From IMG/VR virus record IMGVR_UViG_3300044997_000618, positions 1-32,273 of that record: DNA of 32,273 nt; one strand, 5' to 3'. Source of the stretch: a virus. Below are positions 1-32,273 of this stretch, piece by piece. Each line of letters opens with the position of its first letter. Positions within the stretch are counted from its first letter, which is position 1. A program made the translations under genes and the position numbers. Below the pieces are notes generated by a model. The model was given only the letters and a program-made list of their open reading frames with translations, ran no database searches and was not told the DNA's origin.

Positions 1-284
1 TCATTGACTGCAAATGCGCCATGACAAAACCCTACTATGGGTTTGTTTTTTAACTCAGCTATTTCGTACAGCTTGTTTTCAGTTAGATTACGTGCCACTG
101 AATCATTGCCGCCAGTGAGTATCAAACAATCAAACTCAATGTCTTTCCATGCCCAGTTAGGTATGTTGGGTGCCACTGTGATTTCATGCCCTGCTAATAC
201 ATGATACCAAGCACGTTCTAAGCAATCTTGAACAAAGAAAAATGGGGGGAACTTGCGTTCTTGTTGTGTGACTAATAGTTTCAT
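1..284 (-). CDS. Class I glutamine amidotransferase-like protein (partial, cut at left edge)
   Basis: The minus-strand frame opens with ATG at 284 (MKLLVTQQERKF) and runs off the left edge without a stop, so only the first 94 residues are seen. The end of the visible part reads LTGGNDSVARNL and then PIVGFCHGAFAVN. This resembles the GG.D loop and nucleophile elbow (G-x-C-x-G) of class I glutamine amidotransferases of the peptidase C26 / gamma-glutamyl-GABA hydrolase type; the Cys would be the nucleophile. The His-Glu part of the triad lies outside the window. It follows the ferritin-like gene behind a terminator. Family level is likely; the substrate is unknown. Confidence 0.6.
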   Translation of the reverse strand, partial: MKLLVTQQERKFPPFFFVQDCLERAWYHVLAGHEITVAPNIPNWAWKDIEFDCLILTGGNDSVARNLTENKLYEIAELKNKPIVGFCHGAFAVN

Positions 285-292
285 AGTTCATT

Positions 293-321
293 AAAAAAGG
301 CGATAACATAGTTATCGCCTT
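293..321 (-). terminator. Intrinsic terminator after the ferritin-like gene
   Basis: A perfect 11-bp stem (AAGGCGATAAC / GTTATCGCCTT) with a 3-nt loop is followed on the minus strand by a run of six T. It lies 27 bp past the stop of the ferritin-like gene. Confidence 0.8.
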
Positions 322-347
322 GTGTGAGTTTAATCTAAAAAACTAGA

Positions 348-1094
348 TTACCACTGTACGTGGCAAAGCTCACGGTGTGGTTCACCGTAGGCATCACGCA
401 TGATTTGCTTGACTTCTTCAGAAGCTGTTTTGAAATCACCTAATGATGTGCATGAGCACTCAAATAGATCCCAAATCATTTCTTGTACATAAGACAATGC
501 TTCTGCTTGTGCTTCTTCAGTTACACAGATTTTTTCAAGCATTTTACGGCCGATTTGTGCGTGGAACTTTTCGTCACGAGCAACGCGAGCATAACGGCTT
601 TGAATAAACTCATCGCCTGCACACTCAGCCATGGTAGCCCAAACGTGGCTAGCACGACCTTCTGCCATGAACTGATACAAGTGCATCATGATTGGATTGT
701 CATGAGCTTCGTATTTCTGGATCAAGCTAGCACCCATACGAATGTCAACTTTACCGTAGTTTTCCCAAATCTTTTCTAGGTCTGGCTTTTCACCTGTTAT
801 GTGTTCAAGAATTTCGTGAACAATACGGAAGTGTTCAGCTTCATCCCATGCTTGCTTGGCCAACAAACGTGCATCGTTGGGATCTGTCAAAGCTGGTAGC
901 TCAGACACTTTCTTAGAAAGCTCGATCATGTTCATACGCTCATTGCTGAGACGGATGTGGAAGAAGTTTGCTAGTTGTGCTTTGTCGCCCTTGGCATTGT
1001 CAAAGAACTGACGTGTTTGGATTTCAGCCACTTTGTGAAGTGGTTTGAAACTTTCCCATAGTTCATCTAAGAACTGATTTACTGGCTTTGTCAT
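348..1094 (-). CDS. Ferritin-like di-iron four-helix-bundle protein
   Basis: The 248-residue protein is all-helical in character and carries the two-repeat di-iron carboxylate pattern: a Glu in SNERMNM followed by ExxH in DEAEHFRIV, then a Glu in FMAEGRASH followed by ExxH in RDEKFHAQIG. This is the ferritin-like superfamily arrangement, which binds two irons for O2 activation, iron handling or oxidation. The subfamily (oxygenase-like or rubrerythrin-like) cannot be fixed by eye. There is no signal peptide, so it should be cytoplasmic. The start is supported by AAGGAAA upstream. A T4-type late box TATAAATA lies 45 bp upstream and a strong terminator follows, so it looks like a single-gene late transcript, divergent from phoH. 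Confidence 0.72.
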   Translation of the reverse strand: MTKPVNQFLDELWESFKPLHKVAEIQTRQFFDNAKGDKAQLANFFHIRLSNERMNMIELSKKVSELPALTDPNDARLLAKQAWDEAEHFRIVHEILEHITGEKPDLEKIWENYGKVDIRMGASLIQKYEAHDNPIMMHLYQFMAEGRASHVWATMAECAGDEFIQSRYARVARDEKFHAQIGRKMLEKICVTEEAQAEALSYVQEMIWDLFECSCTSLGDFKTASEEVKQIMRDAYGEPHRELCHVQW

Positions 1095-1139
1095 GTTACA
1101 TTTCCTTTAGCTAAAAGAAGTAGTTGTACTACTCCTTAG

Positions 1140-1147
1140 TATTTATA
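1140..1147 (-). promoter_or_regulatory. T4-type late promoter box TATAAATA
   Basis: An exact match on the minus strand to the T4 late-promoter -10 octamer TATAAATA, 45 bp before the ferritin-like start and inside the divergent phoH intergenic region. T4 late promoters need only this box, recognised by gp55-type sigma. No sigma70 -35 box is evident next to it. Confidence 0.6.
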
Positions 1148-1256
1148 CATTTGATCTCAGAGTCATTATCTACGCGTACTCTAGTGACCCTTGGAGCGTA
1201 ATACTTAGCAGAAATATTTCGTGATTCTGTCTTGTTTTATAGACAAATCTAAACAC

Positions 1257-1263
1257 CTAAATA
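1257..1263 (+). promoter_or_regulatory. CTAAATA late-type box upstream of phoH
   Basis: A CTAAATA heptamer on the plus strand lies about 20 bp before the preferred phoH ATG. It is the same core (TAAATA) seen upstream of several other genes here. Short motifs like this occur by chance, so support comes mainly from recurrence and position. Confidence 0.35.
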
Positions 1264-1282
1264 TTTGCGTGAGGTAGCGCAC

Positions 1283-2032
1283 ATGTTCAAAGGAGAATTG
1301 ACATTGAGTAGAGCAAGAGGGGCCAAGGCCCAAAAACGCATTCACGCACAAGAAAACACCATCAACTTCAATCAAGCATTAAAACAAGCTCGGCACGTAA
1401 ACCTTGTGCCAAAAACCCGCAATCAAGAACAACTCATTTTTAACCTGTTAGATCCCGACCAACACATAGTGGTGGCCGTAGGTCCTGCTGGAACGGGCAA
1501 GACCTATCTAGCCATGCAAGCGGCTATCAAGGCTCTCAAACAAGGTCAATGCGAAAGGATTGTTCTAACCCGTCCTGCGGTGGGTGTAGAAGATGAGCGT
1601 CATGGATTCCTGCCCGGAGATTTGATCTCAAAAATGGAGCCTTGGACCAGACCCTTGTTGGATGTGTTACGCGAACACTACAGCCCTCGAGACATACTCA
1701 GAATGATGGACGATCAGATCATAGAAATCTCCCCCTTAGCCTACATGCGGGGACGTACTTTCAAATCTAGTTGGATCATTGCTGATGAGATGCAAAATGC
1801 TACTCCTGGACAAATGAAAATGCTGTTGAGCCGCATTGGCAGCGGTTCAAAGATAGTGGTTACCGGAGACGTTGAACAGACCGATCGTGCAAAAAATGAT
1901 AATGGCCTACTAGATCTTGTAGAAAGACTGAAAGCGCAAAACGCAAATGGCCTATGTGTTAGTTACCTAGGCAAGCGGGACATTCAACGTCATCCTATCA
2001 TCGATACTGTACTAAGCTTGTACAGCACCTAA
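1283..2032 (+). CDS. phoH: PhoH-like P-loop ATPase
   Basis: The product has a PhoH core: Walker A GPAGTGKT at residues about 67-74, the motif LTRPAVGVEDERHGFLPG, and a Walker B region with ADEMQNATPGQMKMLLSRIG followed by VVTGDVEQTD. PhoH proteins are cytoplasmic nucleotide-binding enzymes, often encoded by marine and freshwater T4-like phages; their role in infection is unsettled (phosphate stress or RNA metabolism have been proposed). The frame is open from a TTG at 1265. ATG 1283 with GAGG eight bases upstream is preferred, and TTG 1304 behind AAGGAG is an alternative. It is the only clear plus-strand gene in the window and ends in its own terminator. Confidence 0.93.
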   Translation: MFKGELTLSRARGAKAQKRIHAQENTINFNQALKQARHVNLVPKTRNQEQLIFNLLDPDQHIVVAVGPAGTGKTYLAMQAAIKALKQGQCERIVLTRPAVGVEDERHGFLPGDLISKMEPWTRPLLDVLREHYSPRDILRMMDDQIIEISPLAYMRGRTFKSSWIIADEMQNATPGQMKMLLSRIGSGSKIVVTGDVEQTDRAKNDNGLLDLVERLKAQNANGLCVSYLGKRDIQRHPIIDTVLSLYST

Positions 2033-2033
2033 C

Positions 2034-2063
2034 AACAGCACCTTTGGGTGCTGTTTTATTTTT
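2034..2063. terminator. Intrinsic terminator between convergent phoH and Bug receptor genes
   Basis: A 9-bp stem (AACAGCACC / GGTGCTGTT) with a short loop is followed on the plus strand by TTATTTTT. It begins just after the phoH stop and ends next to the stop of the convergent minus-strand gene at 2065, so it may serve both. Confidence 0.78.
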
Positions 2064-2064
2064 G

Positions 2065-3051
2065 TTATTTGTTATTGATTTGTCTGAGGATGTTATCAAC
2101 CAAAGGCTGGTATTGTCGTTCCAACTGGCGTATGTGTGTTCCAAACGCTTGTGAGTTCTGTAGAGAAGGCTCTTCCTGAAAAAGATTGTTTTCGAAAATA
2201 GTTCTTACCTCATCAGATTGCAGTGCTTTGTTAAACTCGGTTTGATACCAGGTCACTGCTTCAGGTGGTGTATTCTTGTGCAACATCAATCCCCAACCAG
2301 CAGGAACATCAAACCCAGCCACCACTGAACTAATGGGTTGAACGCCGGGCATCTGTGCCAATGCTCGAGAACTCAACGCTACTACTTTGACACGCCCGTC
2401 TTTATAGAAAGCATAGGCCACCGACGACGGAACAATGCCAAAACGTACATGCCCGCCGGCAACATCTTGTAGAGTATCAACTGGTCCTTTGTGCTCTACT
2501 CGCACAACGCCATCTTTGCCCTGCGGAAACTTTGTTTTTTGTGCTAGCATTTCAAATACTAGTCGAGCACCGCCCGACACACTGACTGAGACTTTTTCTT
2601 TCTTCAGTGCATTGACAAGTTGTTCAGGAGTGTTTATCGGATCCTTGGGATGCGCAATAAACACAAAGTTAGAGCTGGCAGCCAACAACGGATACACAAA
2701 GGTATCAGTGGTATAAGTGCGATTGTTAGTGTCCGGCACTGCTACCTTATCCATGGCAGTGATTCCCGGTACTGATACCATGGTCACCGAGTGGCCATCT
2801 GCTGGTAGCTTACTAAAATATTCTGTGCCCACAACTCCGCCGGCACCTGGCTTATTGTTGATGATAAACTTGACGCCAGGATTGTTGGCTTCAACTTGTT
2901 TGGCTAACACACGGAAAATAATCTCATTGGCCGACCCTGGGGTCCAAGCCATTACAGCTTCCACAGGTTTGGTAGGTTGCCATGCTTGCGCCACTGCTGA
3001 TGTTGCGACACCAACAGCAATCAACGAGGATAAAATAATCTTTTTGAACAT
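2065..3051 (-). CDS. Tripartite tricarboxylate transporter receptor (Bug/TctC family), periplasmic
   Basis: The 328-residue product starts with a classic signal peptide (two Lys, hydrophobic core, cleavage near AVAQA|WQP). The mature protein has Bug-family hallmarks: PTKPVEAVMAWTPGSANEI, then NNKPGAGGVVGTEY and LPADGHSVTMVSVPG. The length matches the family (about 320). Bug/TctC proteins capture carboxylates or other small organic solutes in the periplasm for TctAB membrane permeases, which are not encoded here, so a phage-encoded copy would need host permeases. It converges on phoH. The next gene upstream, an HAD phosphatase, is only 23 bp away, so it may share that transcript. The family call is firm; the solute is unknown. 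Confidence 0.9.
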   Translation of the reverse strand: MFKKIILSSLIAVGVATSAVAQAWQPTKPVEAVMAWTPGSANEIIFRVLAKQVEANNPGVKFIINNKPGAGGVVGTEYFSKLPADGHSVTMVSVPGITAMDKVAVPDTNNRTYTTDTFVYPLLAASSNFVFIAHPKDPINTPEQLVNALKKEKVSVSVSGGARLVFEMLAQKTKFPQGKDGVVRVEHKGPVDTLQDVAGGHVRFGIVPSSVAYAFYKDGRVKVVALSSRALAQMPGVQPISSVVAGFDVPAGWGLMLHKNTPPEAVTWYQTEFNKALQSDEVRTIFENNLFQEEPSLQNSQAFGTHIRQLERQYQPLVDNILRQINNK

Positions 3052-3074
3052 GCGTTTCTCCTATGATTTGTTCG

Positions 3075-3677
3075 TTAATTAGTTAGCTGATGATAAACAT
3101 CACGCCAGTTTTTTACTAGAGTGATTCCTTCGTGATAATAATGCATGTTATGACCATGTTCCATCAGTAGAGGCTTCAATCCAGCACGATATCCAGCTTC
3201 GGCATTTTCGGGCTTGTCTTCTACCCACCAGCACCCTGTGCCTTCGTATTCTTCCAAGGCTTCGTCTTTGTAGGCACCAAGATCCAAACAAACAATGCGT
3301 TCGAACGCCGTGGGTCCAAACAGTTTATGCAAGTTCATCTCACGTAGTTTTTGTGCGTTTGGATCCAAGCTCAGGCTGGTAATGCAGTGAAATCTATAAT
3401 TCAACTCTTCGTGCAGTCGTTTGACATAGTACATGGAATCTCGCAGAGCAGGCAAGAATCCAATGGCTGCCGACTCATTGAAAATACGAATCAGTTTTCT
3501 AACTTGTTCTCTAGGTATGCCGTAGCGCAAGGCCATGTCATAGCTGAGTTTTGAGCTAGGAACTTCTTCAAACCCATGTTCTTGCATCCATACATTAAAC
3601 GCCCACTCCCAATCTAACAATACACCATCTGCATCAACTAGGATCAGTTTGTTGAGGTTTTTCCACCGTGACTTCAT
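3075..3677 (-). CDS. HAD-superfamily phosphatase (phage type)
   Basis: Motif I is LILVDADGVLLDW (nucleophile Asp and acid Asp two apart). A Thr/Ser motif II candidate is in CITSLSLDP, and a late acidic motif in WWVEDKPENAEAG binds Mg2+. These define a small haloacid-dehalogenase-type phosphatase of about 200 residues, as found in other T4-like phages; nucleotides are a plausible substrate but that is inference. The frame also has an ATG at 3683; ATG 3677 has better spacing to AAGGA. The start overlaps the preceding gene by about 44 bp, implying translational coupling downstream of the clamp-loader gene. Confidence 0.8.
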   Translation of the reverse strand: MKSRWKNLNKLILVDADGVLLDWEWAFNVWMQEHGFEEVPSSKLSYDMALRYGIPREQVRKLIRIFNESAAIGFLPALRDSMYYVKRLHEELNYRFHCITSLSLDPNAQKLREMNLHKLFGPTAFERIVCLDLGAYKDEALEEYEGTGCWWVEDKPENAEAGYRAGLKPLLMEHGHNMHYYHEGITLVKNWRDVYHQLTN

Positions 3678-3924
3678 AGCCATTTTCCTTGAACAATCGT
3701 TCTATAATGTTTGGATAGTGCTGGTGATAAAAACTTGAGATTTTTTGGAAATCTCTAGGAACCACTACACCACCCATACTAGATTTTACTACAGAACAGG
3801 TTTTGAAGTCAAGTATTACGGACGCTGATTGAATGTCCCTAGTACGAACTCGTTTGCTTACTTCGGTGCATTCGTTTACTTTGCCATCAGGACGAGTGAT
3901 ATAGGTAACAATGAAATATCTCAT
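3634..3924 (-). CDS. Conserved hypothetical phage protein
   Basis: A 96-residue protein (MRYFIVTYITRPDGKVNE...) with no domain I can name. Its ATG overlaps the clamp-loader stop (ATGA), and its 3' end overlaps the HAD gene, so the three form a tight translational unit. Its position right after gp44 is where T4 keeps gp62, but it is about half the length of gp62 and I see no resemblance. Confidence 0.75.
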   Translation of the reverse strand: MRYFIVTYITRPDGKVNECTEVSKRVRTRDIQSASVILDFKTCSVVKSSMGGVVVPRDFQKISSFYHQHYPNIIERLFKENGYEVTVEKPQQTDPS

Positions 3925-4838
3925 AGATTGGACAGTTCAATCAGTGTTGCTGAAAGATTGATTTCTTGATCTGCTACCAATGGCACATTGGCCAAGCCAT
4001 TGCGGATTATGACAATGGCTTGATCTTGTTTGTGGATGTCTTGACTCCAAAGATTGATATTGTCATACATCCAACGGAATATTTCTTCCATTTCTTCTGG
4101 GCGGGCACTTGCACACATTAACTTCCGGGCGTCTGTGATCCGGCCAGCCTTGAACAAGTTTACTACATCAAGTTTCCACTCTTTGATACCGCCTTCGTCG
4201 CCATGTGGTGCTGTAAGCTGTCCTTCTTGGCTGTTCATCTGACACATGTTCAAACACTTGCGCATGTCTGGATAAGCGGCCTTGACGTATGTGTCCAACG
4301 TGTCTAGATCAAACTCTACGGCCTCCGACACGAGCACAGTAGCCATGCGAGCAGTAAACTCTGTGACATCCACACGCTCAATGTGAAATCCTTGACACCT
4401 ACTGTGTAGAGCAGGTATAACACGATTGGGATAGTTACAAGTAAGAATAAATCTAGCACTAGCGTGATAAGTTTCCATAACCCCGCGAAGCGCGGCCTGT
4501 CCGTTGGGACTGATGTAATCTGCTTCATCTAATAGTACCACCTTAAATGTGCCGTAGGGCATGGTTTGAACAAAACCTGTGATCTTGTCACGAATGGTGT
4601 CTACAGAGTTTTCACGGCTAGCGTTGATCTCCAACACATCATAGTCGTCCACGCCCAGTTGATTGATCAAGATCTTTGCTAGAGTGGTCTTGCCCACTCC
4701 TGGTGCGCCCGAGAACAACAAGTGTGGGATTGATTTGCCTTTGATCCAGCCTTCTACTTGTTGTCGTTGTGACTCATCGCGAAACACGTATCCATCAATG
4801 TCACGTGGACGATATTTTTCAGTCCAAAGTTCTTTCAT
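3921..4838 (-). CDS. 44: Sliding-clamp loader large subunit (T4 gp44-like AAA+ ATPase)
   Basis: The 305-residue product begins MKELWTEKYRPRDIDGY, the usual clamp-loader opening. It then has Walker A GAPGVGKT (residues 44-51), Walker B VVLLDEAD (100-107), sensor 1 ILTCN (131-135) and an SRC arginine-finger motif (147-149). Clamp loaders use ATP to place the processivity clamp on primed DNA. The frame is open further upstream, but ATG 4838 is preferred: GGAAGG sits just before it and it overlaps the upstream stop (ATGA). No clamp (gp45) or small subunit (gp62) is recognisable in the window. Confidence 0.95.
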   Translation of the reverse strand: MKELWTEKYRPRDIDGYVFRDESQRQQVEGWIKGKSIPHLLFSGAPGVGKTTLAKILINQLGVDDYDVLEINASRENSVDTIRDKITGFVQTMPYGTFKVVLLDEADYISPNGQAALRGVMETYHASARFILTCNYPNRVIPALHSRCQGFHIERVDVTEFTARMATVLVSEAVEFDLDTLDTYVKAAYPDMRKCLNMCQMNSQEGQLTAPHGDEGGIKEWKLDVVNLFKAGRITDARKLMCASARPEEMEEIFRWMYDNINLWSQDIHKQDQAIVIIRNGLANVPLVADQEINLSATLIELSNL

Positions 4839-5041
4839 TCTGCCCTTCCAGAAGTGCAACTGTTGCCCCAAAGCGCCTGTGCCTGTTGTTGATATTCATC
4901 CAACTCATATTCACTAAGTTTAACACGATATGCTTCTTCTGTCAAGGCATGCCATCCTATGCATTTGCCCGTTGGGCTACGTCCACATCCACATGCGGCA
5001 CCACCTTGTTTAATCTTATCTGCTTGTATCTGCATCTTCAT
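4835..5041 (-). CDS. CDGSH-like iron-sulfur mini-protein
   Basis: A 68-residue protein whose centre reads CGCGRSPTGKCIGWH. The spacing C-x-C-x2-S-x4-C-x2-[W]-H parallels the CDGSH signature (C-x-C-x2-S/T-x3-P-x-C-D-G-x-H), which binds a [2Fe-2S] cluster through three Cys and one His. It is one residue shorter between the second and third Cys, and Asp-Gly is replaced by Ile-Gly. Short proteins with this pattern occur in bacteria and phages. It ends in an ATGA overlap with the clamp-loader start, so the two are probably co-translated. The role is unknown. Confidence 0.65.
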   Translation of the reverse strand: MKMQIQADKIKQGGAACGCGRSPTGKCIGWHALTEEAYRVKLSEYELDEYQQQAQALWGNSCTSGRAE

Positions 5042-5047
5042 CGTCCT

Positions 5048-5239
5048 CTAGGTCATAGTATTCGTTTTTAACCAAGCTCGAGCCTTACGCTCGCCCTCTT
5101 GGCGCTGTAGATTTTTTAATCTACGCAGGGTTTCGGGCAAAGTGGATGCTATAACCTGCACCCACTTTTGCTCTTTGTCCAGTGATTCTACGTTGATTGT
5201 TTTAGAAGCCGCTGACGGCTTGTGAAATGGTATCGTCAT
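5048..5239 (-). CDS. Hypothetical protein
   Basis: A 63-residue, basic, helix-rich protein (STLPETLRRLKNLQRQEGERKARAW) with no recognised domain. The only ATG (5239) overlaps the GroES-like gene by 38 bp and lacks a clear Shine-Dalgarno, so the true start is uncertain. It lies tightly between the GroES-like and CDGSH-like genes. Confidence 0.6.
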   Translation of the reverse strand: MTIPFHKPSAASKTINVESLDKEQKWVQVIASTLPETLRRLKNLQRQEGERKARAWLKTNTMT

Positions 5240-5576
5240 AGCCAGGATGTTCGTCTGAAACCAACAATATGTCTTTGGGATCTACCTTGCGAATGGTTTT
5301 TGGCCCGTTGTCATCTTCAATCTCCAAGCCGCGAGTCCAGCGTCCGTGAGCCAGACAGATCCATTGCCCGACTCGCACGTCCTGCTGTTCAGGACCAACT
5401 GCATACACACGGCCCCAACGCGGTCTGATACCATCGGCTTTGCCGTTGTCATTCATCAAGATGATACCACTGCTCAGTTGTCTACCCAAAAACTCCATGT
5501 CTGATACCAGCACAGTGTCATGCAGAGGGTGCAGTTTTTTGATGCGATGCGGGGCAAATGCGGCTTTGGTTTCCAT
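5202..5576 (-). CDS. GroES-like co-chaperonin (T4 gp31-like role)
   Basis: The 124-residue protein has the GroES beta-barrel pattern: HPLHDTVLVSDMEF at the N-terminus, then a mobile-loop-like stretch with SSGIILMND, a GRVYAVGPEQQDVRVGQWICL core and a terminal VDPKDILLVSDE strand. GroES caps the GroEL chamber; in T4, gp31 replaces host GroES for capsid-protein folding. That this copy does so is inference. Start and stop overlap neighbours by one or a few bases. Confidence 0.82.
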   Translation of the reverse strand: METKAAFAPHRIKKLHPLHDTVLVSDMEFLGRQLSSGIILMNDNGKADGIRPRWGRVYAVGPEQQDVRVGQWICLAHGRWTRGLEIEDDNGPKTIRKVDPKDILLVSDEHPGYDDTISQAVSGF

Positions 5577-6013
5577 TAGATCTTCCTTATTCCAGGTGTG
5601 CTTCGTGCTTGTTGACGTGCTGATTTCAGAGGTTCTTGTTTAATCTGGCGTGCTTTGGCGATGGCTGCAGCAAGTCCGCCTTCGCTGGCCTGTGTTTTAA
5701 CCACTGGATCGGCAGCAGGTGCTGGTGTTTCCAACACTGGCACTGGCACCACCGCCACTGGCTCGTCGGCTTGAGCTTGTGCTTGTCTACGGCTGGCCGC
5801 TACCGGAGCATCACCAACATTGGTGGTTTGCCTGCTGTATTGTTTGCTGACCTGTTGTGTACGACGACTCAACGGCCTGTTGTTGTGGTCCACAAGATCA
5901 CCGCGAGCATTTACACCCATGTTGCCCACTGCTCTTACATCTTCGTTTTGTAACAGCAACGCACCAAGGTCAACTATTTTGCCTTGCGCTGTACGATATT
6001 GTCGTTTGGTCAT
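5576..6013 (-). CDS. Conserved hypothetical phage protein, Pro/Ala-rich centre
   Basis: A 145-residue protein with a distinctive N-terminus (MTKRQYRTAQGKIVDLGALL) that I recognise only as typical of marine and freshwater T4-like phages. A basic Gln-rich segment is followed by a Pro/Val/Ala-rich low-complexity linker near residues 85-110 and a basic tail (QARSTPGIRKI). No enzyme motif is visible. An AAGGAG-type ribosome site precedes the ATG. Its stop shares a base with the GroES-like start. Confidence 0.75.
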   Translation of the reverse strand: MTKRQYRTAQGKIVDLGALLLQNEDVRAVGNMGVNARGDLVDHNNRPLSRRTQQVSKQYSRQTTNVGDAPVAASRRQAQAQADEPVAVVPVPVLETPAPAADPVVKTQASEGGLAAAIAKARQIKQEPLKSARQQARSTPGIRKI

Positions 6014-6037
6014 GATAAAACTCCTTGTTTGCTGTAT

Positions 6038-6556
6038 TTAACGCAGGAATTCTGCAGGATCTAAATCGTAGTATATGGAGTCAATCCTGTGTACGCCCAG
6101 CAGATACAACACATAACTGGCCACACTGCTTCCACGGCCCACGCCCCAGATCACATGATTATCACGCATGACATCTACAAAATATTTAAGATACCTCAAC
6201 AGATCAAACAGATCACGTTCCTGGAACATCATGAGCTCTTGACCTGCTCGTTGCAGTTGTTCCTGTGTGTTGCACAGTTCCAATACATATTGAGCTATGT
6301 CCAGTTGTTTGTATTCTTCGGGCATGAACCAAGTGCGTTGACAACGATGATCATAGGCTTCCTGCGTGAGATTTTCTTTGGCCATGGCATCGTATTTGAT
6401 AAAGGCCGGTGCATTCTCTAGGATATGGGCTAGGTCTTCAATGTTTACTCCGTCAACCAACATACCCTGGAATACAGCCAGGTCAGATCCTTGCATGACT
6501 AAATCACACACATCATCTTCAGAATAGATCTGTTCGCCAAACTTATTGGTCTTCAT
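6038..6556 (-). CDS. DNA polymerase III alpha (DnaE)-derived fragment
   Basis: A 172-residue protein whose end reads WGVGRGSSVASYVLYLLGVHRID and then YYDLDPAEFLR. This matches the bacterial DnaE palm-entry motif (GPGRGSAAGS...ALGITDIDPL...FERFL). The frame stops exactly where DnaE would continue into its catalytic Asp motif, so the polymerase residues are absent. It may be a repurposed DNA-binding or decoy domain, or a remnant kept by selection. ATG 6556 is preferred because the longer open frame overlaps the preceding gene deeply. It overlaps that gene by 14 bp. Confidence 0.75.
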   Translation of the reverse strand: MKTNKFGEQIYSEDDVCDLVMQGSDLAVFQGMLVDGVNIEDLAHILENAPAFIKYDAMAKENLTQEAYDHRCQRTWFMPEEYKQLDIAQYVLELCNTQEQLQRAGQELMMFQERDLFDLLRYLKYFVDVMRDNHVIWGVGRGSSVASYVLYLLGVHRIDSIYYDLDPAEFLR

Positions 6557-7136
6557 CTTTGCGGAAAGCCACCACAGTGTTGCCTTTGTTGTTTTCTTGT
6601 TCAGAATCGTCCCAATCCAGGCCCAACAGTTGCCAGGTAGTGGTACCTCGTATGCTGACGATTTTGCCCTCGTCTTTGCTGTCACTGACTGAAGGATCAG
6701 GACTGTTCCACCAACCTTTGTGTGCAAATGGTCCCACGGTTTCGGTGTTGGTTTGGAAGTAGGTTATATTTTCGCCTAGCTCGCTGGCCAACTTCAACTG
6801 TGTCACTGACATGCGTCCTTCTATCACTGAGTCTAGCTTTGAGTATAGCATCATTCCGATGATTTGATCAACTGGTTGTTCAGGAAAGATCACAGTTCGC
6901 ATGCCCGCGGCTTGCAACCGTTTGATCGCAGCTTTTTCTCTATGATCCACAAACACCGAGTTCTGCATCTGCATGAACAATATGTATTTGAGCCGTTCTA
7001 AGGCAATGTTCTGTTCTCTACTGTCTTGGGTGTTTGTGACCATTTCACAGCGAACCACATACGAGTTCATCATAACAGAGTTGTCCCAATAGGCTGCAGC
7101 CATAAATTCTGCTGGGTATTCTATTCTTACGTTCAT
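6543..7136 (-). CDS. Conserved hypothetical phage protein
   Basis: A 197-residue acidic protein starting MNVRIEYPAEFMAAAYWDNS. I recognise the general type from T4-like environmental phages but no function. It has a predicted alpha/beta N-terminal region and a polar, Asp/Glu/Asn-rich C-terminal 50 residues. Its start overlaps the previous gene (ATGA) and its end overlaps the DnaE-like fragment, so it may work with that fragment; this is inference from position only. Confidence 0.75.
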   Translation of the reverse strand: MNVRIEYPAEFMAAAYWDNSVMMNSYVVRCEMVTNTQDSREQNIALERLKYILFMQMQNSVFVDHREKAAIKRLQAAGMRTVIFPEQPVDQIIGMMLYSKLDSVIEGRMSVTQLKLASELGENITYFQTNTETVGPFAHKGWWNSPDPSVSDSKDEGKIVSIRGTTTWQLLGLDWDDSEQENNKGNTVVAFRKDEDQ

Positions 7137-7363
7137 GAGATATTGATTTTATCTTTAAAGTTTTGGTTTGATTCTTCGTAGGCCTTGGCCTGTTTTTCTC
7201 TGAGCTTGTTGGTGTAGCTTTCTATGGCCATGCGTATTTGATTACAAATCTGCCCATTGCTGGATCTATAGGCGATGTTGAGCTTGCGATTGAGCTCATT
7301 GATTTTTTCAATCAGCTCTTCCGTTGTCAAACTGTCAATGTCACCTATCAACGGATGTTCCAT
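7133..7363 (-). CDS. Small coiled-coil hypothetical protein
   Basis: A 76-residue, charged, helical protein with heptad-like leucines and isoleucines (TTEELIEKINELNRKLNIA; then MAIESYTNKLREKQAKAYEE), consistent with a short coiled coil. Both ends overlap neighbours by a few bases (mazG stop and the next ATG), so it belongs to the mazG-led transcript. No named domain. Confidence 0.72.
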   Translation of the reverse strand: MEHPLIGDIDSLTTEELIEKINELNRKLNIAYRSSNGQICNQIRMAIESYTNKLREKQAKAYEESNQNFKDKINIS

Positions 7364-7803
7364 CAGAGGTCTCCTGTTTTTCTATTTTCGCTGTAGTAGG
7401 GATCAAATGTGCCACCAGGGTAACGGCTTTCCAACTTGCGTACATTTTCAGCGATGACATTATTGGGATCCAGTTTTAATGCGCGGCAGGCGTTGATCCA
7501 GTACCACATGACATTGCCTAGTTCGCATTTCATGTGGAACACAGCTTCTTTGTTGAGTGCTTTGCCTTGGAAGAAAATCTTCTTTGGTATTTTGCAAAAC
7601 TCTCCGGTTTCGGCTGCCATGCCCAATGCGGCTGTGAGCAACAGTGAAACATTGATTTCCGGACCGTGACGCTGGACACCATCAAACACTTCATAGTTGG
7701 CATCCAGTCGATTGCAGGTGTACATAAATGTGGTTAGATCATTGCTGGGCGCACTGGTTACTTGTGCTACAAATTCTTGATATCGGTTTAAATCGATAGG
7801 CAT
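7363..7803 (-). CDS. MazG-like nucleotide pyrophosphohydrolase
   Basis: The 146-residue product has the MazG-fold metal motif: AAETGEF (E-x2-E) and CELGNVMWYW (E-x2-N, where cellular MazG has E-x2-D), then a phage-typical RKLESRYPGGTFDPYYSENR-like end. MazG enzymes hydrolyse (d)NTPs to monophosphates; phage versions may act on dGTP/dCTP or ppGpp, which is unproved here. The frame opens at a TTG (7812), but ATG 7803 behind GAGGAG is the better start. A sigma70-like promoter lies immediately upstream. Confidence 0.85.
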   Translation of the reverse strand: MPIDLNRYQEFVAQVTSAPSNDLTTFMYTCNRLDANYEVFDGVQRHGPEINVSLLLTAALGMAAETGEFCKIPKKIFFQGKALNKEAVFHMKCELGNVMWYWINACRALKLDPNNVIAENVRKLESRYPGGTFDPYYSENRKTGDL

Positions 7804-7810
7804 AAAATAC

Positions 7811-7842
7811 AACTCCTCTACACTACTTTAGCATAGAGGAGT
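7811..7842. repeat. Inverted repeat overlapping the mazG promoter -10 and RBS
   Basis: On the minus strand an 8-bp perfect inverted repeat (CTCCTCTA ... TAGAGGAG) brackets a 13-nt loop that contains the -10 hexamer TAAAGT. Its downstream arm is the mazG ribosome-binding site. It could be an operator or an RNA hairpin hiding the RBS. Confidence 0.45.
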
Positions 7843-7853
7843 GTAGTTGTCAA
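7825..7853 (-). promoter_or_regulatory. Sigma70-like promoter for mazG operon
   Basis: Minus strand: -35 TTGACA (7848-7853), 17-bp spacer, -10 TAAAGT (7825-7830), then the mazG RBS. It lies in the gap after the last virion gene and would drive the leftward block from mazG toward the clamp loader. Confidence 0.65.
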
Positions 7854-7862
7854 TGATTTTGG

Positions 7863-8786
7863 TTAGGCCACTGTTGGATAAGAATTCGAAACATCTGGGC
7901 CGGTACTCACGCACCACCAAGTTCCGCCAATGTAAGTTAGGGTAGTTGACTGACCTAACCCGGTAAAGGTAACGTTGCCGGCGGCTGAGTTTTTCCAACC
8001 TGCTGACACCACTGTCAATACCTGTGTGGTTGGTGAAGCATTGCCACAGATTACAACTTTGCTCTGACCTGCTGTGCCATTGGCGATATTGCCTGACCAA
8101 TCACCGCTCTTGTTGATGATGGAAGTAGTAGTGGTCAAACTTACGTTAGCGTTGCTGGTAATGGTTTCCAAAGATGGCAGATAGATAGGATCCAGGTTGC
8201 GATTTAGATCTTGTATGGTCACTATGGTTCCACCGTTGCTGGTAGTAAACTCAAAGGCAAAAACACCAGTGGTATTGAACGTGATGACATTGGTAGCTGT
8301 GTTGATGCCTTGGATGTTTGATACACCCACAATAACGGCAGCTGGCAATGTCAATGTGTATGTGGTGCTGGATACTGTGACGATCACACGCACTGTCGCA
8401 CCGTTGCCTGCGCTGGGGAAGTTCGTAAACGCCAAGATGCTGTTGGTATCCAATGTAAACGTATGGAAACCACCTGCTGGGTAGTTAATGGTCACTGTGC
8501 CTGCCACAGTTTGTGCGCTGGCGTTGCCAAGGTTGATACGTGTGGTTCTAGCACCGTCTAACTTGGCGTTGAGTATGGGATTGCCGTCCATGTCATTGTA
8601 TAGTGTAGTTCCGGTTAGGGCTTGTTTGACAATGACTTTGGCTTGTAGATCGTCGATTTCCTGCTCGGCAAACTCAAAGTTTGTTTTGATGTTTGTAAAG
8701 TTATCGCGGAATCCCTGCGAATCGTTGTCTTGACCAGCTACTGGGTACGCTGTGTCAATGTTGTTTGGGTTGATATTAGATGCCAT
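7863..8786 (-). CDS. Fibre-like virion structural protein
   Basis: A 307-residue, Thr/Asn/Val/Gly-rich, beta-strand-dense protein with almost no Lys/Arg, typical of phage tail fibre or decoration proteins. The N-terminus (INPNNIDTAYPVAGQDNDSQGFRDNFTNIKTNFEFAEQEI, residues about 5-44) has an RDNF..IK.NF pattern like that of the other fibre-like proteins in this block and probably docks to the virion. The C-terminal part (TYIGGTWWCVSTGP) looks like a tip domain. CTAAATA lies 24 bp upstream. It is the last gene of the structural block. Confidence 0.72.
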   Translation of the reverse strand: MASNINPNNIDTAYPVAGQDNDSQGFRDNFTNIKTNFEFAEQEIDDLQAKVIVKQALTGTTLYNDMDGNPILNAKLDGARTTRINLGNASAQTVAGTVTINYPAGGFHTFTLDTNSILAFTNFPSAGNGATVRVIVTVSSTTYTLTLPAAVIVGVSNIQGINTATNVITFNTTGVFAFEFTTSNGGTIVTIQDLNRNLDPIYLPSLETITSNANVSLTTTTSIINKSGDWSGNIANGTAGQSKVVICGNASPTTQVLTVVSAGWKNSAAGNVTFTGLGQSTTLTYIGGTWWCVSTGPDVSNSYPTVA

Positions 8787-8809
8787 TTTTTCATCCTATT
8801 TTATGGGTG

Positions 8810-8816
8810 TATTTAG
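8810..8816 (-). promoter_or_regulatory. CTAAATA late-type box before fibre-like gene
   Basis: Minus-strand CTAAATA 24 bp upstream of the ATG at 8786, in the short gap between two virion genes. It shares the TAAATA core with the other late-type boxes. Confidence 0.4.
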
Positions 8817-8822
8817 TGCGAG

Positions 8823-9746
8823 TTACACTGCGGAATCATCTTTAAAATAACTCCAGCGATTATTTGTAGTGTCCCAATACGCAAACTTTCCACCCGGAAT
8901 GCTGTCGCTCAATGAAATCATTTGCCCAGCTTGTCCTTGAATAGTTCTAGCAGATGCTATGGTTCTTGTTGTAACTTTTAGGTATTGTGCAGTGATATTA
9001 CCGCTGGCTGTCAAAGAAACAGTATTAACATTGTTTGCTATAGAAGCATTGCCAGCAGTGATGGTTGCATTGGTCGCAAAACCTTGATTGGCAATGATTA
9101 CATTGTTCGAAGTAATGCGTCCTGACACAGATAAGTTAGCGTTTGCTGTAATAAAGTTTGCAAAAATGTTGCCATTGCCAGTTATAGTACCAGGAATCAA
9201 TGTGGCTGTTGTAACAGTTTCGGTGACAGTCAAATTCACAGTCGATACCGCGTTGGCGTTTACCGTAACTACGTTGGCATTGCCTGTAGCAGACACAAAG
9301 TTTTTACCAATCACATTACCGTAACTATTGATATCATTGGTGACCTGTAGTGCTTGAGACATAGATACAGATCTAGCAAAAGTAGCAAGATTGGTTACTT
9401 TTACATTTCCTGCAGTCACGGTACCCAAAGCATTTATGTTGGTTGGCGAAAGATTACCATTGTAAGTGGGCAAGTAACTGGTCACATTGGCATTGCCGTA
9501 GGTGCCGTTGGCCGCGGGCAAGTTAGTGATAAATCTACCATCACCCAGCAAGTATCCATTGGTTGTTCGAATATTACCTGTGGCTGTCACACTAACCAAG
9601 GTACCCACGGACGTGACATTGGGTTGTGCATTGGCTGTAACCGTTGCCGCATTGGTGGAAAATACTCCCAAGCTGTCAAAGTTAGCATCTAGCTCAGATA
9701 GGTTGATGTTTCCTGTGGCATTGGCGAATTGATAGGGTACTGTCAT
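8823..9746 (-). CDS. Fibre-like virion structural protein with Asn/Thr/Ala-rich repeats
   Basis: A 307-residue protein built of imperfect short repeats of type V(T/S)ATGNI, GNANV and TVTAGN, suggesting a trimeric beta-helical fibre shaft. The N-terminus (FANATGNINLSELDANFDSLG) has the L-D-x-N-F docking-like pattern and the C-terminus (GGKFAYWDTTNNRWSYFKDD) resembles a small tip. The low charge and repeat bias match tail fibres of T4-like environmental phages. It lies directly after the 981-residue gene. Confidence 0.72.
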   Translation of the reverse strand: MTVPYQFANATGNINLSELDANFDSLGVFSTNAATVTANAQPNVTSVGTLVSVTATGNIRTTNGYLLGDGRFITNLPAANGTYGNANVTSYLPTYNGNLSPTNINALGTVTAGNVKVTNLATFARSVSMSQALQVTNDINSYGNVIGKNFVSATGNANVVTVNANAVSTVNLTVTETVTTATLIPGTITGNGNIFANFITANANLSVSGRITSNNVIIANQGFATNATITAGNASIANNVNTVSLTASGNITAQYLKVTTRTIASARTIQGQAGQMISLSDSIPGGKFAYWDTTNNRWSYFKDDSAV

Positions 9747-9767
9747 AGTTGGTCTCGATCTTGTTAT

Positions 9768-12713
9768 CTATGGGGTACTCTGGTTTATCCAGTTGACCTC
9801 TTCAGGTACAGAGTTTACCCAAGGCACGGTGTTGCCCACATTGTTGAGCCAAGAAACAATGGCCGGTGGTTGTGGCACAGGTGCCGGGCTAGGCGGAGCA
9901 CCGCCCAGGATGTTGATCTTGGGATACAACAGATACTTGTTGTAAACGTCTGTGAGCCCATAGTTGTCTTCGGGCACAATAAATACAGTGCTGCCGCCAT
10001 CAAATATTGTCTGTTGGCCAGCAGGTTCAGGTATCAAGCTCCATGTCACTCGGCTCAATCCCACAGTGGGTGTGAGTGGCAAATACAGTTCAGTGTCTTT
10101 AAACAAGTTACCGCGTGTGACCAACAGTGCATCGTAGGTCACATAGGTATCAATCAAGGTAAATGACACGTAGGTATCATCTACTACAGTCATTCTGTAT
10201 AGTCCCAGGCGATCAGTATCGTTGGTGATCGCTGAGCTGGGGTCCAACGTAGTGTCATCAAACTCCAGTTGATCATAGGTGCTAGACCAGTTGGTCCATG
10301 CTTCAGCGTCAGTCTGTCCAAGATAGTCTTCTTGCTTTTGAAAGATCACTGTGCGATTGTTGAGCTGGCGTCCATTGTCTCCGTCAATGCCGCCCAGAGC
10401 CGCAATGCGATCCAGGGTTTGGTTGTTTACAGCACTGAAACTCAACTGAGTGGCATAATCCACTGTGCCACGCAACACAATGTTGCTGGGTCTGTCAACA
10501 CGATCAAATGTGGTAGCCTGTGCTGGACTTGGGATCCACTCTTTGATCACTGGATCCCAGTAATGGCTGTACTGTCGATCCAGGATGTAACGATCGGCGG
10601 TAAAATCAACCAAGTTCAAACGCTCGCCCCAACGAGTGCGTATGTTATAGGCCAGCTGTTCACCTTTGCCAGGTTCACAGTAGGCCACAATGAATGCACG
10701 AGTAAAGCCCAGCACACGTCCATTGGCCTGTTTAGATGTCATCCACAGCGGCAACACTTCTGAATACTGCCCCACTGTGTCAATGACCTGATCGCGCATC
10801 TCAATCAAGCTGTTGGGATACACTTCTGTCACAGTTTCGCCATCATATCCAAATGGAAAAGCCACGGACACTGACTGTGGTGGGCTTTCGCCGCGCTTGT
10901 TTACTCCCGAATCCTGCACTTCACTGTATACCACTTCGTATACAACATTGCCGGTATTGCCCAGGCGTGCCTGTGCTACTTTGATTTCGCCCAGTACCAA
11001 TGGCTTGCGGAAGTGATTGAGCTCCAAGGCTGTGACATAGTCTTCCAGACTGGAACTGGTCAATCCAAACGCATGCTGATAGATCACGTTTTTGGCCACA
11101 CCAAAGTAAGGATCGTCGGGTCTGTAGATAAAGCTGGGCTGTATGATGTCTTGATCCTGCAACAAACTGTTGACCAAGGCGCGATCCGCTTCGCCAGGCA
11201 TGGCCTGTATGTAAAGACTTTCATAGGGTTCGTTGTATTTGCGGTTGACTCTGATACGGAAAGTCTTGAACACTGAAATCAAGCCGTCAATGCTGTAGGC
11301 ATTACCAGTGAATGTGAATGTAGAGTCAAATGTGGTTTCATCAGTGCCCAGACGTGTGGCTCGTTGTGCGTCAAAAGTAGTGGCTCCACTATCTATGGCA
11401 AAGGTATTGAAACTCACACGACCAGCAAGGTTACCCGATGGCAACAGTTGCAGTCCTTGAGGCAGTTTGTTGTACACACCTGGCACATAGTTTCTGTTCA
11501 AGCCTGCGCCTGGCTTGAGACGATAGAACAGTTGACGGCCTGAAGTATTGATCGCTTCAATCTGGAAAATGCTGACCGCGCCGTTGTTGATGATGCCTAA
11601 ATCTGTAGGAGTGATCCAGGTCACTTCTGTTTCCACGTCGCCAATGATTGTGATAGTGTAGGGATAGGGTGGTGAAATCAGCTGTGGATTATCTTTTTTG
11701 TACACATAGATAACAAAGTTAAACTCTGTTTCTGTGGCGCCTTGATTGGGCAAATACCCATACAACCATCCTGTGGTCGAGTTCAAGGTCAGTCCAGGAG
11801 GCAGGTCCGCTGAGTCCCCGGTAGCTATTTCCCACTCTACTTGATCACCATCCAGATCAATGGCCTGTAACTGATAGGCAAAAAAGTTTGAGTGACGATA
11901 CAACCCGATGTTTCCATCGGGCGGATAGTTTGCAACAAAAGGCGTGCGCTGTGGCAACACGTCTGCGGTGATTTGATTGTTGTCTGCTGTAAAGTCTGTG
12001 GTATCTGCTATCAAGCTGTCTTTGCTGACCACAAACATAGTATAGGTTCTCTGATTACGATCTTTGCCGTCAGATATCTGTAGAGTAAACTGATAGTTTT
12101 TGCTGATACTGCGCGAAGAAAAATCAAAGGGAAACTGATCAAAGGTAGTGCCTGCACGATCAAATCCTGCAACAGCAGTATCGGGCAAGGGTGTGGCAGG
12201 AGTGATAAATCCTGTGATCAATCCAGTGGTAGTGATTGACGTGCCTGGCGGCAGTTCGCCGTCCTCTAAGGTAATCACGACTTTGTCACCCGGATCTTGA
12301 TCAGTGAACTCAATCTGATAATCCACAGTGTCTCCGTCGTAGAACAGTCCAATACTGCCGGCCGGAGTCACAAACTCTGGTAGATCCTGTCCTGTCACTG
12401 TGAGTTGGAAGGTTCGGTCAGCGATACGTGTGAGCCCATTGAGACCTTCACTGTAGGCACGGATGGCAAATCGAGAAGTGACGTTTTCAGATACTTCGGC
12501 GGGCACACCACGCACAGTAGAAAACGCCAGCGGAACTCCTTCAACAACACCATTGGTTTTGACTTGGATACCTTCGGGCAAGGTCCCTGCAATCAGTCTA
12601 TATTTGACCATGCCGCCGTCAGGATCCACTGCAATCACCGGTGTGGTGAAAAACAGTCCTTCGGCTACAGTGCCTAGATTACCAGCAGGAGTTAGCCATT
12701 GCGGTTGTGCCAT
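9768..12713 (-). CDS. Large virion protein with Ig/cadherin-like repeats
   Basis: A 981-residue protein. The first 440 residues contain four repeats that open W(L/I)TPAG.(L/I)G or equivalent, pass through (V/I)D.DG..V.(Y/W) and end LP.G(L/I)...(T/S)G...G (about residues 6-61, 115-170, 262-322, 365-432). This is the putative-Ig/cadherin-like pattern of surface proteins. The middle (about 440-820) is less repetitive. The C-terminus is Pro/Trp/Asn-rich (VSWLNNVGNTVPWVNSVPEE). It has no signal peptide, which fits an intracellularly assembled virion part such as a fibre or baseplate appendage, possibly binding host glycans; that role is inference. Confidence 0.78.
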   Translation of the reverse strand: MAQPQWLTPAGNLGTVAEGLFFTTPVIAVDPDGGMVKYRLIAGTLPEGIQVKTNGVVEGVPLAFSTVRGVPAEVSENVTSRFAIRAYSEGLNGLTRIADRTFQLTVTGQDLPEFVTPAGSIGLFYDGDTVDYQIEFTDQDPGDKVVITLEDGELPPGTSITTTGLITGFITPATPLPDTAVAGFDRAGTTFDQFPFDFSSRSISKNYQFTLQISDGKDRNQRTYTMFVVSKDSLIADTTDFTADNNQITADVLPQRTPFVANYPPDGNIGLYRHSNFFAYQLQAIDLDGDQVEWEIATGDSADLPPGLTLNSTTGWLYGYLPNQGATETEFNFVIYVYKKDNPQLISPPYPYTITIIGDVETEVTWITPTDLGIINNGAVSIFQIEAINTSGRQLFYRLKPGAGLNRNYVPGVYNKLPQGLQLLPSGNLAGRVSFNTFAIDSGATTFDAQRATRLGTDETTFDSTFTFTGNAYSIDGLISVFKTFRIRVNRKYNEPYESLYIQAMPGEADRALVNSLLQDQDIIQPSFIYRPDDPYFGVAKNVIYQHAFGLTSSSLEDYVTALELNHFRKPLVLGEIKVAQARLGNTGNVVYEVVYSEVQDSGVNKRGESPPQSVSVAFPFGYDGETVTEVYPNSLIEMRDQVIDTVGQYSEVLPLWMTSKQANGRVLGFTRAFIVAYCEPGKGEQLAYNIRTRWGERLNLVDFTADRYILDRQYSHYWDPVIKEWIPSPAQATTFDRVDRPSNIVLRGTVDYATQLSFSAVNNQTLDRIAALGGIDGDNGRQLNNRTVIFQKQEDYLGQTDAEAWTNWSSTYDQLEFDDTTLDPSSAITNDTDRLGLYRMTVVDDTYVSFTLIDTYVTYDALLVTRGNLFKDTELYLPLTPTVGLSRVTWSLIPEPAGQQTIFDGGSTVFIVPEDNYGLTDVYNKYLLYPKINILGGAPPSPAPVPQPPAIVSWLNNVGNTVPWVNSVPEEVNWINQSTP

Positions 12714-12717
12714 GTTA

Positions 12718-12978
12718 TTAGAAACTAGATAATGCTACACGGCCCCAGATCTGGCTGGAACCATCGTAATCTGCAGTACACACATAGAAAAAATCTGAAT
12801 CATATGCAGTTTGTCCAGCAGAGTCACCCACGCTGCCCACGCTGGTCAGTGGAGGATTGCCGCTGGTAAATGAGTTTAAATATGCAAAGTTATTGTTGCA
12901 TTTGATATAGGCAGTGCGTAGCCCATCGCCGGTTCCGTCGTTGGGCACTGCGCCTACGTTGATCACTTCTATCGCCAT
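12718..12978 (-). CDS. Small fibre-family protein with PNDGTGD N-terminal motif
   Basis: An 86-residue protein opening INVGAVPNDGTGDGLRTAY and then KCNNNFAYLN. This motif recurs in the next protein upstream and marks phage structural proteins of this kind. The rest (TAYDSDFFYVCTADYDGSSQIWGRV) resembles a compact C-terminal tip. It is short for a fibre and may be a minimal docking-plus-tip protein. It sits 4 bp before the 981-residue gene, behind a CATAAATA box. Confidence 0.7.
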   Translation of the reverse strand: MAIEVINVGAVPNDGTGDGLRTAYIKCNNNFAYLNSFTSGNPPLTSVGSVGDSAGQTAYDSDFFYVCTADYDGSSQIWGRVALSSF

Positions 12979-12997
12979 GTTTTACCTCGCTTTGAGA

Positions 12998-13005
12998 TAT
13001 TTATG
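12998..13005 (-). promoter_or_regulatory. CATAAATA late-type box
   Basis: Minus-strand CATAAATA, one base off the T4 late consensus, about 20 bp before the ATG at 12978 and in the 38-bp gap between two virion genes. Confidence 0.5.
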
Positions 13006-13016
13006 GCTATTTGCAG

Positions 13017-13535
13017 TTAGCCTATGTACCAGTTTGATCCATCAGCCCAGACAGGCACAGCATTGGCTGCATTGCCCACGGCTAGATTGCCCCATGTTCT
13101 TGTGTCGGCATCAATGACAAAAGATCTTGCTCCAGCAAAGGGGGTGGGTAGGTTAGACACTGTGACTTGAGCAGTTCTCACAAAACCATTGTCTACTGTT
13201 AGATTACCAGATATACTAATGTTTCCGGCGTTGACATTGCCCACAAATAGTCCGCGCCAACGGTTGGTTATACTGCCCAAAAACCATGTGTTGTTTGCAC
13301 CAGGAATGGTGTTGTTGTTTAGGCGAACATTGCCCACGCCATTGGGGCTCAAGGCCAAATCTTGATTGACCTGCAACGTAGAAATAACGTTGTTTTGTAT
13401 CCGTACGTTAGTGCCCACAGGGCCAGCAGCCCATATTTGATCAAAATTATTGTCTGTTTTTATGAAGGCGGTGCGTAATGGATCACCGGTTCCGCTGTTA
13501 GGAGCCGTACCTACATCGATGATTTGTTCTGCCAT
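13017..13535 (-). CDS. Fibre-family virion protein with PNSGTGD N-terminal motif
   Basis: A 172-residue protein opening IDVGTAPNSGTGDPLRTAF and then KTDNNFDQIW, a paralogue of the 86-residue neighbour over its first 35 residues. It continues with Asn/Val-rich shaft-like sequence (NAGNISISGNLTV) and ends in a Trp-containing tip (VPVWADGSNWYIG). It probably shares an attachment site with its neighbour. A GTAAATA box lies about 19 bp upstream. Confidence 0.72.
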   Translation of the reverse strand: MAEQIIDVGTAPNSGTGDPLRTAFIKTDNNFDQIWAAGPVGTNVRIQNNVISTLQVNQDLALSPNGVGNVRLNNNTIPGANNTWFLGSITNRWRGLFVGNVNAGNISISGNLTVDNGFVRTAQVTVSNLPTPFAGARSFVIDADTRTWGNLAVGNAANAVPVWADGSNWYIG

Positions 13536-13553
13536 TTGCCTGTTCCTTTTGTA

Positions 13554-13560
13554 TATTTAC
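13554..13560 (-). promoter_or_regulatory. GTAAATA late-type box
   Basis: Minus-strand GTAAATA about 19 bp upstream of the ATG at 13535, at the boundary between the erpA cassette and the virion block. Confidence 0.35.
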
Positions 13561-13585
13561 CGGAACAGGCTGTTTGGAAATGTAG

Positions 13586-13909
13586 CTAGGAAGGTGAGAA
13601 ACTTGACCCGCAGCCGCAGGTTGTTTGTGCGTTGGGGTTCTTGATAACAAAGCTAGATCCCATGACATCTTCTCTGTAGTCTATTTCAGCGCCTTGCAAA
13701 TAGCCCCAACTCATGCTATCTACCAAGATTTTTATACCATCGTATTCGAGATCAAAGTCATCTTCGTTGTGTACTTCATCCAGTGTAAAACCGTATTGCA
13801 TGCCCGAACAACCGCCGCCCTGTACAAATACACGCAGTTTAAGAGCAGGATTGTTTTCTTCTGCCAGTATGTCTCGTATTTTCACAACAGCCGAGTCTTT
13901 TACTTGCAT
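13586..13909 (-). CDS. erpA: ErpA-like A-type iron-sulfur carrier
   Basis: The 107-residue product aligns by eye with bacterial ErpA over its whole length: [44 protein letters not shown] and [15 protein letters not shown]. The three cluster-binding cysteines are present (C34, C98, C100). A-type carriers accept [2Fe-2S]/[4Fe-4S] clusters from IscU-like scaffolds and deliver them to apo-enzymes in the cytoplasm. The ATG overlaps the SOD stop (TGATG), so the two are translationally coupled. Fe-S carriers of this family are known in some T4-like phages of oligotrophic bacteria. Confidence 0.93.
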
Positions 13910-14481
13910 CAGGATATTACTCCAATTCGTTCATTGACGATATCCCAGTTGATGATCTTCCAGATATTATTGAGATATGCTTCTTTGTCGCTTTGATAAT
14001 CTAAAGCCCATGCATGTTCCCACCAATCAATAAGTAGGGCTATATCAGTGCGCACAGCATGATTGCGAATGGTCTTGATATCACCCGAGGTGTTTAGGTA
14101 TACCCATCCCGATCCTTGGATCTTCATGGCTGTTTCTTTCACAGCATCTTTGAAAGTATCAAAGTCGTCAAACTTCATCTCAATAAGTTGTAGACTGGAG
14201 CCTCGAGGACGGTTTGGTGCTTTAGGAGCCCTAAGCTGAGGGAAGAACATATTGTGTAAAAAACTGCCAGCACGATTAAAATCAGCATTGCCTTCTCCAG
14301 CATTGTAGCGTTGGGCATAGCCTCGCGCCAGGTGTTCAAAATGATAATCTAGGGTTTTTTCGCTCATTACAGGATCTAGATCCTTGAGCCCATAAGGCAA
14401 AGGAGTGGTTTCCAGCTTGGCTGGACGAGTAGTTGCTTCTAATAGATAGATTAAATCTGCTAATGATGCGGCGGTATCCAT
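13909..14481 (-). CDS. Fe/Mn-family superoxide dismutase
   Basis: The 190-residue product matches Fe/Mn SOD throughout. The four metal ligands are identifiable as H47 (LDYHFEH), H76 (SFLHNMFF), D152 and H156 (LIDWWEHAW). The GSGWVYL strand, the second-shell Tyr (Y55) and the terminal [11 protein letters not shown] helix are also present. The usual HH pair after the first ligand is changed. It would convert superoxide to H2O2 and O2 in the cytoplasm. Metal preference cannot be read by eye. There is no signal peptide. It lies 8 bp after infA and overlaps erpA, so it sits inside one operon. Confidence 0.92.
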
Positions 14482-14489
14482 ACTACTAT

Positions 14490-14708
14490 TTAGCGGCGTC
14501 TTGTGATGCGTCCTTTGGTTATATCATAGGGGCTGAACTCGATTTCTACTCTATCGCCCATGAGTATTTTGATATTGTTCACGCGTATCTTGCCGGATAT
14601 GATACCTATCACGGGCTGAGATTGTCCGTCTACTTGTACTCTAAACATGGCATTGGGCAGTACATCAACCACAGTGCCTTCCATACGGAAGCCTTCTTCT
14701 TTAGGCAA
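14490..14708 (-). CDS. infA: Translation initiation factor IF-1
   Basis: With a TTG start the protein is 72 residues, the length of E. coli IF-1, and aligns from its first residues (M-x-K-E-x4-M-x-G-TV). The OB-fold core is clear: [15 protein letters not shown], then [18 protein letters not shown] and [16 protein letters not shown]-1 binds the 30S A site with IF-2 and IF-3 during initiation. ATG 14684 behind AGAAGG would give a 64-residue form lacking the first eight residues. It overlaps the upstream gene by 8 bp. A phage-borne copy is unusual; it may tune initiation on phage mRNAs, which is inference. Confidence 0.93.
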
Positions 14709-15069
14709 TTTTAAATTCGATCCTTTTCAGCCGATCCCAACGAAAACTGCGCCAGACAGCCTGATCGATGTCCCAGATCTTGCAGACATCGTTGTTTACT
14801 TTTGACGGTTTGTGTGCTTGTTCCACAGGCACTGCTTTGTTTTCATTCACGGTATACTTAGCACCGTGAGATTCGTTGAGAGTGCAATTCATCACTCTGG
14901 TAGAGCCGTCGGCCTTGACAAACTCTACCAACACAGCGCCATCCTGTAAGATGCCCTTCATAAAACGTCGGAACTCATCTCGCTCAGCTTCTGCAGATTG
15001 ACTGTAGTAGTTGCCAGGTTGGCCGTTGAGCCGGTTCCAAGTTTGCTGTTGTTCAAATGTCAGTGCCAT
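14701..15069 (-). CDS. Phage SH3-like beta-barrel protein (DUF2693 type)
   Basis: A 122-residue protein. The pattern [21 protein letters not shown] followed by NCTLNES and, near the end, VWDIDQ-like [17 protein letters not shown] matches the small phage beta-barrel family with a strand-rich core and a conserved W-R-S-F. The biochemical role is unknown; such proteins are common in T4-like phages. Its start overlaps the preceding gene by 17 bp and its stop overlaps infA. Confidence 0.75.
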
Positions 15070-15364
15070 TGTCGTTTCCCCATGCTAGTGAAAAAATAAG
15101 TTGATCTTGAGAGTTTGTAAAGAACCATGTCATATATTCGGTGGATATTTCTGCTTGATATTGGTTTCCAGGCAATCCAAAATGTTCTACAGTCCAGGCA
15201 CAGATTTCATTCCAGTGCTCCATGCTGGGATTTGTGTCCCACATCAGAGTCACCGGATAAGCAAAAGTTTTGTCAACAAGATATTGAGATTTTGCCACGA
15301 TTGTTTTAGATCTTGTGCTGTAACACCACTTGCCTGGATGCAAATCATTGGGAATGACCAGCAT
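15053..15364 (-). CDS. Conserved hypothetical phage protein
   Basis: A 103-residue protein (MLVIPNDLHPGKWCYSTRS...; ending MTWFFTNSQDQLIFSLAWGN) rich in Trp/Phe/Tyr, with no recognised domain. It overlaps the SH3-like gene by 17 bp and follows the gene at 15371 by 6 bp, so it is part of the transcript that runs into infA-sod-erpA. Confidence 0.7.
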   Translation of the reverse strand: MLVIPNDLHPGKWCYSTRSKTIVAKSQYLVDKTFAYPVTLMWDTNPSMEHWNEICAWTVEHFGLPGNQYQAEISTEYMTWFFTNSQDQLIFSLAWGNDNGTDI

Positions 15365-15370
15365 ACACCG

Positions 15371-15775
15371 TCAACGACGCATGGTAGCGATGGCCACTGC
15401 TTCTTCATCTGAAAAGATAGGCACAGCATTTGACTTGTGCATGGTACCGATGCCTTTGATCTTGGTACCTGTATACACTTTGTCCGGAGACTTGGTGGCC
15501 GCAGTGGTATCCACGCCATTGTTGAGGCTAGGAATATGTTGTGTGGGCTCACGGCCAGGCGGATATTTGGGTGCTAGGCTCACTTTGACTGTGGGTGCTG
15601 GCGCACGAGTTTGAGAAAACTTGGGGGCGAGTTTGACCCACTCAGCCTGTTTCTGCTCCCACTCAGCCTTGAGATCACGTGCCTTTCGTGCGGCATCGGC
15701 AGACGCATACTTTCTACGTTTGCTTTTGAGCTTGCCTGTGGTAGTGAGCCAGGGGCCTTCTAGATGCATGGTCAT
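15371..15775 (-). CDS. Conserved hypothetical phage protein, basic
   Basis: A 134-residue basic protein. The N-terminal part (KLKSKRRKYASADAARKARDL) looks like a basic helical, possibly nucleic-acid-binding, region; the end (YTGTKIKGIGTMHKSNAVP) is a short motif common in phage proteins of this type. ATG 15775 is chosen because GGAG lies six bases upstream; the frame is open to 15787. It is first in the cassette that ends at erpA, behind a strong sigma70-like promoter. Confidence 0.7.
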   Translation of the reverse strand: MTMHLEGPWLTTTGKLKSKRRKYASADAARKARDLKAEWEQKQAEWVKLAPKFSQTRAPAPTVKVSLAPKYPPGREPTQHIPSLNNGVDTTAATKSPDKVYTGTKIKGIGTMHKSNAVPIFSDEEAVAIATMRR

Positions 15776-15804
15776 TGACGACTCCATTGTGTGAGCATTC
15801 TAGT

Positions 15805-15833
15805 ATTATAACTGATTGAGCTTTATTGGTCAA
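15805..15833 (-). promoter_or_regulatory. Sigma70-like promoter for the infA-sod-erpA cassette
   Basis: Minus strand: -35 TTGACC (15828-15833), 17-bp spacer, perfect -10 TATAAT (15805-15810), 30 bp before the first start. It is one of the best consensus promoters in the window. Confidence 0.75.
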
Positions 15834-15953
15834 CCACGATACAAATGCTGAATTTTGGGCAGGATTTTAGCCCAACTATCAAAGTTTTGATTTTGTTTTT
15901 AGTGGCATAACTTTTGATCCACTTAGTGATTTATTTGATTCTCTGTTTTGGTG

Positions 15954-16712
15954 TCATATGCGATTGTTTCTTTTTAAAAATTCAAACAAGATTTTATGTG
16001 CTTCTCTGTTAGGATGCGCTCCGTCAGGATAAAACAAGTCTGGACGTTGGGCAAATGTTTCATATCTCCGCTGTCCTTTATCTACTTCATCCAAAATAGA
16101 TTGCATCTGTGATATGTCTGTGACATGCTGTTTGAACAGTTTTAAAAAATCTTCTCCTCGGTGATCCGCTGAGAAAAATGAATAAACAGGATTCTTTACA
16201 ATGTCGTAGTCGTTGAGTAAAAGATTGATCATGCTCTGGCAGATGACCTCTACGCCAGTATAGATAGTTTTAAAATCCTCGATCATCAGAGCATCACTGC
16301 ACCCGCCAATGACTTTTATGTTGATATTCCACTCTTGACTCAGAGCCGATAGATCAAAATAGAATCGAGAAATAATTCTGTGCATCAACTCCGTGGGTCG
16401 ATCGTAATAGTTTTTATCCTCAGGATCCATATATAGAAAATCTCTAGTCCATTCGGTTTGAAAAACTATAATCTGTTTATTTTTAAACAATCTCAGATGA
16501 TGATTATTGAATAACAGATTCCTTGCACGTAGATAGGATTCTCTGTTTGAAGACCCACCTAGTCCAACATTTATAGCTACGTGTCCATCTTCATGCAGGT
16601 ACTCTGTTAGTCCACCATGCAGTATCATAGGTGTACCATTGTTGGGGAGCCACTCTCCCACACTCCAACTGTCGCCGGCGATTATTGTGACTTTTTTATC
16701 GCTGATGTTCAT
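15954..16712 (-). CDS. SGNH/GDSL-family hydrolase, copy 2
   Basis: A 252-residue protein with the SGNH blocks: IIAGDSWSVGEW (nucleophile Ser), GLGGSSNRESY (Gly/Asn oxyanion region), IIVFQTEWTRD and the catalytic Asp-x-x-His in FYPDGAHPNR near the end. Such enzymes are esterases or acyl/acetyl hydrolases acting on lipids or polysaccharides. No signal peptide is seen, so it would act inside the cell or on the virion. It is clearly paralogous to the gene immediately upstream, overlapping it by 17 bp. No good Shine-Dalgarno is seen, suggesting translational coupling. The substrate is unknown. Confidence 0.82.
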   Translation of the reverse strand: MNISDKKVTIIAGDSWSVGEWLPNNGTPMILHGGLTEYLHEDGHVAINVGLGGSSNRESYLRARNLLFNNHHLRLFKNKQIIVFQTEWTRDFLYMDPEDKNYYDRPTELMHRIISRFYFDLSALSQEWNINIKVIGGCSDALMIEDFKTIYTGVEVICQSMINLLLNDYDIVKNPVYSFFSADHRGEDFLKLFKQHVTDISQMQSILDEVDKGQRRYETFAQRPDLFYPDGAHPNREAHKILFEFLKRNNRI

Positions 16713-17448
16713 TGAGACAATCTTGTTTTAAAAAATCGTATAAAATACGGATTCCTTTGCGGTTAGGATGTACACCATCGGGGTAAAAAAAATCAGGATG
16801 CTCTCTCATCAATATTTCTCGGCGAAAGCCTTGATCAATCAATGTCAATAACTTTTCTTTGCTGGCAATGTCGTTGATCCTTGATTTGATTTCTTTGACC
16901 AGTTCTTCAGATCGTTGCTCATACAAAGAGAACACAGGATTATTTGTTTGGTGCGTTTCATTGACGATCAAGTTTATCATGCTCTGGCATACTATGTTAC
17001 AGCCAGGATAGTGTTCTTCGATATTATCAAACCATAAAGTATCGCTGACACCACCAATGATATAAATTTTACAGTTGGACTTTTGCGCTACATCGCTGAG
17101 ATTTCTGTAAAATCTTGATATCCATCGCATGGCAATGTCTTCGGGATCTGAAATCTCCTTCCAATCTTGTGCGTCGAGTTGATTTTCCCAGCCAGTTGAA
17201 TGCTTGTAATCTCTACTGTACTCTGTTTGAAAAACAAACACAGCATCAATGTCGTGGGTGGCATTTCGTCTGAAATAGGTATCTATGCGTTGATAGATAT
17301 CATGATTTGATATGCCTTTGTCACTGAAGTTTGACACCCGATGCCCATCTTCTGTGAGATACTGCTCTAGACCACGATGAGGATTGTGAGTGCAATCCTT
17401 GTCCCATTCACCGCACCCCCAACTGTCGCCTACTATTAAAAAGTTCAT
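16696..17448 (-). CDS. SGNH/GDSL-family hydrolase, copy 1
   Basis: A 250-residue protein with LIVGDSWGCGEW, FSDKGISNHDIY, VFVFQTEYSRD, YIIGGVSDTLW, QSMINLIVNE and a terminal FYPDGVHPNR, i.e. nucleophile Ser and Asp-His of the SGNH triad. It shares block order, length and many residues with the next gene (SRFY..LS, NPV.S, YPDG.HPNR), so the pair is a tandem duplication that has diverged. The start ATG 17448 has GGAG eight bases upstream. Likely an intracellular or virion-associated carbohydrate esterase; the substrate is unknown. Confidence 0.82.
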   Translation of the reverse strand: MNFLIVGDSWGCGEWDKDCTHNPHRGLEQYLTEDGHRVSNFSDKGISNHDIYQRIDTYFRRNATHDIDAVFVFQTEYSRDYKHSTGWENQLDAQDWKEISDPEDIAMRWISRFYRNLSDVAQKSNCKIYIIGGVSDTLWFDNIEEHYPGCNIVCQSMINLIVNETHQTNNPVFSLYEQRSEELVKEIKSRINDIASKEKLLTLIDQGFRREILMREHPDFFYPDGVHPNRKGIRILYDFLKQDCLNEHQR

Positions 17449-17529
17449 TAGATCTCCGGTGGAGGCATTTTTCCAATGCTTTCCACATTTTACCTTGTTG
17501 TCTATCCACTCGATCTCGTTGCCAGATCG

Positions 17530-17607
17530 CTATCCAAGATGTTCACAAAGCTCATTTCCAAGATCCAGTAGTAACTCCTCAGGATGGTCTGGATCTTCTA
17601 CTATCAT
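17530..17607 (-). CDS. Possible 25-residue ORF, ended by an amber codon in frame with the SGNH gene
   Basis: ATG 17607 opens a short acidic peptide (MIVEDPDHPEELLLDLGNE...) that ends at TAG 17530-17532. The same frame then stays open for 27 codons straight into the SGNH start at 17448. No well-spaced Shine-Dalgarno precedes it. It could be a small conserved phage protein, a truncated gene, or chance. Otherwise the 176-bp gap at 17449-17624 holds nothing I can identify. Confidence 0.3.
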   Translation of the reverse strand: MIVEDPDHPEELLLDLGNELCEHLG

Positions 17608-17624
17608 CCTAGCAAAGTTGTATC

Positions 17625-17831
17625 TTATATTTTACGTTGGCAACTAAAGCTGTCAGATTCAAAACGGAAAGCATTGGCGTATTTGCAGTCCCATACCACG
17701 TCCTGACCTTTCATGTGCCAACCAAAGGAGTATCCTGCAAGCAAACAAGCCAACATCAACAACAACTTGGGCGATGCTTTGGCCCATTTTTCACTGATTG
17801 CTTGCCACTCTTCTGGTGTAAACCAAATCAA
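17625..17831 (-). CDS. Small single-pass membrane protein
   Basis: A 68-residue protein with one hydrophobic segment (SPKLLLMLACLLAGYSFGW, about residues 20-38) after an amphipathic N-terminus, and a polar C-terminal tail with two Cys. Its ATG overlaps the BI-1 stop (ATGA), so it is co-translated with that membrane protein and may act with it at the inner membrane. No named family. Confidence 0.65.
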   Translation of the reverse strand: MIWFTPEEWQAISEKWAKASPKLLLMLACLLAGYSFGWHMKGQDVVWDCKYANAFRFESDSFSCQRKI

Positions 17832-18496
17832 CGTCTATCTCCAATCAACTGTAACAGCGAAATAAAGATGTTAATAAAGTTAATGTACAGGCTCAGTGCG
17901 GCAAACCATTGCATACGTCTAACTTCACTTTCAGACGCACCCCAGAACATGTCGCGAATACGATTCATGTCATAGGCGGTGAGTCCTAGAAAAATAAGGA
18001 TGGTCAACACATTTAGTGTCATTTGCAGTGCAGTGGACGCTACAAAGATGTTAACAACACCTGCAATAATCAAGCCAACCACACCGGCAAACAAGAACGG
18101 TCCCCAACCTGAAATATCTTTCTTTGTAAAGTACCCCCAACCAGCCAAGGCACCAAAGCTCACAGTGGTTCCAATCAAGGCTTGTGCAATACTAGCTGAT
18201 GTATACACAGCAAAGATCACACTCAAGCTCAAGCCCATGGCACCGGCAAAGGCAAAATACCATGCTTTGATGGCACCCTCGGAAAAACTGTTACCCTTCC
18301 AGGCCAAGAACAAACTCATGATCAAAGGTGCAAAAATAATGACGTAACCTAGTAGGCCAGAAAACAACACAGGCACTAGGCCTAGAGAGTTGATCAGCGC
18401 GGCAAATACTAGTGTGGCAAACACACCTGCGGTCATACGACCCAGGACTCCGGCCACTGCGGTGTTGAGACTTTCAACTGCTGATAATGTTGTCAT
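17828..18496 (-). CDS. Bax inhibitor-1/YccA-family membrane protein
   Basis: A 222-residue polytopic protein with about seven hydrophobic segments and the TMBIM signatures: an early VFATLVFAALINSLG helix, GWGYFTKKDISGWGPFLFAG between helices, and a late LTAYDMNRIRDMFW followed by LSLYINFINIFISLL. Bacterial members (YccA, YbhL) sit in the inner membrane; YccA inhibits FtsH, and others act as pH-gated Ca2+ leak channels. In a phage it might protect phage proteins from FtsH or delay membrane damage; this is inference. Start supported by AAGGAG. It probably shares a transcript with the histone-like gene just upstream. Confidence 0.9.
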   Translation of the reverse strand: MTTLSAVESLNTAVAGVLGRMTAGVFATLVFAALINSLGLVPVLFSGLLGYVIIFAPLIMSLFLAWKGNSFSEGAIKAWYFAFAGAMGLSLSVIFAVYTSASIAQALIGTTVSFGALAGWGYFTKKDISGWGPFLFAGVVGLIIAGVVNIFVASTALQMTLNVLTILIFLGLTAYDMNRIRDMFWGASESEVRRMQWFAALSLYINFINIFISLLQLIGDRR

Positions 18497-18507
18497 TTGC
18501 TATCTCC

Positions 18508-18696
18508 TTATTTGGCAGCCAAGGCTTCTTTCTCGGCTGTGATTTCTTTGCGGCGTTCTTTGATTGCTTTGCTCATTTCTTGTAGAGCCTTGCGAGCTCG
18601 AGCAGCCGCGGCCTTGACACCTTTGCCAGAAAACTTTTCGTTTTCAGCAATGTATGTTTCAAATGCTTGTTTGATTGCGTCGTGATTTTGTGACAT
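18508..18696 (-). CDS. Histone H1-like basic protein
   Basis: A 62-residue, Lys/Ala/Arg-rich helical protein (MSQNHDAIKQAFETYIAENEKF, residues 1-22, then GVKAAAARARKALQEMSKA). It resembles small histone-H1/Hc1-like proteins common in bacteria and T4-like phages, which bind DNA non-specifically. The open frame extends to 18750, but ATG 18696 directly follows AAGGAGA and abuts the preceding stop. It might compact phage DNA or compete with host nucleoid proteins; that is inference. Confidence 0.75.
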   Translation of the reverse strand: MSQNHDAIKQAFETYIAENEKFSGKGVKAAAARARKALQEMSKAIKERRKEITAEKEALAAK

Positions 18697-18697
18697 G

Positions 18698-18868
18698 TTA
18701 TTCTCCTTGAAGTTTGATTTGTTCACGTAGGGCATTCTGTCGACGGACACAGTTCTGCATCTGTCGTTGTACTGCCAGTTTGTCAGGAGCAGTTTCTAAC
18801 TCTCTGCTGAGAGTGCGATATTCTGCCAACAGAAGTTTTAACTGCTCTTTGAAATCGGTATGGTTCAT
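18698..18868 (-). CDS. Small coiled-coil hypothetical protein
   Basis: A 56-residue, charged, wholly helical protein (FKEQLKLLLAEYRTLSREL...) with leucine heptads and a basic C-terminal half. ATG 18868 follows AAGGAG at proper spacing; the frame is open to 18883. It is the first gene after a sigma70-like promoter and lies one base from the histone-like start, so the two may form a DNA-binding pair. Confidence 0.65.
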   Translation of the reverse strand: MNHTDFKEQLKLLLAEYRTLSRELETAPDKLAVQRQMQNCVRRQNALREQIKLQGE

Positions 18869-18889
18869 TGATACTCCTTGCATAACGCT

Positions 18890-18918
18890 ATTATGTATGA
18901 AGCGTCAAGAAATGTCAA
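18890..18918 (-). promoter_or_regulatory. Sigma70-like promoter for the histone-like/BI-1 operon
   Basis: Minus strand: -35 TTGACA (18913-18918), 17-bp spacer, -10 CATAAT (18890-18895), 22 bp before the first start. Confidence 0.6.
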
Positions 18919-18928
18919 GCAGTTTTTA

Positions 18929-19210
18929 TTACCACCAGCCCACTGCTCGCCCAAAACCAAATACGTTGACACAGGCAAAGTACCCGGTTAGCAACAGCGG
19001 CCACATGAGTTCTCTGCGCCAGTATGCATACACACCAGCTAGACTACCTATAAAGAAACCTGGATAGATCCAGGCCATGTTGGGATTTTGAGCAGTGAAG
19101 GCCAAGGTAATACTGGCACCTACTGTAAAAACAAAGCTGACCAAGTCAAACCAGAAAGCAGTGCGATCTGAATGGAAACTGGCACTCCAGAAATCTTTTA
19201 TCTTTTGCAA
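18929..19210 (-). CDS. Small multi-pass membrane protein
   Basis: A 93-residue protein with three hydrophobic segments (FDLVSFVFTVGASITLAF; IYPGFFIGSLAGVYAYW; LMWPLLLTGYFACVNVFGF) and few charges outside them, probably in the inner membrane. The pattern resembles short membrane proteins in other T4-like phages, but I cannot name a function. Its stop lies just upstream of the next promoter. Confidence 0.68.
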   Translation of the reverse strand: MQKIKDFWSASFHSDRTAFWFDLVSFVFTVGASITLAFTAQNPNMAWIYPGFFIGSLAGVYAYWRRELMWPLLLTGYFACVNVFGFGRAVGWW

Positions 19211-19212
19211 AG

Positions 19213-19458
19213 TTATACTATCTCAATGTGGCGTCGGTTCCAACAGTCCCATACTGTCACACGATCCCAACTACGAGACCATGTGGTACGAAACTTGTCC
19301 CAGCTGTGTTGATTATATAGTCGCAAACGATTGTCGTCGACATGTTTCTGATCTATGCCGTTTTTCTTGGCCCATTCATTCAACAAAGTTGGTGCCTGCG
19401 AATCTCGGATGATCACGATGAATAAGGGCTCAGGCCCAGAGTTTGAGTTGTAGTGCAT
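19213..19458 (-). CDS. Conserved hypothetical phage protein
   Basis: An 81-residue protein (LFIVIIRDSQAPTLLNEWAK; then SWDKFRTTWSRSWDRVTVWD), Trp/Arg-rich in its second half. No named domain. It is spaced 2-3 bp from genes on both sides, consistent with an operon. Confidence 0.65.
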   Translation of the reverse strand: MHYNSNSGPEPLFIVIIRDSQAPTLLNEWAKKNGIDQKHVDDNRLRLYNQHSWDKFRTTWSRSWDRVTVWDCWNRRHIEIV

Positions 19459-19461
19459 CAG

Positions 19462-19716
19462 TTAATGTAATGTGGTGCCCGGTGGTCGGACTTCCTGTGT
19501 TTCGTTTCTAGCATCGATCATTTGTTTGATGTCTGTGATGATCATTAACTCGTCGTCGTGTTCGGCTGCCAGTTTCTCATCTATGCCCACCAGGCGCATG
19601 AGTCCACCAACATGGACTTCGGTAATCCCAAAGTCTGTGAGAACCAAACAGATGTTGATCACTAAATCTTTTACTGCTTCTTCGTTTAGTATGTCTATAA
19701 CGAAATCTTGTTCCAT
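19462..19716 (-). CDS. Conserved hypothetical acidic phage protein
   Basis: An 84-residue acidic protein (MEQDFVIDILNEEAVKDLVI...; HVGGLMRLVGIDEKLAAEH). Probably mixed alpha/beta, no recognised motif. It begins 28 bp past an intrinsic terminator. A TTAAATA box lies 10 bp upstream of its ATG and no sigma70 promoter is visible, so it may depend on late transcription or read-through. Confidence 0.65.
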   Translation of the reverse strand: MEQDFVIDILNEEAVKDLVINICLVLTDFGITEVHVGGLMRLVGIDEKLAAEHDDELMIITDIKQMIDARNETQEVRPPGTTLH

Positions 19717-19744
19717 TGCAATAGTTATTTAATCCTTTTGAGGC

Positions 19745-19777
19745 CAAAAAAAAGCGGCCCTAGTGGAGCCGCTTTTT
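19745..19777. terminator. Intrinsic terminator, near-symmetrical
   Basis: A 10-bp stem (AAAAAGCGGC / GCCGCTTTTT) with a 9-nt loop, placed just after the stop of the gene at 19794 on the minus strand. A/T runs flank both sides, so it could work in both directions. Confidence 0.82.
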
Positions 19778-19793
19778 AAGATTGCAGAGCCGA

Positions 19794-20126
19794 TTAGGCT
19801 TCGTCAGCCACAGCGTCAGCCTGTTTGGCTTTGACCTTGGTAGGCTTGACAGCCACCTTGACTTCGCCACGCTTGGCTTCTTTGACTTTTTCTGCCAACT
19901 TGCTGGTAACAGCATAGCCAGCATCGCCTGCCTGACCTTGCTCCTGCAGATACTGCAAAGCATCGAGCTTGGTCATTGGGCGGGGAAGCTCAATGAGATT
20001 GATGTTGGTGCAACCTGCCTTGGTCAAGATCTTGACACGAGCAACCATGTCGTTTGCAAAGCGAGCTTTGGTAACACCATTATGAGTAGCGGTACCAGCA
20101 ACGGTAAACAGTTTATCAGTAGCCAT
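19794..20126 (-). CDS. Conserved phage protein with basic C-terminal tail
   Basis: A 110-residue protein. The N-terminal 65 residues (DKLFTVAGTATHNGVTKARFA; VELPRPMTK-like IELPRPMTKLDALQYL) form a compact conserved region I know from many T4-like environmental phages. The tail is Lys/Val/Ala-rich (KVAVKPTKVKAKQADA), histone-like in composition. It has its own promoter and terminator, i.e. a one-gene unit probably expressed strongly. Function unknown; weak nucleic-acid binding is a guess from the tail. Confidence 0.75.
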   Translation of the reverse strand: MATDKLFTVAGTATHNGVTKARFANDMVARVKILTKAGCTNINLIELPRPMTKLDALQYLQEQGQAGDAGYAVTSKLAEKVKEAKRGEVKVAVKPTKVKAKQADAVADEA

Positions 20127-20191
20127 AATATGCCTTTCAAATGTGATTAATGAGAAGTTTCAAACTGCATGCTTTTTTACAGCATACCATT

Positions 20192-20220
20192 ATTTTAAGA
20201 GAAATAAATTTAGTTGTCAA
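20192..20220 (-). promoter_or_regulatory. Sigma70-like promoter for the gene at 19794-20126
   Basis: Minus strand: -35 TTGACA (20215-20220, inside the last codons of the upstream gene), 17-bp spacer, -10 TAAAAT (20192-20197). Confidence 0.65.
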
Positions 20221-20533
20221 CCTGTTTTGCCTTCTTTGATTTGCTCATTTTGCCAAATTTTGGGCCAGCCGTTTGAGCAAGTTCAAAGTCTTTAACGGTG
20301 GTACGAAGCTCGTGCAAGCCTTGGCACACCTTTTCATACCCTGCAAAGGTACGATCAAATCTCAGCTGATACACATCGGCAAAAGCTCGCAGTGCCTTGA
20401 CTGCGTCGTCCGGTGCCATAAGCCCTTGGTCAATGTCATTGACCACGTCGCGAATGTTGTTAACTACATTCCAACATTTTAGAATATTTTGCTCTAGAGC
20501 AAAGTTGTGTTCGGTAAGATCGTGATCAGTCAT
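20210..20533 (-). CDS. Conserved helical phage protein
   Basis: A 107-residue, predicted all-helical protein (NILKCWNVVNNIRDVVNDIDQ; DVYQLRFDRTFAGYEKVCQGL) with a basic tail (MSKSKKAKQ). The type is common in T4-like phages; function unknown. Its ATG overlaps the stop of the small membrane protein upstream (ATGA), and its last codons contain the -35 box of the next promoter. Confidence 0.72.
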   Translation of the reverse strand: MTDHDLTEHNFALEQNILKCWNVVNNIRDVVNDIDQGLMAPDDAVKALRAFADVYQLRFDRTFAGYEKVCQGLHELRTTVKDFELAQTAGPKFGKMSKSKKAKQVDN

Positions 20534-20655
20534 TTAGATAGTTCCTGAGTTTGGATTTTTACTGCTTCGACACCGCGATCAAGAATCCTAGCCAAGCCAC
20601 TGAAGCCCACACTAGAGATTGCAATACCAACCAATACACCAATAAAGAATCTCAT
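20530..20655 (-). CDS. 41-residue single-pass membrane protein
   Basis: A small gene of 41 codons: MRFFIGVLVGIAISSVGFSG forms a hydrophobic N-terminal segment, followed by a charged amphipathic tail (LARILDRGVEAVKIQ). ATG 20655 is preceded by AAGGA and the stop overlaps the next ATG (ATGA). Good start context plus coupled stop argue for a real gene. Function unknown. Confidence 0.68.
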   Translation of the reverse strand: MRFFIGVLVGIAISSVGFSGLARILDRGVEAVKIQTQELSK

Positions 20656-20664
20656 ATAGTATCC

Positions 20665-21378
20665 TTAGATAACACGCACACGACTGAGCTGGGTAGAATC
20701 CGGGCGGTGTGCTTTCACGGTACCCTTGATTGTGATCCAAGTGCCTGCATGAAACTTCTCACGATAGGAGAAAAACACAGCCTGATTGGTATCAGTGATG
20801 CCAGACAAAAAGTAGACATTGTAGTTTTGCGAATACACTGCACGAGTGATTTCTACCTGTGCTTGAACTTTGGTTCCAATGTCAGCGAGATAGCCTTTGG
20901 AATGATCGATGCGTTCAGCAACAGCCAGCTCTTTCTCAGCACGTTCGTAGGCACTGATCTGGCTGGCTACCAGGGCAATCTCCAATCGGTTGGCATTGGT
21001 AAAGCCTGTCATAGCCACTACCTTGCTCATGGCAGTGTCAAAATCACTGGTCTTGCCTTTAAGGGCCTTGAGCGTGAGTTGTTGTGCAAGGAAACCGAGA
21101 GCTCGAACACCCAGGGCACGATCCTGTTCAGTGATTTTGGTTTGGTCTGCCAGAGCCAGTTTGACCAGATCGCGGTTGGGCTCTTTGACGCGAGTTTGGG
21201 TGCCAGTTTGAGCGTCCACATTCCACACGCCGTCTTTAAAGTAGCCACCGTTGATGCGATTGGCGTAAGCGGCCGCACCCCATACTGTGTCAACAGTGTA
21301 TTCAATGACTTCGGCGGGTTTGCGAGCGCGATTCACTTGGCGTTGGATGCTGTAGTTTGACGGATGATAATAACGCAT
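20665..21378 (-). CDS. Conserved phage protein with C-terminal OB-fold-like segment
   Basis: A 237-residue protein. The N-terminal half (KPAEVIEYTVDTVWGAAAYA...) and a helical middle (RLEIALVASQISAYERAEKEL) are unfamiliar. The end, YFLSGITDTNQAVFFSYRE then GTWITIKGTVKAHRPDSTQL, reads like strands of an OB-fold in which a GTVKAH strand precedes the last one, suggesting nucleic-acid binding. ATG 21378 is preferred over 21420 because AGGAG precedes it. It is first behind a near-consensus promoter and leads the block to 20210. Confidence 0.7.
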   Translation of the reverse strand: MRYYHPSNYSIQRQVNRARKPAEVIEYTVDTVWGAAAYANRINGGYFKDGVWNVDAQTGTQTRVKEPNRDLVKLALADQTKITEQDRALGVRALGFLAQQLTLKALKGKTSDFDTAMSKVVAMTGFTNANRLEIALVASQISAYERAEKELAVAERIDHSKGYLADIGTKVQAQVEITRAVYSQNYNVYFLSGITDTNQAVFFSYREKFHAGTWITIKGTVKAHRPDSTQLSRVRVI

Positions 21379-21408
21379 GGGTTGCTCCTGTTTTTCCACT
21401 ATACATAT

Positions 21409-21437
21409 ATTATAGCACAACGGGCATTTCTGGTCAA
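21409..21437 (-). promoter_or_regulatory. Strong sigma70-like promoter (GGTTGACCAGAAATG family)
   Basis: Minus strand: -35 TTGACC (21432-21437), 17-bp spacer, perfect -10 TATAAT (21409-21414). The -35 and spacer start are nearly identical to the promoter at 22916-22944. Confidence 0.78.
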
Positions 21438-21446
21438 CCTCTTAAG

Positions 21447-21614
21447 TTAGTAAGTACTAACCCTAGTTTGGTGGCGATATTCACGTTTAAGCCAGTATTT
21501 GTAGCGTTGGAAGTATTCAGCCTGGCTGTAAGGCAGTTCGTGATAGTCATTGCGTTCTTTGCAGTTACGCACCCATAACTCGTACAACCATTTGCGGAAG
21601 TCTAAATTTTTCAT
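21447..21614 (-). CDS. Small basic hypothetical phage protein
   Basis: A 55-residue, Trp/Tyr/Arg-rich protein (FRKWLYELWVRNCKERNDY; QRYKYWLKREYRHQ). This basic-aromatic type is common among small early phage proteins. ATG 21614 overlaps the upstream stop (TAATG); the longer open frame to 21686 runs inside the neighbour. Function unknown. Confidence 0.68.
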   Translation of the reverse strand: MKNLDFRKWLYELWVRNCKERNDYHELPYSQAEYFQRYKYWLKREYRHQTRVSTY

Positions 21615-21805
21615 TATGGGCTTTTGTTTAGAATGGGAGAAAAGCGATAGATAAAACTGTCCAGCCAACAAGAAAAAGTGCGACATTCATTAATGTCATC
21701 TTGCCTGTAATGCACCCAGATGTGACCATCTACTTCAACCACGCTCATCACATGGAATACATTGCCATCACTATTAAACCAACGAGTACCTTCTTTGACT
21801 TGCAT
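21614..21805 (-). CDS. Small conserved phage protein
   Basis: A 63-residue, beta-rich protein (GTRWFNSDGNVFHVMSVVEV then HIWVHYRQD) resembling small SH3-like phage proteins; this is by pattern only. Coupled to the next gene by a TAATG overlap and 8 bp from the previous one. Confidence 0.65.
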   Translation of the reverse strand: MQVKEGTRWFNSDGNVFHVMSVVEVDGHIWVHYRQDDINECRTFSCWLDSFIYRFSPILNKSP

Positions 21806-21813
21806 ATCTCTCC

Positions 21814-22158
21814 TTACCTAATCTTTATTTTGTGTTCCTCTCTACGGTCTCTACGGTCACTGTAGAACTTATGACCAATCCTGCGGATGGTGTCAGCGGC
21901 CGTTTGCGGATCTACTTCAAACATTTCACGTATGTCTTCTGCTGTGATTCCTTCTTTAGCATTGAAAATATATATTTCATAATGCCGTTGACTATTATAA
22001 CGTGCCCTGAGCTCAAGGTGCATGATATTGGGAATCTGCACTTCAAAAGGTTTGTCCTGGAGTGCCGCCCAGGTACTACTGTGCTCGGCCGCGGTGATGT
22101 CTCCCAGGTACTCCAGTCCGTAACAATCCCACATTGCAACAAACTGATGATCACTCAC
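21814..22158 (-). CDS. Conserved hypothetical phage protein
   Basis: A 114-residue protein starting MSDHQFVAMWDCYGLEYLGD with a beta-rich first half and a basic helical tail (RRIGHKFYSDRRDRREEHK). I recognise the N-terminal MWDCYGLEY pattern as conserved in T4-like phages but know no function. GAGGT-type RBS upstream. Confidence 0.7.
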   Translation of the reverse strand: MSDHQFVAMWDCYGLEYLGDITAAEHSSTWAALQDKPFEVQIPNIMHLELRARYNSQRHYEIYIFNAKEGITAEDIREMFEVDPQTAADTIRRIGHKFYSDRRDRREEHKIKIR

Positions 22159-22170
22159 AGTTACCTCCTA

Positions 22171-22527
22171 TTACAAAAATACCTTTGACATAACACAGTC
22201 ATTATAACTGTCAACAAAGAGTTTGCCCACATCACAGCTCACATAGTTGTTGCCTTGCATACCTTGTTCACTGTAGTCAACATCATCGCCAGCAAGACCC
22301 ATGCCTGTGAGCAAGTTCCGCAGGTCTTTAAGGAATGCACGATCTGTATAGATCAACCCATCGTCATTGACTTTCCATGTTGCAGTATCAAAATAAACAC
22401 GCAGTTCGCCAAAATCGCCTTCGTCGTTGACGTAAGGCACATCGAGGCCAAGGACCTTGACTTCTTTGGCAACATCGCTCCAGTAGCCCGAGCCGTCTGT
22501 ACACACACCTTGATTGATTTTACGCAT
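22171..22527 (-). CDS. Hypothetical phage protein
   Basis: A 118-residue acidic protein (MRKINQGVCTDGSGYWSDVA; LRVYFDTATWKVNDDGLIYT). ATG 22527 follows AAGGAG directly; the longer frame to 22614 overlaps the neighbour. Mixed alpha/beta composition, no recognised motif. Confidence 0.66.
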   Translation of the reverse strand: MRKINQGVCTDGSGYWSDVAKEVKVLGLDVPYVNDEGDFGELRVYFDTATWKVNDDGLIYTDRAFLKDLRNLLTGMGLAGDDVDYSEQGMQGNNYVSCDVGKLFVDSYNDCVMSKVFL

Positions 22528-22540
22528 TATAACTCCTTGA

Positions 22541-22885
22541 TTAGTCCAACCGGCTACCGGCGTAAGCACGGAAACCATATTTCTCAAATACTTTGGCGGC
22601 TGCATACGCACCATGTTCTTTGGTATCTACGTTCTGAGCACCGTGCTCACTGGGATTCCAGATTGAGAAACACTTTTTATAGTCCGACCGTTCAACACCA
22701 GCGGCTTTGAGCATCTTGCCCAGGCGGGTGTTGCCTTTGACACCGTAGATGTCGACCCAGGCAAAACCACAGGCAAACTGATCTTGACCGTGGAGTTTTT
22801 CTTGAAAAAACTTATCGGCGGCAATGCGAGCCTCGGACTTGGCTTCTGCTACTATTGCGTTGACTTGATCTTGAGTGTATTCCAT
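22541..22885 (-). CDS. Conserved hypothetical phage protein
   Basis: A 114-residue protein: a helical N-terminus (YTQDQVNAIVAEAKSEARIA) and a conserved-looking core (CGFAWVDIYGVKGNTRLGK; FEKYGFRAYAGSRLD). The core occurs in many phages and some plasmids, but I know no function. ATG 22885 has AAGGAG at good spacing; the open frame continues to 22915. First gene behind the promoter at 22916-22944. Confidence 0.7.
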   Translation of the reverse strand: MEYTQDQVNAIVAEAKSEARIAADKFFQEKLHGQDQFACGFAWVDIYGVKGNTRLGKMLKAAGVERSDYKKCFSIWNPSEHGAQNVDTKEHGAYAAAKVFEKYGFRAYAGSRLD

Positions 22886-22915
22886 GCTAGGCTCCTTTTT
22901 GTTTACTATACCCAT

Positions 22916-22944
22916 ATTGTAGCAAAATGAACATTTCTGGTCAA
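22916..22944 (-). promoter_or_regulatory. Sigma70-like promoter (GGTTGACCAGAAATG family)
   Basis: Minus strand: -35 TTGACC (22939-22944), 17-bp spacer, -10 TACAAT (22916-22921). It shares -35, the first spacer bases, TGCTA(C/T)AATAT and a downstream GTATAGT with the promoter at 21409-21437. Confidence 0.72.
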
Positions 22945-22953
22945 CCAGAGTTT

Positions 22954-23181
22954 TTACGCTTGGTTAGTGCTTGCTAACTTATGTAATGGGCAGATTTTTG
23001 GGCTGTACAGCAGGATTTCTGTGGCCGCTTTGGCTTCACGTTTTTTCTTGGTACTACCTGCTTCTTCAACTTCTGTGGTAGCCCTACGTCCTGCGGTGTA
23101 AGTGATTGGATACTTCTCCAAACCAAGATGTCCTTGCCGGCTGGTGTAGAAGTCATCGTCTGTGTCACGTCCACTCTTCAT
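22954..23181 (-). CDS. Hypothetical protein, possibly part of a frame-disrupted gene
   Basis: A 75-residue frame (MKSGRDTDDDFYTSRQGHL; STKKKREAKAATEILL), Lys-rich in the middle. A second frame is open over almost the same stretch (22974-23174). The frame with acidic N-terminus and lysine-rich middle looks more protein-like. GAAGG lies about ten bases upstream. It overlaps the 28-codon ORF before it, whose acidic style it continues, so one gene split by a frameshift is possible. Confidence 0.45.
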   Translation of the reverse strand: MKSGRDTDDDFYTSRQGHLGLEKYPITYTAGRRATTEVEEAGSTKKKREAKAATEILLYSPKICPLHKLASTNQA

Positions 23182-23251
23182 CCCAGCTCAGGCCTTCGTC
23201 TTCGCGGTCATCGAGACACACAGATTCATACACTTTGATTTTCATACTCAT
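23165..23251 (-). CDS. 28-residue acidic ORF coupled to the upstream gene
   Basis: ATG 23251 overlaps the upstream stop (ATGA) and encodes MSMKIKVYESVCLDDREDEG followed by a short acidic end. The stop is 23165-23167. It may be a tiny protein or the 5' part of the next gene. Start coupling is its main support. Confidence 0.4.
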   Translation of the reverse strand: MSMKIKVYESVCLDDREDEGLSWDEEWT

Positions 23252-23511
23252 GTCCATTTCAAAGTAAAAGCAAAACAATCTCGTTCATTGTCAAAGTAGA
23301 AAATATATCTACCCGGACGCAAGTCAGTGCTCATCTCAACCATTTGCCAGCGCCAATCATGATCTAGCTCATTTTTGCACCATTTCAGCACATTATCAAG
23401 ATAGCCATATGGCTTCAAGATTTCGATGGCATGACTGAAACTTTCTTTAGATCGCCAGTTGATCTGTGTCTCGAATGCGTCGTCTATGAGGTCAGTGTCG
23501 AGTATTACCAC
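23248..23511 (-). CDS. Conserved hypothetical phage protein
   Basis: An 87-residue protein with a conserved-looking core (DDAFETQINWRSKESFSHAI; GRYIFYFDNERDCFAFTLKW). This sequence type is frequent in marine and freshwater T4-like phages. Function unknown. It overlaps the GGCT-like gene upstream by 7 bp. Confidence 0.75.
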   Translation of the reverse strand: MVILDTDLIDDAFETQINWRSKESFSHAIEILKPYGYLDNVLKWCKNELDHDWRWQMVEMSTDLRPGRYIFYFDNERDCFAFTLKWT

Positions 23512-23930
23512 TTTTGATCATTATATGACGGAATAGATATACGGTCAACCGACTGCCACAGTATTTCTTTGTCTAGTTGCCAGTCATCATATCCAGATTC
23601 AATGAGATCTATGTAGCTGGCATAACTGTTACCAAACTTTGGATTGTTCATGATGTAGACCATGAACTCATATCCATCTTTGCACAGAATGCGTTTGCTG
23701 TAGTAGTTGGGATAGCCTTCAAACACATCTAAGCTGAGCTCACAGAGATCAGTAATGCGCCACAATGCTCCTGGAACCACACGACCCGGATTGGGGCGGA
23801 TGGTGGCATGCTTGGCAAAATCCAGTTCCCAACCACGCAGATAGAAACTATGAAAAGGTTCAGCATCAGGACATCTGTAGGCCATGCTGTCCTTGCTGAG
23901 ATTGGCACCGTAGGCAAAATACAAGTTCAT
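23505..23930 (-). CDS. Gamma-glutamylcyclotransferase-like (GGCT/AIG2 fold) protein
   Basis: The 141-residue protein opens MNLYFAYGANLSKDSM, the substrate-binding YFAYGxNL loop of GGCT-like enzymes, and has GALWRIT and a catalytic-type Glu in LDVFEGYPNYY (E71). Family members cyclise gamma-glutamyl groups to 5-oxoproline (glutathione turnover) or act on gamma-glutamylamines. ATG 23930 overlaps the upstream stop (ATGA); the open frame reaches 23942. There is no secretion signal. Phage copies exist, but their substrate is unknown. Confidence 0.82.
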   Translation of the reverse strand: MNLYFAYGANLSKDSMAYRCPDAEPFHSFYLRGWELDFAKHATIRPNPGRVVPGALWRITDLCELSLDVFEGYPNYYSKRILCKDGYEFMVYIMNNPKFGNSYASYIDLIESGYDDWQLDKEILWQSVDRISIPSYNDQKW

Positions 23931-24091
23931 TGAGGCACACAAGCTTGATAGGCTTCTAAATATCGTGTCCAGTAATCCATACCTATTAGATTGGCATAGA
24001 GTTTATACCAGTAAAATACTCCAGACATATAGGCCTGATAGAGTTCCAGGCCCATGACCAACTGTGGGGGTATCGCACCTGTGCAAATCAT
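23927..24091 (-). CDS. Small hypothetical phage protein
   Basis: A Tyr/Met-rich protein of about 54 residues (GAIPPQLVMGLELYQAYMSG; YWYKLYANLIGMDYWTRY), weakly hydrophobic and possibly membrane-associated. Starts at 24091, 24109 and 24115 are all in frame; 24091 has AAGGA at good spacing and touches the upstream stop. The stop overlaps the GGCT-like start. Confidence 0.6.
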   Translation of the reverse strand: MICTGAIPPQLVMGLELYQAYMSGVFYWYKLYANLIGMDYWTRYLEAYQACVPQ

Positions 24092-24092
24092 A

Positions 24093-24287
24093 TTATTTTC
24101 CTTGTTCATTATCAATCCTTGTTATGTCTTTGATGTCGATGCTGTGATTGTATCTCCATCGTTTTTTAACTTCCGCTCCAGCTGCCTCTGCTGAATCGGC
24201 TTCTACTACTTCTCGGCGCACTATCCAATACTGGCCAGGTGGACAACAGTTTCGTTGCTGTTGCCTAAAGGTCACTGACCATTGCAT
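24093..24287 (-). CDS. Small basic hypothetical phage protein
   Basis: A 64-residue protein (PPGQYWIVRREVVEADSAEA; KKRWRYNHSIDIKDITRID) with a beta-hairpin-like N-terminus. No recognised domain. Overlaps the upstream gene by 16 bp and abuts the next. Confidence 0.62.
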   Translation of the reverse strand: MQWSVTFRQQQRNCCPPGQYWIVRREVVEADSAEAAGAEVKKRWRYNHSIDIKDITRIDNEQGK

Positions 24288-24514
24288 AGGTATCGTTTAC
24301 GGATCATGGCTTTGCATTTTTCTACATCACGCTCATAAAAAACATGATTGTCTGTGACGCCAAAGTGATTGCAAAATGCTTGACCAAAACGCTGATCTTT
24401 GATAGCATCAAATATGTAGCCATGGCACCAACGTTCAAAGGATTCTTTGGTGAGTAGCTCTTGTGCTGTTCGACCGTGTTGTGCCAACATGAGCTCTTGT
24501 ACCAAATGTGCCAT
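24272..24514 (-). CDS. Conserved hypothetical phage protein
   Basis: An 80-residue helical protein (AHLVQELMLAQHGRTAQELL; FCNHFGVTDNHVFYERD). The second segment, with a xHFG(V/I)xDN.(V/L)FYxRD pattern, is conserved in related phages. ATG 24514 is preferred to the TTG at 24520. Function unknown. Confidence 0.7.
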   Translation of the reverse strand: MAHLVQELMLAQHGRTAQELLTKESFERWCHGYIFDAIKDQRFGQAFCNHFGVTDNHVFYERDVEKCKAMIRKRYLCNGQ

Positions 24515-24516
24515 GC

Positions 24517-25230
24517 TCAAGATAACAACTCCACATTCCCAAGATTCCAGCTGATGTGGCCACTGGGAAAGTGTCGTTTATAATGCCATAGAGCTTGCAC
24601 CTCCATGGGTTGGCCTTGGTTGAACAAACTGTCAACTAGACTCTTCAACGTATTCTGTGAGTTCACGATCCACACTGTGGCTTCACCTGCAGAGTTGGCA
24701 AACCAGTACTGATAGACTTCCATGTTTTTTCTGCTACACAAAATCCGTCGCAAGGGTGTGATTGTATCACGTCGTGATTCTGCGATGACCGAATCTTTTG
24801 TGAGAGCTTTATTTTTTCCAAACACGTCGGCTAACTCAGTATCCTCGACATAAAAATATGGCAACTTCATGATAATCCCAATCTGATCGCTTATAATAGG
24901 TGCTTCACCTGACACTATATCATACAGTGTAGTTTGATATTCACTCAAAGGTTTGCCCTTCAATGTCTGCATCATGAGCTTGTCGCGATAGTAGCAACGT
25001 GTCTCTGCGGCCATCGCACGATCATGCTCATGAGCTTTCACATCATTGAGACTGACCCAGCGACGCTGTGGAAAGTTCAGCCACACATGATAGCTGGCCC
25101 AGCTCAGTGCAATAGGATCATCTGAAAAGGTTACTTCAGTTGCTGTCTTGCGTTTGCATACAAGATCAACTTCCCATTTAGTTGAGAGTTTGAAATCTAT
25201 CACTTTGTTTGCTGTTACTGTTAGTCCCAT
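24517..25230 (-). CDS. Hypothetical phage protein
   Basis: A 237-residue protein with Trp-rich segments (SWASYHVWLNFPQRRWVSLN; YQYWFANSAGEATVWIVNSQ). Mixed alpha/beta, no signal peptide or membrane segment. I cannot name a family. Its start overlaps the next gene upstream by 10 bp, so the two are coupled. Confidence 0.68.
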   Translation of the reverse strand: MGLTVTANKVIDFKLSTKWEVDLVCKRKTATEVTFSDDPIALSWASYHVWLNFPQRRWVSLNDVKAHEHDRAMAAETRCYYRDKLMMQTLKGKPLSEYQTTLYDIVSGEAPIISDQIGIIMKLPYFYVEDTELADVFGKNKALTKDSVIAESRRDTITPLRRILCSRKNMEVYQYWFANSAGEATVWIVNSQNTLKSLVDSLFNQGQPMEVQALWHYKRHFPSGHISWNLGNVELLS

Positions 25231-25958
25231 AGTCCCTCGTAGTATTTGCCAAACAGTCTAAATCCGTTGCTGATGCGTTTTTGCACAGCTTCCATACCTT
25301 CGCTGTCCCATTGACTGGTGTCGTTAGGGCCTCGTTCCATTTCGTAATACTTGTGCTCGCCTTTGGCAATTTCGTTGCCATCTTTATCCACCGGCACCCA
25401 TAACATGTCAATCTTGCCGGAATGAAACTCGGTCTGCCAGTCGTCTTGGTTCTTTTTCTCAAACGCAAAGATCATTTCGTCCATGACCCAGTCCCAACGC
25501 AGAAAGTGATTGCCATCTGTGTCGTATTCGTTTTCCTTGGGCGGTGCGGCAGTGCTACGCAGGTGTTCTGGCACATCCTCATCATCGACCAAGGGTGCGC
25601 CATGCTTGTCCCGCTTGAGTTGTCGTAGCATGGGCAACACGATTGAAGCCAGAGTATGATCCATTGACCAAGTATCCCATCGATCAATCTTGACATACTC
25701 CACACGGGGATGTACACGATCCAGTACCCACTGAATAGCTTGACTAACAGGGGTCAGTCGATGGCTCCAGCGTTCGACCCATTCAGGATGTTTCACGCAC
25801 AGACTTTTTTCACCGCGAGTGATTCGAGCTGAATCTTCAAGACTTTGTTCTAAAGTCCAGCGACTGCACTTAGACCACTCAGTCCAAAAGAATAGGTAGT
25901 CCAACATGGTGTATGGTGAGATCCAGTGATTGCAATACTTTGAAATATAAACTTTCAT
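25221..25958 (-). CDS. Conserved phage protein (VKIDRWDTWSMDHTLA type)
   Basis: A 245-residue protein. The central block (VKIDRWDTWSMDHTLASIVL, then APLVDDEDVPEHLRS and RWDWVMDEMIFAFE) is a well-conserved sequence in T4-like and other environmental phages and some bacterial contigs; no function is established that I know. Conserved Asp/His/Glu residues suggest a metal- or nucleotide-binding site, but that is a guess. Its start is embedded in the FGVEE/SD module at 25956-25975. Confidence 0.78.
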   Translation of the reverse strand: MKVYISKYCNHWISPYTMLDYLFFWTEWSKCSRWTLEQSLEDSARITRGEKSLCVKHPEWVERWSHRLTPVSQAIQWVLDRVHPRVEYVKIDRWDTWSMDHTLASIVLPMLRQLKRDKHGAPLVDDEDVPEHLRSTAAPPKENEYDTDGNHFLRWDWVMDEMIFAFEKKNQDDWQTEFHSGKIDMLWVPVDKDGNEIAKGEHKYYEMERGPNDTSQWDSEGMEAVQKRISNGFRLFGKYYEGLWD

Positions 25959-26191
25959 TCTTCAACTCCGAAATGTTGTTTAATCTTGTTAGTTTTTTCT
26001 TTATAATCTAAATATGCCAGATCGCTTGTATTACACTTTTCAGTCCAAAATGGTTGGCAACATTTCCGAACAATCAACTCGGCAAACTTTTTGTTATATT
26101 CTTTCAACCAAATAGCATCAGGACCGTAAGCATATGTTGACCATGCGGTCAACACGGCCTGTTTGGCATATTCTCTAATTCGTTCGTTCAT
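25955..26191 (-). CDS. FGVEE-tailed small phage protein, copy A
   Basis: A 78-residue helical protein (NERIREYAKQAVLTAWSTYA; KKFAELIVRKCCQPF) ending IKQHFGVEE. The E(K/E)F(A/V)(E/K)LIV..C and HFGVEE motifs are shared with copy B at 29098. ATG 26191 is preferred over the GTG at 26197 and overlaps the preceding stop (TAATG). Function unknown; the tail doubles as the next gene's ribosome site. Confidence 0.7.
   Translation of the reverse strand: MNERIREYAKQAVLTAWSTYAYGPDAIWLKEYNKKFAELIVRKCCQPFWTEKCNTSDLAYLDYKEKTNKIKQHFGVEE
25956..25975 (-). repeat. FGVEE/Shine-Dalgarno module, copy 1
   Basis: Minus strand CATTTCGGAGTTGAAGAATG. It encodes the HFGVEE tail, contains GGAG as ribosome site for the next gene, and its last ATG is that gene's start (25958), overlapping the TGA stop. 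Confidence 0.7.
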
Positions 26192-26388
26192 TACCACATT
26201 TCTATATCGGTTATGTCAGATTCAAAACTGCGTTCTATCTGACGTTTGTTAAACAAAGCATGATGACTGGCACCAATACCAGATGTATTGGTTTCACGAA
26301 TGGTCACACTTTCAATGCCATCATCCAGTGCTAAATGTGTCATTATACGTTCTAGCTGTTTTCTTGTCAATGTCATTGTTGCGGCCAT
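26191..26388 (-). CDS. Small hypothetical phage protein
   Basis: A 65-residue protein (MTLTRKQLERIMTHLALDDG; TSGIGASHHALFNKRQ). ATG 26388 follows GGGGAG and overlaps the upstream stop (TAATG); the longer frame to 26412 runs inside the neighbour. No recognised domain. Confidence 0.66.
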   Translation of the reverse strand: MAATMTLTRKQLERIMTHLALDDGIESVTIRETNTSGIGASHHALFNKRQIERSFESDITDIEMW

Positions 26389-26591
26389 TACCAATCTCCC
26401 CGATCGATCCAAACTCTTATGATCAAACCTAGGAAGCCGCAGGCATAGGTACGCTCTGCGGCTCCAAACTCTGAGGTAGTTTCGTTCCTAGCCCAGGGCA
26501 GTACCTTCCACCAAAGCGGATTCAGCGATATGATTGCACTGATGCCGCTGTATCTGAGATACTGTCCAAATCTATGTATTTTGCCTGCCAC
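26388..26591 (-). CDS. Small hypothetical phage protein, GTG start
   Basis: A 67-residue protein; its second half (LPWARNETTSEFGAAERTYA then CGFLGLIIRVWIDRG) carries a short hydrophobic segment. The only standard start is GTG 26591, which overlaps the phosphoesterase gene by 70 bp; a non-standard later start is possible. Similar short aromatic proteins occur in related phages. Confidence 0.58.
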   Translation of the reverse strand: MAGKIHRFGQYLRYSGISAIISLNPLWWKVLPWARNETTSEFGAAERTYACGFLGLIIRVWIDRGDW

Positions 26592-27409
26592 TGATCTGCC
26601 TTTGCTTCATGTCCAATATAACCACGTGGATTGCATACCACGCGAGTTGGGCCAATCATATAATCAAAATCCTCGTGGGTGTGTCCGTGCGTCCACAATA
26701 CGATTTCAGAGTTGTCTATGATCATGTCATCCAGTGCTGTAGTGTAGCAACCATTCATCAGGACATCATGTACATATCTAGGATGTGTACTTGCCCGGCT
26801 GGGAGCATGGTGTCCCACCACCACAACACGGCGGCTATGGTCGCCCTGTGCTCGACGATTGGCCAGCACAGTTTTGATATAATCACGCATCTTGTAATGA
26901 TCCATCAAGGTAGCTTGCGGAATCAACTTCCAGATACCGTGAGCATGCCCCGACTCTGTGTTTTTCACCAGGCGATAGTCATTCATACCCCTAGAAGCGT
27001 GTTGCATGGTTTGAAGATCGCCTCCGTTGAAATCTGTCCACAAGGTACCGCCAATGAACAGCCAACCATCAATGTCTTTGACTTCTTTTTCCAAGAGATA
27101 CACATTGTGACACTGCATGTCTGCCAGCATGTTTTTCAAGATGCTGTAGGTCTTGGCAAAGTCACCATGATAATGCTCGTGGTTGCCCATGACAAAGACC
27201 ACATGAGGGAATGCCTGGCTCACACGCTGGAAGAAATCTCGTATGCGTTGACTACCAGCACCTTCCATGAAGTTGTTGGGATCTGGACGACCAATGTCAC
27301 GGGCCACACAGATGTCTCCTGACAAGATTAGGACGTCAGCACTGTCGGTGTTTGGAAGATCAAGATCTCCAAACTCGAGATGGATATCACTAGCTATTGC
27401 TACTTTCAT
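26522..27409 (-). CDS. Calcineurin-like metallophosphoesterase
   Basis: The 295-residue product has all five metal motifs of the family: SDIHLE (D8, H10), SGDI (D32), GNHEHY (N76, H77), VGHHAPS (199-204) and HGHTH (241-245). Such enzymes hydrolyse phosphodiesters or phosphomonoesters with two metals; candidate substrates include nucleic acid ends, cyclic nucleotides or dinucleoside polyphosphates, which sequence alone cannot choose. No signal peptide. Its start overlaps the membrane-anchored gene upstream by 20 bp. The large plus-strand ORF opposite it is a shadow. Confidence 0.92.
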   Translation of the reverse strand: MKVAIASDIHLEFGDLDLPNTDSADVLILSGDICVARDIGRPDPNNFMEGAGSQRIRDFFQRVSQAFPHVVFVMGNHEHYHGDFAKTYSILKNMLADMQCHNVYLLEKEVKDIDGWLFIGGTLWTDFNGGDLQTMQHASRGMNDYRLVKNTESGHAHGIWKLIPQATLMDHYKMRDYIKTVLANRRAQGDHSRRVVVVGHHAPSRASTHPRYVHDVLMNGCYTTALDDMIIDNSEIVLWTHGHTHEDFDYMIGPTRVVCNPRGYIGHEAKADQWQAKYIDLDSISDTAASVQSYR

Positions 27410-27743
27410 TCAACTGTGTCCTTAGTGTTTCTAATACTGCATTATCACCAGCTACTACACTGACTTTTCTATTGGCCCAGCGTGAACGAATGTGTTTGCA
27501 CAGTTCTTTGAGATCACTGCCCTGTGCCATGAACTCATTGGTATCATTGTTGTACATAAAAAATATCTCATTGTGTTGTTCTACACGACAAGGAATACTT
27601 TCTTCTTTGGCTTGCTCCAGCGCCTGTTCCAAGTCGCCTTCGATTCTAGCGATCAATCTGGCCATGACGATTTTGATCCCAATGTAAAACAACCAAGCAC
27701 CAATGGCGATACCTAACACAATGCCCAATACAATATCACTCAT
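27390..27743 (-). CDS. Membrane-anchored hypothetical protein
   Basis: A 117-residue protein with an N-terminal membrane segment (SDIVLGIVLGIAIGAWLFYI, residues 2-21), a charged helical linker (ARIEGDLEQALEQAKEE) and a small cytoplasmic domain. ATG 27743 has GGAG six bases away. It precedes the phosphoesterase and overlaps it, so it might bring that enzyme near the membrane; inference from gene order only. Confidence 0.68.
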   Translation of the reverse strand: MSDIVLGIVLGIAIGAWLFYIGIKIVMARLIARIEGDLEQALEQAKEESIPCRVEQHNEIFFMYNNDTNEFMAQGSDLKELCKHIRSRWANRKVSVVAGDNAVLETLRTQLNESSNS

Positions 27744-27761
27744 CATTGTCTCCATCTTTGA

Positions 27762-28226
27762 TCAGTCCTTGCCTTTCAGTAGTTGACGCAGTTTAAAATA
27801 TTCTTCGTGCTGAATCCAACTATTGTTGAACCAAAAACCCCAGTCTTGTTGCTGTGGTCCAGGCATGAACAAGGTCCAGGCAGTCACACCCGGTTTGAGT
27901 TCAATGCGGTGATAACTGTTGGTACCGCAACGACGAAAGTGTCCGGGCCCACGCCAATGACGAACCTCGCAAGTCTTTCGGCCTTGAGCATCAAACTGCG
28001 GTATCCACTCATAGTAGCCTCCAGCAAGAATGAAAGTGCAATACGACCATGGGTGATCATGTACATCGTCGGGATCTCCTTTTAGAAACTTGTGCAGGAA
28101 AACATTGAAGGGAAACCGTTGCCTGTCTTTAAGGAACAAGTAGTACCGCTCCAAGTAAGGTTCGTTGTTTTGGCGATCCATGATAACATTGTAACGTCCC
28201 AGTCTTTGCATGAGTTTTTTAAACAT
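27762..28226 (-). CDS. Cupin-fold protein
   Basis: A 154-residue protein with a cupin metal motif: DVHDHPWSYCTFILAGGYYE (two His and a downstream Glu) and a second block RRCGTNSYHRIELKPG with a further His, then GFWF. Phage and bacterial homologues of this type are uncharacterised; metal-dependent dioxygenase or isomerase activity is possible but unproved. ATG 28226 lies only six bases after a -10 box and lacks a Shine-Dalgarno, so it may be translated from a leaderless mRNA; ATG 28211 and 28181 are alternatives. Confidence 0.78.
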   Translation of the reverse strand: MFKKLMQRLGRYNVIMDRQNNEPYLERYYLFLKDRQRFPFNVFLHKFLKGDPDDVHDHPWSYCTFILAGGYYEWIPQFDAQGRKTCEVRHWRGPGHFRRCGTNSYHRIELKPGVTAWTLFMPGPQQQDWGFWFNNSWIQHEEYFKLRQLLKGKD

Positions 28227-28232
28227 ACAAGT

Positions 28233-28262
28233 ATTTTACAAGGAAATGTCTTTTCTGGTCAA
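28233..28262 (-). promoter_or_regulatory. Sigma70-like promoter placing its start at the cupin ATG
   Basis: Minus strand: -35 TTGACC (28257-28262), 18-bp spacer, -10 TAAAAT (28233-28238). Transcription would begin at or next to ATG 28226. The GGTTGACCAGAAA stretch is the same as at two other promoters. Confidence 0.62.
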
Positions 28263-28265
28263 CCA

Positions 28266-28292
28266 AAGAAAAAGGCTACAGAAGTAGCCTTT
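28266..28292 (-). terminator. Intrinsic terminator after HTH gene
   Basis: A 9-bp stem (AAAGGCTAC / GTAGCCTTT) with a 4-nt loop and a following TTTCTTT on the minus strand. It lies directly upstream of the cupin promoter, insulating the two units. Confidence 0.78.
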
Positions 28293-28332
28293 TCAAAGAG
28301 ATGGTCGAGTTGATACGACCAGCGACTCTATA

Positions 28333-28605
28333 TTAGACCAAGCCCATGGCAATAGCTTTGTAGCCGGCGGCTACAATCTTGCGAGAAGGTTTGCCAAGCA
28401 CATACTCAGTGACCTTGACACCGTTGCCAGCCACACGCTTGTTTGCATAAACAGCGAAACCAGCTTGACGGATACGGCTAACTTCGGCACTGATGTTCTT
28501 GATGCCAAAACGCCAAAACGCTTGAGCAGGAGTCACAACGTCGCCAGAATGGAGAGCGTTGAATAGTTTGTAAGTCTTAGTGTCTTCGTTGAATCGAGTA
28601 ATCAT
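28333..28605 (-). CDS. Phage winged-helix/HTH protein
   Basis: A 90-residue protein with a helix-turn-helix-like region (NALHSGDVVTPAQAFWRFGI, then NISAEVSRIRQAGFAVYANK) followed by a wing-like hairpin, and a basic C-terminus. This fold is common in small T4-like phage proteins that may bind DNA. It is a single-gene unit with its own promoter and terminator, so it is probably well expressed early. Target unknown. Confidence 0.78.
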   Translation of the reverse strand: MITRFNEDTKTYKLFNALHSGDVVTPAQAFWRFGIKNISAEVSRIRQAGFAVYANKRVAGNGVKVTEYVLGKPSRKIVAAGYKAIAMGLV

Positions 28606-28662
28606 AGTTTAGATTTCCTTAAAGTAAATCGCCGATCAATATAATTGCTTCAGCTTAGAACT

Positions 28663-28691
28663 AGTATAGCAAACCCCGCTGGCAAGGTCTA
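28663..28691 (-). promoter_or_regulatory. Sigma70-like promoter for HTH gene
   Basis: Minus strand: -35 TAGACC (28686-28691), 17-bp spacer, -10 TATACT (28663-28668), about 58 bp before the start, leaving a longer leader than other promoters here. Confidence 0.5.
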
Positions 28692-28714
28692 CTATTTTGG
28701 CAATCTACTTTGCC

Positions 28715-29101
28715 TTATGCTACAGTTTTGGCAATCTCGTCCACGTGCCGGCACCGACCACGGAATCCATAACCAGGGCAGGTACAAGACCAATGCCCGG
28801 CACTGAGATTGACAACGTATTGGTTGCCTTTTGATCCGGCCACTGTCCAGACTTGACCTTGAGGCTTTTGTGGTTCCTCTTTGGACACAACCAATTTGAG
28901 ATTGAACTTCCAAGGATTCTGTTTGATTTCAACGAACTTGCGACCACGGCGGTCCAAGCGGAGAGGATTGCGGAAGTATTCTGGCGGACCCTCTCCCCAT
29001 TTAGAATATCCATAGGCCTTGTCACCATCCATGAGATACACATGGTTTGGTTGCCGGTATTCAACACCAGACCAAACTTTAGTCTCTTGCATGATTTTCA
29101 T
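28715..29101 (-). CDS. SWIM-type zinc-finger protein
   Basis: A 128-residue protein. The C-terminus has WSCTCPGYGFRGRCRHVDEI, a C-x-C-x8-C-x-H SWIM zinc motif, preceded by strands (VWTVAGSKGNQYVVNLSAG). SWIM fingers mediate DNA or protein contacts. The N-terminal 70 residues (YRQPNHVYLMDGDKAYGYSK) are beta-rich and unassigned. Its ATG lies inside the FGVEE/SD module, giving GGAG seven bases upstream. Confidence 0.78.
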   Translation of the reverse strand: MKIMQETKVWSGVEYRQPNHVYLMDGDKAYGYSKWGEGPPEYFRNPLRLDRRGRKFVEIKQNPWKFNLKLVVSKEEPQKPQGQVWTVAGSKGNQYVVNLSAGHWSCTCPGYGFRGRCRHVDEIAKTVA

Positions 29102-29304
29102 TCTTCAACTCCAAAATAGTGTTTCATTCGATCCGACGGACGAGTTTGCAAATGTTCATCGGCAAACTCATCAGCTATATTTGCACATTCTTGCACAATT
29201 AGTTTAACAAACTCTTCTACGGCATATTCCCAATTGTATATGTCTTTTGTGCGATGCATTATCAAGCCTGAGTTTTGAATACATTGCTTGATTTGTTGAT
29301 TCAT
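29098..29304 (-). CDS. FGVEE-tailed small phage protein, copy B
   Basis: A 68-residue helical protein (MNQQIKQCIQNSGLIM; VEEFVKLIVQECANIADEFA) ending MKHYFGVEE. It shares the EEFVKLIV.EC core and the tail with copy A at 25955 and is a diverged paralogue. The tail contains the ribosome site and start of the SWIM gene. Function unknown. Confidence 0.7.
   Translation of the reverse strand: MNQQIKQCIQNSGLIMHRTKDIYNWEYAVEEFVKLIVQECANIADEFADEHLQTRPSDRMKHYFGVEE
29099..29118 (-). repeat. FGVEE/Shine-Dalgarno module, copy 2
   Basis: Minus strand CTATTTTGGAGTTGAAGAATG-like copy with one or two changes from copy 1. It encodes YFGVEE and supplies GGAG plus the overlapping ATG of the SWIM gene. Confidence 0.65.
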
Positions 29305-29345
29305 AATTTATATCAAGAATAGGTTCCGCTGGTGGTAGGGCTTTA

Positions 29346-29660
29346 TTAATTTTCTGGTCGCATTGGTTGTTGAATTTTTTCGTAAATCAACGTGGATTTT
29401 CCTCCCACACCCAACACACAAGACATCTCGCCCATTAATTGAAGAATTGTCCATGTGCCAGTGTTGACATTGTGAAAAACAGCGTGTATACCAACTGAAT
29501 CTTGACCTGTCCAAATGGGTTTTTCTTTGTATTCTGATTCCATTGAACGTAAGATTGTTGAGGTATTGTTGCATAAAACAGGTTTTTCAGTTTGAAACGC
29601 AGTGGCGCCAACCATAGATCCCGATAAACATGTAAGTAGTGTTAAAATTACTAATTTCAT
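29346..29660 (-). CDS. Secreted or periplasmic small protein
   Basis: A 104-residue protein with a signal peptide (MKLVILTLLTCLSGSMVGA, residues 1-19). The mature part has YKEKPIWTGQDSVGIHAVFH and ATWTILQL-like GTWTILQLMGEMSCVLGVGG, a pattern seen in small exported proteins of marine and freshwater bacteria and phages. One Cys near residue 30 and one near 80 could pair. Function unknown. A CTAAATA box precedes it, so it may be expressed late. Confidence 0.72.
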   Translation of the reverse strand: MKLVILTLLTCLSGSMVGATAFQTEKPVLCNNTSTILRSMESEYKEKPIWTGQDSVGIHAVFHNVNTGTWTILQLMGEMSCVLGVGGKSTLIYEKIQQPMRPEN

Positions 29661-29687
29661 ATGTAATCGCTTCTTTATAATAAATTT

Positions 29688-29694
29688 TATTTAG
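29688..29694 (-). promoter_or_regulatory. CTAAATA late-type box before secreted protein gene
   Basis: Minus-strand CTAAATA 28 bp before ATG 29660. It is the only such box I note in the right-hand early-type region with an otherwise promoterless gene. Confidence 0.38.
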
Positions 29695-29699
29695 TGCAT

Positions 29700-29903
29700 T
29701 TAATCTTTGTAGTTAACCAGGACCTGAAGGCATTCCCATTGACCCCAAGTTAATTGAAACTGACGATTGTTTATGCAAAAATCAAATCCTTCATCATTGC
29801 TCCACTCGCAAATCTCCATGAAGTCATGTTCTTTGGCATGATGATCATAAGGCTTGAGCTCGGCGAATTTAGCTTTTCTTGTGTGTGTTTTTATAAAGTA
29901 CAT
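29700..29903 (-). CDS. Small acidic conserved phage protein
   Basis: A 67-residue protein (MEICEWSNDEGFDFCINNRQ; LTWGQWECLQVLVNY) resembling small single-domain phage proteins with a WGQWE turn. Function unknown. Its ATG is the end of module copy 3, though no FGVEE gene precedes it intact. Confidence 0.68.
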   Translation of the reverse strand: MYFIKTHTRKAKFAELKPYDHHAKEHDFMEICEWSNDEGFDFCINNRQFQLTWGQWECLQVLVNYKD

Positions 29904-29920
29904 TCTTTAACTCCGAAGGG
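29901..29920 (-). repeat. FGVEE/Shine-Dalgarno module, copy 3 (orphan)
   Basis: Minus strand CCTTCGGAGTTAAAGAATG. In the module frame it reads PFGVKE, but no full upstream protein feeds it. It still provides GGAG and ATG 29903. Confidence 0.55.
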
Positions 29921-29961
29921 TTGTTTATCCACTGATCCACATACAAGTATGAACAGCCATT

Positions 29962-30348
29962 TTAAGAGATTTTTTGTAATTTCTTGGCTAATTCTGTGCG
30001 TTGTTCGTCAGTGAGTTCATCACAGCGGCTGCTGCGATCGGGTTGCCGCAGCCAATTGTCATCTGTTCTAACACCATACAACTTCTCGCTAGCTTTAAAC
30101 GCAGCCCAGGTGCCAAACACCATGCTGACGATGGCTATGTGACCTAACATGTTGTAGCCTATGAGCATGAGTTCGCCAAAAAACACACCAAAGGTCAAGC
30201 ACCAAAAACAGGCAATGATAATACTGGCAAAGTATCTGATGTGTACCGGCATGTGCCTTAGAGGATTTACATTGGGATTAAGCAGATCATGGCCAGATTG
30301 TCTAAGAACCTTGATCATAACCCAAATAAATTTTAATACGCTAAACAT
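29962..30348 (-). CDS. Two-pass membrane protein
   Basis: A 128-residue protein with two strong membrane segments (FASIIIACFWCLTFGVFFGE; GHIAIVSMVFGTWAAF) between a basic N-terminus and a charged cytoplasmic tail (DELTDEQRTELAKKLQ). AAGGAG precedes ATG 30348. Similar proteins occur in T4-like phages without known role. Confidence 0.72.
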   Translation of the reverse strand: MFSVLKFIWVMIKVLRQSGHDLLNPNVNPLRHMPVHIRYFASIIIACFWCLTFGVFFGELMLIGYNMLGHIAIVSMVFGTWAAFKASEKLYGVRTDDNWLRQPDRSSRCDELTDEQRTELAKKLQKIS

Positions 30349-30376
30349 AAAAAATCTCCTTAATTAAATTCCATGT

Positions 30377-30397
30377 CATTTTTAAACTCCAAAACAG
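30377..30397 (-). repeat. FGVEE/Shine-Dalgarno module, copy 4 (decayed)
   Basis: Minus strand TTTTGGAGTTTAAAAATG. In the module frame it reads HCFGV and stops. Its ATG opens only a 12-codon ORF that overlaps the start at 30348, so it looks like the scar of a lost cassette or a leader peptide. Confidence 0.45.
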
Positions 30398-30432
30398 TGT
30401 TGAATCAAATAAAATTTTTTGATTGAGATAAC

Positions 30433-30597
30433 TTACAATATTATAAACAAAGCGGCTGCTGCGTTGGCTGCTGAAAAAAATATATCAATCCAACCTAATG
30501 CATTATTTTTATTTTTAAAGTCTATCTGAGCACATTTCCAAAAATAGCACGCAAAAATTATATTGAGTCCCAGAGCCATTGAAATAAAAATATTCAT
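30433..30597 (-). CDS. 54-residue membrane protein
   Basis: A 54-codon gene: ATG 30597 to TAA 30433. Two hydrophobic segments (NIFISMALGLNIIFACYFW; DIFFSAANAAAALFIIL) flank a short Lys/Asn-rich loop, so a two-pass hairpin is likely. No clear Shine-Dalgarno is seen. Base use is AT-rich compared with the replication genes. Together with the HTH-like ORF upstream it fills most of the 429-bp gap between recognised genes at 30349-30777. Confidence 0.55.
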   Translation of the reverse strand: MNIFISMALGLNIIFACYFWKCAQIDFKNKNNALGWIDIFFSAANAAAALFIIL

Positions 30598-30608
30598 AAT
30601 AAATTATG

Positions 30609-30785
30609 TTATGTTATGTTATTGCCGTAGTAATGATTATCACTATGAGCAGTTACAATTTGATAAACCTCATTTTCATTCATGTCTAGTGCCAACGCTA
30701 TTTCACCAATTGATAGGCACTGATAATCGTACATTTCGCATATTTTGTATATTAGATCTTTTGTTTCATACATTTTTTCATTCAT
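30609..30785 (-). CDS. 58-residue HTH-like small protein
   Basis: A 58-codon frame (ATG 30785; ATG 30773 gives 54). DLIYKICEMYDYQCLSIGEI followed by ALALDMNENEVYQIV has the helix-turn-helix look of a small sigma-like or winged domain. The start overlaps the preceding stop region, with GGAG ten bases upstream. Downstream is a short AT-rich tandem repeat (three AACAT units). Function unknown; DNA binding is inference. Confidence 0.6.
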   Translation of the reverse strand: MNEKMYETKDLIYKICEMYDYQCLSIGEIALALDMNENEVYQIVTAHSDNHYYGNNIT

Positions 30786-31248
30786 TTGTTGGAATCTCCT
30801 CTGTATTTTCCTCCAACTCAGTTACAAATGCTTCGAACTTGAGATCGTCATCCCATCCTTGACAATAGTCGTTGTCTTGATCACACAGTTGAAGCACTTC
30901 ATCATTGTCAATCGTGCGATGACTCACAATAGTTTCGTTGAGATGTTTTTGAGAAAATTCTTTGGCTTCTCCCATGGTCACAGTGTCCAAAGCCCAATCT
31001 GTCTTGCCAGAAGGCACTTCAATCACGTACCGATGTCGAAAAGTCTGTACAGTTTCTACCAGTACCAATTCTGTTTCTTTCTTTTTTATCTCCCAGCTGC
31101 CATCACCGCGATCGATCCAGTGAATTTGATCACCCTCTTGCCAGCCTGTGATTTCCGGAAAGTCCGATGGAAATTCAATAATACCATCCCCATTTTCGTC
31201 TGTCTGAATGTTCAGCTTCCATGATTTATTGATTTGATCGGAATTCAT
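30778..31248 (-). CDS. AbrB/MazE-like N-terminal domain phage protein
   Basis: A 156-residue acidic protein. The N-terminal 55 residues (KLNIQTDENGDGIIEFPSDF then GWQEGDQIHWIDRGDGSWEI) fit the swapped-hairpin AbrB/MazE pattern (strand, DG.I..P, GW.EGD). The rest (TFRHRYVIEVPSGKTDWALD...) is of the type conserved in other phages. It could be a DNA-binding regulator, but the function is unproved. The start overlaps the preceding gene by 4 bp. Confidence 0.72.
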   Translation of the reverse strand: MNSDQINKSWKLNIQTDENGDGIIEFPSDFPEITGWQEGDQIHWIDRGDGSWEIKKKETELVLVETVQTFRHRYVIEVPSGKTDWALDTVTMGEAKEFSQKHLNETIVSHRTIDNDEVLQLCDQDNDYCQGWDDDLKFEAFVTELEENTEEIPTNE

Positions 31249-31712
31249 TCGGTGGCCTCCATTGCTTCGCGCTCGAGTGCCTCAGTCAGCAGGCCGTCAA
31301 ACTCGCCGTAATACTCAACATACCAATGGCCGTCGCGGCGCAGGATGTAGTTGTATTCCTCAAACCGCGCGAGGGCACGATAGTCAGCATAGTCCTTGAA
31401 GCGAACAGCACCCACATCGGTCTCATCTTCACCTCGGTCACGTCCGTAAAATATTGTCATGTCGCCGTACTTTTCTTCATATTCGTCTGCGGAAATATCA
31501 CTGTCAAAACGGCTGAAGATGTGCTTGTCGCCAATGTTGGGGCGCAGTGAGCTGACGTCGCCCAGGTCAATGAGATCTCGCAGTTTGAACGGATCGGAGT
31601 AGTGCTCCTGCAGGATCCGGCCGTTGTGACCCAGGTATCCGTCCCAATGACAGTAAACTCGGTCTACTGAGCCGTCTGCGTATTCCAGTGCAATAGTGCT
31701 TCGTGTGGCCAT
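31245..31712 (-). CDS. Conserved phage protein (MATRSTIALEY type)
   Basis: A 155-residue protein with MATRSTIALEYADGS, then VYCHWDGYLGHNGRILQEHY, DLGDVSSLRPN and TIFYGRDRGEDE. This sequence is widespread in phages and mobile elements of many hosts, without a known function. Strong Shine-Dalgarno (AAGGAG) and a sigma70-like promoter directly upstream make it the first gene of its transcript. Its base composition is more GC-rich than the genes just downstream. Confidence 0.82.
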   Translation of the reverse strand: MATRSTIALEYADGSVDRVYCHWDGYLGHNGRILQEHYSDPFKLRDLIDLGDVSSLRPNIGDKHIFSRFDSDISADEYEEKYGDMTIFYGRDRGEDETDVGAVRFKDYADYRALARFEEYNYILRRDGHWYVEYYGEFDGLLTEALEREAMEATE

Positions 31713-31742
31713 TTCATCTGCTCCTTGAGTGTTTAAGTGTAT

Positions 31743-31771
31743 ATTATAACATCAAACAATAACCCAGTCAA
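31743..31771 (-). promoter_or_regulatory. Sigma70-like promoter for the 31712-30609 block
   Basis: Minus strand: -35 TTGACT (31766-31771), 17-bp spacer, perfect -10 TATAAT (31743-31748). It lies just downstream of the orphan-facing FGVEE module. Confidence 0.75.
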
Positions 31772-31783
31772 CCAAAGGGTTGA

Positions 31784-32273
31784 TCATTCTTCAACTCCGA
31801 AATGTTCTAGTAACTTTGGGATATCTTTAATATCAGCATGACTAATATTAAACCACTCTCCACGGACCCGTTTTTTTTCAAAATGCCTGTGTAATTTTTG
31901 TTCGATAAGATCTGCTCGGTCTAATACATCTGATTTCCAAACTAATTTTAGATCCATCCAATGTGCTGTTTGTAAGGAGGTTTTTCTTTTATCTGTATTT
32001 GATCCCGAAGTAATTCCAATCTTATATGGGGTTCCCGGAATTTCCGGACCTATTACATAAATTGTTCCAGTCACTGCCCCTGCTGAGGCTAGAGTATTTT
32101 TTTGACTACGGACTAGCCCCTTTGCTTTTACCGCACTTCTCCATTTTTTAGCATAGAGATTAGCACAAGATTTACATTGAGGAATAACAAGCCTATCGAC
32201 ATCTTTCTCAACCTTCAGAAGAGAACTAGGAAAGAAGTGTTCTTCAGAAGACTCTAACAATCTTTTACATTTG
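31784..32273 (-). CDS. Zinc-finger plus GIY-YIG (T5orf172/MUG113) nuclease-like protein, partial at right edge
   Basis: The frame is open to the window edge, so the N-terminus is missing. A Cys pair (CKSCANLYAKKWR), together with an earlier KCKRLLESSEEHFF, looks like a C-x2-C-type zinc finger as in HNH/homing proteins. Then GTIYVIGPEIPGTPYKIGIT and KTSLQTAHWMDLKLVW, with LIEQKLHRHF and GEWFNI, fit the GIY-YIG T5orf172/MUG113 domain (catalytic Arg in DKRKTSL, late Glu in GEWF). It probably cuts DNA; a homing role is possible. It ends in EHFGVEE, the module tail. Confidence 0.8.
   Translation of the reverse strand, partial: KCKRLLESSEEHFFPSSLLKVEKDVDRLVIPQCKSCANLYAKKWRSAVKAKGLVRSQKNTLASAGAVTGTIYVIGPEIPGTPYKIGITSGSNTDKRKTSLQTAHWMDLKLVWKSDVLDRADLIEQKLHRHFEKKRVRGEWFNISHADIKDIPKLLEHFGVEE
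31785..31804 (-). repeat. FGVEE/Shine-Dalgarno module, copy 5
   Basis: Minus strand CATTTCGGAGTTGAAGAATG, identical to copy 1. It ends the GIY-YIG gene, but the overlapping ATG opens only 11 codons that run into the next promoter, so no gene uses its ribosome site. Confidence 0.65.

Follow-up and report, generated by a model that had tools for sequence, protein, structure and literature searches.

The locus described here raises the question of why a phage should carry a gene for a solute-binding protein of the TTT/Bug family next to phoH, and with which permease, if any, its product would work. The window, i.e. the whole stretch of DNA that was analysed, is an IMG/VR virus record of 32,273 bases. 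Its relatives reach about 350 kb (largest contig 353 kb), and because the window is so much shorter it is probably a genome fragment. The following features are needed for the argument (positions in the window):

3-284, minus strand: class-I glutamine-amidotransferase-like gene, cut by the window edge
348-1094, minus strand: gene of the orf348 family, found near tctC in some other phages
1265-2032, plus strand: phoH (PF02562, E 9e-68)
2034-2055, plus strand: intrinsic terminator-like hairpin between the convergent phoH and tctC
2065-3051, minus strand: tctC, orphan TTT/Bug solute-binding protein of phage group 1, 328 aa (Pfam, fold, tree)
2911-2940, minus strand: first ligand loop PGSANEIIFR, residues 38-47, with Glu43 replacing the Asp of Bug proteins (alignment; motif from PMC5812351)
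2983-3051, minus strand: putative Sec signal peptide, residues 1-23, cleavage after AQA (direct reading)
3058-3062, minus strand (coordinates read on the plus strand): Shine-Dalgarno-like AGGAG, 6 nt before the ATG of tctC
3075-3683, minus strand: phrog_420 gene, function not assigned (PHROGs match), directly upstream of tctC
3921-4871, minus strand: DNA polymerase clamp loader (phrog_168, E 4e-75), upstream of tctC

The tctC gene, its product and its setting

The tctC reading frame is intact, starts with ATG and lies on the minus strand. As the initial annotation had stated, it lies between phoH and the replication block; the latter is a leftward block with the phrog_420 gene and the clamp loader. 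The convergent phoH and tctC are separated by 32 bp, and only 23 bp lie between tctC and the phrog_420 gene. Since this gene and the clamp loader are located upstream on the same strand, tctC looks like the final gene of a leftward replication operon. Judged by the clamp loader, the closest named phages are PA5oct-like jumbo phages (55%), and the carriers of the tctC clade appear from their sequences to be jumbo phages that are distant kin of PA5oct.

Several other genes of the window deserve mention. A homologue of the orf348 family gave a weak PaaA/PaaC diiron match. Host-like genes encode an IscA-type Fe-S protein (13586-13909), the translation initiation factor IF-1 (14490-14708) and a Bax1-I membrane protein (17828-18496). 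An adjacent pair of GDSL/SGNH-like hydrolase genes (15954-16712 and 16696-17448) is below the Pfam cut-off; SGNH-like genes recur elsewhere close to phage TctC genes. A protein of 981 aa (9768-12713) has a putative Ig (He_PIG) domain, and a part of it is similar to proteins that carry a protease annotation in jumbo phages of Agrobacterium and Sinorhizobium.

The product of tctC matches the Pfam family TctC (PF03401) with an E-value of 4.5e-23 and 82.6 bits, where the cut-off is 27. Read directly rather than with a predictor, the N-terminus (MFKKIILSSLIAVGVATSAVAQA, followed by WQP) has the pattern of a Sec-type signal peptide, including an A-x-A site, and A-x-A followed by W[QE]P was seen in most of 29 aligned relatives. 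An AlphaFold2 model, for which 29 phage proteins served as input, reached a pLDDT of 91.7 and a pTM of 0.86, with low pLDDT at the N-terminus. In a fold comparison of this model, the nearest solved structure was Bug27 (Z 36.2, rmsd 1.9, 289 residues aligned), followed by MatC (Z 34.6) and BugD (Z 34.2), and other binding-protein families were far below (Z about 17). The best BFVD match was a protein of an uncultured Caudovirales phage annotated as PBP2_Bug_TTT, with 29% identity. We are confident that the modelled product has the two-domain Bug fold, and the view that this gene encodes a complete receptor of the Bug/TctC family is borne out.

The ligand loop, on the other hand, is altered. The loop signature of Bug proteins, P-F-x-A-G-G-x-x-D, is almost ubiquitous, though not universal (PMC5812351), whereas the window protein reads A-W-T-P-G-S-A-N-E. 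We therefore assign the product to a divergent clade of phage homologues of TctC and do not call it a canonical Bug protein. At position 43, all 34 bacterial proteins compared have Asp, whereas 88 of the 89 group-1 proteins have Glu and the remaining one has a gap; N42, F46, G189-P190, P208 and W253 are fixed or nearly so in group 1. A His near residue 162, present in 87 of 89 group-1 proteins, is missing from the window protein. Taken with the changes of Asp to Glu and Gly to Ser in the loop, this suggests that the window protein may lack the binding mode of Bug proteins. A comparison of pocket residues brought out the loop differences (E43, N42, F46), but gave no clear sign that the contact residues reported for TphC and Bug27 are conserved, and assigning a ligand from pocket residues was given up for this reason.

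A phage-only clade and the slot beside phoH

Scans of viral contigs with phoH and the clamp loader yielded 160 phage loci, the largest contig being 353 kb long. These scans and those based on alignments were productive, while a scan with the window TctC as a single sequence came back empty, its patterns being too specific. TctC proteins of the window type (group 1) are present in many of the 160 loci, with 29-36% identity. A profile scan of IMG/VR matched 274 stretches, which is not a count of phages, since IMG/VR may hold some host-derived contigs and one phage can yield several; the best matches had 36-37% identity and 217 bits. The best protein from Pseudomonadota reached 103 bits and 29% (398 genomes, at most five candidates scored in each), which contradicts the idea that all of the closest relatives are chromosomal. 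With a leave-one-out profile of the phage proteins, the score was 259 bits for the window protein and 145 bits for the best protein from bacteria.

In a tree, the window protein and 27 phage proteins were split from the 22 nearest bacterial TctCs with a support of 100/100, and a broader tree of 104 rows agrees (clade support 100 SH-aLRT), the bacterial side of both being sampled from Pseudomonadota only. Within the sampled sequences, the window tctC thus appears to belong to a phage-only clade, though its position within the clade is unsure because its branch is long (1.5). In INPHARED, no match was found for the window protein and no close homologue for group 1, another group-1 protein having a sole distant match at 21%; PHROGs gave no match for the window TctC either. 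The initial annotation had also taken the gene as a sign of a Burkholderiales-type host. The data do not support this: the named bacterial matches were Alphaproteobacteria (in a pattern-limited search), the phage clade stands apart from the bacterial ones, and alpha- and betaproteobacteria alike have expanded sets of the family.

Purifying selection appears to act in the group-1 clade: the median NG86 dN/dS was 0.088 over 33 pairs of group-1 relatives, on which it was taken as the window protein is too divergent for this method. The GC content of the window tctC is 0.464, compared with 0.447 for the window, and its codon use is typical of the phage. On its sequence context, tctC can be classed as a candidate auxiliary metabolic gene of phages: it is a metabolic gene of host type, is surrounded by phage genes and is conserved among phages.

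The site that tctC occupies between phoH and the phrog_420 gene differs from phage to phage. In L002-L007, the loci nearest to the window by phoH, the phrog_420 gene follows phoH after about 15 bp and the slot is empty; these nearest phages are without a group-1 TctC. In L008 the same slot holds a TctC, a TctA and two neighbour families, in L051 a TctC and a PP-loop-like gene, and in L077 a TctC, and most of the other occupied slots hold other genes. The slot therefore seems open to insertions in general, and TTT genes from different subfamilies have entered it. A group-1 TctC is found 3.6-9.6 kb from phoH, and so within 10 kb, in all 14 large phage records that carry one, records for which phoH itself had been the query. 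The link between the two genes is not universal, as many contigs matched in the TctC profile scan lack a phoH within 6 kb.

The empty slot in the nearest phages with an intact slot might hint at an assembly chimera or at a recently captured host gene that is not under selection. However, the proteins closest to the window protein are those of phages, the clade is phage-only among the sampled proteins, TctC or TctA genes occupy the same slot in L008, L051 and L077, and the codon use of tctC is typical of the phage. We regard a chimera or such a capture as highly improbable, and the available sequences make a recent acquisition from a host unlikely.

Permease genes and recurring neighbours

A profile search of the 32-kb window for TctA gave no match. 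Searching 50 related records over their whole length, we found TctC in 28 (one to three copies each) and TctA in 14, usually beside a divergent TctC; TctB above the cut-off was found in none of the 50. The carriers of TctA include G001, G003, G006 and G007, which are near the window by phoH. A further scan of IMG/VR gave 477 TctA-like stretches, to which the caution on counts of stretches applies equally, and a TctC was adjacent at 71 of the best 80 loci, so that TTT transport would be a trait of such phages. No group-1 TctC adjoined TctA (0 of 89), and only two of 25 records carried both (Fisher p 0.0036, ignoring kinship). The initial description of the gene as lacking its TctAB permease is thus borne out in part: as regards TctA it agrees with the window and largely with group 1, but not with the lineage, in which close relatives encode TctA. 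By these counts the window-type TctC appears to be an orphan in the phage lineage. No complete TctABC transporter was found, a statement that applies to the fragment and the group and not to the whole genome of the phage.

Operons with TctA and a divergent TctC of about 350 aa occur in L008 (10772-15311), L212, L213, L219, L220 and L221. In varying combination, they also contain a sulfotransferase-fold protein, a dioxygenase-like protein and DUF6552, and TctB above the cut-off was not found in them. A PstS-like binding protein (PBP_like_2; L211:8455-9459) is encoded near TctA in G003, a close relative of the window.

We favour the view, with a probability of roughly 0.55, that the tctC product is a phage-supplied periplasmic binding protein for TTT-type uptake during infection, the permease being most often that of the host. 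From the fold to the function we infer throughout. The protein would be made together with the replication genes and exported via the Sec system of the host, and it would bind a small solute, probably one bearing a carboxylate, by its altered pocket. The solute would then be handed to a permease of the TctA type, in most cases that of the host, and the infected cell might thereby gain a compound useful for phage production. That host permeases are used is plausible, since bacteria often have orphan Bug proteins and most of their TTT binding proteins are orphans (PMC5812351, PMC5994714, PMC8556258). A TctAB in the host is presumed.

Since close relatives encode TctA, the permease may also lie on the phage genome outside the 32-kb fragment. 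The tctC product would then belong to a transporter without a canonical TctB, for which DUF6552 might stand in. The presence of TctA in the 14 related records and in the slot of L008, the lack of TctB from all 50 records and the location of DUF6552 near several TctA/TctC loci are consistent with this. However, the phage TctA has a divergent TctC of its own alongside at 71 of 80 loci, group 1 is never adjacent to it and rarely shares a record with it, and DUF6552, for which the part of TctB substitute is a candidate role on its gene context, is also found far from TTT genes. A phage permease as the partner of the window protein therefore seems rather unlikely to us.

The neighbours of 126 distinct phage TctC genes were also compared. 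The methyltransferase-like family F1 was near 83 of these genes, F2 near 75 and F3 near 57; a PP-loop-like family was near 20, TctA near 16, the amidotransferase near 15 and DUF6552 near nine. F1 and F3 were placed mainly by motif with weak Pfam matches and F2 by fold only: the fold of the F2 model resembles that of sulfotransferases (Z 11.5 to tyrosylprotein sulfotransferase, with 167 aligned and an rmsd of 3.7), and F3 shows an HxD...H...R pattern as is typical of Fe/2-oxoglutarate dioxygenases. When the PDB was searched by sequence with the profiles of F1, F2, F3 and the PP-loop family, nothing significant was found. None of these four families nor DUF6552 was found in the window, and they are hence context and not part of the window system. 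A family of about 390-420 aa with a PP-loop-like SGGxDS motif is located beside many phage TctC genes outside group 1 (L051:910-2082, L223:3912-5141, L227:3576-4847 and L229:2932-4116).

Such enzymes, together with the orphan status of the group-1 TctC, could speak for a role other than transport, e.g. sensing, as proposed for orphan Bug proteins (PMC5994714, PMC5812351), sequestering, delivery to a host sensor, or modification of surfaces or metabolites with the methyltransferase-like, sulfotransferase-fold and dioxygenase-like neighbours. But the window fragment has none of these neighbours, they are common to orphan-TctC loci and TctA/TctC loci, which points back to transport, and in L009 F1 to F3 lie near phoH without a TctC. 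We consider a non-transport role rather unlikely as well, but count it, like the phage permease, as a serious rival. A wider idea, which we put forward tentatively, is that jumbo phages run a TTT branch of their own, in which a phage-specific TctC clade and a TctA without canonical TctB, possibly with DUF6552, are coupled to the recurring enzymes (methyltransferase-like, sulfotransferase-fold, dioxygenase-like, amidotransferase) that would process the imported compound.

Comparison with known systems

The known cases of nutrient uptake encoded by phages are mainly those of phosphate-binding proteins. The PstS proteins of marine phages are orphan periplasmic binding proteins that are thought to use the permease of the host. 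They belong to an ABC-transporter family and have phosphate as ligand, and are thus of a different binding-protein family from the window TctC. With TTT binding proteins forming a widespread phage-only clade, and with TctA in the same lineage, the import of organic solutes would become a regular part of jumbo-phage infection, and the group-1 TctC offers a concrete protein family for testing ligand and uptake.

In the open literature, outside of which most subscription journals and preprints lie, the only viral TTT component that we found is a tctA domain match on viral contigs from SUP05 single cells, listed as a putative auxiliary metabolic gene (PMC4164917). Here, too, a TTT component is encoded on a viral contig, but the SUP05 case concerns a permease domain only, in a single mention that states its role as unknown. 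Transporters are not mentioned in the main text of two surveys of jumbo or huge phages. The UniProt proteins with a 'PBP2_Bug_TTT domain' from uncultured Caudovirales phages (A0A6J5T247) are also phage-encoded and share the fold, with 29% identity. Such entries are database annotations, and in the open literature found the clade, the orphan pattern, the TctA partners and the neighbours are undescribed.

The closest known counterparts are the bacterial Bug/TctC proteins of PF03401 (Bug27, 2QPQ; BugD, 2F5X; MatC, 6HKE; TphC, 7NDS). The window protein resembles them in fold over the mature length (Z 29-36), in length, in its apparent export signal and in the usual orphan state without adjacent membrane genes. 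It differs from these four by an identity of only 18-22%, its place in a separate clade, the loop described above and the residues N42, E43, F46, P190, P208 and W253.
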